Positions 1 through 64,000 of a DNA stretch of 64,000 nt are shown here, piece by piece. Source of the stretch: Methanobacteriota archaeon (GTDB lineage: Archaea; JAADCQ01; Methanopyri; Methanopyrales; Methanopyraceae). The DNA lies in assembly GCA_027064425.1 (NCBI GenBank), contig JAMOPO010000027.1, positions 179,353 to 243,352 on the forward strand, given 5' to 3'. Below the pieces are notes generated by a model, which worked only from the letters and a program-made list of their open reading frames with translations, was not told the origin of the DNA and ran no database searches. Positions within the stretch are counted from its first letter, which is position 1, and every line of letters begins with the position of its first letter. A program made the position numbers and the translations under genes.

Positions 1-1226
1 GGCTCAGCGAGTGCCTTCCCATGATCGCGAGCGAGAACGTCACAAGCCCCGCGGTCCGTGAGATGCTGGTCACGGACTTCGGTCACCGGTACGCGGAGGG
101 GCAGCCCGGGGAGCGGCTGTACGAGGGGTGCGAGTACATCGACGAGGTCGAGCTCAAGTGCGTGGAGCTGGCCAAAGATCTCTTCGGGGCGGAGCACGCG
201 AACGTTCAGCCGGTGTCCGGCGTGGTGGCCAACCTGGCCGCGCTGACGGCCCTGACCGAGCCGGGAGACGTGGTGATGGGACTCCGGATCTCGCACGGCG
301 GACACATCAGCCACCACGAGATCAGCGCGCCGGGCGTTCGCGGGCTCAAGGTCGAGTTCCTGCCCTTCGACGAGGAGGACATGAACGTGGACGTGGACGC
401 GGCGGTGAGGCGGATCGAGGAGGTCGAGCCTCGGGTGGTCATGCTCGGGGCGAGCCTGTTCCTCTTCCCCCACCCCGTGGAGGAGCTCGTAGACGCGGTG
501 GAGGCGGTCGGCGGGTACCTGGTGTACGACGGTGCGCACGTGCTGGGGCTGATCGCGGGCGGGGAGTTCCAGGACCCGATCGAGGAGGGCGCGCACGTGG
601 TGACGGGCAGCACGCACAAGACCCTGCCGGGCCCGCAGGGCGGGATCATCCTCTGCGAGCGCGAGCTGAGTGACGCGATCGACGAGGCCGTGTTCCCCGG
701 ACTGGTTAGCAACCACCATCTACACCACGTGGCGGCCCTCGCGGTCGCGCTGGCCGAGTTCAAGAAGTACGGTCGGAAGTACGCGCGGGCGACGGTGAGG
801 AACGCCCAGGTGCTCGCCGAATCCCTGCACTCCGAGGGCCTGAACGTCCTGTGCGAGCACCTGGGCTTCACGCGATCTCATCAGGTCGCGGTGGACGTGA
901 GCGAGCACGGGGGCGGGGCCGAGGTCGCCCGGCGGCTGGAGGCGGCGAACATCCTGTGCAACAAGAACCTGCTGCCGTGGGACGACGAGTCCGAGGCGGA
1001 TGATCCCAGCGGGATCCGGCTCGGGGTGCAGGAGCTGACGAGGCTGGGCATGGGTCCCTCGGAGATGGAGTACGTGGCGGAGCTGATCGCGGACGTGGTG
1101 CTGAGGCGGCGGAGCGTGGACGAGGTGCGGGAGGACGTGGTCGAGCTCCGTCGGGAGTTCCAGGAGGTTAAGTACGGTTTTGGGGACGGTGTGGGTGCGC
1201 ACGAATGGCCTCGGTTCGCGGACTAG
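1..1226 (+). CDS. glyA: Serine hydroxymethyltransferase, 5'-truncated by window edge
   Basis: PLP enzyme interconverting serine and glycine with one-carbon transfer to the pterin (tetrahydromethanopterin in methanogens), cytoplasmic. The frame is open from base 3, and the conserved IASENVTSP motif, normally a few dozen residues into the protein, lies at base 24, so the first ATG (21) is unlikely to be the start; the real one lies left of the window. About 407 residues are visible. The PLP lysine is in TGSTHKTLPGPQGG (Lys codon 618-620). The last 22 bases overlap serB, which suggests co-transcription with serine synthesis. Identification is firm; the missing N-terminus is the only uncertainty. 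Confidence 0.95.
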   Translation, partial: LSECLPMIASENVTSPAVREMLVTDFGHRYAEGQPGERLYEGCEYIDEVELKCVELAKDLFGAEHANVQPVSGVVANLAALTALTEPGDVVMGLRISHGGHISHHEISAPGVRGLKVEFLPFDEEDMNVDVDAAVRRIEEVEPRVVMLGASLFLFPHPVEELVDAVEAVGGYLVYDGAHVLGLIAGGEFQDPIEEGAHVVTGSTHKTLPGPQGGIILCERELSDAIDEAVFPGLVSNHHLHHVAALAVALAEFKKYGRKYARATVRNAQVLAESLHSEGLNVLCEHLGFTRSHQVAVDVSEHGGGAEVARRLEAANILCNKNLLPWDDESEADDPSGIRLGVQELTRLGMGPSEMEYVAELIADVVLRRRSVDEVREDVVELRREFQEVKYGFGDGVGAHEWPRFAD

Positions 1227-1855
1227 TCGTGATGGACTTCGACGGGACGCTGGTCGACGGTGAGACGATCGACGTGATGGCCGAGCTGGCGGGCGTGGGC
1301 CGGGAGGTCGAGGAGATCACGCGCCGCGCCATGGAGGGGGAGCTCGAGTTCGGGGAGGCGCTGCGCGAGCGGGTGCGGCTGCTCGCGGGCGCCCCCGCCT
1401 CGATCCTGGACGAGGCCGCCTCGCGCCTGAGGCTTAACCCGGGCGTCCGGGAGTTCGTGGCCGCGGTCCGCCGGGCGGGCGCGGCGGTGGCGGTCATCAG
1501 CGGCGGGTTCACGGAGGTGGTGCGCCGATTCGCCCGTGAGCTGGGGCTGGACGCGGTCGTCGCGAACGAGCTGGAGGTCCGCAACGGGGTCCTCACCGGC
1601 CGAGTCTACGGGCCGGTGATGAGCGGGAAGGCGAAGGGTCGGATACTGCTCCAGCTGTGCAGAAGGTTCGGGGTGAGCCCCGAGGAAACGGTGGCGGTGG
1701 GTGACGGTGCCAACGACGCATCAATGTTAAATCGCGTCGGACTCCCGCTGGGCTTCCGGCCCAAGGGGGTCATCCGGGACCTCGTGCGCAGCTCCCTGTC
1801 CGACTTCCGCGAGGCTATCCCGCTGGTAATGCGGTTCTGGGGCGTCCGTGCCTGA
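1205..1855 (+). CDS. serB: Phosphoserine phosphatase, HAD family
   Basis: Hydrolyses phosphoserine to serine, the last step of serine synthesis. The 216-residue product has the HAD motifs in order: nucleophile motif MDFDGTL near residue 10, the SGG motif II (VISGGF) near residue 98, Lys in MSGKAKG near residue 141, and VGDGANDASM near residue 163. Length fits small archaeal SerB proteins. The ATG at 1205 lies inside the 3' end of glyA, and the stop shares one base with the next ATG, so the three genes are probably one transcript. Pairing with glyA supports a serine/glycine role over another HAD phosphatase. Confidence 0.92.
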   Translation: MASVRGLVVMDFDGTLVDGETIDVMAELAGVGREVEEITRRAMEGELEFGEALRERVRLLAGAPASILDEAASRLRLNPGVREFVAAVRRAGAAVAVISGGFTEVVRRFARELGLDAVVANELEVRNGVLTGRVYGPVMSGKAKGRILLQLCRRFGVSPEETVAVGDGANDASMLNRVGLPLGFRPKGVIRDLVRSSLSDFREAIPLVMRFWGVRA

Positions 1856-2805
1856 TGGTTTTCTCCGAAAAAAAGCTGCAGGAGCTCAAGCGTCTCGAGA
1901 AGGAACTGTCCGAGGTGCGGCGCGAGATCGACGAGTTGGAGGAGGAGCGGGACCGGGTGGAGCGCGAGATCGAGGAGCTTGAGCGGAAGATCGACAGGCT
2001 GAGGGAGAAGGCCGAGCGCTACCGCGAGAAGCGGGACCGACTGAACGAGCGGGTGCGCGAGCTGCGCGAGCTGGCGGAGGAGCATCGCGAGCGCCGGGAC
2101 GAGCTCAACGAGGAGGTTCAAACGTACAAGAAAAAGCGCGATAGGCTGAACGAGGAGGCCACCCAGATCGCTCGGAAGGCGAAGGAGCACGTGGAGAAGG
2201 CGAAGGCTCTCCGGGCCAAGGTTGAGCGTCCCATCGGGGAGATCCGCCGCGAGATCGAGCGGCTGGAGCGCGAGATCGAGACCCGCTCCCTCTCCCCCGA
2301 GCGCGAGGAGCGGATCGCGGAGCGGCTTGAGAAGCTCCGAGAGCAGCTCGAGTACTGGAAGCGCGCCGAGAAGCATTCCCGGGAGGCGGACCGCCTCTTC
2401 TCCCGCGCGGACGAGCTGCGGGAGCAGGCGAACAAGTACCACGAGCTGGTGCTGAAGACCGCGGAGAAGGCGAACAAGCACCACGAGAAGATGCTGGAGT
2501 ACTACGAGCAGGCGGACAAGATCAGGGAGAAGGCGGATGGGTATCACCGGAAGTACGAGGAGCTACGGTTCAAGATCCGCAGTCTGCAGGACAGGGTCCG
2601 CAAGCTTCGGTCCAAGGCCGAGGAGCTCGAGCAGAAGATCATGGAGAAGCGGGCGGAGGAGAAGGCGCTGGAGGTTCGTATTAGGGACCTGGAGAAGGCG
2701 GCCGTCGATCGGGAGAAGATCGAGGAGATCAAGGAGAAGCTGGAGCGCGGGGAGAAGGTCAGCTGGGAGGAGCTTCAGCTGCTGCAGCAGTACGGCGAGA
2801 TGTAG
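1855..2805 (+). CDS. Archaeal coiled-coil protein (COG1340-like)
   Basis: A 316-residue protein that is almost entirely charged heptad-like sequence rich in Glu, Arg, Lys and Leu, predicted as a long coiled coil from about residue 5 to 300, with no signal peptide or membrane segment. Similar uncharacterised coiled-coil proteins are widespread in archaea; assignment to COG1340 rests on composition and length, not on an alignment. The ATG overlaps the serB stop by one base, so it is translationally coupled to serB. Function is unknown; a structural or chromosome-associated role would be a guess. Confidence 0.75.
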   Translation: MVFSEKKLQELKRLEKELSEVRREIDELEEERDRVEREIEELERKIDRLREKAERYREKRDRLNERVRELRELAEEHRERRDELNEEVQTYKKKRDRLNEEATQIARKAKEHVEKAKALRAKVERPIGEIRREIERLEREIETRSLSPEREERIAERLEKLREQLEYWKRAEKHSREADRLFSRADELREQANKYHELVLKTAEKANKHHEKMLEYYEQADKIREKADGYHRKYEELRFKIRSLQDRVRKLRSKAEELEQKIMEKRAEEKALEVRIRDLEKAAVDREKIEEIKEKLERGEKVSWEELQLLQQYGEM

Positions 2806-2817
2806 AGGTGTCCGGGC

Positions 2818-3309
2818 ATGCGGGTCCCGCTCCTCGAGGTCATCTTACACACGGACGGCTCCGTCACCCGCATCCTGCGTCGCTTCTTCGAGCGCGTGGA
2901 GATCCGACCCCTCGAGACCAAGAAGGTGCACGTGCGCGGTCGGGAGGCCGAGCTACTGGGCCTGCCGGACGGGGACGTGGCCTACCTGAGGCGCGTCGTG
3001 ATCGAACTCGACGGTCGACCGGGCATCCTGGCCACGTCCTACGCCCGCCCGGACAACCTTCCCGGGCGCATGAGGCGGCTGGTCCTCCAGTCTCGTAAGC
3101 CTCTCGGCGCGATGATCGAGGAGCTGGAGCTCGAGACCCGGCGGGAGATCGTGAGAGTGGGCACGACCAGGCTGTCGGGTGAGGAGCGCCGACTGCTCGA
3201 GACCGAGGCCCGGGAGGTTCCCTGGCGGGAGTACGTGGTTTACCACAACAGGACGCCGATGCTGCTGATTCGAGAGAAGTTCAGCGCGGAGGTGTTTCGG
3301 AGGGATTAG
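2818..3309 (+). CDS. Chorismate pyruvate-lyase-like protein (DUF98 family)
   Basis: A 163-residue protein resembling the archaeal DUF98 / chorismate-lyase fold family: VLQSRKPLGAMIEELELETRREIV in the middle (bases ~3087-3155) followed by YHNRTPMLLIREKF near the C-terminus, the region that resembles UbiC-type lyases. In methanogens this family is thought to provide 4-hydroxybenzoate for tetrahydromethanopterin synthesis. It sits upstream of aroE, the shikimate step on the way to chorismate, which fits that role. The ATG at 2818 follows GAGGTG at 2805-2810, a usable Shine-Dalgarno. Family call is fairly confident; the exact reaction is inferred. Confidence 0.7.
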   Translation: MRVPLLEVILHTDGSVTRILRRFFERVEIRPLETKKVHVRGREAELLGLPDGDVAYLRRVVIELDGRPGILATSYARPDNLPGRMRRLVLQSRKPLGAMIEELELETRREIVRVGTTRLSGEERRLLETEAREVPWREYVVYHNRTPMLLIREKFSAEVFRRD

Positions 3310-3310
3310 G

Positions 3311-4162
3311 GTGGTTCAGAGGACGCTGGACGAGGTGCTGGAGGGGCGCCACGAGCTCAGCGCCGAGAGGATCCTGGTCGCCTCCGACGTGCACGTGGGT
3401 GACCGGTACCAGGGTCACGAGCCCGAGCTTCTGGAGCTGGCCCTGGAGCTCGCCCGGGATCAGGACCTCGTGGTCCTCGACGGGGACCTGGCGGACCCCA
3501 GGGCCGGGGATGAGGAGGTGAAGGGGTTCGTCGAGGAGCTCCGAGACCTGGCCTCGGAGGTCGAGGTGGTGGTCGTCCCCGGGAACCACGACACGGTCCG
3601 GCTGGTGAGACGGCTCGAGCGGGCTGGGGTCACCGTGCTGGCCCGGAAGTACGAGGAGCGTCGGGGCCGCGGTTGTCCGCCGGGGCACGAGGGCCCCTCG
3701 CTCGGTGGCCCGAAGCGGCTGGAGGTGGAGGGTCTGAAGTTCCTGATCGCGCACGGGCACGAGCCGTGCGGGGAGCTGGGGCTGGAGCCGCAGGAGCCGG
3801 GGAATCCGGTCGCCGAGGAGTCCCCGATGCCGAAGCGCGACCAGCTGCTGGACAACTACACGTGCCGGGAGCACGAGATGCCGGCCCGGCTGGAGGAGAT
3901 CGCCCGGGCGAGCGACGCGGACGTCGTGATCACGGGCCACACGCACTGCAGGTTCCTGGGCAGCTTCGGCTCGACGCTGGTCGTCAACGTTGGAACCACG
4001 GCGTGCCCGGCCACGTGCGCCACGTGTCGGGACCCTCTTAACGTCGGTAACGTGTGCCTGATCCGGCTGTCCGGGTCGAGGGTCCGAGCCAAGCTGTTCA
4101 ACCTCCGGGAGGCGCGGGTGGTGGAACGTGAGCGTGTCCGTGTCGATCGACGCGGAGACTAA
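3311..4162 (+). CDS. Calcineurin-like metallophosphoesterase
   Basis: A 283-residue metallophosphoesterase with the expected metal motifs in order: SDVHVGD (near residue 22), DGDLAD (57), PGNHD (91), HGHEP (148) and GHTHC (208). It is of the archaeal phosphohydrolase/ICC type; the substrate cannot be read from sequence. A cysteine cluster near residues 232-242 (CPATCATCRD) is unusual and could bind metal. The GTG start follows the previous stop after one base, and the 3' end overlaps aroE by 35 bases, so the gene is embedded in the same operon. Confidence 0.85.
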   Translation: MVQRTLDEVLEGRHELSAERILVASDVHVGDRYQGHEPELLELALELARDQDLVVLDGDLADPRAGDEEVKGFVEELRDLASEVEVVVVPGNHDTVRLVRRLERAGVTVLARKYEERRGRGCPPGHEGPSLGGPKRLEVEGLKFLIAHGHEPCGELGLEPQEPGNPVAEESPMPKRDQLLDNYTCREHEMPARLEEIARASDADVVITGHTHCRFLGSFGSTLVVNVGTTACPATCATCRDPLNVGNVCLIRLSGSRVRAKLFNLREARVVERERVRVDRRGD

Positions 4163-4997
4163 GCTCGTGGGCCTCATCGGTCACCCGGTGGAGCACTCCC
4201 TGTCGCCGCCCATGCACAACGCGGCGTTCCGGGAGCTGGGGCTGAACTACGTCTACGTGGCGTTCGACGTGCCGGAGGAGGAGCTGGAGGACGCCATCCG
4301 GGGCGCGTTGGGGCTCGGGATCGTCGGGCTGAACGTGACCATCCCTCACAAGGAGCGGGCGCTGGAGCTCTGCGACACCGTCGATAAGGACGCAGAGCTG
4401 ATCGGTGCGGTGAACACGCTGCGGTTCAGGAAGGGCGAGGTCGAGGGGTACAACACGGACGGTGAGGGGTTCCTGCGGGCGCTGAGGGAGGAGGTCGACT
4501 TCGATCCCAAGGGCGTGAAGGCGGTGATCCTGGGCGCCGGTGGGGCGGCGCGGGCGGTCACGTTCAAGCTGGCCACGGAGGGTGCGGACGAGCTGGTGAT
4601 CGCGAACCGGACGTACGAGCGCGGGGAGCGGCTGGCGAGGGAGCTGGAGGAGAAGACGGGCGTGAGAGCCCGGGCGGTGGAGCTCGACCGGGAGGTGCTG
4701 CGGGAGGAGCTCCGGGACGCGGAGCTGCTCGTGGACGCTACCCCGGTGGGCATGCACCCCAACGAGGACGAGCCGCCGCTGGTCACGGCCCGGGAGATGC
4801 ACGAGGACCTCATCGTGAACGACCTGGTGTACAACCCACCGAAGACCCGGCTGCTCGAGGAGGCGGAGCGGGCGGGGGCGACCCCGGTCGACGGCGTGGG
4901 GATGCTCGTGCACCAGGGTGCGCTGGCCTTCGAGCTCTGGACGGGTGAGAAGGCGCCGGTGGACGTCATGCGTGAGGCTGTGCTGGAACACCTCTGA
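4128..4997 (+). CDS. aroE: Shikimate dehydrogenase
   Basis: Reduces 3-dehydroshikimate to shikimate with NADPH in the route to aromatic amino acids and, in methanogens, pterin and furan cofactors. The 289-residue product opens with LVGLIGHPVEHSLSPPMHN (shikimate-binding SLSP), has NVTIPHK with the catalytic Lys near residue 73, and the nucleotide-binding GAGGAARAV near residue 134, ending with the conserved GMLVHQGALAFELWTG. The GTG start lies within the end of the phosphoesterase gene. Full-length and typical. Confidence 0.95.
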   Translation: MSVSVSIDAETKLVGLIGHPVEHSLSPPMHNAAFRELGLNYVYVAFDVPEEELEDAIRGALGLGIVGLNVTIPHKERALELCDTVDKDAELIGAVNTLRFRKGEVEGYNTDGEGFLRALREEVDFDPKGVKAVILGAGGAARAVTFKLATEGADELVIANRTYERGERLARELEEKTGVRARAVELDREVLREELRDAELLVDATPVGMHPNEDEPPLVTAREMHEDLIVNDLVYNPPKTRLLEEAERAGATPVDGVGMLVHQGALAFELWTGEKAPVDVMREAVLEHL

Positions 4998-5010
4998 GGA
5001 ATCGTTGCGG

Positions 5011-5018
5011 ATTTAAGG
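5011..5018 (+). promoter_or_regulatory. Candidate TATA box for ftr
   Basis: ATTTAAGG in the short gap between aroE and ftr, about 40 bases before the ftr ATG at 5052. This is consistent with an archaeal promoter and a leader of roughly 15 bases. Suggests ftr has its own transcript in addition to any read-through from aroE. Confidence 0.5.
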
Positions 5019-5051
5019 TGAGCAGGCCGGCGTCCGCCGGGGGTGCCGGGG

Positions 5052-5942
5052 ATGAAGATCAACGGGGTCGAGATCGAGGACACGTTCGCCGAGGCGTTCG
5101 AGGCCAAGATGGCTCGAATTCTGATCACCGCCGCGACCCACCGGTGGGCCAAGATCACGGCGCGGGAGACCGTGGGCTTCGGAACCTCCGTGATCATGTG
5201 CCCGGCGGAGGCGGGCGTCGACGTGGGGTACGTGAGGCCCGAAGAGACCCCGGACGGGCGCCCCGGAGTCATCGTGATGATCGGCCACAACGATGAGGAC
5301 GAGCTGAAGGAGCAGCTGCTGGACCGGATCGGTCAGTGCGTCATGACCGCCCCGACCGCGTCCGCCTTCGACGCGATGCCGGAGGACGAGAAGGAGGACG
5401 AGGATCGGGTAGGTTACAAGCTGAGCTTCTTCGGGGACGGTCACCAGGAGGAGGACGAGGTGGACGGTCGGAAGGTCTGGAGGGTGCCCATCGTGGAGGG
5501 TGAGTTCATCGTCGAGGACACGTTCGGCATCACGACGGGCGTCGCCGGCGGGAACTTCTACATCATGGCGGAGAGCCAGGCGGCCGGCCTGCAGGCGGCC
5601 GAGGCGGCCGTCGACGCGATCAAGCGCGTAGAGGGCGTGTACACGCCCTTCCCGGGCGGGATCGTAGCGTCCGCGTCCAAACCGGGGGCCAAGGAGTACG
5701 ACTTCCTGCCGGCGTCCACGAACGACGCCTACTGCCCAACGGTGGAGGACAACGAGCTGCCGGAGGGCGTCAAGTGCGTGTACGAGATAGTCATCAACGG
5801 GCTCAACGAGGAGGCCGTGAAGGAGGCGATGCGGGTGGGCATCGAGGCCGCCTGCCAGCAGCCGGGCGTCGTGAAGATCAGCGCCGGTAACTTCGGCGGG
5901 GAGCTGGGGCAGTACGAGCTACACCTGCACGACCTGTTCTAG
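5052..5942 (+). CDS. ftr: Formylmethanofuran-tetrahydromethanopterin formyltransferase
   Basis: Transfers the formyl group from formylmethanofuran to tetrahydromethanopterin, the second step of CO2 reduction to methane, in the cytoplasm. The protein begins MKINGVEIEDTFAEAFEAKM and ends YELHLHDLF, matching what I recall of the M. kandleri enzyme closely but with scattered substitutions. An in-frame GTG nine bases upstream (5043) is open, but the ATG at 5052 gives 296 residues, the length of the characterised enzyme, and is chosen. The acidic composition fits the known high-salt, thermophilic enzyme. A TATA-like box lies about 40 bases upstream. Confidence 0.97.
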   Translation: MKINGVEIEDTFAEAFEAKMARILITAATHRWAKITARETVGFGTSVIMCPAEAGVDVGYVRPEETPDGRPGVIVMIGHNDEDELKEQLLDRIGQCVMTAPTASAFDAMPEDEKEDEDRVGYKLSFFGDGHQEEDEVDGRKVWRVPIVEGEFIVEDTFGITTGVAGGNFYIMAESQAAGLQAAEAAVDAIKRVEGVYTPFPGGIVASASKPGAKEYDFLPASTNDAYCPTVEDNELPEGVKCVYEIVINGLNEEAVKEAMRVGIEAACQQPGVVKISAGNFGGELGQYELHLHDLF

Positions 5943-6004
5943 GGTCAGCGAGGGTGACAGTCATCACCGGCAGGCCTCGGCACGGGCCTCTCTCTTCATC
6001 CCAC
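5943..6004 (-). ncRNA. Candidate C/D box guide RNA at the ycaO 3' end
   Basis: Read on the minus strand: C-like box GGGATGA (6002-5996), D'-like CCGA (5980-5977), nine bases, perfect C' box GTGATGA (5967-5961), exactly 12 bases, perfect D box CTGA (5948-5945). The C'-to-D half is ideal; the C and D' boxes each have one mismatch. The C box overlaps the ycaO stop codon, so the RNA would have to be processed from, or start within, the ycaO transcript. Pattern-based only; no rRNA target could be checked. Confidence 0.35.
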
Positions 6005-7126
6005 CGCATCCACCCTCGGTGGTTCCTCAGGTATATTACCCACCCGGCGCTCGTCCACCGCCAGCTCCGCGGCCCCGGTCACGCGCACCCGAACCACCGG
6101 GACCCCCAGGTCATCCCGCGTCAGGTCGGCCGCGATCACCCGACCCAAACCGCTCTCCCGGACCCGGTCCACCAGCTCCTTGAGGAGTTTATCCAGCGAG
6201 CGCGTCGCGAGCTCGTTCTCCAGGTCGTCCAGCTCGACCTCACCCCCGCTCCGGAACCAGTGGCGGTTGATCCGCTTCAGCCGCTTCGGGGTCAGCTTAC
6301 CACCCATCGGGCCAACGCGCCGCGCGCCCTCAAACCCCTCCCGGGCCATGAACACCCCCTGCGCCACCTCAAGCAGGGCTCGCAGCGCCGCCATCTCCGG
6401 GTTCGGGCTGCACCCGAACCCGAGCACCATTTCTCGAACGGAGGGGGCCTCCGCCACCGCACCCACCGCGTAAACTCCCGGGACGCGGGACGGCAGCAAC
6501 CGCAGGTGGATCTCGCCGCCCACGTCCTCACCGATCGCCAGTCGGAGCCGCTCCAACCGGCCGTGCAATCGCAGCTCGGGCGCGGGCTCCCGGTGGTACT
6601 CGAACACGCTCCAGGCGTCCCGCTCCAGGACCTCCAGCAGCCCCTGAACGATCGCCTCCTCCCGCGTGCGGCCCGCGGCCAGCCCGTTCGTGTGCGAGGG
6701 CAGCTCATCCTCGGGCCAGGGATGCAGCACCTCGTTCGCCGGGATGTGCACCGTGCCCCCTTCCGTTAGGTCCTCCGCAGGCATCCAACCGCGCGGCTCG
6801 GTCCGGTACCACGGGGGAACCCAGACGTTTCCGGGCCCGGGGTCACGCAGGGCGTCGTGATGGTCGGGCTCCGCGGAGGCTCTCTCCACGGACTCCATGA
6901 TCCCGGAGACGGCCGACTGTTCCTCCGTCGTGCCCTTCCCAGCGTGCACCTGCCGGCCGGCGGAGGCGGGGCGGAGGTAGACCCGAACCGGCACTCCTCC
7001 CACCTCACCGCTCGCCGCCCGTTTCAGACCGAGCCGGTCGGGGATGGAGCGCTCCCGCAGCCATTCCAGCGTGGCCGCGGGCTCCTTGGTCCGGAACCCC
7101 TCCACCTCGTAGACTATTTCTCCCAT
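5996..7126 (-). CDS. ycaO: YcaO-domain thioamidation enzyme (McrA thioglycine)
   Basis: ATP-dependent YcaO protein; in methanogens the family installs the thioglycine of methyl-coenzyme M reductase alpha. The 376-residue product has the ATP/Mg-binding segments SGIMESVERASAE (about residue 74) and TNGLAAGRTREEAIVQGLLE (about residues 142-161), followed by EVLERDAW. No TfuA partner is visible nearby; my recollection is that the M. kandleri YcaO belongs to the type that works without TfuA. The ATG start region is divergent from mfnD with only 19 bases between, so both promoters must overlap. Family call is strong; target inferred from methanogen biology. Confidence 0.9.
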   Translation of the reverse strand: MGEIVYEVEGFRTKEPAATLEWLRERSIPDRLGLKRAASGEVGGVPVRVYLRPASAGRQVHAGKGTTEEQSAVSGIMESVERASAEPDHHDALRDPGPGNVWVPPWYRTEPRGWMPAEDLTEGGTVHIPANEVLHPWPEDELPSHTNGLAAGRTREEAIVQGLLEVLERDAWSVFEYHREPAPELRLHGRLERLRLAIGEDVGGEIHLRLLPSRVPGVYAVGAVAEAPSVREMVLGFGCSPNPEMAALRALLEVAQGVFMAREGFEGARRVGPMGGKLTPKRLKRINRHWFRSGGEVELDDLENELATRSLDKLLKELVDRVRESGLGRVIAADLTRDDLGVPVVRVRVTGAAELAVDERRVGNIPEEPPRVDAVG

Positions 7127-7145
7127 CCCTCGTCACCCCCCGGGG

Positions 7146-8081
7146 ATGCGCATGCCGGACCGGGTGCTGGTATACGAGTACGCGGTGGCGGAGGGCGTGC
7201 GCGACCTGGTGGGCGAGGGAAAGGCGATGTTGGAGGCGCTACTGCTGGCGCTCCGGGAGGCAGGCGTCGAGACGGTCGCGGTCGCCGGCGAGGACGTGGG
7301 CGTGCGCTGGGCCGATCTAGTGGTGCGCCGGGAGTCGGAGGCGCTGGAGCTCGCGGACGCGGCGGTGGTGATAGCACCAGAGTCGGGCGGGGTGCTCCGA
7401 GATAAAATAAGGGACTTTAAACGCCGGCTCCGCGTGCTCGGTCCCTCTCCGGAGGCCGTGGAGGTGGCGGGGGACAAGCTCCAGACCCTGGAGGCGTTGG
7501 AGGGGGCCTCGTCGTTCCGGGTCCCCGCGCGGGGCGGCGAGGTCACCGTGGGGAAGCCCGCGGACGGGGTGGGCGCTGAGGGCGTGCGCGTCGGTGAAGG
7601 GGAGCTGGAGGTGGAGTTCGTACCGGGGTCGCACCACAGCCTCCTCTGCGTGACCGACGGGGAGTCGGTCGAGGTCGTGGGGGTCAACGACCAGTTCATC
7701 GCCCTCGCCGGAGAGGAGTTTGTGTACCTGGGGGGTAGGACGCCTTCGAGGTCGAGGAAGGTGCGAGAGGTTGCCCTGGACGTGGCCGAGGAGGTGGTGG
7801 AGCGCATCAGCGGCCTGTCGGGCATGTTCGGGGTTGACCTCGTCCTGAGCGGGGACGTGCCTTACGTCATCGAGGTGAACCCTCGGCCGACGACCCCCGT
7901 GGTCGGCGCCGCCATGGAGGATCCGGAGAGGCTGGCGGAGGCGCTGCTGGAGGGCCCGTCCCACGGGACCTGGTCTTACTCGAACGAGTACGTGTTCGTG
8001 AAAGTAGGTGCGGAGGCTCTGGTGCCGAACGGGTTCAGTAGGGTGGAAAGGCTGGGTGACATTCTAGTCTACCGGGGGTAG
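7146..8081 (+). CDS. mfnD: Tyramine-L-glutamate ligase, ATP-grasp (methanofuran synthesis)
   Basis: A 311-residue ATP-grasp protein beginning MRMPDRVLVYEYAVAEGV, with a late ATP-grasp segment VIEVNPRPTTP near residue 240 carrying the metal-binding Glu and Asn. The N-terminus and length resemble MfnD, which joins tyramine to glutamate in methanofuran synthesis. The next gene resembles MfnF, the neighbour of mfnD in Methanocaldococcus, which supports the assignment. Two in-frame starts exist (ATG 7146, ATG 7152); the first is used. The gap to mfnF is 11 bases, so they are probably one operon. Confidence 0.82.
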   Translation: MRMPDRVLVYEYAVAEGVRDLVGEGKAMLEALLLALREAGVETVAVAGEDVGVRWADLVVRRESEALELADAAVVIAPESGGVLRDKIRDFKRRLRVLGPSPEAVEVAGDKLQTLEALEGASSFRVPARGGEVTVGKPADGVGAEGVRVGEGELEVEFVPGSHHSLLCVTDGESVEVVGVNDQFIALAGEEFVYLGGRTPSRSRKVREVALDVAEEVVERISGLSGMFGVDLVLSGDVPYVIEVNPRPTTPVVGAAMEDPERLAEALLEGPSHGTWSYSNEYVFVKVGAEALVPNGFSRVERLGDILVYRG

Positions 8082-8092
8082 GCGTCCTGCGC

Positions 8093-9097
8093 GTGCTCGG
8101 GCTGGACGTCGGTGGTGCTCACACCGACGTGGCGCTGGTGAGGGTGGAGGGGAGCGAGCTGGAGGTGGTGATGACCAAGCGGAAGTACATCCCGCTGTGG
8201 AAGCGTCGGGGCAGGAGGCGCCTGCAGCGGTTCGTGAGGCGTGTGCTCTTCCGGTCCCGCCCGGAGCTTGTCGGGCTCACGATGTCCGGAGAGCTGGCGG
8301 ACGCCTTTGAGACGCGGCGGGAGGGCGTGGAGTACATCGTGAGGACCGTGACGTCCGCCTCCCGCGCGCCGGTGCGCGTGGTGACGGCGTCGGGGGACAC
8401 GATCGAGCCTGGGGAGTGCTCGGAGGCCTGGCGGGAGGTGGCCTCGGCCAACTGGCGGGCCACGGCGGAGCTGCTGGCCGAGCTGTACCCGGGCTCCTAT
8501 CTGTTCTCGGACCTGGGTTCGACCACGCTTGACCTGATCCCGATCGTGGACGGGGAGGTGCGGGCCAAGGGCCGGACGGACCTGGAGCGGTTGAAGTCGG
8601 GCGAGCTCGTGTACCTCGGGGCCCTGCGGACGCCGATCGGGTTCCTGCTGAGGGAGGTCGAGATCAACGGGACCCTGGTGCCGGTGTCCTACGAGAACTT
8701 CTCGATCATCGCGGACGCGCTGGTGCTGCTGGAGCAGATCTCCGAGGAGGACTACACGCCGGAGACTCCGGACGGTCGGGGTAAGTCGCCCGAGGACTGC
8801 GCCCGGAGGCTGGCGCGGGTCGTCTGCTCGGACCCGGAGGAGCTGGGGTGGGAGGGCGTGCTGGAGGTGGCCCGGGCGGCCTACAGGGTGCTGATGGGGA
8901 GGCTGCTCAAGCACCTCAAGCTCAAGCTCCGGGAGTACGATCTGAAGAAGGTCGTGGCGGCGGGGGCCGGGGAGTTCCTGCTGGAGTCGGCCTGCGACCG
9001 GCTGGGCGTGGAGTTCGAGTCCTTCGACGACGTGTTCGGGAGCGGATCCGAGGTGGCACCGGCCGTGGGGGCCGCGTACCTGGCCTACCGATCCTGA
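8093..9097 (+). CDS. mfnF: Methanofuran assembly enzyme MfnF-like (ASKHA/hydantoinase-like fold)
   Basis: A 334-residue protein with an actin-like ATPase phosphate motif at the N-terminus (MLGLDVGGAHTDVALV) and a second motif, FSDLGSTTLDLIP, near residue 140, then AAGAGEFLL near residue 286. This organisation is that of the H4MPT-linked C1 transfer / MfnF family, which couples the aminomethylfuran phosphate to the tyramine-glutamate unit. Position directly after mfnD strongly supports this. GTG start at 8093 after the purine-rich GGGGGTAGG. The last 13 bases overlap the convergent gene. Confidence 0.82.
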   Translation: MLGLDVGGAHTDVALVRVEGSELEVVMTKRKYIPLWKRRGRRRLQRFVRRVLFRSRPELVGLTMSGELADAFETRREGVEYIVRTVTSASRAPVRVVTASGDTIEPGECSEAWREVASANWRATAELLAELYPGSYLFSDLGSTTLDLIPIVDGEVRAKGRTDLERLKSGELVYLGALRTPIGFLLREVEINGTLVPVSYENFSIIADALVLLEQISEEDYTPETPDGRGKSPEDCARRLARVVCSDPEELGWEGVLEVARAAYRVLMGRLLKHLKLKLREYDLKKVVAAGAGEFLLESACDRLGVEFESFDDVFGSGSEVAPAVGAAYLAYRS

Positions 9098-9594
9098 CCC
9101 GGGCTCCAGGTGGGGAGCTCCTTCCGCGCGAGCTTCAGGTACCGCCGGGCGTTGTCCCGGATCTCCTCCAACCGGTCCTCGTCGACCTCGCCGATCTTCT
9201 TGGCGGGGACGCCGGCCCAGATCTCGCGCGGGCCCACCTCGGTCCCCTCGGTGACGACGGCACCGGCGCCCACGATGGAGCCCTCCCGGACGACCGCGCC
9301 GTTCATTACCGTGGCGTTCATGCCGATGAGGCAGTCGTCCTCGATCCGGGCCCCGTGGATGACGGCCCCGTGCCCGATGCTCACCCGGCGCCCGATCTCC
9401 ACCGGGTGCCCTCGCGAGACGTGGATCACGACGTTGTCCTGCACGTTCGACTCGTCCCCGATCGTCACGGGCTCGAGGTCCCCGCGCACGACCGCGCCCG
9501 GCCAGACGCTGACATCGCGCCCCAGCTCGACCTCACCGAGGATCGTGGCGGTGGGGTGCACGTAGGCGCGCCCCACGATCTTAACGCCCCTCAA
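9085..9594 (-). CDS. Gamma-carbonic-anhydrase-like hexapeptide-repeat protein
   Basis: A 169-residue left-handed beta-helix protein: repeated hexapeptides from about residue 10 to 130 (TILGEVELGRDVSVWPGAVV and following), then a short C-terminal helix. Histidines in VVIHVSRGHPV and IGHGAVIHG sit where the three zinc ligands of gamma carbonic anhydrases occur. This class includes real carbonic anhydrases and related proteins, so activity is not certain. The 3' end overlaps mfnF by 13 bases in convergent orientation. Confidence 0.85.
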   Translation of the reverse strand: MRGVKIVGRAYVHPTATILGEVELGRDVSVWPGAVVRGDLEPVTIGDESNVQDNVVIHVSRGHPVEIGRRVSIGHGAVIHGARIEDDCLIGMNATVMNGAVVREGSIVGAGAVVTEGTEVGPREIWAGVPAKKIGEVDEDRLEEIRDNARRYLKLARKELPTWSPGQDR

Positions 9595-9622
9595 TCACGG
9601 TCCCCCACAGGGTGCGTGCGCC

Positions 9623-11728
9623 TTGGAGCTGCCTGAGCACGTGGGACGGTACCTAGAGTGGCGCGGGATCAAGGAGCTCTTCCCACCCCAGCGGGAGGCG
9701 ATCGAGCGGGGGCTCTTCGAGGGTAAGAACCTGGTGGTCGCCGCGCCCACGGCCAGCGGGAAGACGCTCATCGCCGAGATGAGAGTCCTGCACGAGCTGG
9801 CCTCCCACGGCTGGCGGCGGCGCGTGGTTTACGTCGTGCCCTATCGCGCGCTGGCCCGGGAGAAGTACCGGGACTTCGAGCGGGTGGCCCAGTTCTGCGA
9901 GGAGGAGCTCGGGGAGGAGGTGAACGTCGAGCTCCGGACGGGTGACGTGAGGCGACCGATCCGGGAGCTGGAGCCGGGCGTGGTGGTGACCACGGCCGAG
10001 AAGCTGGACGCGAGCCTGCGGTCCCGGCCGGACCTCGTCGACGCCATCGACCTGCTGGTGATGGACGAGGTGCACATGGTGGGAGAGGGGGAGCGCGGGC
10101 CCACGTACGAGGGGCTCATCGCCCTGGTGCGCACGTTCCGACCGGACGCGTCCGTGCTGGCGCTCTCGGCCACGGTGGGTAACGCCCGCGAGCTGGGGCG
10201 GTGGCTGGACGCAGAGGTGGTGGAGAGCGATTGGAGGCCGGTGGAGCTGAGGTACAGGGTGGAGGAGGTGGACCAGTCGGAGGCGGACATCAGGGTGGAG
10301 GAGGTGGTCAGGAAGTGCCTGGAGGAGGACGGTCAGGCGCTGGTGTTCCTGTACTCGCGCCGGCGGGCGATGACCGAGGCCCAGCGGCTGGCCGGGATCG
10401 TGCGAGAACATCTGTCCAGGGAGGAGCGAGAGGAGCTGCAGGAGCTGGCTGAGCGGGTGGAAGAGGAGGGCGAGGGTGACGAGACGAAGGTCCTCGCCTG
10501 GGCCGTGCGGCGCGGGGCGGCGTTCCACCACGCCGGGTTGGCCCCGGGCCAGCGGGAGCTCGTGGAGGACGCGTTCCGGGAGGGGTTGATCAAGGTCGTG
10601 ACCTGCACGCCGACGCTGGCGGCGGGGGTCAACCTCCCGGCCCGCTACGTCCTGATCCGAGACTTCGGGACCCGGATCGGGGGCGAGTTCAAGCCCTCTA
10701 AGAACGAGTTCAAGCAGATGGCGGGCAGGGCCGGTCGACCGGACTACGACGAGATCGGATACGTGTACGTTTTCGTGAACCCGAGGCTGCGGGACGTGGT
10801 GGAGGAGTACATCCAGTCCGAGGCCGAGCCGGTGCGGAGCAAGATTTGGTCCACGGGCCCGCGGCTCCGGCGCTTCCTCCTGGGACTGGTGGCGGCCGGA
10901 TTCTGCGAGGACCTTTCGAGCGTGCTGGAGGTGGCGCTCAACACGTTCGTGGAGTCCGTGGAGGGAATCAGGCCGGAGGAACGCGTGGCGGAGTCGCTGG
11001 AAATGCTGCAGGACTGGGACTTCCTGAAGGAGCTCAGCGGCCGACTGCGGGTGACGACGGTGGGCAAGGCGGTGGCCGAGACCTACCTGACCCCGGACTC
11101 GGCCCGGTTCCTGCTGGAGGCGATGGAGGAGGTGGGGACGGAGGAGTCCGTCGTGCTGCCCATGATCACGCTGTCTCTGGACTTCACTCCAAGCTCGATC
11201 TCTCGGCGGGAGAGGTCGGGCACGCTCGACGAGTTCATGGGAACGTCGGGGCCGGAGCTGTCCTACGACGAGGTCGTGGAGCTGGCGGTGGACTGGTTCG
11301 GCTACGATGACTGGGAGGTGGAGCGTCGGCTGGCGTGGGCGGAGGTGCTCCGGGACTGGATCTCCGGGGTCCCCGAGCGGGCGATCCTGCGTCGATACGA
11401 CATCTACCCGGGTGACCTTTACCGGGCGCGGGAGGACGCCGCGTGGATCGCCTGGGGAATGTCCCGGCTGGCATCGGCGGCCGGAATCCGATGGCGGTCC
11501 CCGCTGCTCAGCCGGCGGATCGAGGTGGGCGTGCCCGAGGAGGTGGTGGAGCTGACGGAGGTCGAGGGGGTGGGTCGGACGCTGGCGATGCGGCTCTACG
11601 AGGCCGGGTTCAGGTCCGTGGAGGACCTGGCGAACGCGAGCCCCTCGGAGCTCATGCGGGTGCGAGGCATCGGCGAGAAGCTCGCCCGGAAAATCCGGGA
11701 GAGTGCCCGGGAGCTTATAGGAACCTGA
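9623..11728 (+). CDS. hel308: Hel308-type superfamily 2 DNA helicase
   Basis: 3'-to-5' helicase acting at stalled replication forks in archaea. The 701-residue protein has APTASGKT (Walker A, about residue 40), MDEVH (motif II, about residue 148), LSATVGN (III), PTLAAGVNLPAR (V) and QMAGRAGRPDYDE (VI, about residue 365). The C-terminus has a helix-hairpin-helix pair, LTEVEGVGRTLA and RVRGIGEKLA (about residues 640-690), as in Hel308. TTG start at 9623. Length matches Hel308 (about 700) rather than larger Ski2 relatives. hjc, encoding the junction resolvase, lies 8 kb away. Confidence 0.92.
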   Translation: MELPEHVGRYLEWRGIKELFPPQREAIERGLFEGKNLVVAAPTASGKTLIAEMRVLHELASHGWRRRVVYVVPYRALAREKYRDFERVAQFCEEELGEEVNVELRTGDVRRPIRELEPGVVVTTAEKLDASLRSRPDLVDAIDLLVMDEVHMVGEGERGPTYEGLIALVRTFRPDASVLALSATVGNARELGRWLDAEVVESDWRPVELRYRVEEVDQSEADIRVEEVVRKCLEEDGQALVFLYSRRRAMTEAQRLAGIVREHLSREEREELQELAERVEEEGEGDETKVLAWAVRRGAAFHHAGLAPGQRELVEDAFREGLIKVVTCTPTLAAGVNLPARYVLIRDFGTRIGGEFKPSKNEFKQMAGRAGRPDYDEIGYVYVFVNPRLRDVVEEYIQSEAEPVRSKIWSTGPRLRRFLLGLVAAGFCEDLSSVLEVALNTFVESVEGIRPEERVAESLEMLQDWDFLKELSGRLRVTTVGKAVAETYLTPDSARFLLEAMEEVGTEESVVLPMITLSLDFTPSSISRRERSGTLDEFMGTSGPELSYDEVVELAVDWFGYDDWEVERRLAWAEVLRDWISGVPERAILRRYDIYPGDLYRAREDAAWIAWGMSRLASAAGIRWRSPLLSRRIEVGVPEEVVELTEVEGVGRTLAMRLYEAGFRSVEDLANASPSELMRVRGIGEKLARKIRESARELIGT

Positions 11729-12443
11729 ACTCTCGGCCCCACTCCCGGCTGATCTTCCGCTCCCACCGGGCGACGTCCACGGACGTTATCGGGAACACGC
11801 TGTCTCCCCGCCTGGGCATCTCCATCAGCTCCTGAGCCAGTGACTTGGAGATCGGCCGGCGCCGGCCGCGCACGGTGATTTGGCATCGGACCGGGTCGAC
11901 GTGGTCCCAGCGCAGCTCCAGCACGTCGATGTAGTCGGAAAGAGTCTCGAAGCAGGTTACCACGAACGGTTTGAGGTACCTCTCATCGTACTTCCTGCTT
12001 AAGTCTTCGAGAAGTAGGAACAGCTCTGTTAAGCGTAGGTCCAGCTCGAGCGACGCCTCATTGGTCCCGTCGATCTCGAACGGGAGGCTGACGTCCTGCA
12101 GGACCTGGAGGAGGCCTTCCCCGCGCGCCATCAGCTCCGCCTCGACCTCGACCTCCGGGATCACGTCCTTCACGGGTGCATCCGCGGGCAGGCGCTCGGT
12201 GAGGTATTGGACGATCTCTTCGAGCAGCGCCCGCCCAACGCGCTCTCTGGCGCGGACGTGGGTGATGGACTCGACCACCCAGAGCGGGTCCGGACTGATC
12301 TCTCTGATGTGGTCGTTCGCGAACTTGCTGGAGATGACTTTCAGGCTGAGCAGGGTGGCGTACGTTAAGGTGGATGTCGGTTTTAGGACGAGCCGTTTCC
12401 GGGTCAGGTAGCGGACGTAGCCGTCGACGAGGGAGGCGATCAT
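11715..12443 (-). CDS. Uncharacterised protein, possible degenerate tyrosine recombinase
   Basis: A 242-residue protein I do not recognise with confidence. The C-terminal third reads like the start of a tyrosine-recombinase catalytic domain: VLELRWDHVDPVRCQITVRG, then RRRPISKSLAQELMEM and GDSVFPIT, similar in spacing to the LRWSDID...VPLS...VFP run of integrases. But the catalytic Arg (normally GLRxSE just before LRW) is absent and the chain ends before the HxxR and Tyr motifs, so it would be inactive. The start codon overlaps the lysC stop by four bases (ATGA), so it is translationally coupled to lysC. Its 3' end overlaps hel308 by 14 bases. Confidence 0.6.
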   Translation of the reverse strand: MIASLVDGYVRYLTRKRLVLKPTSTLTYATLLSLKVISSKFANDHIREISPDPLWVVESITHVRARERVGRALLEEIVQYLTERLPADAPVKDVIPEVEVEAELMARGEGLLQVLQDVSLPFEIDGTNEASLELDLRLTELFLLLEDLSRKYDERYLKPFVVTCFETLSDYIDVLELRWDHVDPVRCQITVRGRRRPISKSLAQELMEMPRRGDSVFPITSVDVARWERKISREWGREFRFL

Positions 12444-13843
12444 GACCCTTCACCGAGGTTGAACTCCGAGTGGATGGCGTTGACGGCCTTCGCCTCGTCC
12501 TCCTCGGAGACCACGAACGAGATGTTCACCTCGGAGGCTCCCTGCGAGATCGTTCTCACGTTCACGCCCTCCCGGGCCACGGCGCTGAACACGCGGGAGG
12601 CGACGCCGGGCGTGCCGCGCATGCCCTCCCCCACCACGGCCACGACGGCAACGTCCTCGTACGCCTTCACGCGGTCGACCAGGCGCTCACCCACGAACTC
12701 GCGCTCGATGATCCGCGCGGCCTCCTGAACGTCCTCCTCCGACACGATGATCGAGATGTTCGACTCCGAGGCGGACTGGGAGATCATCACCACGTTGATG
12801 CCGGCCTCCCCGAGCTTCGTGAAGATGCGGCCAGCGACGCCGGGTCGTCCGATCATGGTCGTGCCGCGCACGTCGACCATGCCCACGTCGGAGGAGGACG
12901 CGACGGCCTTGACGACGTCGTCGGCGGGCTGGGCCTCGGCGGTGATCAGCGTGCCCTCCGCCTCGGGGTTGAACGTGTTCTTGACGCGGATCGGTATCCC
13001 CTCGGCCTGCGCGGGGATCACGGTCTTGGGGTGCAGCACCTCCGCGCCGAAGCTGGCCAGCTCCAGGGCCTCCTCGTAGGACAGTCTGGGCACCGTCCTG
13101 GCGTCGGGAACCAGGCTGGGATCGGCCGTCATGACCCCGTCCACGTCCGTCCAGATCTGGATCTCATCCGCCTCCACCGCCGCGCCCAGGATAGCGGCCG
13201 AGTAGTCGGAACCGCCGCGGCCCAGGGTGGTGACCTCTCCCTCCACGGTTTCACCTATGAAGCCCGTGACGACGGGGATCTTGCCGGAGCGGAGCATCGG
13301 GATCAGGGTGCGTTGCGCCTTCCTGCGGCAGGCGGGGAGGATGGGTTCCGCCTCCCCGAACCGCTCGTCCGTGATCACGCCCGCCTCGCCGGCCTCCAGG
13401 TGCTCGGCCTCGAGACCTCGATCGCGGAGGGCGCCGGCCAGGATCGGGGCGGCGAGCCGCTCGCCGAAGGAGAGGACGAGGTCCATGGAGCGCCGGGTGA
13501 CCTCGCCGACGTAACTTAACCCCAAAAGCACTTTCTCAAGCTCGTCAAGGAGGGAGTCGATGTAGCCGAGGACCTCCCGGCGAATCAGGTTGGAGGAGAT
13601 GACCTCGTTGACGGTTTCCACGTGTCGCCTGCGGAGCTTGCCCACGAAGTTCTTCACTTCCTCCTCCGTCCAGTTAGGGACCCGTCGAGCCGCCCGCTCC
13701 AGCTCGTCGGTGACACCGGCCATCGCGGACGTGACGACGATCACCTCGTGCTCACGGTGCGCCTCCTCCACGATCTCGGTGACCCTCTTTATGGCGTCGC
13801 TCGAGCCGACCGAGGTGCCGCCGAACTTCATGACGACCCTCAA
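12440..13843 (-). CDS. lysC: Aspartate kinase
   Basis: Phosphorylates aspartate as the first step to lysine, threonine and methionine. The 467-residue protein starts MRVVMKFGGTSVGSSDAI (nucleotide-binding KFGGTS), has the aspartate-binding region TLGRGGSDYSA near residue 208, and two ACT domains at about residues 320-390 and 400-460 (ending GASEVNISFVVSEEDEAK), which in this family mediate feedback by amino acids. The stop overlaps the following gene by four bases. It is divergent from the gene at 13886 with about 40 bases between. Confidence 0.95.
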   Translation of the reverse strand: MRVVMKFGGTSVGSSDAIKRVTEIVEEAHREHEVIVVTSAMAGVTDELERAARRVPNWTEEEVKNFVGKLRRRHVETVNEVISSNLIRREVLGYIDSLLDELEKVLLGLSYVGEVTRRSMDLVLSFGERLAAPILAGALRDRGLEAEHLEAGEAGVITDERFGEAEPILPACRRKAQRTLIPMLRSGKIPVVTGFIGETVEGEVTTLGRGGSDYSAAILGAAVEADEIQIWTDVDGVMTADPSLVPDARTVPRLSYEEALELASFGAEVLHPKTVIPAQAEGIPIRVKNTFNPEAEGTLITAEAQPADDVVKAVASSSDVGMVDVRGTTMIGRPGVAGRIFTKLGEAGINVVMISQSASESNISIIVSEEDVQEAARIIEREFVGERLVDRVKAYEDVAVVAVVGEGMRGTPGVASRVFSAVAREGVNVRTISQGASEVNISFVVSEEDEAKAVNAIHSEFNLGEGS

Positions 13844-13885
13844 GCTCCTCCTCCCTTGCCGCGCCCGCGGTTGGGGGTGCGCCCG

Positions 13886-14584
13886 GTGGGTAAGGGAGAG
13901 TGTGATATCTGGCTCCCTGACGAGGAGGCCAGGTCGATCGGGGCCGAGGTGAGCCGGAAAGCGCTGGAGGTGATCGCCGACGCCGGGCGGCCCGTTTACG
14001 ATCTAAAAAAGCACCGGGGGGTGGACGTCAAGTCGGTGGCGCGGGAGATCGTGCGAGAGATCGGAACCATTGTCGGGCTGGAGTTCTCTCTTAAGGGGGT
14101 GGATAAGCTCTTCGACAAGGTAATGAAACGGGTGCCGCTGATCCGCACCGTGCTCTCCGAGGAGGAGCTGGAGTCGCTGGAGGAGGACAAATACATCTGC
14201 TTCGTGGCCGTGCATCCGAAAAATTACCGTAAAATCAGCGAGCGGGCCGGAGCCATCGCGGTCACCGCCCGGGAGGAGCTCGAGCTGGACCACACCCCGC
14301 TGGTCCTGGTCAGGAACGACCTGTGCTTGGATGAGAACGAGTTCGGCGTGCTGGTCCTGCACTCGTCCGAGGTGGTCCAGAGCCGGCCCGAGTTCGACGT
14401 GGAGGTGCTCGTTGGTGAGGACATGAAGCCGACGATGATCAAGCTCGCTCGGTTCATCGCGAGCACGGTGGCCACGCGGACGGGCCACCTGAAGTTTCCC
14501 TACGTGATGGTGAAGGAGAGCCTGCTGGTGGAGGAGGGGGAGTTTCGCGTCCGGGTTAAGTTTACGGATAGCGGGGCCGAGTAG
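13886..14584 (+). CDS. Uncharacterised protein, first gene of a two-gene cassette
   Basis: About 232 residues, family not recognised. It contains a helical first half (GAEVSRKALEVIADAGRPVY, DVKSVAREIVREIG) and a mixed second half with VVQSRPEFDVEVLVGEDMKP; no signal peptide or membrane helix. The frame is open far upstream, but GGGGGTG at 13873-13879 places the GTG at 13886 as the likely start (GTG 13877 and TTG 13871 are alternatives). The TAG stop is followed immediately by the TTG of the membrane protein at 14585, so the two are almost certainly co-translated and may form one complex. Confidence 0.7.
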   Translation: MGKGECDIWLPDEEARSIGAEVSRKALEVIADAGRPVYDLKKHRGVDVKSVAREIVREIGTIVGLEFSLKGVDKLFDKVMKRVPLIRTVLSEEELESLEEDKYICFVAVHPKNYRKISERAGAIAVTAREELELDHTPLVLVRNDLCLDENEFGVLVLHSSEVVQSRPEFDVEVLVGEDMKPTMIKLARFIASTVATRTGHLKFPYVMVKESLLVEEGEFRVRVKFTDSGAE

Positions 14585-15982
14585 TTGACGGAAGAGCGAC
14601 CCTCGCGGCTCAGCTTCGCCCTAGTTCGGCTCTCCGCGAGGCCGAGGATCAAGGGGCGTGTGATCGCCTGCGGGACCCGATACGACCCGATCACGGAGGA
14701 AGAGGAGGAGCTAGTTAACATCCTGAACTCCAACGCGCTGCTGCTCGTGTGCTTCGAGGAGTATCCGCTCCCCACCCCTCAAATCATCTCTAACGAGCTT
14801 GGAGACATGTCCAGGAAGCTCCGCCAGGAGGGCTTCCGCCTGTCCCGCATTGAGGAGTTCAAGTACGACGACCCGGAGGTGGCGCTGGTTTCCAAGATGG
14901 TCCTGGACGAGACCCGGTACGTGTACTGCCGGGTCCCCGGGAAGCCCCGGGACCGGCTCGAGTCGCTCGCTCACGAGCACGAGTGCACCGTGGTGAGCTG
15001 GGAGCGGGAGGGTGCCGTCATCGAGGCCCCATCCAAGTACCACGCCCTGCGGCTGGCGGTCTCCATACCGCTGGAGCTGGACGGCAGCGCCGCGGTGGGG
15101 CTCACGCAGGCGGCGGCGGTCGAGCGGCACGCGAAGGCCGAGCGCTACGTCAAGGGACCGTTCGCGGCGTTCTCCAAGGCGGGCGGTGAGTGGGTCCTGC
15201 ACGAGGATGGCGACCAGGAGCTGCCCGAGCCGCAGGGGACTGACGCCGGGCCGGACCGCGTGATGTACCTCGACATCGTGGAGTCGTCGAAGCTGGTCGA
15301 AGAGCGCGGGAGGCCCTACCTGGAGAACCTGATGAAAGAGCTGATGGACCTCATCGCCGATGAGGAAGGCGTCGTTATCGACCATAAGCTGGGTGGAGAC
15401 GACGTACTCGCGAAGTTCCCCACGAAGGGGAGGGCGCTCCGGGCCGCGATCCGGATCCTCGACGAGGCGCGTCGCCGAGGGATCAAGATTAAAATAGGGA
15501 TCGGGGACTCCGGCGGTCGGGCGGCGGAGAACGCCGTCGCGGTGATGGACAGGATCGGCTACTCGGCCTCCTTCGTCGCGTTCCGCTTCGGCCCGTTCCT
15601 GGCCGCGTACGTTGAACCTCCGACGATCTCTGAGGTGTTCTTCCGGCGCATCCCGTCGGAGCTGGGGCGGATGGTCGGGGCGTCGATGACCACGGCCTCG
15701 CTCGCGACCATTCATCCGTACCTGGGCGCGCTGCCGCTGCTCTACTTCCCGACCGCCGCGATCAAGAGGAACAGGGACGAGGTCTCCGCCGCGTGCGTTT
15801 GGGGGACGCTCTGGCTCCTGGCCATGGTGGCCGCGGTCCTGGTCGGGGTGCACGTCCGGTCCAAGTACCTGCCCAAGCCCCTGGTCACGCTGACCGACGT
15901 CGTCGTGTCCCAGGCGATCGCATTCGCGAAATCCCGTCTCAGCTCCCTCCTAGTAAAGGGATTAGGGGCAGGACTACCGTGA
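14585..15982 (+). CDS. Membrane protein with class III nucleotide-cyclase-like domain
   Basis: 465 residues in three parts. Residues 1-210 are a domain I do not recognise. Residues about 225-310 resemble a class III adenylate/guanylate cyclase homology domain: MYLDIVESSKLVEERG with an Asp (230) at the first metal position, LGGDDVLAKFP with Asp 272/273 at the second, then RALRAAIRILDEA and IKIGIGDSGG. The usual Asn-x-x-x-Arg transition-state motif is not obvious. Residues about 370-425 contain two hydrophobic stretches (LGALPLLYFP; GTLWLLAMVAAVLVGV). TTG start abuts the previous stop; the end overlaps thiC by four bases. Whether it makes a cyclic nucleotide is unknown. Confidence 0.7.
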   Translation: MTEERPSRLSFALVRLSARPRIKGRVIACGTRYDPITEEEEELVNILNSNALLLVCFEEYPLPTPQIISNELGDMSRKLRQEGFRLSRIEEFKYDDPEVALVSKMVLDETRYVYCRVPGKPRDRLESLAHEHECTVVSWEREGAVIEAPSKYHALRLAVSIPLELDGSAAVGLTQAAAVERHAKAERYVKGPFAAFSKAGGEWVLHEDGDQELPEPQGTDAGPDRVMYLDIVESSKLVEERGRPYLENLMKELMDLIADEEGVVIDHKLGGDDVLAKFPTKGRALRAAIRILDEARRRGIKIKIGIGDSGGRAAENAVAVMDRIGYSASFVAFRFGPFLAAYVEPPTISEVFFRRIPSELGRMVGASMTTASLATIHPYLGALPLLYFPTAAIKRNRDEVSAACVWGTLWLLAMVAAVLVGVHVRSKYLPKPLVTLTDVVVSQAIAFAKSRLSSLLVKGLGAGLP

Positions 15983-17277
15983 CCGTGATGGAAGAGTGTC
16001 GGCACGAGGTGCCCGAGATCGTGGAGCGTATCGCCGAGAAGGAGGGAGTTAGGCCCGAGAAGATCGCGCGTCGAGTGGCCGAGGGCCGCGTGGTCGTCCC
16101 GGCTCACGCGGACCGGCGGGACGAGGTCGAGCCCGTGGGGATAGGCGAGGGCCTCCGAGTCAAGGTGAACGCGAACGTGGGCACCTCACCCGAGGTTTGC
16201 GACCCGGACCTAGAGGTGGAGAAGGCCAAGGCGGCCGTCGAGTACGGCGCGGATACCGTTATGGACCTCAGCACTGGGGGAGACCTCCGGAAGATCCGGC
16301 GCCGCATCATGAAGGCCGTGAACGTGCCCGTGGGCACCGTCCCCGTGTACGAGGCGGCCGTGGAGGCCACGTCCAAGGGCAAGGCCGTGGTGGACATGGA
16401 CGAGGACGACATGCTCCGGGTCATCGAGCGGCACATGCGCGATGGTGTCGATTTCATGACCATCCACTGCGCGGTCACCTGGGACGCCCTGGAGGACCTG
16501 CTCCGCCGCGGCCGGCTGTTGGGCGTGGTCTCCCGGGGCGGTGCGATCGTCGCCGCCTGGATGATTCACCACGAGGAGGAGAACCCGCTGTACGAGAACT
16601 TCGACTACATCCTGGAGCTGGCGCGCGAGCACGACGTGACCCTCTCCCTCGGCGACGCCATGAGGCCGGGCTCGGTCCTTGACGCGAACGACCCCGCCCA
16701 GCACCGAGAGCTCCTCGTTCAGGGCGAGCTGGTTGACCGGTGCCGGGAGCACGGCGTGCAGGCGATGGTGGAGGGACCGGGCCACGTACCCTTGGATCAG
16801 ATCCCGGCGGTGGTCAAGCTGCAGAAGCGGGTGTGCGACGGCGCCCCCTTCTACGTGCTCGGGCCCGTGCCCACGGACGTGGCCCCGGGGTACGATCACA
16901 TCGCGGCCGCCATCGGTGGGGCGATCGCCGCCTACCACGGCGCGGACTTCCTGTGCTACGTGACGCCGGCCGAGCACCTGGCCCTGCCCGACGTGGAGGA
17001 CGTGATCGAGGGGGTGATCGCCGCACGGATCGCGGCGCACGTGGCCGATACGGCCCGAGGCCGGGAGTACGCGGTTAAGGAGAACGAGGAGATGGGTAAA
17101 GCCCGGTGGGAGCTGGACTGGGAGCGGCAGTTCGAGCTGGCGCTGGACCCGGAGCGGGCGCGCAGGTACCGGGAGGAGCGGCCTCCGCAGGCGCGCGAGC
17201 AGTGCTCCATGTGCGGTGAGTACTGCGCGATCAAAATCCTGAAGGAGGCGCTCGGGCGGCAGCGGGAGGAGTCATGA
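15979..17277 (+). CDS. thiC: Phosphomethylpyrimidine synthase (thiamine pyrimidine)
   Basis: Radical SAM-type enzyme converting aminoimidazole ribotide to hydroxymethylpyrimidine phosphate. The C-terminal cluster motif CSMCGEYC gives C-x2-C-x3-C, one residue shorter than the CX2CX4C of bacterial ThiC, which I believe is usual for archaeal forms. Conserved core segments include VNANVGTS, GADTVMDLSTGGD, MVEGPGHVP and LGPVPTDVAPGYDHI. The frame is open upstream, but GTG 15979 overlaps the previous stop by four bases (GTGA) and gives 432 residues; ATG 15988 is the alternative. Linked by a four-base overlap to the RNA ligase gene. Confidence 0.93.
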   Translation: MTVMEECRHEVPEIVERIAEKEGVRPEKIARRVAEGRVVVPAHADRRDEVEPVGIGEGLRVKVNANVGTSPEVCDPDLEVEKAKAAVEYGADTVMDLSTGGDLRKIRRRIMKAVNVPVGTVPVYEAAVEATSKGKAVVDMDEDDMLRVIERHMRDGVDFMTIHCAVTWDALEDLLRRGRLLGVVSRGGAIVAAWMIHHEEENPLYENFDYILELAREHDVTLSLGDAMRPGSVLDANDPAQHRELLVQGELVDRCREHGVQAMVEGPGHVPLDQIPAVVKLQKRVCDGAPFYVLGPVPTDVAPGYDHIAAAIGGAIAAYHGADFLCYVTPAEHLALPDVEDVIEGVIAARIAAHVADTARGREYAVKENEEMGKARWELDWERQFELALDPERARRYREERPPQAREQCSMCGEYCAIKILKEALGRQREES

Positions 17278-18341
17278 TCGAGGAGCCGGAGAAAATCCCG
17301 GAGCACCTCCGGATCACCGCCACCCGTACCATGGTCGCGGCCCGTCCCGAGGAGCCCGAGCCGACGCTCCGCCTCTTCCGGGCGTTCAACGACGATCGGG
17401 ACGTGGTGCTGGAAGAGAAGCTGGATGGAACGAACGTTCGCGTCTACGTCGAGGGTGATCGGATCGTCGCGCACACGCGCGGTTGGGTGGACGTGAACGC
17501 GTACCTGGAGGAGCTAGGGCTGGAACCGCCCTGGGAGGACCTCCGCGGCGAGTTCGACGCGCTCACGATCCTGGAGGGGGAACTCCTTCCCTACGACCTG
17601 TTCTCCCAGGAGTCGCCCCGCCTGCACGAGCTGGCCGGACGGTTGGAGACCGAGGTGCTGTTCGAGGGGGAGCCCTCCGACGTAACGGCCCGGCTGGTTT
17701 ACTACGAGGGTAAGCGGTACGAGTGCCGGCCCGAGCCGCTGTTCAGCCGGGCCTGCGAGCTGGACCCCGACCACGAGCTCATCCAGCGCTTCCTGAGCGA
17801 GAACCAGCGCAAGCCCGACCTGGAGGAGGCGATCGAGGAGGGCAAGCTGGAGGTCCGGGTCTGCTTCTACGAGGTGGACATGCTGGAGGGCGAGCGGTGG
17901 ATCACCCGGCCCCGGACCGAGCAGCTGCGCGTCTGCGAGCGGCTCTCCACCGAGCCCCCGGAGTGGGAGGTGGTGCGCGATCCAGCGCCGGAGGACCTCG
18001 AGCGCTGGCTCGACCGGCTGGAGCGTCGGTGGCGGGAGGGGATCTGCGTCAAGCCGATGGAGGAGGACCCGGACAAGCTGCACGCCGTGAAGCTACGGTG
18101 CCCGTGGTTCGTGTACCGGGAGTTCGACGGGCGGCCGCCGGGCAAGGGCTCGCACAAGGTCGCCGGCCGAGTGACGGCGCAGATGGTGCAGACGAAGGTC
18201 CTGCACCGGAACCTGAAGGAGCTCGAGGGAGAGCGGAACGTGCTCGGCAGGAAGTGGCGCAAGCTGTCGGAGCGCGTTCAGCGGGCGTTGGACCTGCAGG
18301 AGCGCCTCATGAGCCTTGGTATCGACAGCCCCAAGATTTAG
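17274..18341 (+). CDS. ATP-dependent RNA ligase (nucleotidyltransferase superfamily)
   Basis: A 355-residue covalent nucleotidyltransferase with the ligase motif set: motif I EEKLDGTN (adenylated Lys 49), motif III-like ILEGELLPYD near residue 101, motif IV EGICVKP (about 255) and motif V AVKLR (about 271). KLDGTN is typical of RNA ligases of the Rnl2-like PF09414 type rather than DNA ligases. It lacks an obvious OB-fold; the C-terminus is a Lys/Arg-rich helical tail. The ATG overlaps the thiC stop by four bases. Substrate (tRNA repair, RNA circularisation or other) is not evident. Confidence 0.8.
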   Translation: MIEEPEKIPEHLRITATRTMVAARPEEPEPTLRLFRAFNDDRDVVLEEKLDGTNVRVYVEGDRIVAHTRGWVDVNAYLEELGLEPPWEDLRGEFDALTILEGELLPYDLFSQESPRLHELAGRLETEVLFEGEPSDVTARLVYYEGKRYECRPEPLFSRACELDPDHELIQRFLSENQRKPDLEEAIEEGKLEVRVCFYEVDMLEGERWITRPRTEQLRVCERLSTEPPEWEVVRDPAPEDLERWLDRLERRWREGICVKPMEEDPDKLHAVKLRCPWFVYREFDGRPPGKGSHKVAGRVTAQMVQTKVLHRNLKELEGERNVLGRKWRKLSERVQRALDLQERLMSLGIDSPKI

Positions 18342-18354
18342 GGGGGTGGTCGCC

Positions 18355-19923
18355 GTGTGCGGGATCGTGTGCCTGGCCGGGAGAAGGGGGGAGGAGGTCG
18401 AGCGGGCGCTGGAGGTCATCCGGCACCGCGGCCCGGACGGGCGCGGGTTCGCCGTGGTCAGGGAGGGTGAGGTGGAGTTCTCGGAGGAGGCGCCGGACGA
18501 GGGCGAGGTTCTCCTCGGGCACGTGCGACTGCGGGTTCGAGGTGAGGAGGAGGTCCAGCCCATCACCGACGAAGACCGGGCCGTCGCAGTTGACGGGGAG
18601 CTTTACAACTACCGGCGGTTCGTGGAGGACGCTCCCTCGGACTCGTGGGCCGTGTTCGGGATGGTTAAGTCCGAGTCCGACGCCGCCGCGGCCCTGAGGC
18701 TACTGCGCGGTGAGTACGCGTTCGTGGCCGCGCTGGAGGACGGCACGGTGCTGGCCGCCCGGGACCCGATCGGTGTGCGCCCGCTCTACTTTTCCCTCGA
18801 TGGAGACGGGCTCGCGATCGCCTCGGAGCGTAAGGCGCTGTGGGCGCTGGGCCTCGAAGACGCACGACGCCTGCCGCCCGGGTCGCTGCTGGTGTACCGG
18901 GATGGTGAGCTCAGGGTCCGGAACGTGGTGGACGTGCCCCGTCCGCGTCCGGGATCTTACGGGCCTGAGGACCTGCGGCGCGCGCTGGAGCGGTCGGTCC
19001 GTGACCGGGTCCGGGAGACGGAGCGAGTCGGGATCGTCCTGTCGGGCGGCGTGGACAGCTCGACGATCGCCCTGCTCGCGTCCGAGCACGCGGAAATCCG
19101 GTGCTACGCGGCGGGGTTCGAGGGTTCCGACGACGTCGAGTTCGCTGATCGGCTGTGCGACGCGATGGGGTGGGACTTCCGCCGGATCGACCTCGGCGAG
19201 TCGTTCGAGGAGCTGGTGGCCCTGACGGTGCTGGCGGTCGAGTCGTACAACCCTATGAAGGTGGAGGTGGGCGTTCCGATCCTGGCCTGCGCGGGGGCGA
19301 TGTCCGAGGACGGGCTCAGGGTGATGCTCTCCGGGCAGGGTGCGGACGAGCTGCTGGGCGGGTATCAGCGCCACCTGCGGAACTACGGGGACTGGGAGCG
19401 GTTCGCGCTCGAGCTGTGGCGGGACGTGGCGTCGATCCACGAGGTGAACCTGGAGCGGGACGACAAGGCCGGGATGATCCACTCGGTGGAGCTTCGGGTC
19501 CCCTACCTCGACCTGGACGTGGTCCGCGTGGGACTGGGCATTCACCCGGAGGAGAACGTCAGCGGCCCGGAGGACCGGCTGCGGAAGCGGGCGCTGCGCA
19601 AGGTGGCGGAGGAGCTGGGCCTGCCGGACTTCGTGGTGGAGCGGCGGAAGCGCGCGACCCAGTACGGGTCTCTCACCTCTAAGATGCTGGACAAGCTCGT
19701 GCGGGAGCTGGGTGTCAAGCGGGCCGTCGCCAAGCAGCTCGGGTACCGGAGTCACAAGGAGCTGTTCCTGCGCGTGGTGGGCCGGCACCTCGGCTTCCCG
19801 TGGGAGGCGCCCGACGTGCGGGAGATCGAGCGCGAGTGCTCCCGGCTGAACGTGGAGTGCGAGCTGGAGGACTTCCTGGAAGAATACGTGCGACCGCTCA
19901 GTACTCGCCGAGTGAGCGGGTGA
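18355..19923 (+). CDS. asnB: Asparagine synthetase B-like, glutamine-hydrolysing
   Basis: Makes asparagine from aspartate, ATP and glutamine, or a related amidation. Class II glutamine amidotransferase needs Cys at position 2: GTG 18355 gives M-C-G-I-V, preceded by GGGGGGTGGT (18341-18350), so this start is chosen although the frame is open from 18316. 522 residues: glutaminase domain about 1-185 with HRGPDGRG, then synthetase domain with PP-loop LSGGVDSST near residue 229 and LSGQGADELLGGYQRH near residue 325. The 3' end overlaps the convergent hjc by 26 bases. Confidence 0.88.
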   Translation: MCGIVCLAGRRGEEVERALEVIRHRGPDGRGFAVVREGEVEFSEEAPDEGEVLLGHVRLRVRGEEEVQPITDEDRAVAVDGELYNYRRFVEDAPSDSWAVFGMVKSESDAAAALRLLRGEYAFVAALEDGTVLAARDPIGVRPLYFSLDGDGLAIASERKALWALGLEDARRLPPGSLLVYRDGELRVRNVVDVPRPRPGSYGPEDLRRALERSVRDRVRETERVGIVLSGGVDSSTIALLASEHAEIRCYAAGFEGSDDVEFADRLCDAMGWDFRRIDLGESFEELVALTVLAVESYNPMKVEVGVPILACAGAMSEDGLRVMLSGQGADELLGGYQRHLRNYGDWERFALELWRDVASIHEVNLERDDKAGMIHSVELRVPYLDLDVVRVGLGIHPEENVSGPEDRLRKRALRKVAEELGLPDFVVERRKRATQYGSLTSKMLDKLVRELGVKRAVAKQLGYRSHKELFLRVVGRHLGFPWEAPDVREIERECSRLNVECELEDFLEEYVRPLSTRRVSG

Positions 19924-20308
19924 ACAGCCGGCGCGGGTCGAGCCCGGTCCGACGGGCCGTCTCGTAGTCCACGACGTACGACTTCTCCCGCTCCTCCAGG
20001 TCCTCCGGGCGGAGAAGGATCGCGTTCAGCGCGAACCCGGTCCTGCGGTGGGGCGGCTTCCACGCGATCATCGGCTCGGCGCGGAACCGCTCGGCGAACT
20101 CGACCAGCCCTTCCACCTCCTCCTTGCGCACGTAGAGCCGGTCCTCTCGACGGACCTTGCACTCCACCGCGAGGTGGCCCCGCCCCGGCACGTAGGCCAC
20201 AACGTCCACGGGCCCTCCCGACCCGGCCGCTCGGATGGCCTCGCCTCCGTGCCGGCGGACGTACCTGACGAGCTGCCGCTCGAAGTCGGCCCCCTTGCGG
20301 TAGGACAC
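19898..20308 (-). CDS. hjc: Archaeal Holliday junction resolvase Hjc
   Basis: Cleaves four-way DNA junctions. The 136-residue protein has the nuclease signature of the family: KGADFERQLVRYV (Glu 10), AAGSGGPVDVVAYV with the metal-binding Asp, and LAVECKVRR with the E-x-K pair near residue 52. Length is typical (about 130). The start lies four bases after the tmk stop, so tmk and hjc form an operon. The C-terminal 26 bases overlap asnB in convergent orientation. Confidence 0.92.
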   Translation of the reverse strand: MSYRKGADFERQLVRYVRRHGGEAIRAAGSGGPVDVVAYVPGRGHLAVECKVRREDRLYVRKEEVEGLVEFAERFRAEPMIAWKPPHRRTGFALNAILLRPEDLEEREKSYVVDYETARRTGLDPRRLFTRSLGEY

Positions 20309-20312
20309 CGGC

Positions 20313-20897
20313 CTACCCCTCCACGACGTCGTCCGGCACGTCCAGCGAGTCTCCCACGCGCTTCAGCACCTGCCGCACGATGATCTCGGCGATCTCCTCC
20401 TTCTCCATTCCCTCAGCGTCCAGCCAGCGAACCTCCACCCCGAACTCCCTCTCGGCGCGCCGGGCCGCCCGGCGGTACTCCTTCCTGACCTTCTCGAGGA
20501 ACTCTGGGTCGAACTCCTCGTCGCGCACCAGGGGCTCCCGGTCGATCACGTAGATAAGGTCCGGCTTGGGGACGGGGCGCTGGAGCTCCAGCAGCCAGGA
20601 GAGGTCGGCTCCCAGGGCGGACTGGTAGGCGAGGGTGCTCAGGAACGTCCGGTCGGAGAGGACCACGTCCGACCCCTCGAAGTCAACGCGCTCGAGCGTG
20701 AGCAGCCGGTCGAGGGTGAAGGCGAGGGCCTGGGCGTGGGGGTTATCCCACTTCAGGGCCTTCCTGCCCAGCTCCGTGCCGGGCTCTCGCACGATGGTCA
20801 CCTCGAGCCCGTGGATCTCGAGGAGCTCGGAGGCGATGTTCACGACGGAGGACTTACCGACGCCGTCCACGCCCTCGACGCCCACGTACAGGGACAA
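20313..20897 (-). CDS. tmk: Thymidylate kinase
   Basis: Phosphorylates dTMP to dTDP. P-loop GVEGVDGVGKSS near the N-terminus, VREPGTELGRKAL and VVLSDRTFLSTLAYQSA (DR-type motif) follow. The frame is open to 20960, but the P-loop should be about ten residues in, and TTG 20897 gives 194 residues beginning MSLYVGVEGVDG with GGGAGGG just upstream. A shared AT-rich stretch at 20925-20937 lies between tmk and the initiator tRNA, so the two are divergently transcribed from close promoters. Confidence 0.9.
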   Translation of the reverse strand: MSLYVGVEGVDGVGKSSVVNIASELLEIHGLEVTIVREPGTELGRKALKWDNPHAQALAFTLDRLLTLERVDFEGSDVVLSDRTFLSTLAYQSALGADLSWLLELQRPVPKPDLIYVIDREPLVRDEEFDPEFLEKVRKEYRRAARRAEREFGVEVRWLDAEGMEKEEIAEIIVRQVLKRVGDSLDVPDDVVEG

Positions 20898-20924
20898 GGT
20901 CGGCCCTCCCGAGATCGGACCGCG

Positions 20925-20937
20925 AAAATTTAATGTA
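20925..20937. promoter_or_regulatory. Divergent TATA region for tmk and tRNA-iMet
   Basis: AAAATTTAATGTA is the only AT-rich block between tmk (-) and the initiator tRNA (+). On the plus strand TTTAATGTA is about 35 bases before the tRNA 5' end. On the minus strand TTAAATTTT is about 30 bases before the tmk TTG, which would make the tmk mRNA almost leaderless. Confidence 0.55.
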
Positions 20938-20967
20938 TTGGATGGGGACCGGGCGCGCATGGAGGGC

Positions 20968-21046
20968 AGCGGGGCGGGGTAGCCAGGTCCATCCCGCCGG
21001 GCTCATAACCCGGAGGTCCCGGGTTCAAATCCCGGCCCCGCTACCA
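20968..21046 (+). tRNA. Initiator tRNA-Met (CAT), C at position 8
   Basis: Acceptor AGCGGGG/CCCCGCT, anticodon stem CCGGG/CCCGG with loop CTCATAA (anticodon CAT, 21004-21006), T arm CCGGGTTCAAATCCCGG, genomic CCA at 21044-21046. The A1-T72 pair and the three G-C pairs in the anticodon stem mark it as initiator rather than elongator. Position 8 (base 20975) is C where almost all tRNAs have T; in Methanopyrus such C8 is edited to U by a dedicated deaminase. No intron. Confidence 0.95.
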
Positions 21047-21051
21047 GTCCG

Positions 21052-21078
21052 GAATCGTTATGAGGTTCGTAACGATTC
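21052..21078. repeat. Palindrome CGTTA-N9-TAACG, best copy
   Basis: GAATCGTTA and TAACGATTC form a perfect nine-base inverted repeat around a nine-base spacer. It lies six bases after the initiator tRNA and before the convergent end of the secreted-protein gene. It could be a termination or processing hairpin, or a protein-binding palindrome. Further copies with the same spacer occur at 34899, 37666, 44776 (one mismatch) and 57663. Confidence 0.6.
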
Positions 21079-21101
21079 GGGCCCGGGAGGAGGATGGAGG
21101 G

Positions 21102-22280
21102 TCAGGCTGCGGCCGGTGCCGGCGTCAGCAGCCACTGGACCAGCGTCTCCAGCAGGTAGGTGACCGTCGTCAGCAGCGAGCCTAGGAACAGGTCCTCGGG
21201 AGGTATGTCGACGCCCGTCGCGCTCTTGATGGCGGCCGCGAGCTCCCGGAATGCCTCCTGAACCTCCGGGGACAGGCCCTGGAACGCCTGGTGCTTGATG
21301 TCCTCCGGGAGCAGCATGGTCAGCACCGTGGACACCAGCGCCGCCAGGATCGACTTCTCCAGGAAGTTCACCGTCAGCATCTCGGTGAACGTCGGCTGAG
21401 ATTCCTGCCTGAGCTTACCGCCGGCCGCCCAGACGATTGCCTTCGCCAGGAGCGCGTGGGCGCCGGTTCTGTTCGTCAGCTCCGGGTGCGGTCCGAAGAG
21501 CACGAATCTGCCCCGGGGCACCCACTCGTCGCCCTCGCGGACGAAGTACTGGCCCGCGACGATCGCCCAGCCGCGGCAGGTGTCCACGTACTCGCCCACC
21601 GGCCAGATCTTGATCATGACGTCCTTGCCTTCGATCTTGGTGTACTTGATCCAGCACTTCTGACTCGGGTCGTACCGGAGACCCTCCTCCGGGCCGAACC
21701 CCGGGCCGTTCCAGTACTTGTACGTGAAGACGTTGTTCCACGTCCAGTCCGGCGTCAGCGGGTTGTTCGGCAGGATGAGCACGCGGCAGATCCGGTTGGG
21801 CCCGTTCATCCCGTCCACGACGGTGACGCCGTCCTGAATGAGGTCCTGGTGGCCCGGCCCGCTGGAGCTGTACTCGATGTTGCCCGCGTGCAGGTAGGCG
21901 CCCGCGCAAACGCCCACGTAGCCGATGCCCAGGTCGATCTGCGCGTGGTACAGGAGCTCCACGAAGTCGAAGTGCCAGTACCGCTCCGGGTGCCAGCCAC
22001 CGGGGACGTAGATCACGTTGATCTTAGCGCCGGTGAGTGGGTCGATGCCCGTCTCCAGCACGGTCCGCCAGCGGTCCTCCCTGGTCGTGTAGTGCCACAC
22101 TATCGTGTCCTGGGGACCGGTGGCCCGGTAAGTGTTCCACCAGTCCACGATCCTCTTCGTCCGCGCCACGCAGGTATCGTCCGCACCGCCTCCCGCCCAG
22201 GTGAGGATATGAATCTCCGCGGTGGCGGGCGATGCGACGAGCGTCACGGTCGCCAGGAGCACCAGGAGGGAGGGTCTCAC
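21102..22280 (-). CDS. Secreted glutamine-amidotransferase-like protein (BPL_N-like)
   Basis: 392 residues. An N-terminal signal peptide (RPSLLVLLATVTLVASPATA) is followed by a class I amidotransferase-like domain: VIYVPGGWHPERY, then IGYVGVCAGAYLHAG with Cys at the nucleophile elbow (about residue 126), and a late LFGPHPEL with a possible His. This arrangement recalls the BPL_N domain of biotin-protein-ligase-related proteins. The C-terminal 100 residues are helical with hydrophobic stretches and end in TPAPAAA. Start is GTG; GATAAAAG at 22314-22321 is a likely TATA box. Substrate unknown; a cell-envelope role is inferred from secretion. Confidence 0.7.
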   Translation of the reverse strand: MRPSLLVLLATVTLVASPATAEIHILTWAGGGADDTCVARTKRIVDWWNTYRATGPQDTIVWHYTTREDRWRTVLETGIDPLTGAKINVIYVPGGWHPERYWHFDFVELLYHAQIDLGIGYVGVCAGAYLHAGNIEYSSSGPGHQDLIQDGVTVVDGMNGPNRICRVLILPNNPLTPDWTWNNVFTYKYWNGPGFGPEEGLRYDPSQKCWIKYTKIEGKDVMIKIWPVGEYVDTCRGWAIVAGQYFVREGDEWVPRGRFVLFGPHPELTNRTGAHALLAKAIVWAAGGKLRQESQPTFTEMLTVNFLEKSILAALVSTVLTMLLPEDIKHQAFQGLSPEVQEAFRELAAAIKSATGVDIPPEDLFLGSLLTTVTYLLETLVQWLLTPAPAAA

Positions 22281-22313
22281 CCGGTCACCCCCGCCCGGCC
22301 CCGGCGGGAGGCC

Positions 22314-22321
22314 CTTTTATC
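22314..22321 (-). promoter_or_regulatory. Candidate TATA box of the secreted-protein gene
   Basis: GATAAAAG on the minus strand, 34-41 bases before the GTG at 22280. The rest of 22281-22434 holds no gene. Confidence 0.5.
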
Positions 22322-22434
22322 GTTGGTAGGCAAGCGGTACACCGGGCGCCGTGATGTGGATGGGATCTCCGGTGGGGATCGGGGAGGCCTCGCGGCCGAT
22401 GACCGGACCGGCGGGAGCCGAAACCCGCGGGAAT

Positions 22435-22794
22435 TCACTCCAGCACCTTGATGTTCTCGACGACCTGCGGGTACAGCGTGATCTCGAAGTCGTCCTCCTC
22501 CCGCTTGATCACGATGTTACCTCGGTTGTCGATCCGCTCGACCTTACCCCGGATCTTCCTCCGACGGTACCCTTCGGGCGAGCGGTAGCGGATCACGACG
22601 ACGACCTCCTTGCCCACGATGTCCTCGTCCCAGTCCGGCCTGGGGAGGTCCAGGAACTCGCCGGTCTCCACGCCGAACTCCCGGTACGACGGGATCCGCT
22701 TGATCTCCTTCCCGCACTCCGGGCACTTTAACACCTCTACGCCGTCCTCCCGGAGCTCCGGGTTCATCTCGGTCCCGCACTCCGGGCACTTCAA
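22435..22794 (-). CDS. Zinc-ribbon protein, uncharacterised
   Basis: 119 residues. Two CPEC-type knuckles (KCPECGTEMNP at the N-terminus and KCPECGKEIKR near residue 23) form one zinc ribbon; the remainder (about residues 55-119) is beta-rich with VGKEVVVVIRYRSPEGYRRR and KVERIDNRGNIVIKRE, possibly a small barrel that could bind RNA. No family recognised beyond zinc ribbon. The start overlaps the end of the upstream reductase gene by four bases, so it is co-transcribed. Confidence 0.7.
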   Translation of the reverse strand: MKCPECGTEMNPELREDGVEVLKCPECGKEIKRIPSYREFGVETGEFLDLPRPDWDEDIVGKEVVVVIRYRSPEGYRRRKIRGKVERIDNRGNIVIKREEDDFEITLYPQVVENIKVLE

Positions 22795-23486
22795 TCCGGC
22801 TCACCCCGGGCCCGTTCGTGCTCTTCCGCGAGCTCCCGCGCGGAGCCGACGACCTCGTACCACAGGACCACGTCCCGACCGAGCCGCTCCACGCGCTTGA
22901 GCTTTAGTCCCACGCCCTCCGCCACCGTCGGGAACCCCTTCCCCTCCACCGGCGTGAGCGCCTCCGAGCCGCCGATCATCACGGGCGCCACCGCGACCCT
23001 GAACTCGTCGATCAGCCCATGCTTCAGGAAGCTCCAGGCGAGCGTGGGGCCACCCTCCAGCAGCAGGGACCTGACCCCGCGCTCGTACAGGACCCGCAGC
23101 CCCTCTCGCACGTCCGCGAACTCCCCTTCCCACCCGACCTCCTCCACCTCCACTCCACGCCGCTCGAGCCTGCGGCGGTGCTCCGGCTCCGCCTCGGCGC
23201 AGAGGATCAGCGTGGGGATCTCGCGGGCGGTTCGGACGAGCCGGCAGTTCAGGGGTATCCCGGTGCAGTCCGAGGAGAACACGACCCGGAGCGGGTCCTC
23301 ACCCTCAACCAGCCGGACGTTGAGCATCGGGTCGTCCCTGCGCACGGTGTTCGCGCCCACGGCGACCGCGTCGTGCTCGGCCCGAAGCCGGTGCACCTCC
23401 CTCAGGTCCTCCTCGCCGGAGATCCGGGCGTCTCCCTCCACGCTCACCACCTTGCCGTCGGCCGTCATCCCTACGTTGTACAGCAC
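22791..23486 (-). CDS. Diaminohydroxyphosphoribosylaminopyrimidine reductase (archaeal riboflavin/F420 path)
   Basis: Resembles archaeal 2,5-diamino-6-ribosylamino-pyrimidinone 5'-phosphate reductase (RibD C-terminal domain/RIB7 type), NADPH-dependent, in riboflavin and deazaflavin synthesis. Motifs: YNVGMTADGKVV at the N-terminus, VGANTVRRDDPMLNVR near residue 44, LLEGGPTLAWSFL near residue 146 and VAPVMIGGSEALTP near residue 167. The GTG at 23486 gives 231 residues but would lose a conserved-looking KRPRVL just upstream; no ATG, GTG or TTG is found before the stop at 23523, so the start is uncertain. ribH, in the same pathway, is at 57807. Confidence 0.82.
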   Translation of the reverse strand: MLYNVGMTADGKVVSVEGDARISGEEDLREVHRLRAEHDAVAVGANTVRRDDPMLNVRLVEGEDPLRVVFSSDCTGIPLNCRLVRTAREIPTLILCAEAEPEHRRRLERRGVEVEEVGWEGEFADVREGLRVLYERGVRSLLLEGGPTLAWSFLKHGLIDEFRVAVAPVMIGGSEALTPVEGKGFPTVAEGVGLKLKRVERLGRDVVLWYEVVGSARELAEEHERARGEPD

Positions 23487-23522
23487 CCGGGGCCGCTTCA
23501 GCGCGCGACGCCCCCTGGGACC

Positions 23523-25070
23523 TCAGTCGCGCTCCACGAGGTACCCCTCGATCCACAGGACGTCCGCGGTCCCTTTCAGGAAGGACCTGACGGCGTCCTC
23601 GGGCGAGCAGACGATCGGCTCCCCGTGAAGGTTGAAGCTGGTGTTCAGGACGGCGCCCACGCCCGTCTCCCCCTCGAAGGCCTCCAGGATCTCTCGGTAG
23701 AAGGGCAGCTCGTTTCCGAGCGTCTGGGGCCGGGTCGTCCCGTCCACGTGCACGACCGCGGGCGCCTCGCGCCTGAACTCATCCGTGGCGCGGAAGGCGA
23801 GGGTCATGAACGGGGCCCGACAGGGGTTGTGCAGGTACTCCTCGGCCCGCTCCTCGAGGATGGTCGGTGCGAAGGGCTGGTACTCGTCCCGGCCCAGGTC
23901 GCGGTTCAGCTTGTCCACGATCGCCCGGTCCCGTGGGTCCGCGAGGATGCTCCGGGCTCCGAGCGCCCTCGGACCGTACTCCATCCTCCCCTGGAAGACG
24001 GCGACCGTCTTACCCTCCAGCAGTCGGGAGACGATGGCCTCCGGGTCCCGGCCCACCAGCTCGGCCCGGTCGAGCAGCCCGTGCTCCTTGAGCGCCCGCT
24101 CCACCTCGCTCCGGTCGTACTCGGGGCCCAGGTACACGTGCTCCAGCCGCCGCGGTCGTGGGGTTCGACCCCGGGCCAGCTCCTCCTGCGCCCAGGCCCA
24201 GAGGGCGGCCCCCGCGGCCAGCCCGCCGTCTCCCATGTTCGGGTGGACGAAGAGGTCGAGGTCGAGCTCCTCCCGGAGGCGCATGTTGGCGATGACGTTC
24301 GCGGCGACGCCTCCGGCGTAGGCGACCCTCCGCTCCCCGTGCTCCTCGACGTGGTGCTCGAAGTACCGGAGGAGGAGGCGCTCGAGGGCCCGCTGGGCGG
24401 TGGCCGCGAGGCGCTCCCGGTCGAGCTCGGCGAGAGGTGAGCGCTTGAGCCGGCGCACGGCCTCGCCGGAGACGGCCCCCAGGAGGTTTCGGATCCGGCC
24501 CTCCTCGACGGTGATAACCTCGCTCTCGATCCACTCGAGGGCGCGCTGGTCGGGCTCGGCGTACGCGGCCAGGCACATGACCTTGCCCTCGTCCTTCATC
24601 GGCTCGAGGCCCAGGAGCTCGGTCACGTTCGCGTAGAAGTCGCCCAGGGAGTCGTAGTAAGAGTCCGTGGCGACGCGGTGCATGCGCCCGCGCTCGCACA
24701 CCCAGACGGTCGCGGAGAGGCCGTCGCCCGCCGCATCCACGGTGACCGTGAGGCAGCGGTCGAAGCCGGAGGTGTAGTAAGCCGAGGCGGCGTGGGCGAC
24801 GTGGTGCTCGACGAAGTAGAGGGGGGCCTCGAGCTCCTCGGCCAGCTCGCGCAGTCGGTCGAGGAGGCGCTTGCGGCGGTAGAGACCGGCGACGGCGATC
24901 GCGTCCGGGGCCTCCGCGCGCTCGAGGACGAACCGGAGCGACCGCTCGGGGAAGCCTCGGTGGAGTTTTTTACGCGAGAACCGCTCCTCGTTGGCGGCGG
25001 CGACGAGCTCTCCGTCGCGTACGAGCGCCGCCCCGGCGTCGTGGCCGTGGTGGATTCCGACGATCTCCAC
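23523..25070 (-). CDS. Carbamoyltransferase, NodU/CmcH family
   Basis: 515 residues. The N-terminal ASKHA-like domain has GIHHGHDAGAALV and VEHHVAHAASAYYTSGFD (His pair for metal and carbamoyl phosphate), VDAAGDGLSATVWV near residue 115 and YAGGVAANVIAN near residue 256. The C-terminal domain carries FQGRMEYGPRALGARSILADP near residue 355, typical of Sua5/YrdC-related carbamoyltransferases such as NodU, TobZ and CmcH. The acceptor is unknown; a small molecule or glycan is likely. The [NiFe]-hydrogenase HypF is related but larger and has zinc fingers absent here. GTG start, divergent from the PRC-barrel gene. Confidence 0.88.
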   Translation of the reverse strand: MEIVGIHHGHDAGAALVRDGELVAAANEERFSRKKLHRGFPERSLRFVLERAEAPDAIAVAGLYRRKRLLDRLRELAEELEAPLYFVEHHVAHAASAYYTSGFDRCLTVTVDAAGDGLSATVWVCERGRMHRVATDSYYDSLGDFYANVTELLGLEPMKDEGKVMCLAAYAEPDQRALEWIESEVITVEEGRIRNLLGAVSGEAVRRLKRSPLAELDRERLAATAQRALERLLLRYFEHHVEEHGERRVAYAGGVAANVIANMRLREELDLDLFVHPNMGDGGLAAGAALWAWAQEELARGRTPRPRRLEHVYLGPEYDRSEVERALKEHGLLDRAELVGRDPEAIVSRLLEGKTVAVFQGRMEYGPRALGARSILADPRDRAIVDKLNRDLGRDEYQPFAPTILEERAEEYLHNPCRAPFMTLAFRATDEFRREAPAVVHVDGTTRPQTLGNELPFYREILEAFEGETGVGAVLNTSFNLHGEPIVCSPEDAVRSFLKGTADVLWIEGYLVERD

Positions 25071-25085
25071 GGGGGTGCTCCCCTG

Positions 25086-25400
25086 TTGGCGGAACGTCGT
25101 CGTCGGTACGTCCGGTTTCAGCAGCTCGTGGGGATGGAGGTTTACACGGAGGAGGGGAACAAGGTCGGCACGGTCCGAGACGTTACCTTCGACCCGGAGA
25201 CGGGCGACCTGAAGAGGTTAATCGTTGTGGTGACGGAGGAGTCGCCGGGCGGGCTGATTCCGATCCCGGGCGTCGAGGAGAAGCGGGTGGAGAACCTTAA
25301 CGCGGCCGCCGTCAAGGCGGTGGGCGATATCGTCATCGTGGAGGCCCGAGGACGCTCGGAGGAGGAGAAGAAGCGGTCCAAGGAGGAGGGAGAGGAGTAG
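25086..25400 (+). CDS. PRC-barrel domain protein
   Basis: About 104 residues: LVGMEVYTEEGNKVGTVRDV, DPETGDLKRLIVVV and GGLIPIPGVEEKRV, the beta strands of a PRC barrel, then a charged tail ending EEEKKRSKEEGEE. Small archaeal PRC-barrel proteins are common and uncharacterised. TTG 25086 keeps the whole first strand (VRFQQLVGMEVY); GTG 25128 and ATG 25134 would cut it. Only 15 bases separate it from the divergent carbamoyltransferase start. The following TTG abuts its stop. Confidence 0.78.
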   Translation: MAERRRRYVRFQQLVGMEVYTEEGNKVGTVRDVTFDPETGDLKRLIVVVTEESPGGLIPIPGVEEKRVENLNAAAVKAVGDIVIVEARGRSEEEKKRSKEEGEE

Positions 25401-26030
25401 TTGCCGGTGGTGTTCGTCGAGCACGCGGACCGGTGGTCCCCGTGGCTGGACCTGGAGTACACCGAGTCCTTCAGGGTGGCCCGGGGGTACGGCTGGGAGT
25501 TCACGGTCACGGGCGCCGACCCGGAGGTGTTGGCCAAGGCCCGGTACCCGGCCCTGCCGTACTCGGGCTCGGAGCTCCCGTTAAAGGGCGAGCGGGTGGT
25601 CGTGCTGGACCCGGACGCGGAGGAGCCGCTGACGCCGGACGAGGAGCCGGACGTGATCGTGGTGGGTGGGATCCTGGGGGACCATCCCCGGCGGCACCGG
25701 ACCCGGAAGCTCATCACGCCCCGGTTCGAGGGGGCGGAGGTGAGGCACCTGGGTGATTACCACTTCAGCATCGACGGCGCGGTCCGGGTCGCCCTGATAA
25801 TCCTGGAGGAAGGGCTGGAGATTGAGGAGCTCGAGGTGGTGGAGCGGCCGGAGGTGGAGCTGGAGGACGGCCACTCGGTGCGGCTCCACTGCGATTACCC
25901 GGCGGAGGACGGGCGCCCGATCCTGCCGGAGGGGTTGCTGGAGTACCTCCGGGAGGGGATCATCGAGTATGAGGAAGCTGAGCTTAGGGCTCGTGGGCGT
26001 GGGAGGGATCGGGTCAACGGTGCTGACTGA
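25401..26030 (+). CDS. SPOUT-class methyltransferase, Sfm1/DUF431-like
   Basis: 209 residues resembling the archaeal relatives of yeast Sfm1, a SPOUT methyltransferase. Seen: an N-terminal FVEHADRWSPWLDLEYTES (compare the EH...W..LEY start of the family), GGILGDHPRRHRTRKL near residue 89, and HLGDYHFSIDGAVRVALII near residue 116, the likely SAM-binding knot. Yeast Sfm1 methylates a ribosomal protein arginine; the archaeal substrate is unknown. The TTG start abuts the PRC-barrel stop. The 3' end runs 62 bases into nadX, an unusually long same-strand overlap, so the last 20 residues may be dispensable. Confidence 0.72.
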   Translation: MPVVFVEHADRWSPWLDLEYTESFRVARGYGWEFTVTGADPEVLAKARYPALPYSGSELPLKGERVVVLDPDAEEPLTPDEEPDVIVVGGILGDHPRRHRTRKLITPRFEGAEVRHLGDYHFSIDGAVRVALIILEEGLEIEELEVVERPEVELEDGHSVRLHCDYPAEDGRPILPEGLLEYLREGIIEYEEAELRARGRGRDRVNGAD

Positions 26031-26757
26031 GGCGGCGGAGGGCCGGCTCCGGGGCCGCGTGGAGCCGGTGGCCGCGTGCGACAGGAACCGGGAGCGGCTG
26101 GAGTGGGTGCGGGAGCTTTTCCCGGAGTGCGAGACCACGACGGAGCTGGAGGAGGCGCTGGAGTGGGACTGCGACGTGATCGTGGAGGCGGCGTCCGTGG
26201 AGGCCGCCGCGGAGCTGCTGCCGGAGGCCCTGGAGCGCGCGGACGTCGTCATCCTTAGCGTGGGAGCCCTGGTGCTGGAGGACGGGCTGCTGGAGGAGTG
26301 CCTGGAGGTTGCGGAGCGGACGGGCCACCGGCTGTTCGTTCCCTCCGGGGCCGTGGGCGGTCTGGACGTGCTCCGGGCCGTGAGCGGGGCGGTCGAGGAG
26401 GTGGTGCTGACGACGATCAAGCCGCCGGAGTCCCTGGGCCGGGATGCGGAGGAGCGCGAGGTGGTCTTCGAGGGGTCCGTGCGGGAGGCGGTGAAGCGGT
26501 TCCCGAGGAACGTCAACGTGGCGGCCGCCATCTCGCTGGCGGTGGGCGACCCGTCCCGGGTCCGGGTCAGAGTGGTGTGCGACCCGGAGGTCGATCGTAA
26601 CACGCACATCATCGAGGTCCGGTCGGAGGTGGGCGACTACCGGTTCGAGCTGCGGAACGCGGCCCTGCCGGAGAACCCGAAGACGAGCGCCCTGGCGGCG
26701 TACTCGACCGTCGCGCTCCTGGAGCGGCTGACCGAGGGGCTCCGGGTGGGGACTTGA
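25969..26757 (+). CDS. nadX: L-aspartate dehydrogenase
   Basis: NAD(P)-dependent oxidation of aspartate to iminoaspartate for NAD synthesis. 262 residues beginning MRKLSLGLVGVGGIGSTVL (Rossmann motif), VEAASVEAA near residue 67, FVPSGAVGGLDVLRA near residue 123, and RNVNVAAAISLA near residue 180, all typical of NadX. The ATG at 25969 lies inside the preceding gene and follows GGGAGGGGA (25951-25959). It overlaps the Thg1 gene by four bases (TTGA). Confidence 0.9.
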   Translation: MRKLSLGLVGVGGIGSTVLTEAAEGRLRGRVEPVAACDRNRERLEWVRELFPECETTTELEEALEWDCDVIVEAASVEAAAELLPEALERADVVILSVGALVLEDGLLEECLEVAERTGHRLFVPSGAVGGLDVLRAVSGAVEEVVLTTIKPPESLGRDAEEREVVFEGSVREAVKRFPRNVNVAAAISLAVGDPSRVRVRVVCDPEVDRNTHIIEVRSEVGDYRFELRNAALPENPKTSALAAYSTVALLERLTEGLRVGT

Positions 26758-27548
26758 AGCCGCCCGAGCCCCGGGAGCTGGAGGTGTACTCCAACCTGCG
26801 CACGCCGCCCAACGCGCACCTGGTCCTGCGCGTGGACGGACGGGCGTTTACGAACCTGACGCGCCGGCTGGGGATGAAGAAGCCCTACGATCGGCGGTTC
26901 GCGGAGGCGATGGCCGAGACGGCCGTGCGCCTGATCCGGGACTCCGGCCTCGGCGTCACGCTCGTGTACGGGTTCTCCGACGAGCTCAACCTGCTGATCC
27001 CGCGCGACCGGATCCCGTTCTCCGGCCGGGTGGAGAAGCTCACCTCCGTCTCCGCTTCCTGCGCGGCCAGCTACCTGCAGGGCGCGCTGAGGGAGCACTT
27101 CGGGGATAGGGTGTTCGAGGAGACGATCTCCTTCGACTCCCGGTGCGTGGTCCTCACGGAGGACGACGTGATCCGGTACTTCAAGTGGCGGCAGGATGAG
27201 GCCTGGCGGAACCACCTGAACTCGTACGCGTACTGGGCGCTCAGGAAGAAGGGCCTCTCGCCGAGGGAGGCCGCCGAGCGACTCCGCGGGATGAAGGCGC
27301 ACGACGTGCACGAGCTCCTCTTCCACGAGTTCGGGATCAACCTGGGCCGCACGCCGGTGTGGCAGCGCCGCGGCTTCCTGGCGTACCGGGTGAAGGTGCG
27401 GGAGGGCGGGGTCGAGCGGTACCGGGTGACCCGGGACTGGGCCCCGCCGATGTTCGACGAGGGACCGGGGCGACGAATTTTACGATCGTGTCTCCGGGAC
27501 GGGTACGTGGAGCTGGACTCGGTGCCTGGGGGTGAGGAGGAGTCATGA
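26754..27548 (+). CDS. thg1: tRNA(His) guanylyltransferase-like protein (Thg1/TLP)
   Basis: Template-dependent 3'-to-5' nucleotide addition or 5'-end repair of tRNA. 264 residues with LVLRVDGRAFTNLTRRLGM (metal-binding Asp in the DGR motif), then YGFSDELNLLIP near residue 75 with the second Asp, and NHLNSYAYWALRKKGLSP near residue 150. Length and motifs fit Thg1 family proteins; archaeal members often act as repair enzymes. TTG start overlaps the nadX stop. The 3' end overlaps the next gene by four bases. Confidence 0.9.
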   Translation: MKPPEPRELEVYSNLRTPPNAHLVLRVDGRAFTNLTRRLGMKKPYDRRFAEAMAETAVRLIRDSGLGVTLVYGFSDELNLLIPRDRIPFSGRVEKLTSVSASCAASYLQGALREHFGDRVFEETISFDSRCVVLTEDDVIRYFKWRQDEAWRNHLNSYAYWALRKKGLSPREAAERLRGMKAHDVHELLFHEFGINLGRTPVWQRRGFLAYRVKVREGGVERYRVTRDWAPPMFDEGPGRRILRSCLRDGYVELDSVPGGEEES

Positions 27549-28096
27549 TCAACCTGTTGGTCATGGGCGACGCGCACATCCCGGAGCGCGCGCAGGAGGT
27601 GCCGCAGCCGCTGAAGGAGAAGATCGAGCAGCTGGCCCCGGTGGACGTGGTCATCTCGCCGGGGGATTACACGTCGGAGGACGTAGTCGAGTGGATGTCC
27701 TCGCTGGGAGAGAAGGCACTCATGGTGACCGGCAACTGCGACTTCGGGCTGCCGCTACCGAACCGGGTGACGGAGGAGCTGGAGGACCTGAAGGTCGTGG
27801 TGGACCACGGGAGCGGGGTGCACCCGCGCGGAGACCCGGATCAGCTGGCCTCGATCGCGGAGGAGGAGGGCGCCGACGTGATCTTCACGGGCCACACGCA
27901 TCGACCCGAGTTCAAGGAGCACCGTGAGAAGCTGATCGTGAACCCGGGCAGCCTCACGGGCGTGCCCTCGGGCGGTGGGACGAGCCCGGGCCCGTCGTTC
28001 ATGTACGGGACGATCGACGGGCGGGAGGTTTGGATCAAGCTGTACCTGCTCGAGGGGGACGAGCTGAAAACGGAGGAGTTCGAGGCGGAGCTGTAG
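27545..28096 (+). CDS. Metallophosphoesterase, YfcE/MJ0936-like
   Basis: 183 residues with the compact phosphodiesterase motifs: MGDAHIP near residue 7, SPGDYTS near residue 38, VTGNCDFG near residue 59, FTGHTHRPEF near residue 117 and NPGSLTGVPSGG near residue 136. This layout matches small archaeal phosphodiesterases of the YfcE/MJ0936 type. The ATG overlaps the thg1 stop by four bases (ATGA), linking it to the tRNA repair enzyme, though the substrate is unknown. Confidence 0.88.
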   Translation: MINLLVMGDAHIPERAQEVPQPLKEKIEQLAPVDVVISPGDYTSEDVVEWMSSLGEKALMVTGNCDFGLPLPNRVTEELEDLKVVVDHGSGVHPRGDPDQLASIAEEEGADVIFTGHTHRPEFKEHREKLIVNPGSLTGVPSGGGTSPGPSFMYGTIDGREVWIKLYLLEGDELKTEEFEAEL

Positions 28097-28106
28097 GGGA
28101 GGCTCC

Positions 28107-28568
28107 GTGACTCGGACCTACCTGGTCTTCGACGTCAATCGGTACCGGAGGCTGGCCGAGGAGGTCGTCCGGGACGGGGACGTGGTCGTCGAGGTGGGCG
28201 CGGCGGCGGGAGACACCACCGTTCGGCTCGCGGAGCGGGCCGAGCTGGTGATCGCGTTCGAGAAATCGGACGAGATGTACCGGAAGCTGCTCGACCGGGT
28301 GGAGAACCTGGACAACGTCGTCCCGCTCCACGAGGACGGGTTCCGGCTTGGGGAGGTGCTGGAGCGGACGGACCGGGTCGACGCCGTGTTCATCGACGTG
28401 GGTGGGGGCGCCCAGCCCCGCCTCGCGCTCGCGCTATGGGAGGCTTACTACGTCCGGTTCCGGCCCCGAGTCATGGTCGTCCGTAACCGGCGCCTCTGCC
28501 GGCTGGTTCGGACCGTGGAGGAAGTGGAGGACGTCGAGGCGGACGCCGAGGGCGATGAGGAGGTATAG
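28107..28568 (+). CDS. Small class I methyltransferase-like protein
   Basis: 153 residues with a Rossmann-type SAM motif: GDVVVEVGAAAGDTTVRLAE (motif I, about residues 23-42), then VIAFEKSDEMYRKLLDRV with an acidic residue at the end of strand 2, and VDAVFIDVGGG near residue 90. Too short for a full methyltransferase with its own substrate domain and ends in an acidic tail, so it may bind SAM with a partner or be inactive. GTG start, ten bases after the phosphoesterase stop. Confidence 0.7.
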   Translation: MTRTYLVFDVNRYRRLAEEVVRDGDVVVEVGAAAGDTTVRLAERAELVIAFEKSDEMYRKLLDRVENLDNVVPLHEDGFRLGEVLERTDRVDAVFIDVGGGAQPRLALALWEAYYVRFRPRVMVVRNRRLCRLVRTVEEVEDVEADAEGDEEV

Positions 28569-28671
28569 CCGCCCCCGACGCGTGATGGGGAGGGCACTCG
28601 GGACCGAGCCGCGGGAAGACGATGGGGAGGTAGGACCCCGCTGAGGGGATGATGAGGACCGTTCCGCCCGA

Positions 28672-29559
28672 CTACAGCTCCTCCTTGACTCGCTCCGCCA
28701 GCTCCTGGAAGGCCTCAGCCGCCCGCGAGTCCGGGGCCGCGAGCACCATCGGCTTGCCCTCCTCCTCGGACCTCAGCTTCGCCTCCGGGTCCAGCGGGAT
28801 CCTGGCCAGCACCTCCACGCCCAGGCGCTCCGCCAGCTCCTCCGAGTGATCCTCCGTGAAGTACTCGATCAGCGAGTCGCACTCCGGGCAGATGATGCCG
28901 TGCATGTTGCTGACGACGCCCAGCAGGTTCCCGTCCATTCGCTTCACCGCCTCGCCCGCCTTAACCACGTCCGAGTGCGCCATGGACTCGGGGCTCGTTA
29001 CCAGCAGCACGTTCCGAGCCCGCTCCGGCAGCATCTCCAGGCCCGTCATGATCTCGTCACCGGTCCCCGGCGGCATGTCGACGATCAGGTAGTCCAGGTC
29101 ACCCCACTGCGTTTTCACCAGCACCTCCCGGATGAACCCGGACTTCCGGGGCCCTCGCCAGAGCACCGGTAGGTTCCTGTCCTCAAGCATCGTCCCGATC
29201 GAGACCACCTTTACGTCCCGGTAACCCTTCACCGGGAACAGCCCCGCGGGCGACGCCTGCGGGGGCCTGTCCACCCCCAGCTGCTCCGGCACGTTCGGGC
29301 CGTGGATGTCCAGGTCCAGCACACCCACGTCCGCATCCTCAGCCAGGCAGAGCGCGAGGTTCACCGTCACCGTCGTCTTGCCGACGCCGCCCTTACCGCT
29401 CATCACGACCAGCACGTGCTCCACGTTCTCGAGCCGCTTCTCGATCTCCTCCTTCTCCCGCTCGATCTGCTTCCGGATCTCCTCACGGCTCGGGTGATGA
29501 TGCGGGTGAGGAGGCTTCGCCTCCTCAGCCTTCTCCTCGGCCTCGGACTCCTCCGCCAA
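28672..29559 (-). CDS. Mrp/NBP35-family Fe-S cluster carrier ATPase
   Basis: P-loop ATPase that assembles or delivers Fe-S clusters (ApbC/Nbp35 class). Seen: HVLVVMSGKGGVGKTTVTVN (deviant Walker A, near residue 50), LDLDIHGPNVPEQLG, IVDMPPGTGDE near residue 160, and HGIICPECDSLIEYF with the C-x2-C cluster ligands near residue 222. The first 45 residues are acidic with a His/Pro run. The frame is open to 29619, but TTG 29559 (MAEESEAEEKAEE) after GGGGGTG is the likely start, giving 295 residues. Confidence 0.9.
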   Translation of the reverse strand: MAEESEAEEKAEEAKPPHPHHHPSREEIRKQIEREKEEIEKRLENVEHVLVVMSGKGGVGKTTVTVNLALCLAEDADVGVLDLDIHGPNVPEQLGVDRPPQASPAGLFPVKGYRDVKVVSIGTMLEDRNLPVLWRGPRKSGFIREVLVKTQWGDLDYLIVDMPPGTGDEIMTGLEMLPERARNVLLVTSPESMAHSDVVKAGEAVKRMDGNLLGVVSNMHGIICPECDSLIEYFTEDHSEELAERLGVEVLARIPLDPEAKLRSEEEGKPMVLAAPDSRAAEAFQELAERVKEEL

Positions 29560-29608
29560 GACCACACCCCCGTTAGGGTCGCCTAAGTCCGGCCCTCGGG
29601 CCCCGGAT

Positions 29609-30490
29609 TTAACCCCCACGGAGGCGCTCGCCCACCGTCGATCGGCCGATAAGGACCAATCGCCGGTACCCCAGCCGGCGCGCCCACTCGCCGCACTCCG
29701 GCACCTCCGCGCGGCCGAAGGTCAGCGACTTGACCAGGTCACCCAGCGCTCCACCCGTCAGCACGTCCCACACCGCGTCCATGAGCGTGGGTTCCTCGAT
29801 GCCCAGCTCACGCTCCAGGTACTCCCGGAGCCGCGGCTCCACCCGGAACCGGTACCACGCCCCGGCGAGCGTGAACGCGGTCAGGAAGACGAGCGCCCCC
29901 ACCGGGTCGCCCCGCGTCGCCGCCAGCAGCCCCGCCACCGCCAGCGACGAGTTCCCACCGTCCCCCAGCATCGCCCGGCCGCGCAGGTCCAGCGCCACGT
30001 ACGGGGCAAGTGCGGCCCACAGGACCAGCGCGGAGGTGGGGTCAAGGGTTCCCAGCGGGAGGCACGCCAGCGTCGCCACCGCGAGCGCGAAGGTGAACGC
30101 ACGGGGCTGCGTGTCCACGATGTTGGCCGGCTGAGGCAGGAACCCGGCCACCAGCCCCGTGACCGGCCCGTGGTGGTACCAGCACCACGCCAGGACCAGC
30201 AGCATGGCCAGCCCGCGCGCGAGGTGCCCCACCTCCACGCCCAGCCGGGTGAACCGGCGGCCGAGGGCGTCGTCGACGAACCCCAGGGCGGCGAGAATCG
30301 CCACCGGAACGCCACCCTCCGGGACCAGGCCGGCGTAGACCAGCGCGGGGACGATCCCCACGCCCCTCGGGGTCCCGCCGCGCACGGGCTCGTACAGGGG
30401 CCCGTCCACCAGGCGGAAGAGGCGAGCGGTGGTCAGCGTGCCGGCGGCGGAGGCTCCCAGGGCTAGGAGGGCTGGGTGCACCCCACCCAC
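29609..30490 (-). CDS. MraY-like prenyl-phosphate sugar-phosphate transferase
   Basis: 293-residue polytopic membrane protein with about eight hydrophobic segments. Aspartate motifs match the GT4/MraY family: ALGFVDDALGRR near residue 68 and AMLGDGGNSSLAVAG near residue 172. Such enzymes attach a sugar phosphate to a polyprenyl carrier. Methanopyrus has a pseudomurein wall, and MraY homologues are linked to its synthesis, so this is a candidate; N-glycosylation is the alternative. GTG 30490 gives a 28-base overlap with the upstream radical SAM gene; GTG 30481 is a second option. Confidence 0.78.
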   Translation of the reverse strand: MGGVHPALLALGASAAGTLTTARLFRLVDGPLYEPVRGGTPRGVGIVPALVYAGLVPEGGVPVAILAALGFVDDALGRRFTRLGVEVGHLARGLAMLLVLAWCWYHHGPVTGLVAGFLPQPANIVDTQPRAFTFALAVATLACLPLGTLDPTSALVLWAALAPYVALDLRGRAMLGDGGNSSLAVAGLLAATRGDPVGALVFLTAFTLAGAWYRFRVEPRLREYLERELGIEEPTLMDAVWDVLTGGALGDLVKSLTFGRAEVPECGEWARRLGYRRLVLIGRSTVGERLRGG

Positions 30491-31614
30491 CCCGAGGCGA
30501 TCCGGGAGAGGGTCTCAGGCAGCTCCTCCAGCCGCTCCGGACCCACGACCACCTCGCAGTCGGCTCGAGCCGCCACCTCCCACGTGGTCACACCGTCGAT
30601 GAACGAGCCCAGCTCGACGGAGATCCGGGGCACGATCGCGACGTCCACGTCGCTCCCCTTCAGCTCCCGGATGACGTCACGGCCCGTGAGCAGCCCCGCG
30701 CAGCGGATGTTCCCGCCGAAGTACCGGTTCCGAACGATCACGGGCTCGAGCACCCGATCCTCCAGCTCGGCGTTGACCCGCTCGCAGAGCTCCCGGATCA
30801 CGGGTCCGAAGGCCTCGCCCGTGACGAGGCCCACGCGCAGCTCCAGCCCCTCTACCGCCCGCGCGCACTCCCGGGCCACCCGCTCGAGCTCGGGCCGGAA
30901 CCGCTCCTCCGGGAGCAGGCTGTCGCAGGGGACCACGTCGAGGTCGAGCTCCTCGTCGAGCCGCCGGCAGACCTCCCACACCCACCGCTCCTCCTCGCGG
31001 GTGAGCGGCCTCAGCCCGCCCCGGTGGTACCTGGTCAGACCGACGGGAATGACCACGCACTTGCGGAGCCCCCAGTCGTCCAGGTCCCGGAGGGTCCGGG
31101 GCAGGCTGCGCAGGTTGTGACCGGGCACGAGCACGACGTTGGCGACGGTGTCGATCTCCTCGGCCGACCGGCGGACGAGCGCCAGCACCCGCTCCGCCCG
31201 GTCGACGGACTCTCGGGTCAGGGAGGCCCGCTCGCGCGGGTCGGTGGACATCAGGTGGAAGTCCAGCTGGTCCAGGTGCCTCAAGAGCACCTCCAGCCGG
31301 CGCTCGGTGAGTCCCTTCCCGGAGGTGATCAGCTTGAGCGGCAGCGGCCTCCGGGACTCCACGAGCTCCCTCGCCCGGCGGAGCACGTCCTCCAGCCGCG
31401 GGTGGTTCACGAGGTCGGAGGGGTACAGGGAGAGCTCGCTCACCACGAGCCGCTCACGCGCGTCGGGTGGCAGCTGGGTCGCGTAGCAGTGGCGGCAGGT
31501 GGGCCGGCAGGGGGGCGTGGGATCGTCGGGCGGGCCGTGGGACTCGACCAGCCAGGTGACCTCTCCGTCGTAGTCGAGGTGCTTGGTCACCCACTCGGTC
31601 TTGCGCCCGCTCAC
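30463..31614 (-). CDS. Radical SAM protein, DUF512-like C-terminus
   Basis: 383 residues. CRPTCRHCYATQLPP near residue 36 supplies the C-x3-C-x2-C cluster motif. The middle has LKLITSGKGLTERRLEVLLR and a radical SAM barrel; the C-terminal part has VRNRYFGGNIRCAGLLTGRD near residue 303, which resembles the DUF512 domain of radical SAM/PDZ-type proteins. The frame continues upstream inside the helicase gene, but GTG 31614 overlaps the helicase stop by four bases (GTGA) and is chosen. Function unknown. Confidence 0.8.
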   Translation of the reverse strand: MSGRKTEWVTKHLDYDGEVTWLVESHGPPDDPTPPCRPTCRHCYATQLPPDARERLVVSELSLYPSDLVNHPRLEDVLRRARELVESRRPLPLKLITSGKGLTERRLEVLLRHLDQLDFHLMSTDPRERASLTRESVDRAERVLALVRRSAEEIDTVANVVLVPGHNLRSLPRTLRDLDDWGLRKCVVIPVGLTRYHRGGLRPLTREEERWVWEVCRRLDEELDLDVVPCDSLLPEERFRPELERVARECARAVEGLELRVGLVTGEAFGPVIRELCERVNAELEDRVLEPVIVRNRYFGGNIRCAGLLTGRDVIRELKGSDVDVAIVPRISVELGSFIDGVTTWEVAARADCEVVVGPERLEELPETLSRIASGWVGCTQPS

Positions 31615-33605
31615 GCCTCCCCCTCCCGCCGCACGCGCTCTCGCAGCTTCTTGATCAGGTCGTAGACGACCGCCAGGTAGTGCTCGGCCAGCCGCGTCGA
31701 CGGCTCGGGGGCGCCGGATGGCCACGAGCAGTGCGGGAGCCGCAGGTTCGAGGGCTCCTCGCGCTCGAGCAGTCGCCGAGCCTCCCGGACGACGTCGTCC
31801 CACTCGAGCAGGGGCATGACGGCGGGCGGCGACTCGTACAGGAGCAGGTAAGGGGGCCGCTCGGCGTCCTCCTCCGGGAGCTCCGCGTACACGGGCGCGT
31901 GCACGTAGTGGCCCACGAGCGTTAGCGGGGCGCCGGCCACCATCTTCAGCGCGTAGGTCAGGGCGTGCAGGGCGAGCTCCGCGGAGCTGACCCGCTTGGA
32001 CGAGCCGAGGCCGGGATCGGTGAGCCGGACGTAGAAGGCCCGGACGCGGACGGACAGCTCGCCGGTCTCCAGGATGATGGGGCGCTCGCGCTGATCGGGC
32101 GGGGGGACGAGCGCCGTAGCCGTCCAGCGGAGGCGGATGTGGCCCAGTCCGCAGTCCTCCGGCCCCTCCTCCGCCGTGATCTCGATGCGCGGGTAGGGCC
32201 ACCATCCCTCCTCGATGAGCTGCCGCACGGAGGGGTCGTACTCGTCCACCGGCAGGGCGGGGATCGACCGGCTCTCCTCGTCGGGCGGGCCCGTCACGAT
32301 CCAGATGTCACCCCGGTACCGGAACGCGCAGCCGGGTGCCCAGGACCGGGGCACGTCCTCCGGGTCCAGCTGGTCCCGTAGAACCCTCCGAGGGTCGTCC
32401 TCCCGGACCACCCGGTACGTCTCACGCTCCCCGTAGAACGACTGCGCCGGGTTCTCCGCGGGCGGCGCGGAAACGGGGGATCGGTGGTCGGCCAGGATCC
32501 GCTCCACCTGACCCTCCAGGTACGCCCGCCGGAACCGGGATCTTGAGGATAGGACGAACCTAGTCCAGGGATCGGCCGGGAAGATGATGGACTCGGCCGG
32601 CTGACCGCGCCGCCCGGCCCGCCCCTCGCGCTGCCAGAAGTCGGAGACCTTCTCCGGGAGGCCGTAGTGGATGATCCGGGAGACGGAGCCGATGTCGATG
32701 CCCACCTCCAGCGTCTTCACCGTGAGCATGACCGGGACCCGGGTCTTGAACTCCCGCTCCGCCCGCCACCGCTCCTCGCGGGGCAGGGCGCCGTGGTGGA
32801 TCGTGATCCGGTCCTCCAGCCCGAAGCGCCGGCGGAGGATCTGGTACGCGTGCTCCACCTGGGCGCGGGAGCGCAGAAAGACGAGCGTCTTCACGCCCTC
32901 CTCGGCGCACTCGGCGATCTCGCGCAGCAGGTCCCGGAAGGAGCCCGACTCGCGGGCCCGAAAGGTTCGAGGGGCCATCCTCCCGCGCCCTCTCACGTGC
33001 ACGCAGCGCTCCCCGGTCGCCCGCTCCACCTCGCGGCAGAAGCGGCGCGGGCGTCCCACGGTGCCGGACATGAAGAGGTGGCGCCGGTCGGAGAGCGCGC
33101 GGACGATGCCCAGGAGCAGGTTGGCCTGCCGTGGGTCGTAGAAGTGCACCTCGTCCCAGACCAGGCAGGCGGCGCGCTCCCGGAGGAACCTCCAGAACGG
33201 TAGGTTGTTCCGGGCGTGGATCCAGATCATCTGGGGGTTGGTGAGCACGAGCTCGGCGTCGTCGATGCGCGACCGCCAGCCCGGGTGGTCGCCGTCGGCG
33301 ATCACGACGTCGAACCCGTAGTCCATCATGCGCTCCGCCTGATCCCGGGCGAGGGCCTTGGTCGGGTACACGAAGACGGCCGGCTTGAGCTCCAGGTGCT
33401 CGACCGCGGCCAGGGCCGCCTCGGTCTTGCCCGCTCCCATCCCCGCGGTCAGGAGCACGTTGGCGTCCCGCAGCCGCTCGACCGTCTCGACCTGATGGGT
33501 GTACGCGGGCTCGGGCGGTAGCCGGGACGAAAAGTCCGAGAGCCTGGCGTCGGACTCCTCCGGGTGCTCACCCTCCCACTCCAGCGTCCAGAGCTCCCCG
33601 CTCAT
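31611..33605 (-). CDS. Superfamily 2 DEAD/DEAH helicase with novel C-terminal half
   Basis: 664 residues. Helicase core: LLTAGMGAGKTEAALAAVEH (Walker A, near residue 50), VWDEVHFYDP (near residue 150), FMSGTVGRP, LVFLRSRAQVEHAYQI, TVKTLEVGIDIG and FWQREGRAGRRGQPAES (motif VI, near residue 337). After residue 400 the sequence is not recognised, with a Trp-rich stretch and no zinc cluster. Layout recalls YprA/Hrq1-like helicases. It is divergent from the PP-loop gene and followed with a four-base overlap by the radical SAM gene, so a joint nucleic acid role is possible. Confidence 0.82.
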   Translation of the reverse strand: MSGELWTLEWEGEHPEESDARLSDFSSRLPPEPAYTHQVETVERLRDANVLLTAGMGAGKTEAALAAVEHLELKPAVFVYPTKALARDQAERMMDYGFDVVIADGDHPGWRSRIDDAELVLTNPQMIWIHARNNLPFWRFLRERAACLVWDEVHFYDPRQANLLLGIVRALSDRRHLFMSGTVGRPRRFCREVERATGERCVHVRGRGRMAPRTFRARESGSFRDLLREIAECAEEGVKTLVFLRSRAQVEHAYQILRRRFGLEDRITIHHGALPREERWRAEREFKTRVPVMLTVKTLEVGIDIGSVSRIIHYGLPEKVSDFWQREGRAGRRGQPAESIIFPADPWTRFVLSSRSRFRRAYLEGQVERILADHRSPVSAPPAENPAQSFYGERETYRVVREDDPRRVLRDQLDPEDVPRSWAPGCAFRYRGDIWIVTGPPDEESRSIPALPVDEYDPSVRQLIEEGWWPYPRIEITAEEGPEDCGLGHIRLRWTATALVPPPDQRERPIILETGELSVRVRAFYVRLTDPGLGSSKRVSSAELALHALTYALKMVAGAPLTLVGHYVHAPVYAELPEEDAERPPYLLLYESPPAVMPLLEWDDVVREARRLLEREEPSNLRLPHCSWPSGAPEPSTRLAEHYLAVVYDLIKKLRERVRREGEA

Positions 33606-33628
33606 GCGAGCACCCCGGGGGGTCGGGG

Positions 33629-34915
33629 TTGCGGAAGCAGCTGCACGTGGTCGTGCGGGCCAGGAAGGACGCGTCGGCCGTGGAGGCGGCGCTGGAGCGG
33701 TACTACCCGGACTGGGAGTGGGAGGTGGACACGGTGCGCGGGGAACGCGACTTTTCCTGGATCATCGGGATGTGCCGCGAGCTTTTCGAGGATTCAAATG
33801 CGTTGTGGAAGGTGCTGCTGCTGGGTCGGAGGACGTACCCGCGCCGGGCCAGGTCCAGGGCGATGGTGGTGGAGGACTGGGCGGTCGTGAACGTGGGTAA
33901 GGCGGAGGTCAGGAACGCCCGGCTGGCCGAGATCGTGGACGCGATCGAGCTGGGCCGGGCGGCCCCGCGGCTCAGCGTGGCCTTCCGGGGCGTGCCGGAG
34001 CTTCGATCGGGGGACGTCGTGGTGGAGGATCAGGACGCGGACGTGTTCTTACGTTGGGGTCGGTTCGCCGAGTCGGTCGAGGAGGTGACGGGGGTCGAGC
34101 TGGAGCCGGGCGCGTACCTTTCGGTTAGGAAGCCCGGGAACCCGCCCGAGGAGGTGCTCTACGACGGCTCGGGGCGGCCGGTGCTGCGGCTCGTGACGCC
34201 GGACGAGGGGGAGCCGGAGGCGGGCCGGCTGGGCGAGGGTGAGCCGTTCGAGCTCGAGGAGTTCGTCAAGGCCAATGAGGAGGTGTTGGAGGAGCGGTTC
34301 GAGGAGTCGCGGGAGTTCCTGCGGGAGCACGTGGAGGAGTACTCGGAGGTGGTCGTGCCGGTCAGCGGCGGGAAGGACAGCGCGTGCTGTCTGGCGCTGG
34401 GTCGCGAGGTTGCGGACGAGCTGGGGCTGGACCTGGTGGCGGTGTACGTGGACACCGGGTTCGACCTGGGTCGTGAGGTGGTCGATGAGCTGGAGGAGAC
34501 GCTGGGCGTCGACATCGAGCGGGTGGACGTGTCGGAGGCGTTTCGCCGGGGGTTGAAGGAGAAGGAGCCGACGCCGGAGGATCGGTGGTGCACGGGGGTG
34601 AAGGTGGCCGGGATCCGGAAGGTGGTGAGCAGGCTGGAGGACCCGGTGCTGGTGGTGGGTGACCGGGACGCGGAGAGCAGGAGGCGCCGGCTGCGGCCGC
34701 CGGTGCACGAGAACAGGATGCTGGAGGTGCCGGAGGTGAACCCGCTGAAGTGGTGGAGCGGCGCCGAGGTGTTGGGGACGCTGTTCAGGCTGGACCTGCC
34801 GGTGAGCGAGTTCTACGAGCGGGGGTTCTACCGGCTGGGCTGCTCGGTGTGTCCGTCGCTGACGTCCTGGGAGCGGGCGCTGCTCGGGGAGGAGGAAACG
34901 TTACAAGGTGGTTAA
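33629..34915 (+). CDS. PP-loop ATPase, PAPS-reductase-like, with N-terminal extension
   Basis: 428 residues. The C-terminal half has the PP-loop VVPVSGGKDSACCLALG near residue 245 and VDTGFDLGREVVDELEE, typical of PAPS reductases, followed by Cys residues in RWCTGVK and GCSVCPSLTSWERA (a C-x2-C near residue 410) that may bind a cluster or zinc. The first 210 residues include a PUA-like stretch (VGKAEVRNARLAEIVDAIEL). Similar archaeal proteins act in sulfur or tRNA thiolation chemistry, but the role here is unknown. TTG start at 33629. The stop lies within a CGTTA-N9-TAACG palindrome. Confidence 0.8.
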   Translation: MRKQLHVVVRARKDASAVEAALERYYPDWEWEVDTVRGERDFSWIIGMCRELFEDSNALWKVLLLGRRTYPRRARSRAMVVEDWAVVNVGKAEVRNARLAEIVDAIELGRAAPRLSVAFRGVPELRSGDVVVEDQDADVFLRWGRFAESVEEVTGVELEPGAYLSVRKPGNPPEEVLYDGSGRPVLRLVTPDEGEPEAGRLGEGEPFELEEFVKANEEVLEERFEESREFLREHVEEYSEVVVPVSGGKDSACCLALGREVADELGLDLVAVYVDTGFDLGREVVDELEETLGVDIERVDVSEAFRRGLKEKEPTPEDRWCTGVKVAGIRKVVSRLEDPVLVVGDRDAESRRRRLRPPVHENRMLEVPEVNPLKWWSGAEVLGTLFRLDLPVSEFYERGFYRLGCSVCPSLTSWERALLGEEETLQGG

Positions 34916-34917
34916 CG
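34899..34917. repeat. Palindrome CGTTA-N9-TAACG, copy
   Basis: CGTTA at 34899-34903, nine-base spacer, TAACG at 34913-34917. It covers the stop codon of the PP-loop gene and lies in the convergent gap before rps10. Confidence 0.5.
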
Positions 34918-34954
34918 ATTGCGGGAAGGGCGTTACGCGTCGCCCCGTGACGGT

Positions 34955-35263
34955 TTACTTCATGATGATCTCGACGTGGACCTCCTCCGGGATGTGAATG
35001 CGCATCAGCCGCCGGATGGTCCGCTCGTCACCCTTAATGTCGATCAGCCGCTTGTGGATGCGCATCTCCCACTTGTCCCAGGTGGCCTTGCCCTCACCGT
35101 CCGGGGAGCGCCGCGTGGGCACGATCAGCCGCTTGGTCGGCAGCGGGATGGGGCCGGACATCTGGGCTCCGGTCTCCTCGACCACTTTCTTGATACGCTC
35201 GCACACCTCCTCGAGCTTCCGGTGGTCGGTGCTGGAGAGCTTGAGCCTGACCTCCTGGGCCAT
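34955..35263 (-). CDS. rps10: Ribosomal protein S10
   Basis: Small-subunit protein, 102 residues, beginning MAQEVRLKLSSTDHRKLEEV and containing GPIPLPTKRLIVPTRRSPDG and MRIHKRLIDI, conserved archaeal uS10 segments. Full length. It follows tuf after 42 bases on the minus strand, the common archaeal tuf-rps10 order. ATG start. Confidence 0.97.
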   Translation of the reverse strand: MAQEVRLKLSSTDHRKLEEVCERIKKVVEETGAQMSGPIPLPTKRLIVPTRRSPDGEGKATWDKWEMRIHKRLIDIKGDERTIRRLMRIHIPEEVHVEIIMK

Positions 35264-35305
35264 GGGGGACTCACCCGGGAAGAAGTGGTGAGGGGCGTGG
35301 AGGGA

Positions 35306-36577
35306 TTACTCCTCCTTCTCGATCTTGACGCACATTCCTGCCGCCACGGTCTGACCCATGTCTCGGATCGCGAACCGGCCCAGCTGCGGGATGTCCTTGA
35401 CCTCCTCGATGACCATCGGCTTGGTGGGCTGCACGCGGACCCGCGCGGCCTCGCCGGTCTTCAGGAAGTCCGGGTTCTCCTCGATGACCTCACCGGTGGC
35501 TGGGTCGATCTTCTCGATCAGCTCCACGAACTTGCAGGCCACCTGCGCGGTGTGGCAGTGGAACACCGGCGTGTAGCCCGCCGAGATGGCGCTCGGGTGC
35601 TGCAGCACGACGATCTGGGCGATGAACGTGTCGTCCGGCGTGACCACGGTCGCCGGCTCGTCCGGGTGGCAGGCGACGTCACCTCGGCTGATGTCGTTCT
35701 TGCCGACGCCCTTCACGTTGAATCCGATGTTGTCACCCGGCTCGGCGCGCTCGATCTCCTCGTGGTGCATCTCGATGCTTCGGACCTCGCCCTCACCCTT
35801 GCGCCCGCCAGTGGCCGTGTACACCGGCTCGAACCGGACGGTGTCACCCACCTCTAGGACGCCGGTCTCGACTCGGCCGACGGGCACGGTACCGACACCG
35901 GTGATCGAGTACACGTCCTGCACCGGGATCCGCAGCGGCTTGTCGATCGGCTTCTCCGGCGGCTCCAGCTCGTCCAGGGCCTCGAGGATCGTCGGGCCGT
36001 CGTACCACGGCATGTTGTCGCTCCTCTCGACGACGTTGTCGCCCTCGAACGCGCTGATCGGGATGAACGGGATCTTGTCCACGTCGTAGCCGATGGTCTT
36101 CAGCAGCTCGGCGACCTCCTCCTTAACCTCCTCGTACCGGTCCTTGTCGTAGTCCACGAGGTCCATCTTGTTGATCGCGACGATCAGCTGGTCGATACCC
36201 ATCGTCTTGGCCAGGAAGGCGTGCTCCTTCGTCTGCGGCATCACTCCGTCGTCGGCGGCGACCACCAGGATGGCGGCGTCGGCCTGGCTGGCGCCGGTGA
36301 TCATGTTCTTGACGAAGTCTCGGTGACCCGGGCAGTCCACGATCGTGAACTCGTAGTTGTCGGTCTCGAACTTGGTGTGCGCCAGGTCGATGGTTACTCC
36401 TCGCTCTCGCTCCTCCTCCAGCGTGTCCATGACCACCCTGAACTTGTCCTCACCTTCACCCAGGTCCTTGTCGTCGATCACGCCCGTGTCGTACAGCAGT
36501 CGACCGACCAGGGTGGACTTACCGTGGTCTACGTGCCCGATAAACGCGAGGTTGATGTGCTCCTTCTCCTCTGCCAT
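35306..36577 (-). CDS. tuf: Translation elongation factor 1-alpha
   Basis: GTPase that brings aminoacyl-tRNA to the ribosome. 423 residues with all G motifs: GHVDHGKST near residue 15, DCPGH near residue 89, NKMD near residue 146 and the SAF segment (ISAFEGDNV). Beta-barrel domains follow, ending [12 protein letters not shown] start with an AT-rich TATA box about 50 bases upstream. Co-transcribed with rps10. Confidence 0.98.
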
Positions 36578-36624
36578 AGGGAAACATCCCCCACTCCAGC
36601 CTCTTCGGGCGGGCCGGAGTCACC

Positions 36625-36635
36625 TATTTTATAAT
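36625..36635 (-). promoter_or_regulatory. TATA box of tuf
   Basis: ATTATAAAATA on the minus strand, 48-58 bases before the tuf ATG, the clearest TATA box in the window, as expected for a highly expressed gene. It would give a leader of about 25 bases. Confidence 0.7.
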
Positions 36636-36654
36636 GTTGTCGGTGCGGAGTGAG

Positions 36655-37602
36655 TCAGTCCTCGAGGGATACGGGCTCGTTCCTCTCGACCGACTCGAGC
36701 GCGGCGATCGCCGTCTTGAGCACCTTGAGACCGGTCGCCCCGTCCACCCCGGGCTCCCGGTCCTCCATGATCGCCTCCGCGAAGTCCTTCAGCTCGAGCT
36801 TCAGGGGCTCCTCCCGCTCGATGTTGAACACCTTGACCCCTTCCTCGTCCATCATCCGGAGCTCCTGGTCGATGTACTGCACCTCCAGGATCGCCTCGCG
36901 CCCCGTGACCTCGAGCCGCCGCTCCTTGTACGGGGTCAGCCAGTTCACCTCGATGAGGCCCGTCGGGTCGCCGTCGAACTTGAGCATGATCTCCGCGTAG
37001 TCCTCCCGAGTGCGGACGATCGCCGAGCCGGCCGCCGCGTACACCTCGACCACGTCGGACTCGGTGAGGTACATCATGACGTCGATGTCGTGCACGGCGA
37101 GGTCCACGATCACGCCCACGTCCCGGATCCTCGGCGGGTAGGGGCCCACCCGCTTGGCCGACATCACGACGATGTCGCCGACGTCCCCGCGAGAGATCAC
37201 CTCCTTCGCCTTGATCACGCTGGGGTTGTACCGCTCGATGTGGCCAACGGCGAGCTTCAGTCCGTGGTCCTCGGCGGCCTCGATGATGCGGAGGGCGTTC
37301 TCGACCGTGTCGGCGATGGGCTTCTCCACGAGGACGTGGACGCCGGCCTCGAGCGCGTCGACGGCGACGTCCGCGTGGTACTTCGTGGGGACGCAGACGC
37401 TCACACCGTCCAGGTCCTCCTCCCGCAGCATCTTCGTGTGGTCCGTGTACCAGTTGGCCCCGTACCGCTTGGCGACCTTCCGGGCGCGGGACTCATCCAC
37501 GTCGCAGACCGCCACGAGCTCCGTCTCCTCCAGCTCGTGGTAGACTCGGGCGTGGTTGCTGCCCATCATTCCCACTCCGATCACGCCCATCCGGACGGGC
37601 AA
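36655..37602 (-). CDS. Gfo/Idh/MocA-family NAD-dependent sugar dehydrogenase
   Basis: 315 residues with GVIGVGMMGSNHARVY at the N-terminus (Rossmann), LVEKPIADTVENA near residue 93 (EKP motif) and VIVDLAVHDIDVMMYLT near residue 170 (D-x3-H). UDP-N-acetylglucosamine 3-dehydrogenases of methanogens belong to this family, so an envelope or lipid sugar role is possible. The frame is open to 37755, but TTG 37602, five bases after a GGGGGTCC-type Shine-Dalgarno, is the likely start; ATG 37590 is the alternative. It lies downstream of hdrA but is separated by a SECIS-like hairpin and a palindrome. Confidence 0.85.
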   Translation of the reverse strand: MPVRMGVIGVGMMGSNHARVYHELEETELVAVCDVDESRARKVAKRYGANWYTDHTKMLREEDLDGVSVCVPTKYHADVAVDALEAGVHVLVEKPIADTVENALRIIEAAEDHGLKLAVGHIERYNPSVIKAKEVISRGDVGDIVVMSAKRVGPYPPRIRDVGVIVDLAVHDIDVMMYLTESDVVEVYAAAGSAIVRTREDYAEIMLKFDGDPTGLIEVNWLTPYKERRLEVTGREAILEVQYIDQELRMMDEEGVKVFNIEREEPLKLELKDFAEAIMEDREPGVDGATGLKVLKTAIAALESVERNEPVSLED

Positions 37603-37665
37603 ATGAGGACCCCCAGAAGAGGGGACGCTCGGTCGCGTGAAGGGTGTGAAGATGGTGTCGGTCAA

Positions 37666-37688
37666 ATCGTTATGAAGATCGTAACGAT
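37666..37688. repeat. Palindrome CGTTA-N9-TAACG, copy between hdrA and Gfo/Idh gene
   Basis: ATCGTTA and TAACGAT, seven-base arms with a nine-base spacer, 64 bases before the dehydrogenase start and about 90 bases after the hdrA stop. It could belong to either gene. Confidence 0.55.
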
Positions 37689-37715
37689 CCGCGGGGCTGG
37701 CGTGAGCCCCCATCC

Positions 37716-37750
37716 CCCGCCCCCTGGGCGTTTCGCCCTTCGGGGGCGGG
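37716..37750 (-). promoter_or_regulatory. SECIS-like element in the hdrA 3' UTR
   Basis: Read on the minus strand: CCCGCCCCC pairs with GGGGGCGGG (nine base pairs), then the asymmetric internal loop GAA opposite A, then GGGCG/CGCCC closing an AAA loop. Lower stem, GAA/A bulge, short GC stem and small loop is the archaeal SECIS shape. It starts 28 bases after the hdrA stop codon, the usual 3' position in archaea, and fits the two in-frame TGA codons. Confidence 0.8.
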
Positions 37751-37777
37751 TTCATCGGGGGAGGGTGACCGTGAGCC

Positions 37778-39790
37778 TTACTCCTCCTCTTCCTCCTCGC
37801 TGGTCGCCTCCTCGAGCAGTGCCTCGAGCTGCGGCATCAGCTGCTCGTCCCGGTAGTACCGCAGCTGCATGGCGCCGCTCGGACACGCCGCGGCGCACTG
37901 GCCGCAGCCCTCGCAGGCGACCTCCTCGACCTCGGCGACCTTCTTGCCGTCCTTCTCGACGATCTCGATGGCGTCGAACGGGCACACCTGCGCGCACGCG
38001 CCGCAGCCGCCGCAGACGTCCTCGTCGACGGTGGCCGTGATCAGCTCGATCTCGACCTTGCCCTGCGACATCGGGATGCTGGCCTCGCTGGCCGCACCCT
38101 TCGCCTGGGCCACCGTGTCCGGGATGTCCTTCGGACCCTGCGCTACGCCGGCGATCTGCACGCCGCGGACCTTCGTGCTGACCGGCTCCAGCTTCGGGTG
38201 CAGCTCCTTGAAGAACCCGTCCGGCGACCGGTCGATGCCCAGCATGTCGGCGAGCTTGCTGTAGGTCTCCTCCGGTGCGACCAGCGCGCAGCCGAGGACG
38301 ACCAGGTCCGCCTCGATCTCCAGCGGCTCGCCGGTGAGCGTGTCCTCGACGCGCACGATGAGGTTCTTGGTCTCCGGGTCCTCGATGATCTCCGCCGGCC
38401 GGCCGCGGATGAACCGCACGCCGAACTGCTTCTGCGCGCGCTCGTAGTACTCCTCGTAGCCCTTACCGAACGCTCGCACGTCCATGTAGCAGCAGTAGAC
38501 CTCCGCCTCCGGGTTGTGCTGCTTGATCAGCTGCGCGTTCTTGAGGATGAACATGCAGCAGATCCTGCTGCAGTACGCGTTACCCTTCTCCTCCTTGCCC
38601 GGGCACCGCGAGCCCACGCAGTGGATGAACACGATCCGCTCCGGCTCCTTGCCGTCGCTCGGCCGGATCACGTGGCCCTCCGTCGGACCCGCCGGGTTCA
38701 GCATCCGCTCGAGCTCCAGCGTGGTGATCACGTTGTCGTACTTGCCGTAGCCGTACTCCTCGAGCTGGCTCGGATCGAACTCCTCGTAGCCGGTGGCGAC
38801 GATGATCGTGCCCACCTTGAGCCGGATCTCCTCCGGCTCCTGGTCGAAGTCGATCGCCGGCGGGTCCTGCGGGCACGCCTCCTCGCACAGCCGGCACTCG
38901 ATGCAGTGCTCGCGGTCGATCGTGTAGACCAGCGGCATCGCCTGCGGGAACGGCACGTAGATCGCCTTCCTGGTGCCGATTCCGAGGTCGAACTCGTTGG
39001 GCACCTCGATCGGGCAGACCTCGGCGCAGACGCCGCAGCCCGTGCACGCCTCCTCGTCCACGTACCGCGGCTTCTTCTCGATGGTGACCTCGAAGTTGCC
39101 GATGTAACCGTCGATCTCCTTGACCTCGGCGTAGGTGATCAGCTCGATGTTCGGGTGGTTACCGACCTGCACCATCTTCGGCGCTAGGATTCACATGGCG
39201 CAGTCGTCCGTCGGGAACGTCTTCGCCAGCCGCGCCATGTTGCCGCCGATCGTCGGCTCCTTCTCGACCAGGTACACCTTGAAGCCCTGGTCCGCCAGGT
39301 CCAGCGCCGCCTGGATGCCCGCGATACCGCCACCGATGATGAGCACGCTGTCCTCGACCTCGACCTCCTTGGTGGGCACGTCCTCGAGCTTGCGCGCCCG
39401 CTCGACCGCCGCGCGGACCAGGGTCTTGGCCTTCTCCGTGGCCTTCTCCGGCTCGTCCAGGTGCACGAACGAGCAGTGCTCCCGGATGTTGACCATCTCC
39501 ATGTAGTACGGTGACAGCCCTGCCTCCTTGACGCAGTTCCTGAACGTGTTCTCGTGGATCTTCGGCGTGCAGGCGACGACCACGACGCGGTCCAGGTCGT
39601 GCTCCTTGATCGCCTCCTGGATCTTCTCCTGCCCTGGATCCGAGCAGAAGAACGGGTAGTCCGTCGCGTACACGACGCCCGGCAGCTGCTTAGCGTACTC
39701 CACGACCTCCTCGACGTCTACCACTGCCTTGATGTTGACGCCTCAGTGGCACACGAACACTCCGACCCTGACGTCGTCACTCTCGCTCAC
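37778..39790 (-). CDS. hdrA: Heterodisulfide reductase subunit A, two in-frame TGA (selenocysteine) codons
   Basis: Flavin and Fe-S subunit of soluble CoM-S-S-CoB heterodisulfide reductase, the electron-bifurcating end of methanogenesis. Two TGA codons divide the frame: 39745-39743 in VCH-U-GVNI (residue 16, where other HdrAs have Cys) and 39193-39191 in DCAM-U-ILAPKM (residue 200, second position of a CxxC). Reading both as Sec gives 670 residues, from GTG 39790 with GGGGGTGA six bases upstream. Also seen: FAD motif [16 protein letters not shown] near residue 150 and four [4Fe-4S] motifs ([48 protein letters not shown]). A SECIS-like hairpin follows the stop. Confidence 0.93.
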
Positions 39791-39854
39791 TCGTTCTCAC
39801 CCCCTTCCCGTTGTGAGAGACCCTCCCACCTCCACGCCCGCTCCCCAGCCGCGG

Positions 39855-39863
39855 AAACTTAAG
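39855..39863 (-). promoter_or_regulatory. Candidate TATA box of hdrA
   Basis: CTTAAGTTT on the minus strand, about 65-73 bases before the hdrA GTG. It would give a leader of about 40 bases that includes the Shine-Dalgarno sequence. Confidence 0.45.
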
Positions 39864-39903
39864 CAGGGGTCATTGAGGAAGTTGAGAGGGGGAGCGAAAG
39901 TCC

Positions 39904-40650
39904 CTACAGGCCCGGGAGCGACAGGGGCTTCGACAGCAGCACGTAGAGCCACATTGACAGGTAATTAGCCAGGTGATCCAGCGCGCTGTTCAGCGCGCTC
40001 TCGGCGTCCCTGAAGGCGCTCTCCTCCAGCTCGTTGTTGGCCTGCTTCAGGTAGCTCTCGATCGTGTCCTTGAAGTCCTTGACCACGCTCAGCTCCTGCA
40101 GGTAGGCCTTGACGTACTCCTTAGCGGCGGCCGCGGCCACCTGCATGAGGTTGATGAGGTTGGTGTTCGGCTGCAGCGAGGCGAGGATCCCCAGGTGAAT
40201 CTGCGTGAGCGCCTTCCCGAGCTCCTGCAGCTTCTGCTGGATCACGGCCTTGAGGGCGGGCAGCGTGATCGCCACCATCAGGTCCTCCGGCCGGACCGGC
40301 TCGTGCAGCGCCCTACCGCGGAGGTAGTCCAGCACGGCCCCCACCGCGCTGGACACTGCCTGAACCAGCTCGGTGGACATGCTCTGAGCGAGGCTCAGGT
40401 ACTGACTCGGGGCGCTCGGGGCGGTCTGCCCGGTCTGCTGACCCTGCTGCGCCTGGGTCTGGGACTGCCCCTGCTGACTCTGGGCCTGGTCGGCGGTCGC
40501 CGTGTCGCCCGCACCGGCGGCCGGGGCGACCGCGGGCGCCTGGCCGACGGCGGGCTGGGCCGAGCACTGCAGCTGGGGTGCCTCGGTGGCGGCCGCGCCC
40601 GTCACCACGACCGGGATGAGCGCGAGCAGGGCGAGGATCACCGAGCGCAT
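39904..40650 (-). CDS. Secreted Gln/Ala-rich helical protein, lineage-restricted
   Basis: 248 residues starting MRSVILALLALIPVVVTGAA, a signal peptide. Residues about 25-85 are a low-complexity linker rich in Gln, Ala, Pro and Thr (GDTATADQAQSQQGQSQTQA), then a helical domain (about 85-245) with ELVQAVSSAVGAVLDYLRG and LANYLSMWLYVLLSKP. No family recognised. The frame extends to GTG 40677, but ATG 40650 starts at the signal peptide and lies about 35 bases from a TTTTAAAA box. It may be a surface or periplasmic structural protein. Confidence 0.7.
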   Translation of the reverse strand: MRSVILALLALIPVVVTGAAATEAPQLQCSAQPAVGQAPAVAPAAGAGDTATADQAQSQQGQSQTQAQQGQQTGQTAPSAPSQYLSLAQSMSTELVQAVSSAVGAVLDYLRGRALHEPVRPEDLMVAITLPALKAVIQQKLQELGKALTQIHLGILASLQPNTNLINLMQVAAAAAKEYVKAYLQELSVVKDFKDTIESYLKQANNELEESAFRDAESALNSALDHLANYLSMWLYVLLSKPLSLPGL

Positions 40651-40684
40651 ACCGCGGCCCCGGCGCGTAGCATCCACGATACTG

Positions 40685-40692
40685 TTTTAAAA
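40685..40692. promoter_or_regulatory. Bidirectional TATA box between secreted protein and rpl10e
   Basis: TTTTAAAA, a perfect palindrome, lies 35-42 bases before both the minus-strand ATG (40650) and the plus-strand GTG (40727). It is the only AT-rich block in the gap, so it probably serves both genes. Confidence 0.6.
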
Positions 40693-40726
40693 TTCTCTCC
40701 GCGGAGGGCGCAGGGGGTGGCTGAAC

Positions 40727-41248
40727 GTGGTGAACAGACCGGCCAGGATCTACCGGGAGTGGAAGGGCCCGGCGTACACTCGGAAGGAGTACATCAAGGG
40801 TGTGCCCGACCCGAAGATCCAGCAGTTTGACATGGGTAACCCGTCGAAGGACTTCGACGTGGAGCTGTCGCTGGTCGCGAAGGAGCGGGCGCAGGTGACG
40901 CACAACGCGCTGGAGGCGGCGCGCGTCGCGGCGAACCGGTACCTCGCGAAGACGGTCGGTCGAGACAATTACCACCTGGAGATCCGGGTGTACCCGCACC
41001 ACGTGCTGCGCGAGAACCCGCTGGCAACGGGCGCCGGTGCGGACCGAGTGCAGGAGGGCATGCGCCTGGCCTTCGGTAAGCCGATCGGCACGGCGGCCCG
41101 GGTGCGCGAGGGGCAGCGGGTCATCACCGTGCGGCTGGACCCGGAGAACTACGAGCACGGTAAGGAGGCCCTCCGGCGGGCCGGCATGAAGTTCCCGTTC
41201 CCGTTCACGATCGTGATCGACAAGGGCGAAGAGCTCGTGCAGGACTGA
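40727..41248 (+). CDS. rpl10e: Ribosomal protein L10e (uL16)
   Basis: Large-subunit protein at the peptidyl transferase side, 173 residues. Conserved segments: [20 protein letters not shown] at the N-terminus, [33 protein letters not shown] near residue 102 and [14 protein letters not shown]. Two adjacent GTG codons (40727, 40730) can start it; GGGGGTGG at 40713-40720 fits either. Followed by ppsA after six bases. Confidence 0.95.
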
Positions 41249-41254
41249 CGGGGC

Positions 41255-43576
41255 GTGCCGACCGTGGAGTACGTCAAGTGGTTTGAGGAGATCTCCAAGG
41301 ACGACGTTGACGTCGCCGGCGGCAAGGGCGCCAACCTGGGCGAGATGACGCAGGCCGGCCTCCCCGTCCCGCCCGGCTTCGTCGTGACCGCGGACGCGTA
41401 CGAGAAGTTCCTGGAGGAGACCGGCCTGCGCGAGAAGATCCGCGAGATCCTAGAGTCGCACGACCTCTCCGACGACAAGGAGCTCCGGGAGGCGGCGGAG
41501 GAGGTTCAGCGGCTGATCGTGGAGGCGGAGATGCCGGAGGAGATCCGGGAGGAGATCGTCCGGGCTTACCGGGAGCTGTGCGAGAAGGTGGGCAAGGACG
41601 AGGAGTTCGTGGCCGTGCGCTCCTCGGCCACCGCGGAGGACCTGCCCGAGGCCTCGTTCGCGGGTCAGCAGGACACGTACCTGAACGTGAAGGGCGAGGA
41701 AGAGGTCGTTAAGCACGTGCAGAAGTGCTGGGCCTCGCTGTTCAACCCGCGGGCGATCGCGTACCGGGAGGAGCAGGGCTTCGACCACTTCGACGTCTCG
41801 ATCGCGGTCGTGGTGCAGAAGATGGTCGACGCGGACAAGGCGGGCGTGATGTTCACCGTCAACCCGCACACGGGCGACCGTGATAAGCTGGTCATCGAGG
41901 CGGCCTGGGGCCTGGGAGAGGCCGTCGTGAGCGGCGAGGTCACCCCGGACACGTACATCGTCGACAAGAGCTCGTTCGAGGTGATCGAGGAGCAGGTCTC
42001 GGAGCAGGAGTGGATGTACACGCGGGACCCGGAGACGGGGGAGACGAAGAAGGTCGAGGTGCCGGAGGACAAGCGGTCGGAGCGGAAGCTCACGGACGAG
42101 GAGATCAAGGAGCTGGCGAAGACGGGCGTGGCGATCGAGGAGCACTACGGCTTCCCGCAGGACATCGAGTGGGCGATCGAGGACGGGGAGGTGTACATCC
42201 TGCAGTCGCGGCCGGTGACCACGCTCCGAGAGGAGGAAGAGGAGGAGAAGGAGGAGGTTGAGGCCGAGGCGGAGGGTGAGGTGCTCGTTCGCGGGCTGGG
42301 TGCGAGCCCGGGCGTGGGCGTCGGTCGGGTCAAGGTCGTCATGGACGTGGACGAGATCGACAAGGTGGAGGAGGGTGACGTCCTCGTCACGAAGATGACC
42401 ACGCCGGACATGGTCCCGGCGATGCGCAAGGCGGCCGCGATCGTGACGGACGAGGGTGGCATCACCTGCCACGCGGCGATCGTGTCGCGGGAGCTCGGCA
42501 TCCCGTGCGTGGTCGGCACCGGGAACGCGACGGAGGTGCTGGAGGACGGGCAGCTGGTCACGGTGGACGGGGAGAAGGGCGTCGTCTACGAGGGCGACGT
42601 GAGCGCGGAGCTGGGTGAGGAGGAGGCCGAGGCGGAGGAAGAGGAGAAGGAGGTCGTGGTCGAGCGGGCCGCGTACGAGCCCGTGACGGCCACGGAGATC
42701 AAGGTGAACGTGAGCATGCCGGAGGCGGCGGAGCGGGCGGCCGAGACCGGCGCGGACGGCGTGGGCCTGCTCCGGATCGAGCACATGATCCTGGGCATCG
42801 GCGTGCACCCGCGCAAGCTCATCGAGGAGGGTGAGCGGGAGCGGCTGGTCGAGTCCCTGGTGGACGGCATCCGGAAGGTGGCGGACGCGTTCTACCCGAA
42901 GCCGGTCTGGGTCCGGACGCTGGACGCGCCGACCGACGAGTTCCGCGAGCTGGAGGGCGGCGAGCGGGAGCCGGAGGAGGCGAACCCGATGCTCGGCTGG
43001 CGCGGCATCCGGCGGGACCTGGAGGAGCGCGAGATGCTGGAGTGCCAGTTCGAGGCGATCCGGCGGCTGTACGAGGAGGGCTACGACAATCTAGGCGTGA
43101 TGATCCCGCTCGTTCAGCACCCGGAGGAGCTGCGGCGCGCCAAGAGGATCGCCCGGGACGTCGGGCTCAAGCCGCACCGGCACGTCGAGTTCGGCATGAT
43201 GGTCGAGACGCCGGCCGCCGCCGTGCTCATCGACGAGTTCATCAAGGAGAAGCTGGACTTCGTCAGCCTGGGCACGAACGACCTGACCCAGTACACGCTC
43301 GCCGTGGACCGGAACAACGACAAGGTCGCGCACCTGTACGACGAGAAGCACCCGGCCGTCCTCAGGCTGATCAAGCGCGTGATTCGGGAGTGCAAGGAGG
43401 CGGGCGTGCAGACCAGCATCTGCGGGCAGGCGGGCAGCGACCCGCGCATGGCCGAGATCCTCGTGCGCGCGGGCATCGACAGCATCTCGGCCAACATCGA
43501 TGCGGTGCCGAAGATCCGGCGGATCGTGGCGCGCGTGGAGCGCAAGATCCTGCTGGACCAGATCCGGGGCTCCTGA
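41255..43576 (+). CDS. ppsA: Phosphoenolpyruvate synthase
   Basis: Converts pyruvate and ATP to PEP, AMP and phosphate for gluconeogenesis. 773 residues: the ATP-grasp domain includes GGKGANLGEMTQAGLPVPPG near residue 21 and VAVRSSATAEDLPEASFAGQ; the swivelling domain has GGITCHAAIVSRELGIPCVV with phospho-His 406; the C-terminal barrel has GTNDLTQYTLAVDRNN and catalytic Cys in SICGQAGSDPRMAEILV. Two Glu-rich linkers (about 326-345 and 455-470) are longer than in mesophiles. GTG start. Confidence 0.96.
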   Translation: MPTVEYVKWFEEISKDDVDVAGGKGANLGEMTQAGLPVPPGFVVTADAYEKFLEETGLREKIREILESHDLSDDKELREAAEEVQRLIVEAEMPEEIREEIVRAYRELCEKVGKDEEFVAVRSSATAEDLPEASFAGQQDTYLNVKGEEEVVKHVQKCWASLFNPRAIAYREEQGFDHFDVSIAVVVQKMVDADKAGVMFTVNPHTGDRDKLVIEAAWGLGEAVVSGEVTPDTYIVDKSSFEVIEEQVSEQEWMYTRDPETGETKKVEVPEDKRSERKLTDEEIKELAKTGVAIEEHYGFPQDIEWAIEDGEVYILQSRPVTTLREEEEEEKEEVEAEAEGEVLVRGLGASPGVGVGRVKVVMDVDEIDKVEEGDVLVTKMTTPDMVPAMRKAAAIVTDEGGITCHAAIVSRELGIPCVVGTGNATEVLEDGQLVTVDGEKGVVYEGDVSAELGEEEAEAEEEEKEVVVERAAYEPVTATEIKVNVSMPEAAERAAETGADGVGLLRIEHMILGIGVHPRKLIEEGERERLVESLVDGIRKVADAFYPKPVWVRTLDAPTDEFRELEGGEREPEEANPMLGWRGIRRDLEEREMLECQFEAIRRLYEEGYDNLGVMIPLVQHPEELRRAKRIARDVGLKPHRHVEFGMMVETPAAAVLIDEFIKEKLDFVSLGTNDLTQYTLAVDRNNDKVAHLYDEKHPAVLRLIKRVIRECKEAGVQTSICGQAGSDPRMAEILVRAGIDSISANIDAVPKIRRIVARVERKILLDQIRGS

Positions 43577-43582
43577 CGCCCC

Positions 43583-44296
43583 TTGTCCTCCCATCTTTTG
43601 GACTCCCTCTCCCGCCTCGGCCTCTCCGAGCGGGAGGCCCGCGCCTACTTATTTCTGCTGAAAAACGGCGAGTCGACCGCGCGCGAGGTCAGCGAGGGCA
43701 CCGGCATCCCGATCTCGAAGGTCTACTCCGTGCTGAAATCCCTGGAGAAGAAAGGCTGGGTGACCGTGAAGCGCTCCTCCAGACCGGCCCGTTACGCCCC
43801 CGTCAACCCGGAGGTCGCCGTCGAGCGGGCCGTCGAGCGGGAGCTGGAGCGCAAGCGAGAGGAGCTCGAGGAGCAGGCCAGGCGCGCGCTGAGGGAGCTC
43901 GCCGAGTCCTACGCCTCGCACCGGAAAACGGTGGCGCAGGTGTACGAGGGGGAGCCCGCCAAAGACACGCTCAGAAGGACGCTCCGGCTGGCGCGCGAGG
44001 TCTGCGGGATCGTTCACGTCGGGAAAACCCTCCCGGACTGGCTGGTCCGAGACCTCTCGCGGGTCTCGGGACCACTGATCGTGCGCTGCGAGTCCGACCC
44101 CCCGCTCGAGCACCCGAGGATGGTCGTGAGGAGGCCGGGGCTGGAGGTCGACACCACGGTCCTCACGCTGGCGGTCGACCGAGGTGAGCTCATGCTGGCC
44201 CGGCTGGGCGAGCCGAACTACCTCCTGCTGGTTCGGGAGCCGATCGCCGCGGAGGGGCTCCGGAGCGTGGTGATCAAGACCTTAGAAGAGTCCTGA
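43583..44296 (+). CDS. TrmB-family transcriptional regulator
   Basis: 237 residues. Winged helix at the N-terminus: LGLSEREARAYLFLLKNG, TAREVSEGTGIPISKVYSVL and LEKKGWVTV, the standard TrmB DNA-binding domain, then a coiled-coil stretch (LERKREELEEQARRALREL) and a variable effector domain. TrmB proteins control sugar metabolism; location right after ppsA suggests control of gluconeogenesis, which is inference. TTG 43583 or TTG 43598 could start it; the latter gives M-D-S-L-S-R-L and may be better. The 3' end overlaps the HD gene by 23 bases. Confidence 0.82.
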   Translation: MSSHLLDSLSRLGLSEREARAYLFLLKNGESTAREVSEGTGIPISKVYSVLKSLEKKGWVTVKRSSRPARYAPVNPEVAVERAVERELERKREELEEQARRALRELAESYASHRKTVAQVYEGEPAKDTLRRTLRLAREVCGIVHVGKTLPDWLVRDLSRVSGPLIVRCESDPPLEHPRMVVRRPGLEVDTTVLTLAVDRGELMLARLGEPNYLLLVREPIAAEGLRSVVIKTLEES

Positions 44297-44789
44297 CGGC
44301 CTCGGACAGCACGCTCCGAGGCAGGACCTCCCGGCCCACCGCCGTGAGGAGGACCTCCAGCTTGTCCGCCCACCACACGCACCAGTCGAGCCGGGTTCTC
44401 GGCGGCGGGCTGAACGGGAACATGTGCCGCCGCACCGCCGCGACGATGGCCCTCCCCTCACCCTCCCGGGCCAGCAGGTCCGCTCCGGTCTTCCAGTGGC
44501 AGACCCCGCAGTGACCGCCGGGATCCAGCCGGCAGAGCGGGCATCCTCGGATCCCGTAGCCGACGTCGTGAAGGAGTCCCGCCCGGACCGCCGTGAGCTC
44601 GTCCACGCCCAGCACCCGGGCCAGCCGCCAGCACAGGTACGCGGTCTTAACGCAGTGCTCGAGCCGCGTGTCGCCCCGGTGGCCGCGGGTACGGTGCAGC
44701 TCCCTCAACCGGTCCCGGAGGGCGTCCGACAGCTCCTCGGAGGTGCGGGCGAGGAGGTCCAGGAAGCGCCCGTATCGTTTCGATTCCAA
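44274..44789 (-). CDS. HD-domain hydrolase
   Basis: 171 residues. DTRLEHCVKTAYLCWRLARV (first His) and AGLLHDVGYGIRGCPLCRLD (HD motif, near residue 72) define the HD superfamily, followed by a Cys-rich insertion C-x2-C...C-x2-C (CPLCRLDPGGHCGVC) that probably binds zinc, and a late RRHMFPF. Substrate unknown, probably a phosphomonoester or diester. Start is TTG 44789, overlapped by a palindrome copy at 44776-44794. Confidence 0.82.
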   Translation of the reverse strand: MESKRYGRFLDLLARTSEELSDALRDRLRELHRTRGHRGDTRLEHCVKTAYLCWRLARVLGVDELTAVRAGLLHDVGYGIRGCPLCRLDPGGHCGVCHWKTGADLLAREGEGRAIVAAVRRHMFPFSPPPRTRLDWCVWWADKLEVLLTAVGREVLPRSVLSEAVRTLLRS

Positions 44790-44794
44790 TAACG
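44776..44794. repeat. Palindrome CGTTT-N9-TAACG, degenerate copy
   Basis: One mismatch from the CGTTA-N9-TAACG motif, same nine-base spacer, spanning the start of the HD-domain gene and 17 bases after the EF-1 beta stop. Confidence 0.35.
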
Positions 44795-44810
44795 TTTCAC
44801 CCTGGGGAGG

Positions 44811-45089
44811 CTAGAGGGTTCGGCTCGCGGACACGACCTCGACCTGCTTGACGTCGTCGATCTCCTTGAGCGTCTCCTCGAGCCGGTCGGTCCCGCCCTC
44901 GGCGTCCGGTACGACCACCTTGACCCTGATCGCCTTCAGCCCGAAGGCGATGGGCTCCTCGTCGATGCCCTCGATCGACTCGACGATGTCCAGCCCCTCC
45001 AGCTTCTCACGGACCGTTTCCGCGAGCTCCTCGTAGTCGACCTCCGGGCTCTCCGGCAGCACCTTCAGGTCGACCATGACCTTGGACAC
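44811..45089 (-). CDS. ef1b: Elongation factor 1-beta
   Basis: Nucleotide exchange factor for EF-1 alpha, 92 residues, archaeal type. [19 protein letters not shown] at the N-terminus, [17 protein letters not shown] in the middle and [16 protein letters not shown] near the C-terminus match the conserved ferredoxin-like exchange domain. Start GTG 45089. It lies 13 bases after the zinc-ribbon gene, the usual archaeal arrangement. Confidence 0.93.
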
Positions 45090-45102
45090 CGCCGCTCACC
45101 CC

Positions 45103-45435
45103 CTACGGGCCGATGAACCCACAGTTCGGGCACTGGTACCGGTTGCCGAGCCGCCGGCACTTCTGGCACCGGGTGATCACGACCTCACCGCACTTCGGGC
45201 ACGGGTGCGACACGGCCCGCTCGCCCGGAGCGATGGGACCACCGCAGGCGGAGCACACGGCGTAATCGCTGCGCTCGATCCGGCCGGCCTCCGTCATCTC
45301 GACTTTCTCCGCGGCCTCCTCGATGAGCTCCTCGCGGGTCTTGCCGCCGATCTCCTTCATCTCCTCGGCGGTCGCGCGCCTCACGCCGACCTCCTCATCC
45401 TCCCGCTCCTCCTCTTCCCGCTCCTCCTCCGCCAA
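45103..45435 (-). CDS. Zinc-ribbon protein, HVO_2753-like, with acidic N-terminal extension
   Basis: 110 residues. The C-terminal 55 residues carry four CxxC knuckles: CSACGGPIAPGERA, HPCPKCGEVVIT, RCQKCRRLGN and YQCPNCGFIGP, the pattern of the small HVO_2753-type archaeal zinc finger usually found beside EF-1 beta. The N-terminal half is very acidic (EEEREEEEREDEEV) and helical, an addition to the usual 60-residue protein. Role possibly linked to translation. A TATA box lies 37 bases upstream of the TTG start. Confidence 0.85.
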   Translation of the reverse strand: MAEEEREEEEREDEEVGVRRATAEEMKEIGGKTREELIEEAAEKVEMTEAGRIERSDYAVCSACGGPIAPGERAVSHPCPKCGEVVITRCQKCRRLGNRYQCPNCGFIGP

Positions 45436-45471
45436 AGCGAGGACCCCGCCCGGGTCCGGCCCGCTGACTCG

Positions 45472-45479
45472 ATAAATTT
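45472..45479 (-). promoter_or_regulatory. TATA box of the zinc-ribbon/ef1b operon
   Basis: AAATTTAT on the minus strand, 37-44 bases before TTG 45435, the only AT-rich block in the gap. Confidence 0.55.
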
Positions 45480-45487
45480 GTCGTGGG

Positions 45488-45721
45488 CTAGCCGCCCTTC
45501 CGGATGTAAATGACGAAGTGGTCGCCTTCCTCCTCCACCTCCAGCACCTCGTGCCCGTTCTCCTCCGCGAAGCGACGAATGTTGTCTTTCGCGGGCGGGT
45601 AGTCGCAGACCACCTTCAGCACCTCACCCTCGTCCATCTCCTCGAGCTTCTTTCGGGTTTCAAGCACGGGCATAGGGCAAACCTTACCGCGGACGTCGAG
45701 CTCGCGGTCGCACTCCACCAC
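45488..45721 (-). CDS. TusA/SirA-like sulfur carrier protein
   Basis: About 77 residues: ELDVRGKVCPMPVLETRKKL with the active Cys in CPMP near residue 15, then GEVLKVVCDYPPAKDNIRRF and HFVIYIRKGG. This is the TusA/SirA fold, which passes persulfide sulfur in tRNA or molybdenum cofactor thiolation. The frame is open upstream, but GTG 45721 (or 45718), preceded by GGGGGTCAC, fixes the start. Confidence 0.88.
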   Translation of the reverse strand: MVECDRELDVRGKVCPMPVLETRKKLEEMDEGEVLKVVCDYPPAKDNIRRFAEENGHEVLEVEEEGDHFVIYIRKGG

Positions 45722-46707
45722 GCCCGGGTGACCCCCTACCGTGCCTCTCGCGGCGGGGTTCTGAAGCCTTGCTCTCTGCGGGCCCGATGGCCATTCGAGC
45801 CGTAGATAACCCCCGTACCGCGTAGGCCGTCGGCGGAGGAACGGGGGCCGGTGATCTCGGCTCGGAGCGGGTGACCGAAGGTCGGCAGACGTGGACGCCC
45901 GTGGGGGTTCGTCCGAGGTGGACTGAAGCGGCACGACGATGTTGGAGGCGCGGTCGGGGGATCAGCATTCCAGGGTCAGGAGGACCGGACGGAGGCGTTG
46001 GGGCCGTGGCTGACGTTCGTTAGGAACGCTTGCGACGACCTGGGAGGATGCATGGCTGGTACGCGGGGTTCAGGGACGCGCGTGCGGTGGTACCGTCGTA
46101 TAGGTGAGGAACGGGTGAGGGTCGGGTGCTGGCTCGAGCAGGTGATCCCGTTCAGGAAGTTTGCCTGAAGATTCGCCGGTTAGGGGTCACCCCTGGGTCG
46201 CCCGGGGGCGATCGCGTCCTGCGGTGTCGTGGAGCGTTCGCGGCGGGCACGGGAGCTGAACGAGGACCCGCGGGGGCGCGTGAAGGAGGTGAGGGGGCTG
46301 GGGGCCGAGGATCCTTATTCTCGGGGCGGAGGTCGGTGACGTGCTCCCGTTCGGCCCGGGGCGCCTCCTCTCCCGGCTTCGAGGTCCCCGAGGGCCACGG
46401 GGGTAGCTCGGACGCAGTGGTGCTGTAGCGCTCCCCGGCGTCTCTCGAGCACGGTCGGTCACGACGGGGGCCGGTCCGGGAGGCCGGGGTCTAGCTCGCT
46501 CGGCGCTCTCTCCCGGGCGGCACTTACGCTGCCTCGAGCCCAGTCCGTCACGTGGTCCGCGAGGGGGCCGTCGTCCACTATCGCATCCTTCAAGTACGGG
46601 CCCGCGTCCACCCCGCGAGACGAGCGTCGAGTGGTCGGTCGGTCACCTCCGTGCGGAGTGCGCCCCGTCCCGGACCCGTGCGCCATCGACCCGTCGGGGG
46701 GTGAGCG
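45722..46707. other. Gene-poor region, about 985 bases
   Basis: No reading frame here shows a recognisable protein, a start with a convincing Shine-Dalgarno, or the codon pattern of the neighbours. A plus-strand frame open from about 45875 to 46169 ends ...CWLEQVIPFRKFA, and 46126-46428 is open in another frame, but GC-rich DNA gives such frames by chance. No tRNA, CRISPR-like spacing or terminal inverted repeats seen. It could be a decayed gene or hold an untranslated RNA. Confidence 0.6.
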
Positions 46708-48033
46708 TTGCGAGCGCTGGCCGTCCTTCTCGCCCTGGCGGCCTGCGCGGCCCCGGCGGCAGCGATTAACCCGGACTTTGAGCAGGTCCTGCAGCGGATC
46801 AGCCGGGACCCCGCCTTCCAGGGCAGGGAGATCGTGATCATCTACGAGAAGGACGGCTTCCATCTGGAGGGTAAGCTGAAGATCTCCTACGCTGGGGTTC
46901 AGGAGCGGGACCTGGACCTGGGTAAATCGATGGAAGACCTGCTGCGGTTCTCGACCGATCTGAAGCCCGTCGCGCGCACGCTGGCGGAGCGGTGCAACAA
47001 GCCTGAGCTGAGGCAGCTGATCGACCTCGTCAGCGAGCATCGGGACCTGCTCGAGCAGGTCGCTAAGCGGCTGGAGGGGAAGAAGGTGAGAGTCGCCGCG
47101 TGCACGTTCAGGCTGGACATGTGGTGCACGGAGGTCCGAGGAACGCCGCCGAGTGACCTACCGTCCGTGCTGAGGGAGCTGGTGGAGAGGGGGGAGGTTC
47201 ACCGGGAGTACACGCTCCCGTACCCGGAGATTCACATCTACGTGCTGGCCGGCGCGAAGCGACTGGACGGGCTTATCGGCCTGCCAGTTCGACTGGCCTG
47301 GTCGTACGACTATCCGGCCGGGGGCGTGGAGGTCCTGGTCGACCCGGTGCGTCGGGAGGTCACGTTCCGGGCCGGCGAGCGGACGTACAACCTGGTGGTC
47401 GTGCTGCTGGAGTACCTCGGCGACGTCGTGAAGCTGCTCCAAAGGAAGATCCGAAGCGTTAGGGAGGTGCTAAGGATCCTCAGGGAGACGCGGCTGCGGA
47501 TCCTGACCCGGTCGGTGGGTGGCGAGGTGACCGTACGCGGGCTGCCGCTGTGGGTGAACAAGGGGGCGGTCGTCGTCGCGTACTTCGCGGGGACCAACCC
47601 CTTCAACGGTGTCGCGGCGTCTCGAGCGGCCGCCGCGGTGGGTAGTAACCCGATGGTGGTCAAGCTCGGGCCGGCCGACGTCCGGGTGGAGGCGCACGGT
47701 AGGGCGCTGACCATCGAGGGCGCGGCGCGCGGCGGACTGTTGGTCGTGTACGGGATGGGGATCCCGGGTAACCGGCTGCAGGTCTCGTCCACGGTCAGCG
47801 CGCTGGACCTGGCGGAACGGCTGGGGGTCGTTCGGCTCCCACCGATCATCGGGTGGCTCCTGCGGTTGATCCTGCGGCCGCTGGCCGGCACGGTGACCTT
47901 CTGCTACGCGCCGAGCTTCCAGGGTAAGGTCACCCTGGAGGCGCGAGGGTTCCCGGTGTGGTCGGTGGTCGCGCTGGTGGGGCTGTGGTTCACTCTGCGT
48001 CCACGGACGCGGCGCGGGTCAGCAGCCGCTTGA
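46708..48033 (+). CDS. Secreted, C-terminally membrane-anchored surface protein
   Basis: 441 residues, no known family seen. Starts at TTG with a signal peptide (RALAVLLALAACAAPAAAIN). The body is mixed alpha/beta with one helical segment (VKLLQRKIRSVREVLRILRE) and strand-rich parts (SVGGEVTVRGLPLWVNKGAV). Near the C-terminus FPVWSVVALVGLWFTL followed by RPRTRRG is a typical transmembrane anchor with a positive stop-transfer. Probably a cell surface protein of this lineage. The 3' end overlaps cgi121 by 44 bases in convergent orientation. Confidence 0.68.
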   Translation: MRALAVLLALAACAAPAAAINPDFEQVLQRISRDPAFQGREIVIIYEKDGFHLEGKLKISYAGVQERDLDLGKSMEDLLRFSTDLKPVARTLAERCNKPELRQLIDLVSEHRDLLEQVAKRLEGKKVRVAACTFRLDMWCTEVRGTPPSDLPSVLRELVERGEVHREYTLPYPEIHIYVLAGAKRLDGLIGLPVRLAWSYDYPAGGVEVLVDPVRREVTFRAGERTYNLVVVLLEYLGDVVKLLQRKIRSVREVLRILRETRLRILTRSVGGEVTVRGLPLWVNKGAVVVAYFAGTNPFNGVAASRAAAAVGSNPMVVKLGPADVRVEAHGRALTIEGAARGGLLVVYGMGIPGNRLQVSSTVSALDLAERLGVVRLPPIIGWLLRLILRPLAGTVTFCYAPSFQGKVTLEARGFPVWSVVALVGLWFTLRPRTRRGSAAA

Positions 48034-48430
48034 AGTCGTCCCGTTCGGGGAACTCCTCCAGGCACTCCTCGGACGCTTCCTCGACCTTTTCCACTCCCTC
48101 CTCCACTCGCTCCTTCTTCCTGGAGGCGACGACGGCCATGAAGGTGCGGTCCGGGGCTGCCTTCTTCACGGCCTCCGAGATCTGTCGGGTTCCGAGGAGC
48201 CGTAGCAGGAACTCGAGGTCGAGGGATCGGGCCAGGTTCTTCCCCTCCTCGTGCGCGCGTATGGCTCGGACCGCGGCGGAGGCGGCGAGCCGGTGGTCGG
48301 CGAACTCGCGGGACACCGCCTGGAGGATCGTGTCGGGAACGCTCGTCTCAATGATCTCCTCCGGGTCGCCCCGTCGGAGGGAGCAGTGGAGGTAGAGCTC
48401 TCCGGACCAGTGCTCGAGCCGGCGGATCAA
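47990..48430 (-). CDS. cgi121: KEOPS complex subunit Cgi121
   Basis: 146 residues. LDLEFLLRLLGTRQISEAVKKAAP near residue 70 is the conserved core of Cgi121, the KEOPS subunit that binds tRNA for threonylcarbamoylation of A37. The rest (AVRAIRAHEEGKNLA, AVVASRKKE) fits the family. Length is typical. TTG start; TATA-like GTAAATTAG is 22-30 bases upstream, so the mRNA is probably leaderless. Confidence 0.82.
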   Translation of the reverse strand: MIRRLEHWSGELYLHCSLRRGDPEEIIETSVPDTILQAVSREFADHRLAASAAVRAIRAHEEGKNLARSLDLEFLLRLLGTRQISEAVKKAAPDRTFMAVVASRKKERVEEGVEKVEEASEECLEEFPERDDFKRLLTRAASVDAE

Positions 48431-48451
48431 GGCGGGGCTCCCCTGAAAAGA

Positions 48452-48460
48452 CTAATTTAC
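48452..48460 (-). promoter_or_regulatory. Candidate TATA box of cgi121
   Basis: GTAAATTAG on the minus strand, 22-30 bases before the TTG start. Confidence 0.45.
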
Positions 48461-48667
48461 GGCGCGGGCTCGGGGACCCGGCAGGCCCGGGCCCAGCCGG
48501 CGGTCGGGAGGCGGGAGTTCCCCCGTGCGATGACCGGCCGACGCCAGCCACCCGGGCCACAGCGCCCGGGTGAGGTCCCCCGAAGGGGGTCACCATGAGC
48601 CCGGGCGGGTTTACCCCGCCGCACCCTCCTCACGCTCATTCATCTCCGCCGGGCAGGGGGTTGTCCA

Positions 48668-50248
48668 GTGGAGCCGAGGGAGCTCGCCGAGCGGTTGGGC
48701 GAGCGGGACCTAAAGATTCTGCTCGCGCTGCGGGAGCGCGGTCGGGCCACGCCCGAGGAGCTGGCGCGGGAGCTGGGGTACGATGAGGGTCCGGTGATGA
48801 GGTCGCTGTACTGGCTGGAGGAGCGCGGCCTGATCGAGTCGGAGGAGAGCCGTGAGCGTGTGTACGAGCTGGGTGAGGAGGGCGAGGAGTACGCGGAGAA
48901 GGGCCTGCCGGAGCTCCGGGTGGCCCGGGCTCTGGTCGAGGCGGGCGGGGAGCTCGGGCTGGAGGAGGCCCTGGAGCGGGCGGGCGTGCCCAAGCGGCTG
49001 GCCGGTCCCACGCTGGGGTGGTTGAGGAGGAAGGGGCTGGCCGAGATCAAGCGCGAGGATGGTGAGACCAGGCTCGTCTTCGTGGGCGAGGAGGAGGCCA
49101 TTGAGGAGGACCTGGACCAGCGGGTGCTGGAGGCGCTGTCGGAGGGCCCGGCCTCGGTGGAGGAAGTGGCGTCGCGGCTGGATGAGGACGTGGAGAAGGT
49201 TCGGGAGGCGCTCGAGCGGCTGTCGGAGCGGGAGAACGTGGTGGAGGAGCGGGAGGTGCGGCGTCGGGTCGTGCGGCTGACGGACCGGGGCGAGGAGGTG
49301 GCGGAGTGCGCGGAGGAGGTGCTGGAGCGGGACTGGATCACGGAGCTGAAGCCGGAGCATCTGCGCGAGGGTACGTGGCGGGAGAAGGAGTTCAAGCCGT
49401 ACGACGTGCGGGCGCCGACGAAGCCCTCGTACCCGGGCAAGCGGCACCCGCTGCGGGAGGTGATCGAGGAGATCCGGCGCGTGTTCCTGGAGATGGGCTT
49501 CAAGGAGGTGTCCGGGCCGCTGGTGGAGTCCAGCTTCTGGAACTTCGACGCGCTCTTCCAGCCGCAGGATCACGCGGCTCGGGAGATGCAGGACACGTTC
49601 TACCTGGAGGAGCCGTCGGAGGCGGAGCTGCCGGACGAGAAGGTCGTGGAGCGCGTCAAGTCGGTGCACGAGGACGGTGGTGACGTGGGCTCGCGGGGCT
49701 GGGGGTACGAGTGGGACGAGGGGATCGCGCGGAAGACGGTCCTGCGCACGCACACGACGGCCGTCTCGGTGCGCAAGCTGTACGAGGCGGAGGGGCCGCC
49801 GCTGAAGCTGTTCTCGATCGGGCGGGTCTACCGGCGCGAGACGGTCGACTACAAGCACCTCCCGGAGTTCCACCAGTGTGAGGGGATCGTGCTGGCGGAG
49901 GACGTGTCCTTCCGCGAGCTGCTGGGGATTCTGGAGGAGTTCTACAAGCGGATGGGCTTCGAGGAGGTCCGGTTTCGGCCGGCGTACTTCCCGTACACGG
50001 TCCTGTCCGTGGAGCCGGAGGTGTACTTCGAGGAGAAGGGCGAGTGGGTCGAGCTGGGTGGTGCGGGGATCTTCCGGCAGGAGGTGCTCCGGCCGCTCGG
50101 GTTCGACGAGGACGTCGTATGCCTGGCCTGGGGACTGGGCGTCGAGCGGTTGGCCATGATGAAGCTGGGCATCGACGACATCCGGGAGCTGTACATGGGT
50201 GACCTCAAGACGCTGCTGGAGCTGCCCTCGGCGCGGGCGAGGCGGTAG
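48668..50248 (+). CDS. pheS: Phenylalanyl-tRNA synthetase alpha chain
   Basis: 526 residues, archaeal/eukaryotic type. The N-terminal 230 residues are winged-helix DNA-binding-like domains (RATPEELARELGYDEGPVMR). The class II core has HPLREVIEEIRRVFLEMGF (motif 1), LRTHTTAVSVR and GRVYRRETVDYKHLPEFHQ (motif 2, near residue 385), and LAWGLGVERLAM (motif 3, near residue 497). GTG start. pheT is not in the window. Confidence 0.96.
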   Translation: MEPRELAERLGERDLKILLALRERGRATPEELARELGYDEGPVMRSLYWLEERGLIESEESRERVYELGEEGEEYAEKGLPELRVARALVEAGGELGLEEALERAGVPKRLAGPTLGWLRRKGLAEIKREDGETRLVFVGEEEAIEEDLDQRVLEALSEGPASVEEVASRLDEDVEKVREALERLSERENVVEEREVRRRVVRLTDRGEEVAECAEEVLERDWITELKPEHLREGTWREKEFKPYDVRAPTKPSYPGKRHPLREVIEEIRRVFLEMGFKEVSGPLVESSFWNFDALFQPQDHAAREMQDTFYLEEPSEAELPDEKVVERVKSVHEDGGDVGSRGWGYEWDEGIARKTVLRTHTTAVSVRKLYEAEGPPLKLFSIGRVYRRETVDYKHLPEFHQCEGIVLAEDVSFRELLGILEEFYKRMGFEEVRFRPAYFPYTVLSVEPEVYFEEKGEWVELGGAGIFRQEVLRPLGFDEDVVCLAWGLGVERLAMMKLGIDDIRELYMGDLKTLLELPSARARR

Positions 50249-50249
50249 C

Positions 50250-50759
50250 TCACCGGCTCACGCGTGACCAAACCTCGCGCCACCTGCCCTCGCACCGGAC
50301 CTTGATCTCCCGCTTGAGGAGGTTCATGAGCGTCATCACGAAGGTCTCGTCGGTCCCGCGGATCACGGACTCGGGTTTGAACCCGTTGTCCGCGAGCGTG
50401 CGGAGCCAGGGCAGGCCGGCCTCGGACACGAAGTCCTGGACGGACACGCCCAGGTCCTGAGAGAAGGTGTCGACGACGGCGAGCACGGCCGCGTCGACGC
50501 AGACGCGCCACGCGTCCCGGTTGGCCGAGGTGATGGGGTAGTACATGTCCGACCCGTTGGCCCAGCACAGGAGGTCGGCCAGGGCGGCGGAGAACAGGCC
50601 CACGACTCCGGCGGTCAGGGAGAGCGGGTTCTCGTCGTCCCGCACGTCCATGGACAGGAGCATGAGCTCGCGGTGGTCAACCCACACGGTGGCCCGCAGC
50701 TCCTGGACCCGGAGCTTGCGGCCCGTGAGGACGTCCAGAACCCATTTTTGCACCTTCAC
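50250..50759 (-). CDS. Uncharacterised protein
   Basis: About 169 residues with no recognised family: VQKWVLDVLTGRKLRVQELR at the N-terminus, then a hydrophobic helix-rich part (LTAGVVGLFSAALADLLCWA, VCVDAAVLAVVDTFSQDLGV) and a basic end (EGRWREVWSRVSR). The frame is open to 50837, but GTG 50759 has GGAGG nine bases upstream, and a C/D-box-like RNA occupies 50816-50869, so the shorter form is chosen. It ends next to pheS in convergent orientation. Confidence 0.6.
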   Translation of the reverse strand: MKVQKWVLDVLTGRKLRVQELRATVWVDHRELMLLSMDVRDDENPLSLTAGVVGLFSAALADLLCWANGSDMYYPITSANRDAWRVCVDAAVLAVVDTFSQDLGVSVQDFVSEAGLPWLRTLADNGFKPESVIRGTDETFVMTLMNLLKREIKVRCEGRWREVWSRVSR

Positions 50760-50811
50760 GGAGCCCTCCTCGACGCCCGAGAACACGGTGGGATCCCCCG
50801 GACGACCCCCG

Positions 50812-50873
50812 CGGGATGATGAGACCTCGGTACGCACGGAGGAGTGATGACGACCGGCACTCGGGCTGAGCTA
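50812..50873 (+). ncRNA. Candidate C/D box guide RNA
   Basis: Boxes in order: C ATGATGA (50816-50822), 14 bases, D'-like CGGA (50837-50840), three bases, C' GTGATGA (50844-50850), 15 bases, D CTGA (50866-50869). C, C' and D are perfect; D' has one mismatch. Hyperthermophiles, Methanopyrus included, carry many such rRNA and tRNA methylation guides. Guides are somewhat longer than the usual 12 bases and no target was checked. Confidence 0.5.
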
Positions 50874-50934
50874 GGGCGTCTTGGCCCGGGTTGGGGCAGA
50901 AATAGGAGTTTCCGAGCCCGGCGGGGACCACGCG

Positions 50935-51822
50935 CTAGAAGGACGTGAACCGCTGGCCCTTGCGGGCCAGCCTGGCGACCTCGTCGATCGTGGCGAACGC
51001 GACGCCCGGGTGGGCGCGGGCGAAGTCAACGAACTTGAGGATGATCCACCAGTACTTCGGGTTGGCCGTGATGTGCTCGTGGAAGAGCACGACGAACACG
51101 GTCGGTCGACCCGGCCTCCCGTGCTTGTAGTACTGCATGAACCCGCGCTTAAGGTTCTCCAGCGCCTCCTCGGGGTGACCGGCCTGGATCTTAGGCCGCA
51201 CGAACAGGTCGTCGGCGAACGAGCACAGGAACTTGGGCCTAACCGGGCGACCGTCTTTGTACTCCCACTCGGTGTAGCAGGCGATCGGAATCTCCAGGAT
51301 CCGGTGGCCGTCGACCGTGATCCACCGCGGGGCCCCGCGGGTCCCGGGCCGGGTGTAGATCTCGCTGGAGTCGATCCAGATCCCCTCCTTGATCATGGCC
51401 CGGTAGGTGTTCCGGTCGATGGCCAGGCCCGGGGCCCGGTAGGCGTCCGGCCGGACCCCAGTGGCCTTCCGAATCTGCTCCTGGGCGGTGTGGATGATCT
51501 TGCGCTGCTCCTCGACCGGCAGGCCAGCCAGCTTGCCCGGGTGACCGAGGAACGCGTACGAGGCTCCCCCGTCGTTGGCGTGATTGATGAGGTCGCAGCC
51601 CAGCTTCCGGAGCTTCCTCATTCGATCCGGGTAGGCGTAGGCCTCCCACGCCGGAACGGCGAAGGTCATCGGCACGCCTCTCCGCTTGAGCTGCTCCGCG
51701 AGCTGGACGGCGTGCTTGGAGCCGCCGCAGAGGTCCTCGGTGATCACGACGATGCACCTGGCCCGTGACAGCTGGGTGAGCCGGTCCTGCTTGCCGCTCT
51801 TGGACGGGTGGAAGTAGCACAC
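50935..51822 (-). CDS. Polysaccharide-deacetylase-like (NodB-fold) exported protein
   Basis: 295 residues from GTG 51822. RCIVVITEDLCGGSKHAVQL at the first strand, CDLINHANDGGASYAFLGHP near residue 80 (NodB motifs with His), YRAPGLAIDRNTYR near residue 132, and VFVVLFHEHITANPKYW near residue 245 mark a carbohydrate-esterase-4/NodB-like barrel. Just upstream in frame lies a signal-peptide-like run (KVAIALAALLPAAITAA), but no ATG, GTG or TTG precedes it; ATC 51882 is where a start would fit. It probably acts on envelope polysaccharide. Confidence 0.75.
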   Translation of the reverse strand: MCYFHPSKSGKQDRLTQLSRARCIVVITEDLCGGSKHAVQLAEQLKRRGVPMTFAVPAWEAYAYPDRMRKLRKLGCDLINHANDGGASYAFLGHPGKLAGLPVEEQRKIIHTAQEQIRKATGVRPDAYRAPGLAIDRNTYRAMIKEGIWIDSSEIYTRPGTRGAPRWITVDGHRILEIPIACYTEWEYKDGRPVRPKFLCSFADDLFVRPKIQAGHPEEALENLKRGFMQYYKHGRPGRPTVFVVLFHEHITANPKYWWIILKFVDFARAHPGVAFATIDEVARLARKGQRFTSF

Positions 51823-52256
51823 CGCGGCGGTGATCGCGGCGGGTAACAGGGCGGCCAGCGCGATCGCGACCTTGGTGGAGATCCGGCCGCTGCTCCCTAG
51901 GAGTCCGAAGGGGTAGGTCCTGGGGGTGCTCGGTCCGGGGCGTGACGTTTTCCGGGGCAGGGAAAGCCCCCCTGTGGGCCCGGGTTAAACGGCGGGTCAT
52001 CGACGGGCCGAGTCGATGGTCGGCCCTACTCCGGGGGGTGTCCCGCCGCCGTCCCCCCGGGCCCTTCATCGGCTGTACCCGGCGGTAGCCGGCCCGGCGG
52101 GTCATCCCCGGGTCAGGCCGCGTCCCCCGCGGGCGGGGAGGGCCGGGATTCGGTCCCGGCGGTCATCCCTTGCACGGGGCCTCCTGGGCCGGTCCGGGCC
52201 CGTCGCGAGGCGACTTAAATTTGACTCTCGGGCGCTCCGGTCACGAGGGGATCCCG
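51823..52256. other. Intergenic region with signal-peptide remnant and short direct repeats
   Basis: Between the divergent deacetylase-like gene and the gene at 52257. Bases 51823-51882 read in frame with the deacetylase as a signal peptide. CGGCGGGTCATC occurs at 51990-52001 and 52095-52106, with CGGCGGTCATC at 52157-52167. CTTAAATTTG at 52214-52223 is a likely TATA box. No other gene seen. Confidence 0.6.
52214..52223 (+). promoter_or_regulatory. TATA box of the hypothetical gene at 52257
   Basis: CTTAAATTTG, 34-43 bases before GTG 52257, giving a leader of about 15 bases with GAGGGGATCC as possible ribosome binding site. Confidence 0.55.
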
Positions 52257-53072
52257 GTGACCATCATCAGCGCGCTGGAGCCCGGCCTCTCCCGAGTGTC
52301 GCCGGAGGTGAGGCCCAGCCGGGAGTGGGCGTGGCTCGGCCCGCCCGTGAAGCCCTCGCGCAGGTTCCACCGGGCCGTGTCCCTGGCCGCGAGCGTGGCG
52401 GTGGGGATGCCGGTGGACGTGCGGCACCCCCGGTCGGTCCACCCGGCTGAGCTGGTTGAGTACCTGAGCTTCGACGATCGGGTGTGGGAGCTGCTTCGAG
52501 GCCTGTTGGAGCGGTCGGAGGAGGTGTCGCGCGACGCTGGGCGCGCGGTCCGCCGGGTGCTCAGGGAGGGTGTGAGGGGGCTCCTGCGCGCGGACGTGGA
52601 CGCGGTCGCGCGGATCTTCCTGCCCGTGATCGCCCTGGGGAACCGGTCGGCCTGGGACGACCGGTTCGTGGCGGAGCGTCTCTCCCGCGGGTTCTCCCGG
52701 GTGCTCGGCGAGCGGGTGTGCCTCCCGCCCGTCCTGGTTGGGGACTTTCTGAGGTGCGTGTACGAGCTGGCGGAGCGGGTCTACGTGTCGGTCCTGCTGG
52801 CGCGCGCCGTGTGCTACCGGGCGGACTCGCTGGGCGTGGGTGTGGAGGAGCTGATGGGCGAGCTCTCGCGTCCCAGGGTCGAGCGGCCGCCCGGCGAGCT
52901 GGAGGAGGTGGTGGGTGGGCTGGTGGAGCTGGCCCGGGATTTCGACGGGTACCTGACGGAGGTGTTGGAGGGGGATCGGGCGGTCGTCGTGCACGCGGGG
53001 CGGCGGCTGGTGATTCGACCCAGCGACTACGACCCGCTGTGGTCCGGGTACACGTCACGAGTCGGTCTCTGA
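52257..53072 (+). CDS. Uncharacterised helical protein
   Basis: 271 residues, family not recognised. The body is helical and Arg/Val/Leu-rich (FDDRVWELLRGLLERSEEVS, DFLRCVYELAERVYVSVLLA), with no signal peptide or clear membrane helix. Ends RPSDYDPLWSGYTSRVGL. The frame is open upstream, but GTG 52257 lies at the right distance from the TATA box. It overlaps leuA by 18 bases in convergent orientation. Probably restricted to Methanopyrus. Confidence 0.6.
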   Translation: MTIISALEPGLSRVSPEVRPSREWAWLGPPVKPSRRFHRAVSLAASVAVGMPVDVRHPRSVHPAELVEYLSFDDRVWELLRGLLERSEEVSRDAGRAVRRVLREGVRGLLRADVDAVARIFLPVIALGNRSAWDDRFVAERLSRGFSRVLGERVCLPPVLVGDFLRCVYELAERVYVSVLLARAVCYRADSLGVGVEELMGELSRPRVERPPGELEEVVGGLVELARDFDGYLTEVLEGDRAVVVHAGRRLVIRPSDYDPLWSGYTSRVGL

Positions 53073-54614
53073 CTCGGAGTCGCGCCCTTCGCGCCGGGCG
53101 ATCAGGGCGTTGACGCCGTCCACGAAGGCCTGCAGGCTTGCCACGACGATGTCCTCGTGGGAGGAGCCGGAGCTGACGGTCTCGCCGGTCTCGGGGTCGC
53201 GGAGCTTGACGTCGACGTGGGTGATCGCGTCGGTCCCGCCGGTCAGGGCCCGGGCCCGGTACTCGACGAGCTCGAACTCGACTCCCTGGTCCCTGAGGGC
53301 GCGCTGGAGCGCCTTGATGGTCGCGTCCACGGGTCCGACGCCGGTGGCGGCGGCCTCCTTCCTGGTCCCGTCGATCTTGACGACGACGGAGGCCGTGGGG
53401 AGCGCGTTCTTCCCGGTCACGGTGGTGAAGTCGTCGACCTCGATGTCCCGCTTCCGGGGGCGCTCGAGCACGTCCTCCGCGATCGCGCGCAGGTCGGCCT
53501 CGGTGATCCGCTTGCCCCGGTCCCCGAGGCGCTTGAGCCGCTTGGTGATCTCGAGGAGCTGCTCCTCGTCCACCTCGATGTTCATTCGGCGGAGCTTCTC
53601 GCGGATCACGGAGGTGCCCACGTGCTTGCCCAGGACGAAGCGGCGCTTGCGGCCGACCTTCTCCGGCGGGATGGGCTCGTAGGTGCTCTCGTCCTTCATG
53701 ATCCCGTCTACGTGAATGCCGGACTCGTGGGTGAACGCGTTCTCACCGACCACGGCCTTGTTGGGCGGGACCTGCACGCCCGTGAGGCGCTCCACGAGCT
53801 TGGACAGCTCGGTAAGCCGCTCGGTCTCGATGCCGGTGTCCACGCCGTACAGCTCCTCCAGGACGATCACGACCTCCTCGAGCGCGGCGTTGCCCGCGCG
53901 CTCGCCGATCCCGTTCACGGTCACGTGAACCTGCTCGGCCCCGGCCCGGACGGCGGCGACGGTGTTCGCGGTCGCCATCCCGAAGTCGTCGTGGCAGTGA
54001 ACGCTGAGGACGACCCCGTCGTCCAGGTGCTCGCGCAGCTCCCTCACGGCATGGAACATGCCCTCCGGCGCCATGATGCCCACCGTGTCGTTGTAGCCGA
54101 CCCGCTCCGCGCCGGCCTCGAGGCAGGTGTCGAAGACGTCGCGGAGGTACTCGAGCTCGGTTCGGGTGCCGTCCTCCGTGGAGATCTCAACGGTCAGGCC
54201 GTGGTCCCGGGCGTACTCCACCACCTCCGCGGCCCGCTCCAGGACCTCCTCCCGGGTCATCCGGAGCTTCTTCTCGACGTGAACTCGGGAGGTGGGCACG
54301 ACGATGTGGACCGCGTCCGCGTCCGCCTCCACGGCCGCGTCCACGTCTCCCTCGACCATCCTCGCCATGCTGCAGACCTCGGCGTCGAGCCCCTCGGCGG
54401 CGATCCGGCGGATGGCCTTGGCCTCACCCTCGCTCGCGGCCGCGAAGCCGGCCTCGATCGTGTCCACGCCGACCTCGTCCAGCTTCCGGGCGATCGTCAG
54501 CTTCTCCTCGGGCGTGAGGGCGACCCCGGGCGTCTGCTCCCCGTCCCGGAGCGTGGTGTCGAAGATCCTCACCCGGTCGGGCAGGTTGGCGTCGCTGTTG
54601 GCCTCCTCGAGCAC
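53055..54614 (-). CDS. leuA: 2-isopropylmalate synthase family (LeuA; CimA possible)
   Basis: 519 residues. Catalytic domain: IFDTTLRDGEQTPGVALT near residue 17 (Arg-Asp), VHCHDDFGMATANTVAA near residue 212 (H-x-H metal site), NGIGERAGNAALEEV near residue 241. The C-terminal LeuA regulatory domain includes LPTASVVVKIDGTRKEAAAT near residue 405. Homocitrate synthase AksA lacks this domain, so it is LeuA or citramalate synthase CimA; the 519-residue length favours LeuA. GTG start at 54614, 45 bases after the P-loop ATPase gene. Confidence 0.88.
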   Translation of the reverse strand: MLEEANSDANLPDRVRIFDTTLRDGEQTPGVALTPEEKLTIARKLDEVGVDTIEAGFAAASEGEAKAIRRIAAEGLDAEVCSMARMVEGDVDAAVEADADAVHIVVPTSRVHVEKKLRMTREEVLERAAEVVEYARDHGLTVEISTEDGTRTELEYLRDVFDTCLEAGAERVGYNDTVGIMAPEGMFHAVRELREHLDDGVVLSVHCHDDFGMATANTVAAVRAGAEQVHVTVNGIGERAGNAALEEVVIVLEELYGVDTGIETERLTELSKLVERLTGVQVPPNKAVVGENAFTHESGIHVDGIMKDESTYEPIPPEKVGRKRRFVLGKHVGTSVIREKLRRMNIEVDEEQLLEITKRLKRLGDRGKRITEADLRAIAEDVLERPRKRDIEVDDFTTVTGKNALPTASVVVKIDGTRKEAAATGVGPVDATIKALQRALRDQGVEFELVEYRARALTGGTDAITHVDVKLRDPETGETVSSGSSHEDIVVASLQAFVDGVNALIARREGRDSESETDS

Positions 54615-54659
54615 CCGCCGGGCTTCAGATAAAGCGATCCCCCACGGAGGGAACCCCCG

Positions 54660-55478
54660 CTAGAGGGCGTCCTCGACGGCCTCGACGAGCGCCTCGTACG
54701 ACTCTTCAAGCTTTCGCGGGTCGGTGCGCTCCTCGCGGGAGAGTGGGGGCAGCCGGACGACCTCGATGGGCTCCAGGACCTCGAGCACGCTCAGGGTGAC
54801 GGGCTCGCGTCCCGAGGCCATCGTTTCGACGGCCCGGGCGTAGTCGCGGAGGTCGTAGAGCAGGGCCGTGCCCGGGCCCACGGCCACGACCACGCCCTGC
54901 TCCTTGAGCACCCCGGGCCAGGGGGCGGCGAGGTTGTTCAGGCTCTCGACGAGCACGGGGCCCTCGCGGCGGATCTTGCGCCAGGCCCGGTCGATGACGC
55001 GGTAGATCTCCTTGGGGGAGGGCTCCTCGGCGTGCTTCTCGATCCGGTCGCAGTTCTCGAGCATCTGGGTCGCCTCCTCGGGGAGGTAGCGGAGGTCGGC
55101 GTCCGAGCCGTAGAGCCGCACGGTGTCGCCCAGCCGGTCGAACAGGACGTAGGCGTCGGGCCGGCTGGAGACGTAGCGCAGCGACATCTCGGACTCGACG
55201 GCCTTGGCCACGTCGGGGGTGGTCCAAACCCGGTGGAAGGGGTTCACGAGGGTGGGGGGCAGGTCCTCTCCGGCGGCGTCGAGGAGGCGGGTCACGTCCC
55301 GGCTCACGGGTATCCCGAGCTCGACGCACTTCCGGGTGTGATCGTAGTGCAGCCACACGTTGTGCCCGGAGCGGGGCTTGAAGGGGACGAGGTCTAGGGC
55401 GGAGACGAGCGGGATCGACGCGGTCGTCTTGCCCGAGTCGCTCTCCAGGAGCCCCACGACCAGGACGACGGAGGTCAC
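54660..55478 (-). CDS. Predicted P-loop ATPase, dethiobiotin-synthetase-like
   Basis: 272 residues. VVGLLESDSGKTTASIPLVS at the N-terminus is a P-loop; FKPRSGHNVWLHYDHTRKC and VLVESLNNLAAPWPGVLKEQ follow, resembling the dethiobiotin/cobyrinic-acid synthetase group of MinD-like ATPases. No closer family recognised. It sits between leuA and a divergent radical SAM gene; 16 bases separate the two starts, so they share promoter space. Substrate unknown. Confidence 0.7.
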   Translation of the reverse strand: MTSVVLVVGLLESDSGKTTASIPLVSALDLVPFKPRSGHNVWLHYDHTRKCVELGIPVSRDVTRLLDAAGEDLPPTLVNPFHRVWTTPDVAKAVESEMSLRYVSSRPDAYVLFDRLGDTVRLYGSDADLRYLPEEATQMLENCDRIEKHAEEPSPKEIYRVIDRAWRKIRREGPVLVESLNNLAAPWPGVLKEQGVVVAVGPGTALLYDLRDYARAVETMASGREPVTLSVLEVLEPIEVVRLPPLSREERTDPRKLEESYEALVEAVEDAL

Positions 55479-55494
55479 GGTACCCTCCCCCGGG

Positions 55495-56226
55495 GTGACG
55501 GGCTTGCGGGAGTGGCGGCCCGAGCCGGGGTACGACCCGCTGGAGACGGCGGAGGAGGTCCGGGAGTGGGTCTGCCGGGATCGCGCCCGGCGGTACTACC
55601 GGTTCCGGGAGACCCGGTTTTACGGTGGCTGCGCGACGGCGGACGCGGTCGGGTGCAACCTGGACTGCGCGTACTGCTACGTCAACTACCCACGCCGGAG
55701 GCCGTGGGAGCGCAGATGGCGGTTCTACCCACCCGAGGCGGTGGCGCGCCGGCTGGCGGGGATGAGGGGGGACGTGGTCCGGGTCTCGGGGTGCGAGCCG
55801 ACGCTTTGCCGGGAGCACCTGTTAAGGCTGATCGAGGCGTGCGAGCGGGAGATGCCCGAGCGGCGGTTCGTGCTCGAGACGAACGGGACGCTGCTGGGGG
55901 CGGACCGGTCGTTCGTGCGCGAGCTGGCCGACTTCGAGAACCTGCACGTCCGGGTGTGCCTGAAGGGCTGCGATGAGGATTCCTTCGCGCGGATCACCAA
56001 CGCGGACCCGAGCGGGTTCGAGCTGCAGCTCAGGTGCCTTCGGCACCTGATGAGCGAGGGGGTCTCGTTCCACCCCGCGCTCCCGGACCTGTTCGAGCGG
56101 GAGGAGGTCGAGCGGCTGGTCGAGAGGCTGAGCGAGCTGGGGATCCCGCCGGGGGCGCTGGAGGTGGAGCCGATCACGTTCTACGAGCACGTGGAGCGTG
56201 AGATGAGGAGGAGGGGGCTGCGGTAG
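55495..56226 (+). CDS. Radical SAM protein
   Basis: 243 residues. GCNLDCAYCYVNYPRRRPW near residue 56 has the C-x3-C-x2-C cluster motif; VVRVSGCEPTLCREHLLRLI (near residue 93) and RRFVLETNGTLLGADRSFV follow, typical of pyruvate-formate-lyase-activating-type radical SAM enzymes. No auxiliary cluster domain. The frame is open upstream through the divergent ATPase gene, but GTG 55495, in the gap, is the likely start; TTG 55504 is possible. Substrate unknown. Confidence 0.8.
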   Translation: MTGLREWRPEPGYDPLETAEEVREWVCRDRARRYYRFRETRFYGGCATADAVGCNLDCAYCYVNYPRRRPWERRWRFYPPEAVARRLAGMRGDVVRVSGCEPTLCREHLLRLIEACEREMPERRFVLETNGTLLGADRSFVRELADFENLHVRVCLKGCDEDSFARITNADPSGFELQLRCLRHLMSEGVSFHPALPDLFEREEVERLVERLSELGIPPGALEVEPITFYEHVEREMRRRGLR

Positions 56227-56298
56227 TCGGGCAAGGCCCCTGCTCTTCATCCGGGGCGTCCGTCGAAACCTCCCTCGTCATCCTACGCCTTTCGGCCC

Positions 56299-56359
56299 GG
56301 TCAGGGAAGCCCAGGTACAGATCATCGGTGCCTCACCCGGTACGGCCTCGTCATCCCGT
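56299..56359 (-). ncRNA. Candidate C/D box guide RNA at the hemL 3' end
   Basis: Minus strand: C-like GGGATGA (56357-56351), 14 bases, D'-like GTGA (56336-56333), four bases, C'-like CCGATGA (56328-56322), 17 bases, D CTGA (56304-56301). Only the D box is perfect. As at ycaO, the C box contains the stop codon of the upstream gene. Weak evidence alone. Confidence 0.28.
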
Positions 56360-57643
56360 GAGCCGGGTGAGCGCGGACTTGATCGCCTCCTCGGTGCGCT
56401 CGAGGTCCTCCTCGGTGTGCGCGGTGGAGAGGAACCACGCCTCGTAGTTGGAGGCGGCGATCCACACTCCCTCCTCGAGGAGCCCGCGGTGGAAGGTCTT
56501 GAAGGCATCGTGGTCCGCGGCGTTGACGTCCTCGTAGTCCCGCACGCGCTCCACGCCGAAGTACACCTGGAACATGGACTCGACGCGGTTGACGACGCCC
56601 TCCAGGCCCCGGTCCTCGAGCTCGTCGGCGAGCGTGGAGGCGAGCCGCTCGGCCTTGTCCGCGAGCTCGTCGTACGGCTCCTCCCGCTCGAGCACCTCGA
56701 GGGTCACGAGGCCGGCCGTGGCGGAGACGGGGTTGCCGCTGAAGGTGCCCGCCTGGTAGACCTTGCCCTCGGGCGCGAGGTGGGACATGTACTCCTCGGG
56801 GCCGGCGACGGCACCGATGGGCATCCCACCGCCGAGGATCTTGCCCAGGCAGACGAGGTCGGCGTCCACGCCGTAGTACTCCTGCGCCCCGCCCAGGCCC
56901 AGCCGGAAGCCCGTGATAACCTCGTCGAAGATCAGGAGCCGCTCGGTCCCGTCGCAGTACTCGCGGAGGGCCTTGAGGAACTCGGGGTCGGGTGGCACGC
57001 AGCCCACGTTGCCCAGGACGGGCTCGACGATGACGGCGCCGACCTCCTCGTCGAAGCGCTCCACGGTCTCCACGAACGCCTCCACGTCGTTGAAGGGGCA
57101 GACGAGCGTGTGCTCGGCCACGGACTCGGGCACGCCGGGCGAGTCGGGGGCGCCGAGCTCGGAGGCGCCGGAGCCGGCCCGGACGAGGACGGCGTCGTGC
57201 GCGCCGTGGTAGCAGCCCTCGAACTTGATGATCTTCTCGCGGCCGGTGTAGGCGCGCGCGAGCCGGAGGGCGCTCATCGTGGCCTCGGTGCCCGTGTTCA
57301 CGAGGCGGACTTTCTCCACGTTGGGGACCAGCTCGACGACCTTCTCGGCGAGGGCGACCTCGGGCTCGGTGAGGGTGCCGTAGTGGAAGCCGTCGACCAC
57401 CCGCTCCTTGACCGCCTCGACGACCTCGGGGTGCGCGTGCCCGAGGATGAGCGGGCCGAAGGCCATGCAGTAGTCGATGAGGACGCGGCCGTCGGCGGTG
57501 TACAGTCGGGAGCCCTCCGCGCGCTCGACGCAGAAGGGGTACGGGTCGAAGCGTCGGACGGGGCTGCTCACGCCGCCGGGCATCACCTTCTCGGCGCGCT
57601 TGAACACCTCCTTGGACACGGGGAACAGGTCCTCGTACTCCAA
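56351..57643 (-). CDS. hemL: Glutamate-1-semialdehyde 2,1-aminomutase
   Basis: PLP enzyme making 5-aminolevulinate for tetrapyrroles, including coenzyme F430. 430 residues: MPGGVSSPVRRFDPYPF near residue 22, YCMAFGPLILGHAHPEVVEA, KFEGCYHGAHDAVLVRAGSG near residue 140, FDEVITGFRLGLGG near residue 242, and the PLP lysine in LVCLGKILGGGMPIGAVAG near residue 265. The frame is open to 57724 through the tRNA gene, but TTG 57643 preceded by GGGGGAC gives the expected length. Confidence 0.94.
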   Translation of the reverse strand: MEYEDLFPVSKEVFKRAEKVMPGGVSSPVRRFDPYPFCVERAEGSRLYTADGRVLIDYCMAFGPLILGHAHPEVVEAVKERVVDGFHYGTLTEPEVALAEKVVELVPNVEKVRLVNTGTEATMSALRLARAYTGREKIIKFEGCYHGAHDAVLVRAGSGASELGAPDSPGVPESVAEHTLVCPFNDVEAFVETVERFDEEVGAVIVEPVLGNVGCVPPDPEFLKALREYCDGTERLLIFDEVITGFRLGLGGAQEYYGVDADLVCLGKILGGGMPIGAVAGPEEYMSHLAPEGKVYQAGTFSGNPVSATAGLVTLEVLEREEPYDELADKAERLASTLADELEDRGLEGVVNRVESMFQVYFGVERVRDYEDVNAADHDAFKTFHRGLLEEGVWIAASNYEAWFLSTAHTEEDLERTEEAIKSALTRLTG

Positions 57644-57662
57644 GAGCGTCCCCCGCGGGCTT

Positions 57663-57683
57663 TCGTTAAGGTTCTCGTAACGA
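57663..57683. repeat. Palindrome CGTTA-N9-TAACG, copy between tRNA-Thr and hemL
   Basis: TCGTTA and TAACGA, six-base arms, nine-base spacer, 20 bases before the hemL TTG and seven bases after the tRNA-Thr 3' end. Confidence 0.5.
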
Positions 57684-57690
57684 TTCCCGG

Positions 57691-57768
57691 TGGAGCCGCG
57701 GCCGGGATTTGAACCCGGGGCCACGGGATTACAAGTCCCGCGCTCTAACCAGGCTGAGCTGCCGCGGC
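57691..57768 (-). tRNA. tRNA-Thr (TGT), C at position 8
   Basis: Acceptor GCCGCGG/CCGCGGC, discriminator T73 (as in archaeal tRNA-Thr), anticodon stem CGGGA/TCCCG with loop CTTGTAA (anticodon TGT, 57733-57731), T arm with TTCAAAT, CCA at 57693-57691. Position 8 (base 57761) is C, as in the initiator tRNA, so editing to U8 is expected. No intron. A TATA box at 57797-57805 serves it. Confidence 0.95.
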
Positions 57769-57796
57769 GCCTCCGGCGACTCCCGCCACCCGTGCG

Positions 57797-57805
57797 TACT
57801 TAATT
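57797..57805 (-). promoter_or_regulatory. TATA box of tRNA-Thr
   Basis: AATTAAGTA on the minus strand, 29-37 bases before the tRNA 5' end, in the gap after the ribH stop. Confidence 0.55.
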
Positions 57806-57806
57806 G

Positions 57807-58241
57807 TTACGCCTCCTCCGACCCCTCCAGCTCGCGCAGGCGTCGGACCATCTTCACCGCCGCCTCGACGGCCCGCTTGGCGTAGTGCACGCGCTCCAGC
57901 GCCTCCATGCGCGTCATGCCCGGGCCGGAGATGCCCAGGGCGACGGGCTTCCCGTACTCGACCATGAGGTCCTGAATCTTCCTGAAGGCCTGCTGCGCGA
58001 TGGCCTGGTCGTGGTCCGTATCGCCCTTGATGATCGCGCCCAGCGTGACCACGGCGTCGATGTCGTCCCGCTCCAGCAGCCGCTTGACGGCGAGCGGGAC
58101 CTCGAACGCTCCCGGCACGAGCACGCGCTCCACGACCTTGGCCCCGAGGTCCTTCGCGTGCTGGACCGCGAGCTCCTCCATCGCGTACGTAATCTCCCGG
58201 TTGAACTCCGTGACCACGAGGCCCAGCCGGATCTCGGCCAT
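57807..58241 (-). CDS. ribH: 6,7-dimethyl-8-ribityllumazine synthase
   Basis: Penultimate riboflavin enzyme, also feeding FAD and F420. 144 residues: [20 protein letters not shown] (Phe-Asn near residue 13), [20 protein letters not shown] near residue 42 (substrate-binding PGAFEVP), [20 protein letters not shown] near residue 64 with the catalytic His, and [15 protein letters not shown] near residue 102. Typical length. Confidence 0.95.
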
Positions 58242-58307
58242 ACCGGCGACCCCCCTGGCCGGAAGGGGCTCACGTCAAAAACCTCTGCGGTCCGAGGTTC
58301 CGGGGGG

Positions 58308-58991
58308 ATGCGCGTGGCGGAGGACGACGAGGTGTTCCGCCGCGCCCGGGAGCGGCTGATCGAGCGGTTGAAGTCGCTGGGTTACATCAGGTCGAAGCGC
58401 GTGGAGGAGGCGATGCGAAGGGTGCCCCGGCACGAGTTCGTGCCCGAGGACCTGCGGGACCGGGCCTACGTGGACTCGCCCCTGCCGATCGGTAAGGGTC
58501 AGACCATCTCGGCCCCGCACATGGTCGCCCTGATGACCGAGCTGCTCGACCCGCGGCCGGGCGACAAGGTGCTGGAGGTGGGTGCGGGCTCGGGGTACCA
58601 CGCGGCCGTGATCGCGGAGCTGGTGAAGCCGGACGGGAAGGTGATCACGGTGGAGCGGATCCCGGAGCTGGCGGAGTTCGCTCGAGAGAATCTAAGGCGG
58701 ACCGGGTACGACGAGTGGGTGGAGGTTAAGGTGGGGGACGGGTCGAAAGGGTACCCCGCGGAGGCGCCCTACGATCGGATCCTCGTGACGGCGGGCGCCC
58801 CGGACATTCCGCCCAGCCTGCTCGAGCAGCTGAAGCCGGGCGGCCGGCTCGTCATCCCGGTCGGGGACCGGCACATGCAGGAGCTGTGGTTGGTGAAGAA
58901 GACAGAGGATGGTAAGATCGAGAAGGAGCGGCACGGTGGGTGCGCGTTCGTCCCGCTGGTGGGCGAGGAGGGGTTCCCGGACCGGGGATGA
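58308..58991 (+). CDS. pcm: Protein-L-isoaspartate O-methyltransferase
   Basis: Repairs isoaspartyl residues in aged proteins. 227 residues: [20 protein letters not shown] and [20 protein letters not shown] near residue 63 (substrate loop), [18 protein letters not shown] near residue 89 (SAM motif I), and [19 protein letters not shown] near residue 176. ATG start after GGGGGG. The stop TGA lies in GGGATGA, as in ycaO and hemL. Confidence 0.94.
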
Positions 58992-59058
58992 CGAGACCGG
59001 CAGGAGCGGAGGGCAGATGATCGAGGACCCCGATAGGCCGACCCGGGGGTGAGAGCGA

Positions 59059-59760
59059 ATGAGCGAGGAGAACGAGGAGCCCGAGCGCGTGCTCAGCCGG
59101 TCCGAGGTGGCGAAGGACCCGCACCGGGCCGTGGGCGAGTACGTGGAGGCGGTGGTGGCCCAGATCAAGGGAGATCAGGGGATCCAGCTGGAGCTGGGCC
59201 TCCCGTTCGGCGTGTTCCTACCGGCCGGCGCCATCCGGGCCGCGCTGGACTGGCCCGAGCCGGTCGACCTGGAGATGCTCTTCATCCCGGGCGAGGAGAT
59301 CATCGTCCGGTTGGAGGAGCTGGACCTGAAGAACAAGGTGGCGAAGGTGTGGATCCCGAAGTTCGAGGTGGAGCGGTTGAAGGCGCGACTGGGCGAGAAG
59401 CCGCCGCGGCGCGTGATCGAGATCATGACGCGGGAGGAGTTCTTCGACCTGATCGTGGAGGGGCTGAAGACGGCGGAGATCCGGCCCTCGGACCACCGGT
59501 CGTTCAGGTACCTGGAGCCGGGTGACACGCTCGTGTTCAAGAACTTCAAGGCGGGGACGATGCGGTGCGTGGAGACGGTGGTGAAGAACGTGGAGAAGGG
59601 GCTGGACCCGGAGGAGGCCGCGGAGCGGTACTACGAGGAGGCGGGGTTCGAGAGCAAGGAGGAGTGCCTCGAGATGCTCGAGGAGATGTACGACGGGCTG
59701 CCCGAGAAGGTGGACGTGGCGGAGTTCGAACCGGTGCGTGAGTGGGAGGAGGAGCGATGA
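59059..59760 (+). CDS. Uncharacterised protein, possible ASCH/PUA-like domain
   Basis: 233 residues. The N-terminal part is acidic; LELGLPFGVFLPAGAIRAAL and the later YLEPGDTLVFKNFKAGTMRC (near residue 154) look like the ASCH/PUA-like barrel with a FKNFKxG loop. A helical tail follows (LDPEEAAERYYEEAGFESKE). Assignment is tentative. It overlaps the next gene by four bases (ATGA), so the two are co-translated, 67 bases after pcm. Confidence 0.6.
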   Translation: MSEENEEPERVLSRSEVAKDPHRAVGEYVEAVVAQIKGDQGIQLELGLPFGVFLPAGAIRAALDWPEPVDLEMLFIPGEEIIVRLEELDLKNKVAKVWIPKFEVERLKARLGEKPPRRVIEIMTREEFFDLIVEGLKTAEIRPSDHRSFRYLEPGDTLVFKNFKAGTMRCVETVVKNVEKGLDPEEAAERYYEEAGFESKEECLEMLEEMYDGLPEKVDVAEFEPVREWEEER

Positions 59761-60170
59761 AGCCGGAGGAGATTGCGGAGAAGATCGCGTCGGAGGTCTC
59801 GCCCCGGGTCGACTCGAACCTCGTGGACGAGATCTACGTGGCCGTGCGCCGGGGCAGGGAGGACGACCCGGATCCGGTGTCCGAGCTCGTCTCCCGGGGC
59901 GAGGACGTGTTCCTGGTGTACATCGGGCTGAAGGAGTCGGAGGAGAGCGGGGCCGATCGTACGATCGTGGACCCGCGGAACCTGGAGATGATGGCCATCG
60001 ACCTCATGGAGTGGGCGAAGGAGGAGTTCGAGGACGCGCACGTGCTCATTGGTGGAGTCTCGTTCGTGTGGAAGGGGAAGTCGTTCCGGAGCATGCTGAA
60101 GAACTACGACGAGGACCCGGACGACTTCGTCATCGTGAAGGAGGAGGCGTCGGGCGTACCGCCGCGCTAG
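59757..60170 (+). CDS. Uncharacterised small methanogen protein
   Basis: 137 residues, no family recognised with confidence. Acidic, soluble, with EEIAEKIASEVSPRVDSNLV, LVYIGLKESEESGADRTIVD and HVLIGGVSFVWKGKSFRSML. The ATG overlaps the previous stop by four bases, so it is tied to the ASCH-like gene. The 3' end overlaps the MBL gene by four bases in convergent orientation. Confidence 0.6.
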   Translation: MKPEEIAEKIASEVSPRVDSNLVDEIYVAVRRGREDDPDPVSELVSRGEDVFLVYIGLKESEESGADRTIVDPRNLEMMAIDLMEWAKEEFEDAHVLIGGVSFVWKGKSFRSMLKNYDEDPDDFVIVKEEASGVPPR

Positions 60171-60901
60171 AGCTCGTAGGCGCGCCCGTCCTTCGGGGCG
60201 ATCGTCTCCACGCCCGTCTCCCGCTCGATCCGGCGGGCCTCCCGGCCCGGGCCCACCCGGATCATCTTCATCCCGAAGTGCGTGATGAACACCCGCTCCA
60301 GCTCCGGCGCCTCCCGCACCAGCTCGATGACGTCGTGCGTGCAGAGGTGGCCGCGGATGCGGTCCGACCCGGGCCTGACCACGTTGATGATAGCCACCGT
60401 CGCGTCCTCGATGCAGTCGAACAGCTCGTCCGTCAACGCCGTGTCGCCCGTGTAGTAGATCACACCGTCATCGTACTCCAGCCGGAACCCGATGCCCGTC
60501 GGGTCGCCGTGGTCCGTGGGCGTCGCCTCGAGGTGCCCAGCCGGGAGCCGGACGACGTCACCGGGCGACAGGCTGACCACGCGCTTGGGTAGCTCCCGGT
60601 GGTACGCGCTGATGACGGGCCCGTAATCGCCCGACTCGTCCCGGTACCCCTCCACGGCCGACTCGGAGCCCAGGAACAGGCCCTTGGTCTTCGTCCCTCC
60701 CTGGGTCATCGCCTCGATGAGCACCTCGGCCTCGGTGTAGTGGTCCGGGTGCGAGTGGGAGACGAAGATCGCGTCAACGGCCGTGGTCGACCGGCCGGCG
60801 AGCCGGGTGCTGAGCAGGCAGCCTGGACCGGGATCGACCTGCATCCTGAGGTTGGGCAGCTCGATCCGGAACCCGCCGGTCCGGCGCTTCTGCGTGATCA
60901 T
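60167..60901 (-). CDS. Metallo-beta-lactamase-fold hydrolase
   Basis: At least 244 residues. IFVSHSHPDHYTEAEVLIEA near residue 45 is the HxHxDH zinc motif; TPTDHGDPTGIGFRLEYDDG, IYYTGDTALTDELFD (Asp) and VFITHFGMKMIRVG complete the set. Related archaeal proteins resemble RNase Z-type MBL enzymes. ATG 60901 begins MITQKRRTGG, but the conserved opening strand SIFFAGTGGGRF lies just upstream in the same frame with no ATG, GTG or TTG; the true start may be a non-standard codon near 60940. Confidence 0.82.
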   Translation of the reverse strand: MITQKRRTGGFRIELPNLRMQVDPGPGCLLSTRLAGRSTTAVDAIFVSHSHPDHYTEAEVLIEAMTQGGTKTKGLFLGSESAVEGYRDESGDYGPVISAYHRELPKRVVSLSPGDVVRLPAGHLEATPTDHGDPTGIGFRLEYDDGVIYYTGDTALTDELFDCIEDATVAIINVVRPGSDRIRGHLCTHDVIELVREAPELERVFITHFGMKMIRVGPGREARRIERETGVETIAPKDGRAYEL

Positions 60902-60957
60902 CGCGAACCTGCCGCCGCCGGTGCCGGCGAAGAAGATCGACGGCCCCGTCCACCGGT

Positions 60958-61914
60958 CTAGTCCCTCTTCCGGCAGATTGAGTACCCCGTCGTGACCGGC
61001 ACGTCCTTTTCTGCTATCTTCATTTCCCCGTCCTCGACGATCACTCGATCGCCCGGCTCCACCTTGTCCGGGTCCTCCACGGCCATGACCACGGTGTCCC
61101 CGGGACCGGCCACGACGTCGCCCCAGTAGCGCGCCTCGACCCCCTCGGCCAGTCGGACCACGATCCGCCGCTCCGGCGGCTCCTCCTCGACGCCCTTCCC
61201 CTCCTCCTCGGTGCCGACCTCAACCACCTCGCCTACCTCGCCCTCCTCCAGCAGGTCGTAGGCCTCCCGCACGTGCTTGAGCATCTCCTCCGCCAGCTTG
61301 CGGCGGTAGCGGCGGAGCTCCTCGATGTCCTCCTTGATCGCGCTCTGCAGCCTGGCGCGGGACAGCGGGTCGGCCCTTCCATCCACCTCGTACACGTCGT
61401 ACTTCCGGCTCACCAGGATGGTCTCGGACGCGACGTGCTCGAAGAGGTCGTCGAGCGAGTCCCGTAGGGTCTCCAGGTCCGGTCGTCCCAGGTCCTCCAG
61501 GAACTCGGAGACGAGCTCCTTCACCACCTTGGGACCCTCCACGATGAGGACGGGGCCGCCGAACTTCTTCGACTTGACCTCGTCCCCCTCCAGCTCCACG
61601 AAGGCGTGAGCACCGGGCGTCACGTACACCCGACGCCGGCGCACGCCTCGGGCGGACCGGACGCCGACCTCGCCCGCGAGGACCTCATCGTTGACCTTCC
61701 ACACCTTCTTTCGGTCGTCGTGGAAGTCGACGTACCCGTCGATGCCCAGCTCCTCGACCAGCTCCTCGAACTCCTCGCGCGTGCGGACGTCCCCGGAGTA
61801 CAGCCTGCGCTCGAGCTCCTCCATCTTCTCCTCCTCGGCCCGGGCGACGAGTGTGCGGCGGTCCCCGGCGATGAGGGCCCCGTCGGTGCCGGCGTAGGCG
61901 AGAACGAGGGTCAA
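60958..61914 (-). CDS. DUF2121-like methanogen protein, Ntn-hydrolase-like N-terminus
   Basis: 318 residues. The opening MTLVLAYAGTDGALIAGDRR resembles the proteasome-type Ntn fold start, Thr 2 being a possible nucleophile after Met removal. The middle is helical and acidic, and the C-terminal 80 residues form a beta-rich region (VEARYWGDVVAGPGDTVVM). Matches my memory of the methanogen-specific DUF2121 family; function unknown. TTG start at 61914, 15 bases after the radical SAM gene. Confidence 0.68.
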   Translation of the reverse strand: MTLVLAYAGTDGALIAGDRRTLVARAEEEKMEELERRLYSGDVRTREEFEELVEELGIDGYVDFHDDRKKVWKVNDEVLAGEVGVRSARGVRRRRVYVTPGAHAFVELEGDEVKSKKFGGPVLIVEGPKVVKELVSEFLEDLGRPDLETLRDSLDDLFEHVASETILVSRKYDVYEVDGRADPLSRARLQSAIKEDIEELRRYRRKLAEEMLKHVREAYDLLEEGEVGEVVEVGTEEEGKGVEEEPPERRIVVRLAEGVEARYWGDVVAGPGDTVVMAVEDPDKVEPGDRVIVEDGEMKIAEKDVPVTTGYSICRKRD

Positions 61915-61929
61915 GGCGGGTCACCCCGG

Positions 61930-62982
61930 TCAGGCGTACCGGTAAATGCAGGCCTCCACGCGCTCCAGGTGCCGCTCCGCGGCCCGCTTGCACTCGCGCA
62001 TGACGCGGACGGGCGTGTAGCCCAGGTCGAGGGAGTGGTAGTGGGGGACGTGCTGGAGCAGCTTCAGCGGTATACTTTCGTTGACGGAAGCTAAGAACTC
62101 TGCGATCTTCTCCACCTCCTCCGGCGTCACGTACCCGGGCACGATCAGCACGCTCGGTCGCAGGATGGGGGGATCCTCCCGGTAGAACTCCTCGCCGATC
62201 AGCTCCAGGTTCTTGAACGTGTTCTCCGGGTCCGAGCCGGTGAGGGCGTAGTAAACGCGCGGGTCGTACGCCTTCACGTCCATGTTGAACCCGCCGCCGG
62301 ACTCGTAGCAGATCTCCGCGATCCTCCGCATGATCCTCGGGTCCAGGCTGCCGTTGGTCTCCAGGCAGACCCGGACGCTCAGCTCCTCCCACTCCTCCCC
62401 GACCTCCAGGACCTGGTCGTAGTGCGGCGTGGGGTCGCCGCCGAAGAAGCAGACGCAGGTCACGTCCTCGTCACGCGCCCGGCGCGCGAGCCGGTCGGCC
62501 TCGAGTCGCTCCTCCTCCACCCAGTGCTCGTGGTTCTGGCAGAAGAAGCAGTGGTGGCTGCACCCGGCGTAGAAGACGGCGAGGTTGTACCGGCCGCGCT
62601 CGGGCCCCTTGGTGTCGGTGTACTTGGGGTAGCCGGCGGACGTGGCGCCCGGGCAGACCCAGGCCCCCACGCAGTTCGTCGGGTGCGGGTCCAGGTAGGC
62701 CCGGCCGCGGTGCTCTCGGACGAGCTGGCCGTCCTTGTTGACGACGACCCCGCAGAAGCCGCGCTCGCCCTCGGGGATGCGGCAGTCGTTCACGCAGACG
62801 CCGCAGCGCTTGCCCTCCCGCGGCGGTTCCGGTGGGAGTCCCAGCTCTCGGCGGGCCCGGGCGTGGGCCTCGCGCACGTGCTTCTCGGCCTCGTCCCAGC
62901 GGTTCAGGATGCAGTCGCGGCAGACGCCCAGGAAGCTCGAGGCGGGGGCGCCGCAGAGGGCGCACTCGCCCTCACTCCTCAT
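61930..62982 (-). CDS. Radical SAM activating-enzyme-like protein with zinc knuckles
   Basis: 350 residues. The N-terminus has several Cys pairs (CALCGAPASSFLGVCRDC, CGVCVNDCRIPEGERGFCG), then YAGCSHHCFFCQNHEHW near residue 138 gives C-x3-C-x2-C, followed by VCLETNGSLDPRIMRRIAE and GFNMDVKAYDPRVYYALTG. It resembles AmmeMemoRadiSam/PflA-type enzymes. ATG 62982 is the start; the 5' end overlaps the DUF59 gene by 11 bases. Acts with unknown substrate, perhaps cofactor or protein maturation. Confidence 0.82.
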   Translation of the reverse strand: MRSEGECALCGAPASSFLGVCRDCILNRWDEAEKHVREAHARARRELGLPPEPPREGKRCGVCVNDCRIPEGERGFCGVVVNKDGQLVREHRGRAYLDPHPTNCVGAWVCPGATSAGYPKYTDTKGPERGRYNLAVFYAGCSHHCFFCQNHEHWVEEERLEADRLARRARDEDVTCVCFFGGDPTPHYDQVLEVGEEWEELSVRVCLETNGSLDPRIMRRIAEICYESGGGFNMDVKAYDPRVYYALTGSDPENTFKNLELIGEEFYREDPPILRPSVLIVPGYVTPEEVEKIAEFLASVNESIPLKLLQHVPHYHSLDLGYTPVRVMRECKRAAERHLERVEACIYRYA

Positions 62983-63229
62983 CGGAGAGCACGTGCCCCA
63001 CGAGCTTGACGTCGACCTCACGGTCGGGGAACTTGGACTCGAGCACCCGCTTCACGTCCTCCACGATGAACATCGCGGAGGGGCAGAACGGGTTCGTGGG
63101 GCGGATGGTGACGCGGATCTCGTCCTCGCTCACCTCGACGTCCTCGACCAGGCCCATCTGGACGATGTCGAGTCCGGTGTGAGGGTCCTTCACCTCGCGG
63201 AGCTCCTCGAGCACGTCCTCCTTCCTCAT
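62972..63229 (-). CDS. MIP18/DUF59-family Fe-S assembly protein
   Basis: 85 residues: VLEELREVKDPHTGLDIVQM with the conserved DP, GLVEDVEVSEDEIRVTIRPT, PFCPSAMFIVEDVKRVLESK. Relatives such as SufT and Mip18 help deliver Fe-S clusters. It sits beside a radical SAM gene and a flavodoxin gene, both linked to Fe-S chemistry. ATG start overlaps the flavodoxin stop by four bases. Confidence 0.9.
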   Translation of the reverse strand: MRKEDVLEELREVKDPHTGLDIVQMGLVEDVEVSEDEIRVTIRPTNPFCPSAMFIVEDVKRVLESKFPDREVDVKLVGHVLSDEE

Positions 63230-63681
63230 TCCCTCGCTCCCCGCTCGAACCTTCTTAGGACGGTGCGGGCGAACTCTTGGGCGCGGCGCAGGTCGCGCTC
63301 GTTGGGTCGGCCGCGGGCGAGCACGGGGATGAAGGAGTGCTCTCCCTTTATTCTCAGCTCTCCGATGACCTCGCCCCCGCGGGCCTCGATCCGCTCGCGC
63401 ATCCAGCGGAGGGTCCGCCCCGGGTGGAGGGAGTACGTGCAGAAGAGGCCGACGCGGACGCCGGCCCAGTCGTTGTTCTCGACGAACGAGCGCACGGGGC
63501 CGGCGGGGCGGAAGCCGTGGGTCGGGGTGCCCACGAAGGCCAGGTCGGCGTCGACCCGCTCGCTCCCGGTGAGGATCTCGACTAGGTCGGCGTTCAGCGC
63601 GGAGGCGATGGCCCGGGCCACGGCCTCGGTGTTGCCTGTTTCCGAGAAATAGTAGACGATGATGGACCGGATGACGACCAC
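63226..63681 (-). CDS. Flavodoxin-like protein
   Basis: 151 residues. IIVYYFSETGNTEAVARAIA near residue 6 is the FMN phosphate loop (SETGNT), DLAFVGTPTHGFRPAGPVRS near residue 45 and GLFCTYSLHPGRTLRWMR near residue 79 fit flavodoxin FMN loops. Probably an electron donor for the adjacent radical SAM protein. GTG start. Followed by DUF59 with four-base overlap. Confidence 0.88.
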   Translation of the reverse strand: MVVIRSIIVYYFSETGNTEAVARAIASALNADLVEILTGSERVDADLAFVGTPTHGFRPAGPVRSFVENNDWAGVRVGLFCTYSLHPGRTLRWMRERIEARGGEVIGELRIKGEHSFIPVLARGRPNERDLRRAQEFARTVLRRFERGARE

Positions 63682-63694
63682 CGCCTTGAGACTC

Positions 63695-64000
63695 CTAGGA
63701 CAGCACGTCCACGGCCTCCTTCAGCCGCAGGTACAGCCGCTGGATCTCCTCCTGGTACTCCGCCCGACCCAGCGCGACGGCGTCCATGCGCTCCTCCAGG
63801 TCTCGCGTCGTCTCCTCCGAGACGAACTCCTCGTACCGCGAGCTCAGGTACTCGTACACGGCCTCGCCGCGCGAGGTCGGGAAGATCCACCGGCGGCGCG
63901 GGGTCTCGTACACGTAGCCCCGGCGGAACAGCTTCTCCACGATCTGCGCGTAGGTGCTGGGCCGGCCCAGGCCGCGCTCCCGCATGTCCTCCACGAGCTC
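63695..64000 (-). CDS. Reverse gyrase topoisomerase end, truncated by window edge
   Basis: The last 101 residues of a type IA topoisomerase, with the 5' end beyond the window. RERGLGRPSTYAQIVEKLFR and FPTSRGEAVYEYLSSRYEEF are followed by VSEETTRDLEERMDAVALGR, which resembles the C-terminus of reverse gyrase more than topoisomerase I. In M. kandleri reverse gyrase is split, and the smaller subunit RgyA carries this region, so rgyA is likely. No zinc fingers seen. TopA cannot be excluded without the rest. Confidence 0.72.
   Translation of the reverse strand, partial: ELVEDMRERGLGRPSTYAQIVEKLFRRGYVYETPRRRWIFPTSRGEAVYEYLSSRYEEFVSEETTRDLEERMDAVALGRAEYQEEIQRLYLRLKEAVDVLS

Follow-up and report, generated by a model that had tools for sequence, protein, structure and literature searches.

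HdrA is an established selenoprotein family, entered in the table of a 2026 review with a CxxU motif and one selenocysteine (Sec) (PMC13188914), and the protein has been described as possessing an N-terminal Fe-S cluster domain (PMC12054007). Multiple Sec residues are recorded for FrhD/VhuD (PMC13188914). Like the gene analysed here, these archaeal selenoproteins contain two UGA codons and belong to the same Hdr-hydrogenase system, but they are different proteins from HdrA and their two Sec residues have already been described (legend to Fig. S5 of PMC9622424; PMC13188914). In the parts of the Asgard survey PMC11227280 on which we draw, Sec use among archaea is limited to Methanococcales, Methanopyrus and Asgard, Asgard SECIS elements are reported to be eukaryote-like, and a multi-Sec HdrA is not mentioned. 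Here, we analyse a 64-kb stretch of DNA (the window) from a 57-contig draft, the single assembly of its species (G000), which was compared with four other Methanopyrus genomes. This thermophilic methanogen seems to decode two nominal stop codons of hdrA, the gene of an energy-metabolism enzyme, as the rare amino acid selenocysteine.

The hdrA frame and its product

The gene and the elements at its 5′ end comprise:

37778–39790, minus strand: hdrA coding sequence, GTG start at 39790, TAA stop at 37780–37778, 670 aa, two in-frame TGA codons
39743–39745, minus strand: TGA at codon 16 (VCH-U-GVNI), putative additional Sec site; the remaining four Methanopyrus genomes read TGC here
39191–39193, minus strand: TGA codon 200 (DCAM-U-ILAPKM), classical HdrA selenocysteine, conserved; X in PDB 9sfi chain A
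39791–39807, minus strand: RBS-like GGGGGTGA, immediately 5′ of the GTG start; kept in G001, G002 and G004

When TGA is translated as U, hdrA forms one open frame of 670 codons with internal TGA only at codons 16 and 200, as the sequence-only reading had proposed in naming 39745–39743 and 39193–39191 as the sole interruptions. That reading had also expected automatic annotation to split the gene, and a mechanical ORF caller does break it into pieces of 177 and 465 aa, which serves as a warning that annotation pipelines break multi-UGA genes of this kind. The NCBIfam HdrA2/HdrA models span residues 8–667, with E-values down to 3.8e-281 and scores below the equivalog cut-offs, while PDB HdrA chains align to residues 6–664. 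The product is an HdrA by full-length homology, which covers the N-terminal Fe-S domain, the thioredoxin-reductase/FAD domain, and the inserted and C-terminal ferredoxin domains. In PDB 9sfi chain A, the residue aligned with codon 200 is a non-standard X, and that aligned with codon 16 is a cysteine. Misassembly of hdrA was considered and judged unlikely, the gene being embedded in a contig of 243 kb, with 24 kb separating it from the contig end.

SECIS element and Sec machinery

Directly 3′ of the hdrA stop codon, folding revealed a hairpin, not mentioned in the sequence-only reading, in which the core lies within an extended stem flanked by AUGA and GA:

37707–37761, minus strand: archaeal SECIS hairpin in the 3′ UTR, comprising AUGA, 9-bp stem, GAA/A internal loop, 5-bp stem, AAA loop and GA
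37716–37750, minus strand: SECIS core CCCGCCCCC-GAA-GGGCG-AAA-CGCCC-A-GGGGGCGGG, located by pattern scan

With its GAA/A internal loop, the hairpin fits the archaeal SECIS model, and an [A/G]UGA_[G/A]A motif is given for Methanopyrus hdrA SECIS elements in the portion of PMC11227280 cited here. The pattern has this sole match on both strands of the window and no match in 20 shuffles, in which base pairs were shuffled. Rfam at gathering thresholds reported just two tRNAs and no SECIS in the window, the element being found by folding and pattern scan. The element is near-identical in 5/5 Methanopyrus genomes, the HdrA genes of the others having, like that of G000, one archaeal SECIS in the 3′ UTR. 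UGA16 and UGA200 lie ~2.0 kb and ~1.4 kb upstream of the hairpin, respectively.

Components of the Sec machinery are present in the G000 genome, namely a tRNA-Sec that scores above the Rfam cut-off, SecS, and SelD, itself with one TGA. The genome also encodes VhuD with two TGA codons and two molybdopterin-family proteins, fdhA-like and fwdB-like, with one TGA each; hairpins of matching pattern occur at the vhuD, selD, fwdB and fdhA-like loci. A HesB-like selenoprotein is absent from all five Methanopyrus genomes.

Codons 16 and 200 in Methanopyrus and its nearest relatives

Codon 200 is TGA in 5/5 Methanopyrus genomes and in 15 further Sec-HdrA orthologues, forming the motif C197-x-x-U200. The HdrAs of the other Methanopyrus genomes and of Sec-using methanogens are orthologous to the G000 protein and share its Sec at the CxxU position, but they differ from it in having one Sec and Cys16. 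The four other Methanopyrus genomes keep TGA200 and have TGC at codon 16, including the nearest relative, G004 (dS 0.155), and the 15 further single-TGA HdrAs (69–75% identity) likewise combine TGA200 with Cys16. Since archaeal Sec use is limited to Methanococcales, Methanopyrus and Asgard in the material cited from PMC11227280, these 15 orthologues are probably from Methanococcales. TGA16 is therefore unique to G000 among the five Methanopyrus genomes and the 15 nearest other Sec-HdrAs, and places the gene outside the single-Sec methanogen HdrA class (CxxU only, Cys16). The idea that all Methanopyrus HdrAs contain two Sec residues was rejected, the others having one. That HdrA is a selenoprotein of several methanogens, usually with one Sec, had been stated beforehand and matches both the single-TGA relatives and the table of PMC13188914.

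Both TGA codons lie where homologues have cysteine. Among 109 full-length HdrA loci, 78 have Cys and 31 have TGA at position 16, and 57 have TGA and 52 have Cys at position 200, with nothing else at either site, which agrees with the earlier proposal that both codons replace conserved cysteines.

We estimate a probability of about 0.85 that both TGAs specify selenocysteine, with U200 the ancestral Sec and U16 a recent Cys-to-Sec gain in a gene that already carried a SECIS. U200, in the CxxU motif of the thioredoxin-reductase-like domain, would date back to the ancestor of the methanogen Sec-HdrA clade, and U16 would have been gained recently in the Methanopyrus lineage of G000 through a single TGC-to-TGA change. 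The combination of Cys16 and TGA200 in the other Methanopyrus genomes, the 15 orthologues and 9sfi points to TGA200 as ancestral and TGA16 as new, and Cys16 in those same four genomes and 15 orthologues identifies TGA16 as a lineage-specific change. Because hdrA already possessed a SECIS, such a change would constitute a Cys-to-Sec replacement rather than a nonsense mutation. From these features we infer that both UGA codons are decoded as Sec. The counterpoint is that TGA16 is lacking in every one of the four other Methanopyrus genomes, the nearest included, and in the next 15 closest Sec-HdrAs, and that a single 57-contig draft represents the species.

Sequencing error and nonsense mutation as alternatives

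Of the competing explanations, the one that survives best accepts TGA200 as a true Sec and attributes TGA16 to a mistake in sequencing or consensus calling, or to a variant carried by a minority strain, the real codon being TGC. That the four other Methanopyrus genomes and a further 15 Sec-HdrAs have Cys16, that the assembly is divided into 57 contigs and that one C-to-A change suffices all speak for it. Against it stands a disruption scan in which an AV19-like genome was compared with 183 kb of the contig, yielding ~106 kb of aligned conserved coding sequence. Within this sequence, TGA16 of hdrA is the only premature stop in a well-conserved stretch and no frameshift was flagged; two other stop calls fall in N-terminal sequence that aligns poorly and probably lies 5′ of the true start codons. 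In addition, 236 single-base changes could create a stop in the hdrA ORF, 31 of which convert a Cys codon to TGA and just one of which gives TGA16, and this codon coincides with the commonest TGA site after 200 in the HdrAs of distant archaea (see below). We regard an error at this codon as improbable.

It is still harder to credit that TGA16 is genuine nonsense, terminating the protein after residue 15 in a dying gene or leaving an N-terminally shortened HdrA made from a downstream start such as the GTG at 39724: although an in-frame GTG lies seven codons 3′ of TGA16 and dN/dS against G004 (0.25) exceeds that of other pairs (0.04–0.11; 0.09 against the AV19-like genome), the remainder of the frame and the SECIS are intact, the start codon and GGGGGTGA RBS that precede TGA16 are conserved in each genome in which they are readable (G001, G002 and G004), a shortened HdrA would be without two of the four invariant N-terminal cysteines, and the assembly holds no full-length backup HdrA. 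Frameshift or decay of hdrA, which the sequence-only reading had called unlikely, was rejected, since neither a frameshift nor another well-supported premature stop was seen in the window alone or in the ~106 kb of conserved coding sequence compared. Together, the scan, the substitution count, the conserved start and RBS, and the dN/dS values argue strongly, if not conclusively, against error or pseudogenisation.

The same second site in distant archaea

HdrA genes were surveyed in 297 genomes and then in the 227-genome phylum of one match, revealing many HdrAs that contain between two and four TGA codons; no HdrA relatives were found in viral contigs. In 36 loci that were fetched because of their reported TGAs, so that the counts are not phylum frequencies, TGA is placed at codon 200 (34 loci), 16 (30), 74 (five), 49 (one) and 299 (one), always at Cys positions. 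Site 16 is thus the most frequent TGA site after 200. Two loci have their sole TGA at the extreme C-terminal end, where it resembles a normal stop. In 30 genes (among loci L187–L198, L230 and L233–L255) TGA occupies exactly codons 16 and 200, as in G000; some carry further TGAs at 74, 49 or 299, whereas G000 has just the two. The view that residue 16 is a less usual place for a second Sec therefore holds for methanogens but not for these distant archaea. Given the restriction of archaeal Sec use noted above from PMC11227280, the latter are most likely Asgard.

These multi-TGA proteins are only ~48–57% identical to that of G000 and have a separate origin in a tree of 77 HdrA proteins, built by a quick method with SH-aLRT support. 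The G000 gene is nested inside Methanopyrus, within a Cys16 clade and far from the TGA16 groups, indicating that its TGA16 state arose independently. The label at site 16 needs six changes on this tree, and within the distant archaea closely related genes differ there between Cys and TGA. The pattern suggests that site 16 acts as a Cys/Sec switch of which the Methanopyrus case is an independent instance. As judged from the sequences compared, the G000 gene is the only putative two-Sec HdrA seen here in a methanogen and would be convergent with those of the distant archaea. Mariotti and co-workers reportedly found, in 2016, multiple Sec residues in three of five Lokiarchaeota selenoprotein families, so the literature may already contain a multi-Sec HdrA from outside the methanogens.

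Two of the distant loci contain four TGA codons each, L191 (genome G279) at 16, 49, 74 and 200 and L189 (G225) at 16, 74, 200 and 299. Separately, four HdrA-like genes of the distant phylum (L205, L208, L209 and L210) are reported with one in-frame TAG, possibly encoding pyrrolysine or acting as a terminal stop.

Residue 16 and the N-terminal Fe-S cluster

Throughout the 109 full-length HdrAs, positions 14, 16, 49 and 74 carry nothing but Cys or TGA (one residue at 49 being unreadable), while the neighbouring Cys 86 and 106 vary. This invariance, together with the N-terminal Fe-S domain described for HdrA, suggests that the four residues are likely ligands of the N-terminal cluster. As one of the four, U16 is probably a selenolate ligand of the [4Fe-4S] cluster, and it may affect the redox potential. 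In L191, TGA stands at 16, 49 and 74, three of the four candidate ligand positions.

With modest confidence, we favour the view that Sec serves, convergently and reversibly, to ligate the [4Fe-4S] cluster in the N-terminal domain of HdrA, site 16 having been recruited independently in a methanogen and in distant archaea. Once a SECIS is present in the gene, a single base change could turn any Cys-ligand codon into Sec, and extra Sec residues could accumulate through point mutation. If so, the N-terminal domain of HdrA would house an Fe-S cluster ligated by selenolate. Sec at an invariant N-terminal Cys, recent in a methanogen and recurrent elsewhere, suggests that it can replace Cys as a cluster ligand, here in an electron-bifurcating enzyme, and the G000 species and its closest relatives form a natural Cys/Sec pair for measuring the effect.

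The Cys-type HdrA copy and related loci

The sole Cys-type HdrA in the G000 assembly comprises ~170 residues, being cut near residue 176 and fused to a fwdB fragment (L107, G000:C49:1-7419). Relative to the AV19-like genome, ~5.6 kb is missing; the junction lies 490 bp from a contig end and reflects either a real deletion or a chimeric contig end or other assembly fault. The two-UGA hdrA thus looks like the sole full-length HdrA in the assembly. If the truncation is real, it is the only full-length copy and the organism, which by its genus would be a hydrogenotrophic methanogen, would depend on reading through both UGA codons.

Related loci vary elsewhere in the genus. The Cys-type hdrA of G002 (L014/L101, G002:C1 near 559500) is frameshifted, with two overlapping frames at residues 101–123, and its Cys-type mvhD is likewise in two frames; the Se-independent backup genes of this genome seem to be decaying. 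At the same Cys-type locus, fwdB carries a TGA and shares 99.8% identity across 1290 bp with the Sec-type copy found at another site (L158 and L160), having likely been overwritten by gene conversion. Finally, VhuD of G003 (L120, G003:C1:15373-15741) has one TGA compared with two in G000, G001 and G002, a possible further Cys/Sec difference within the genus.
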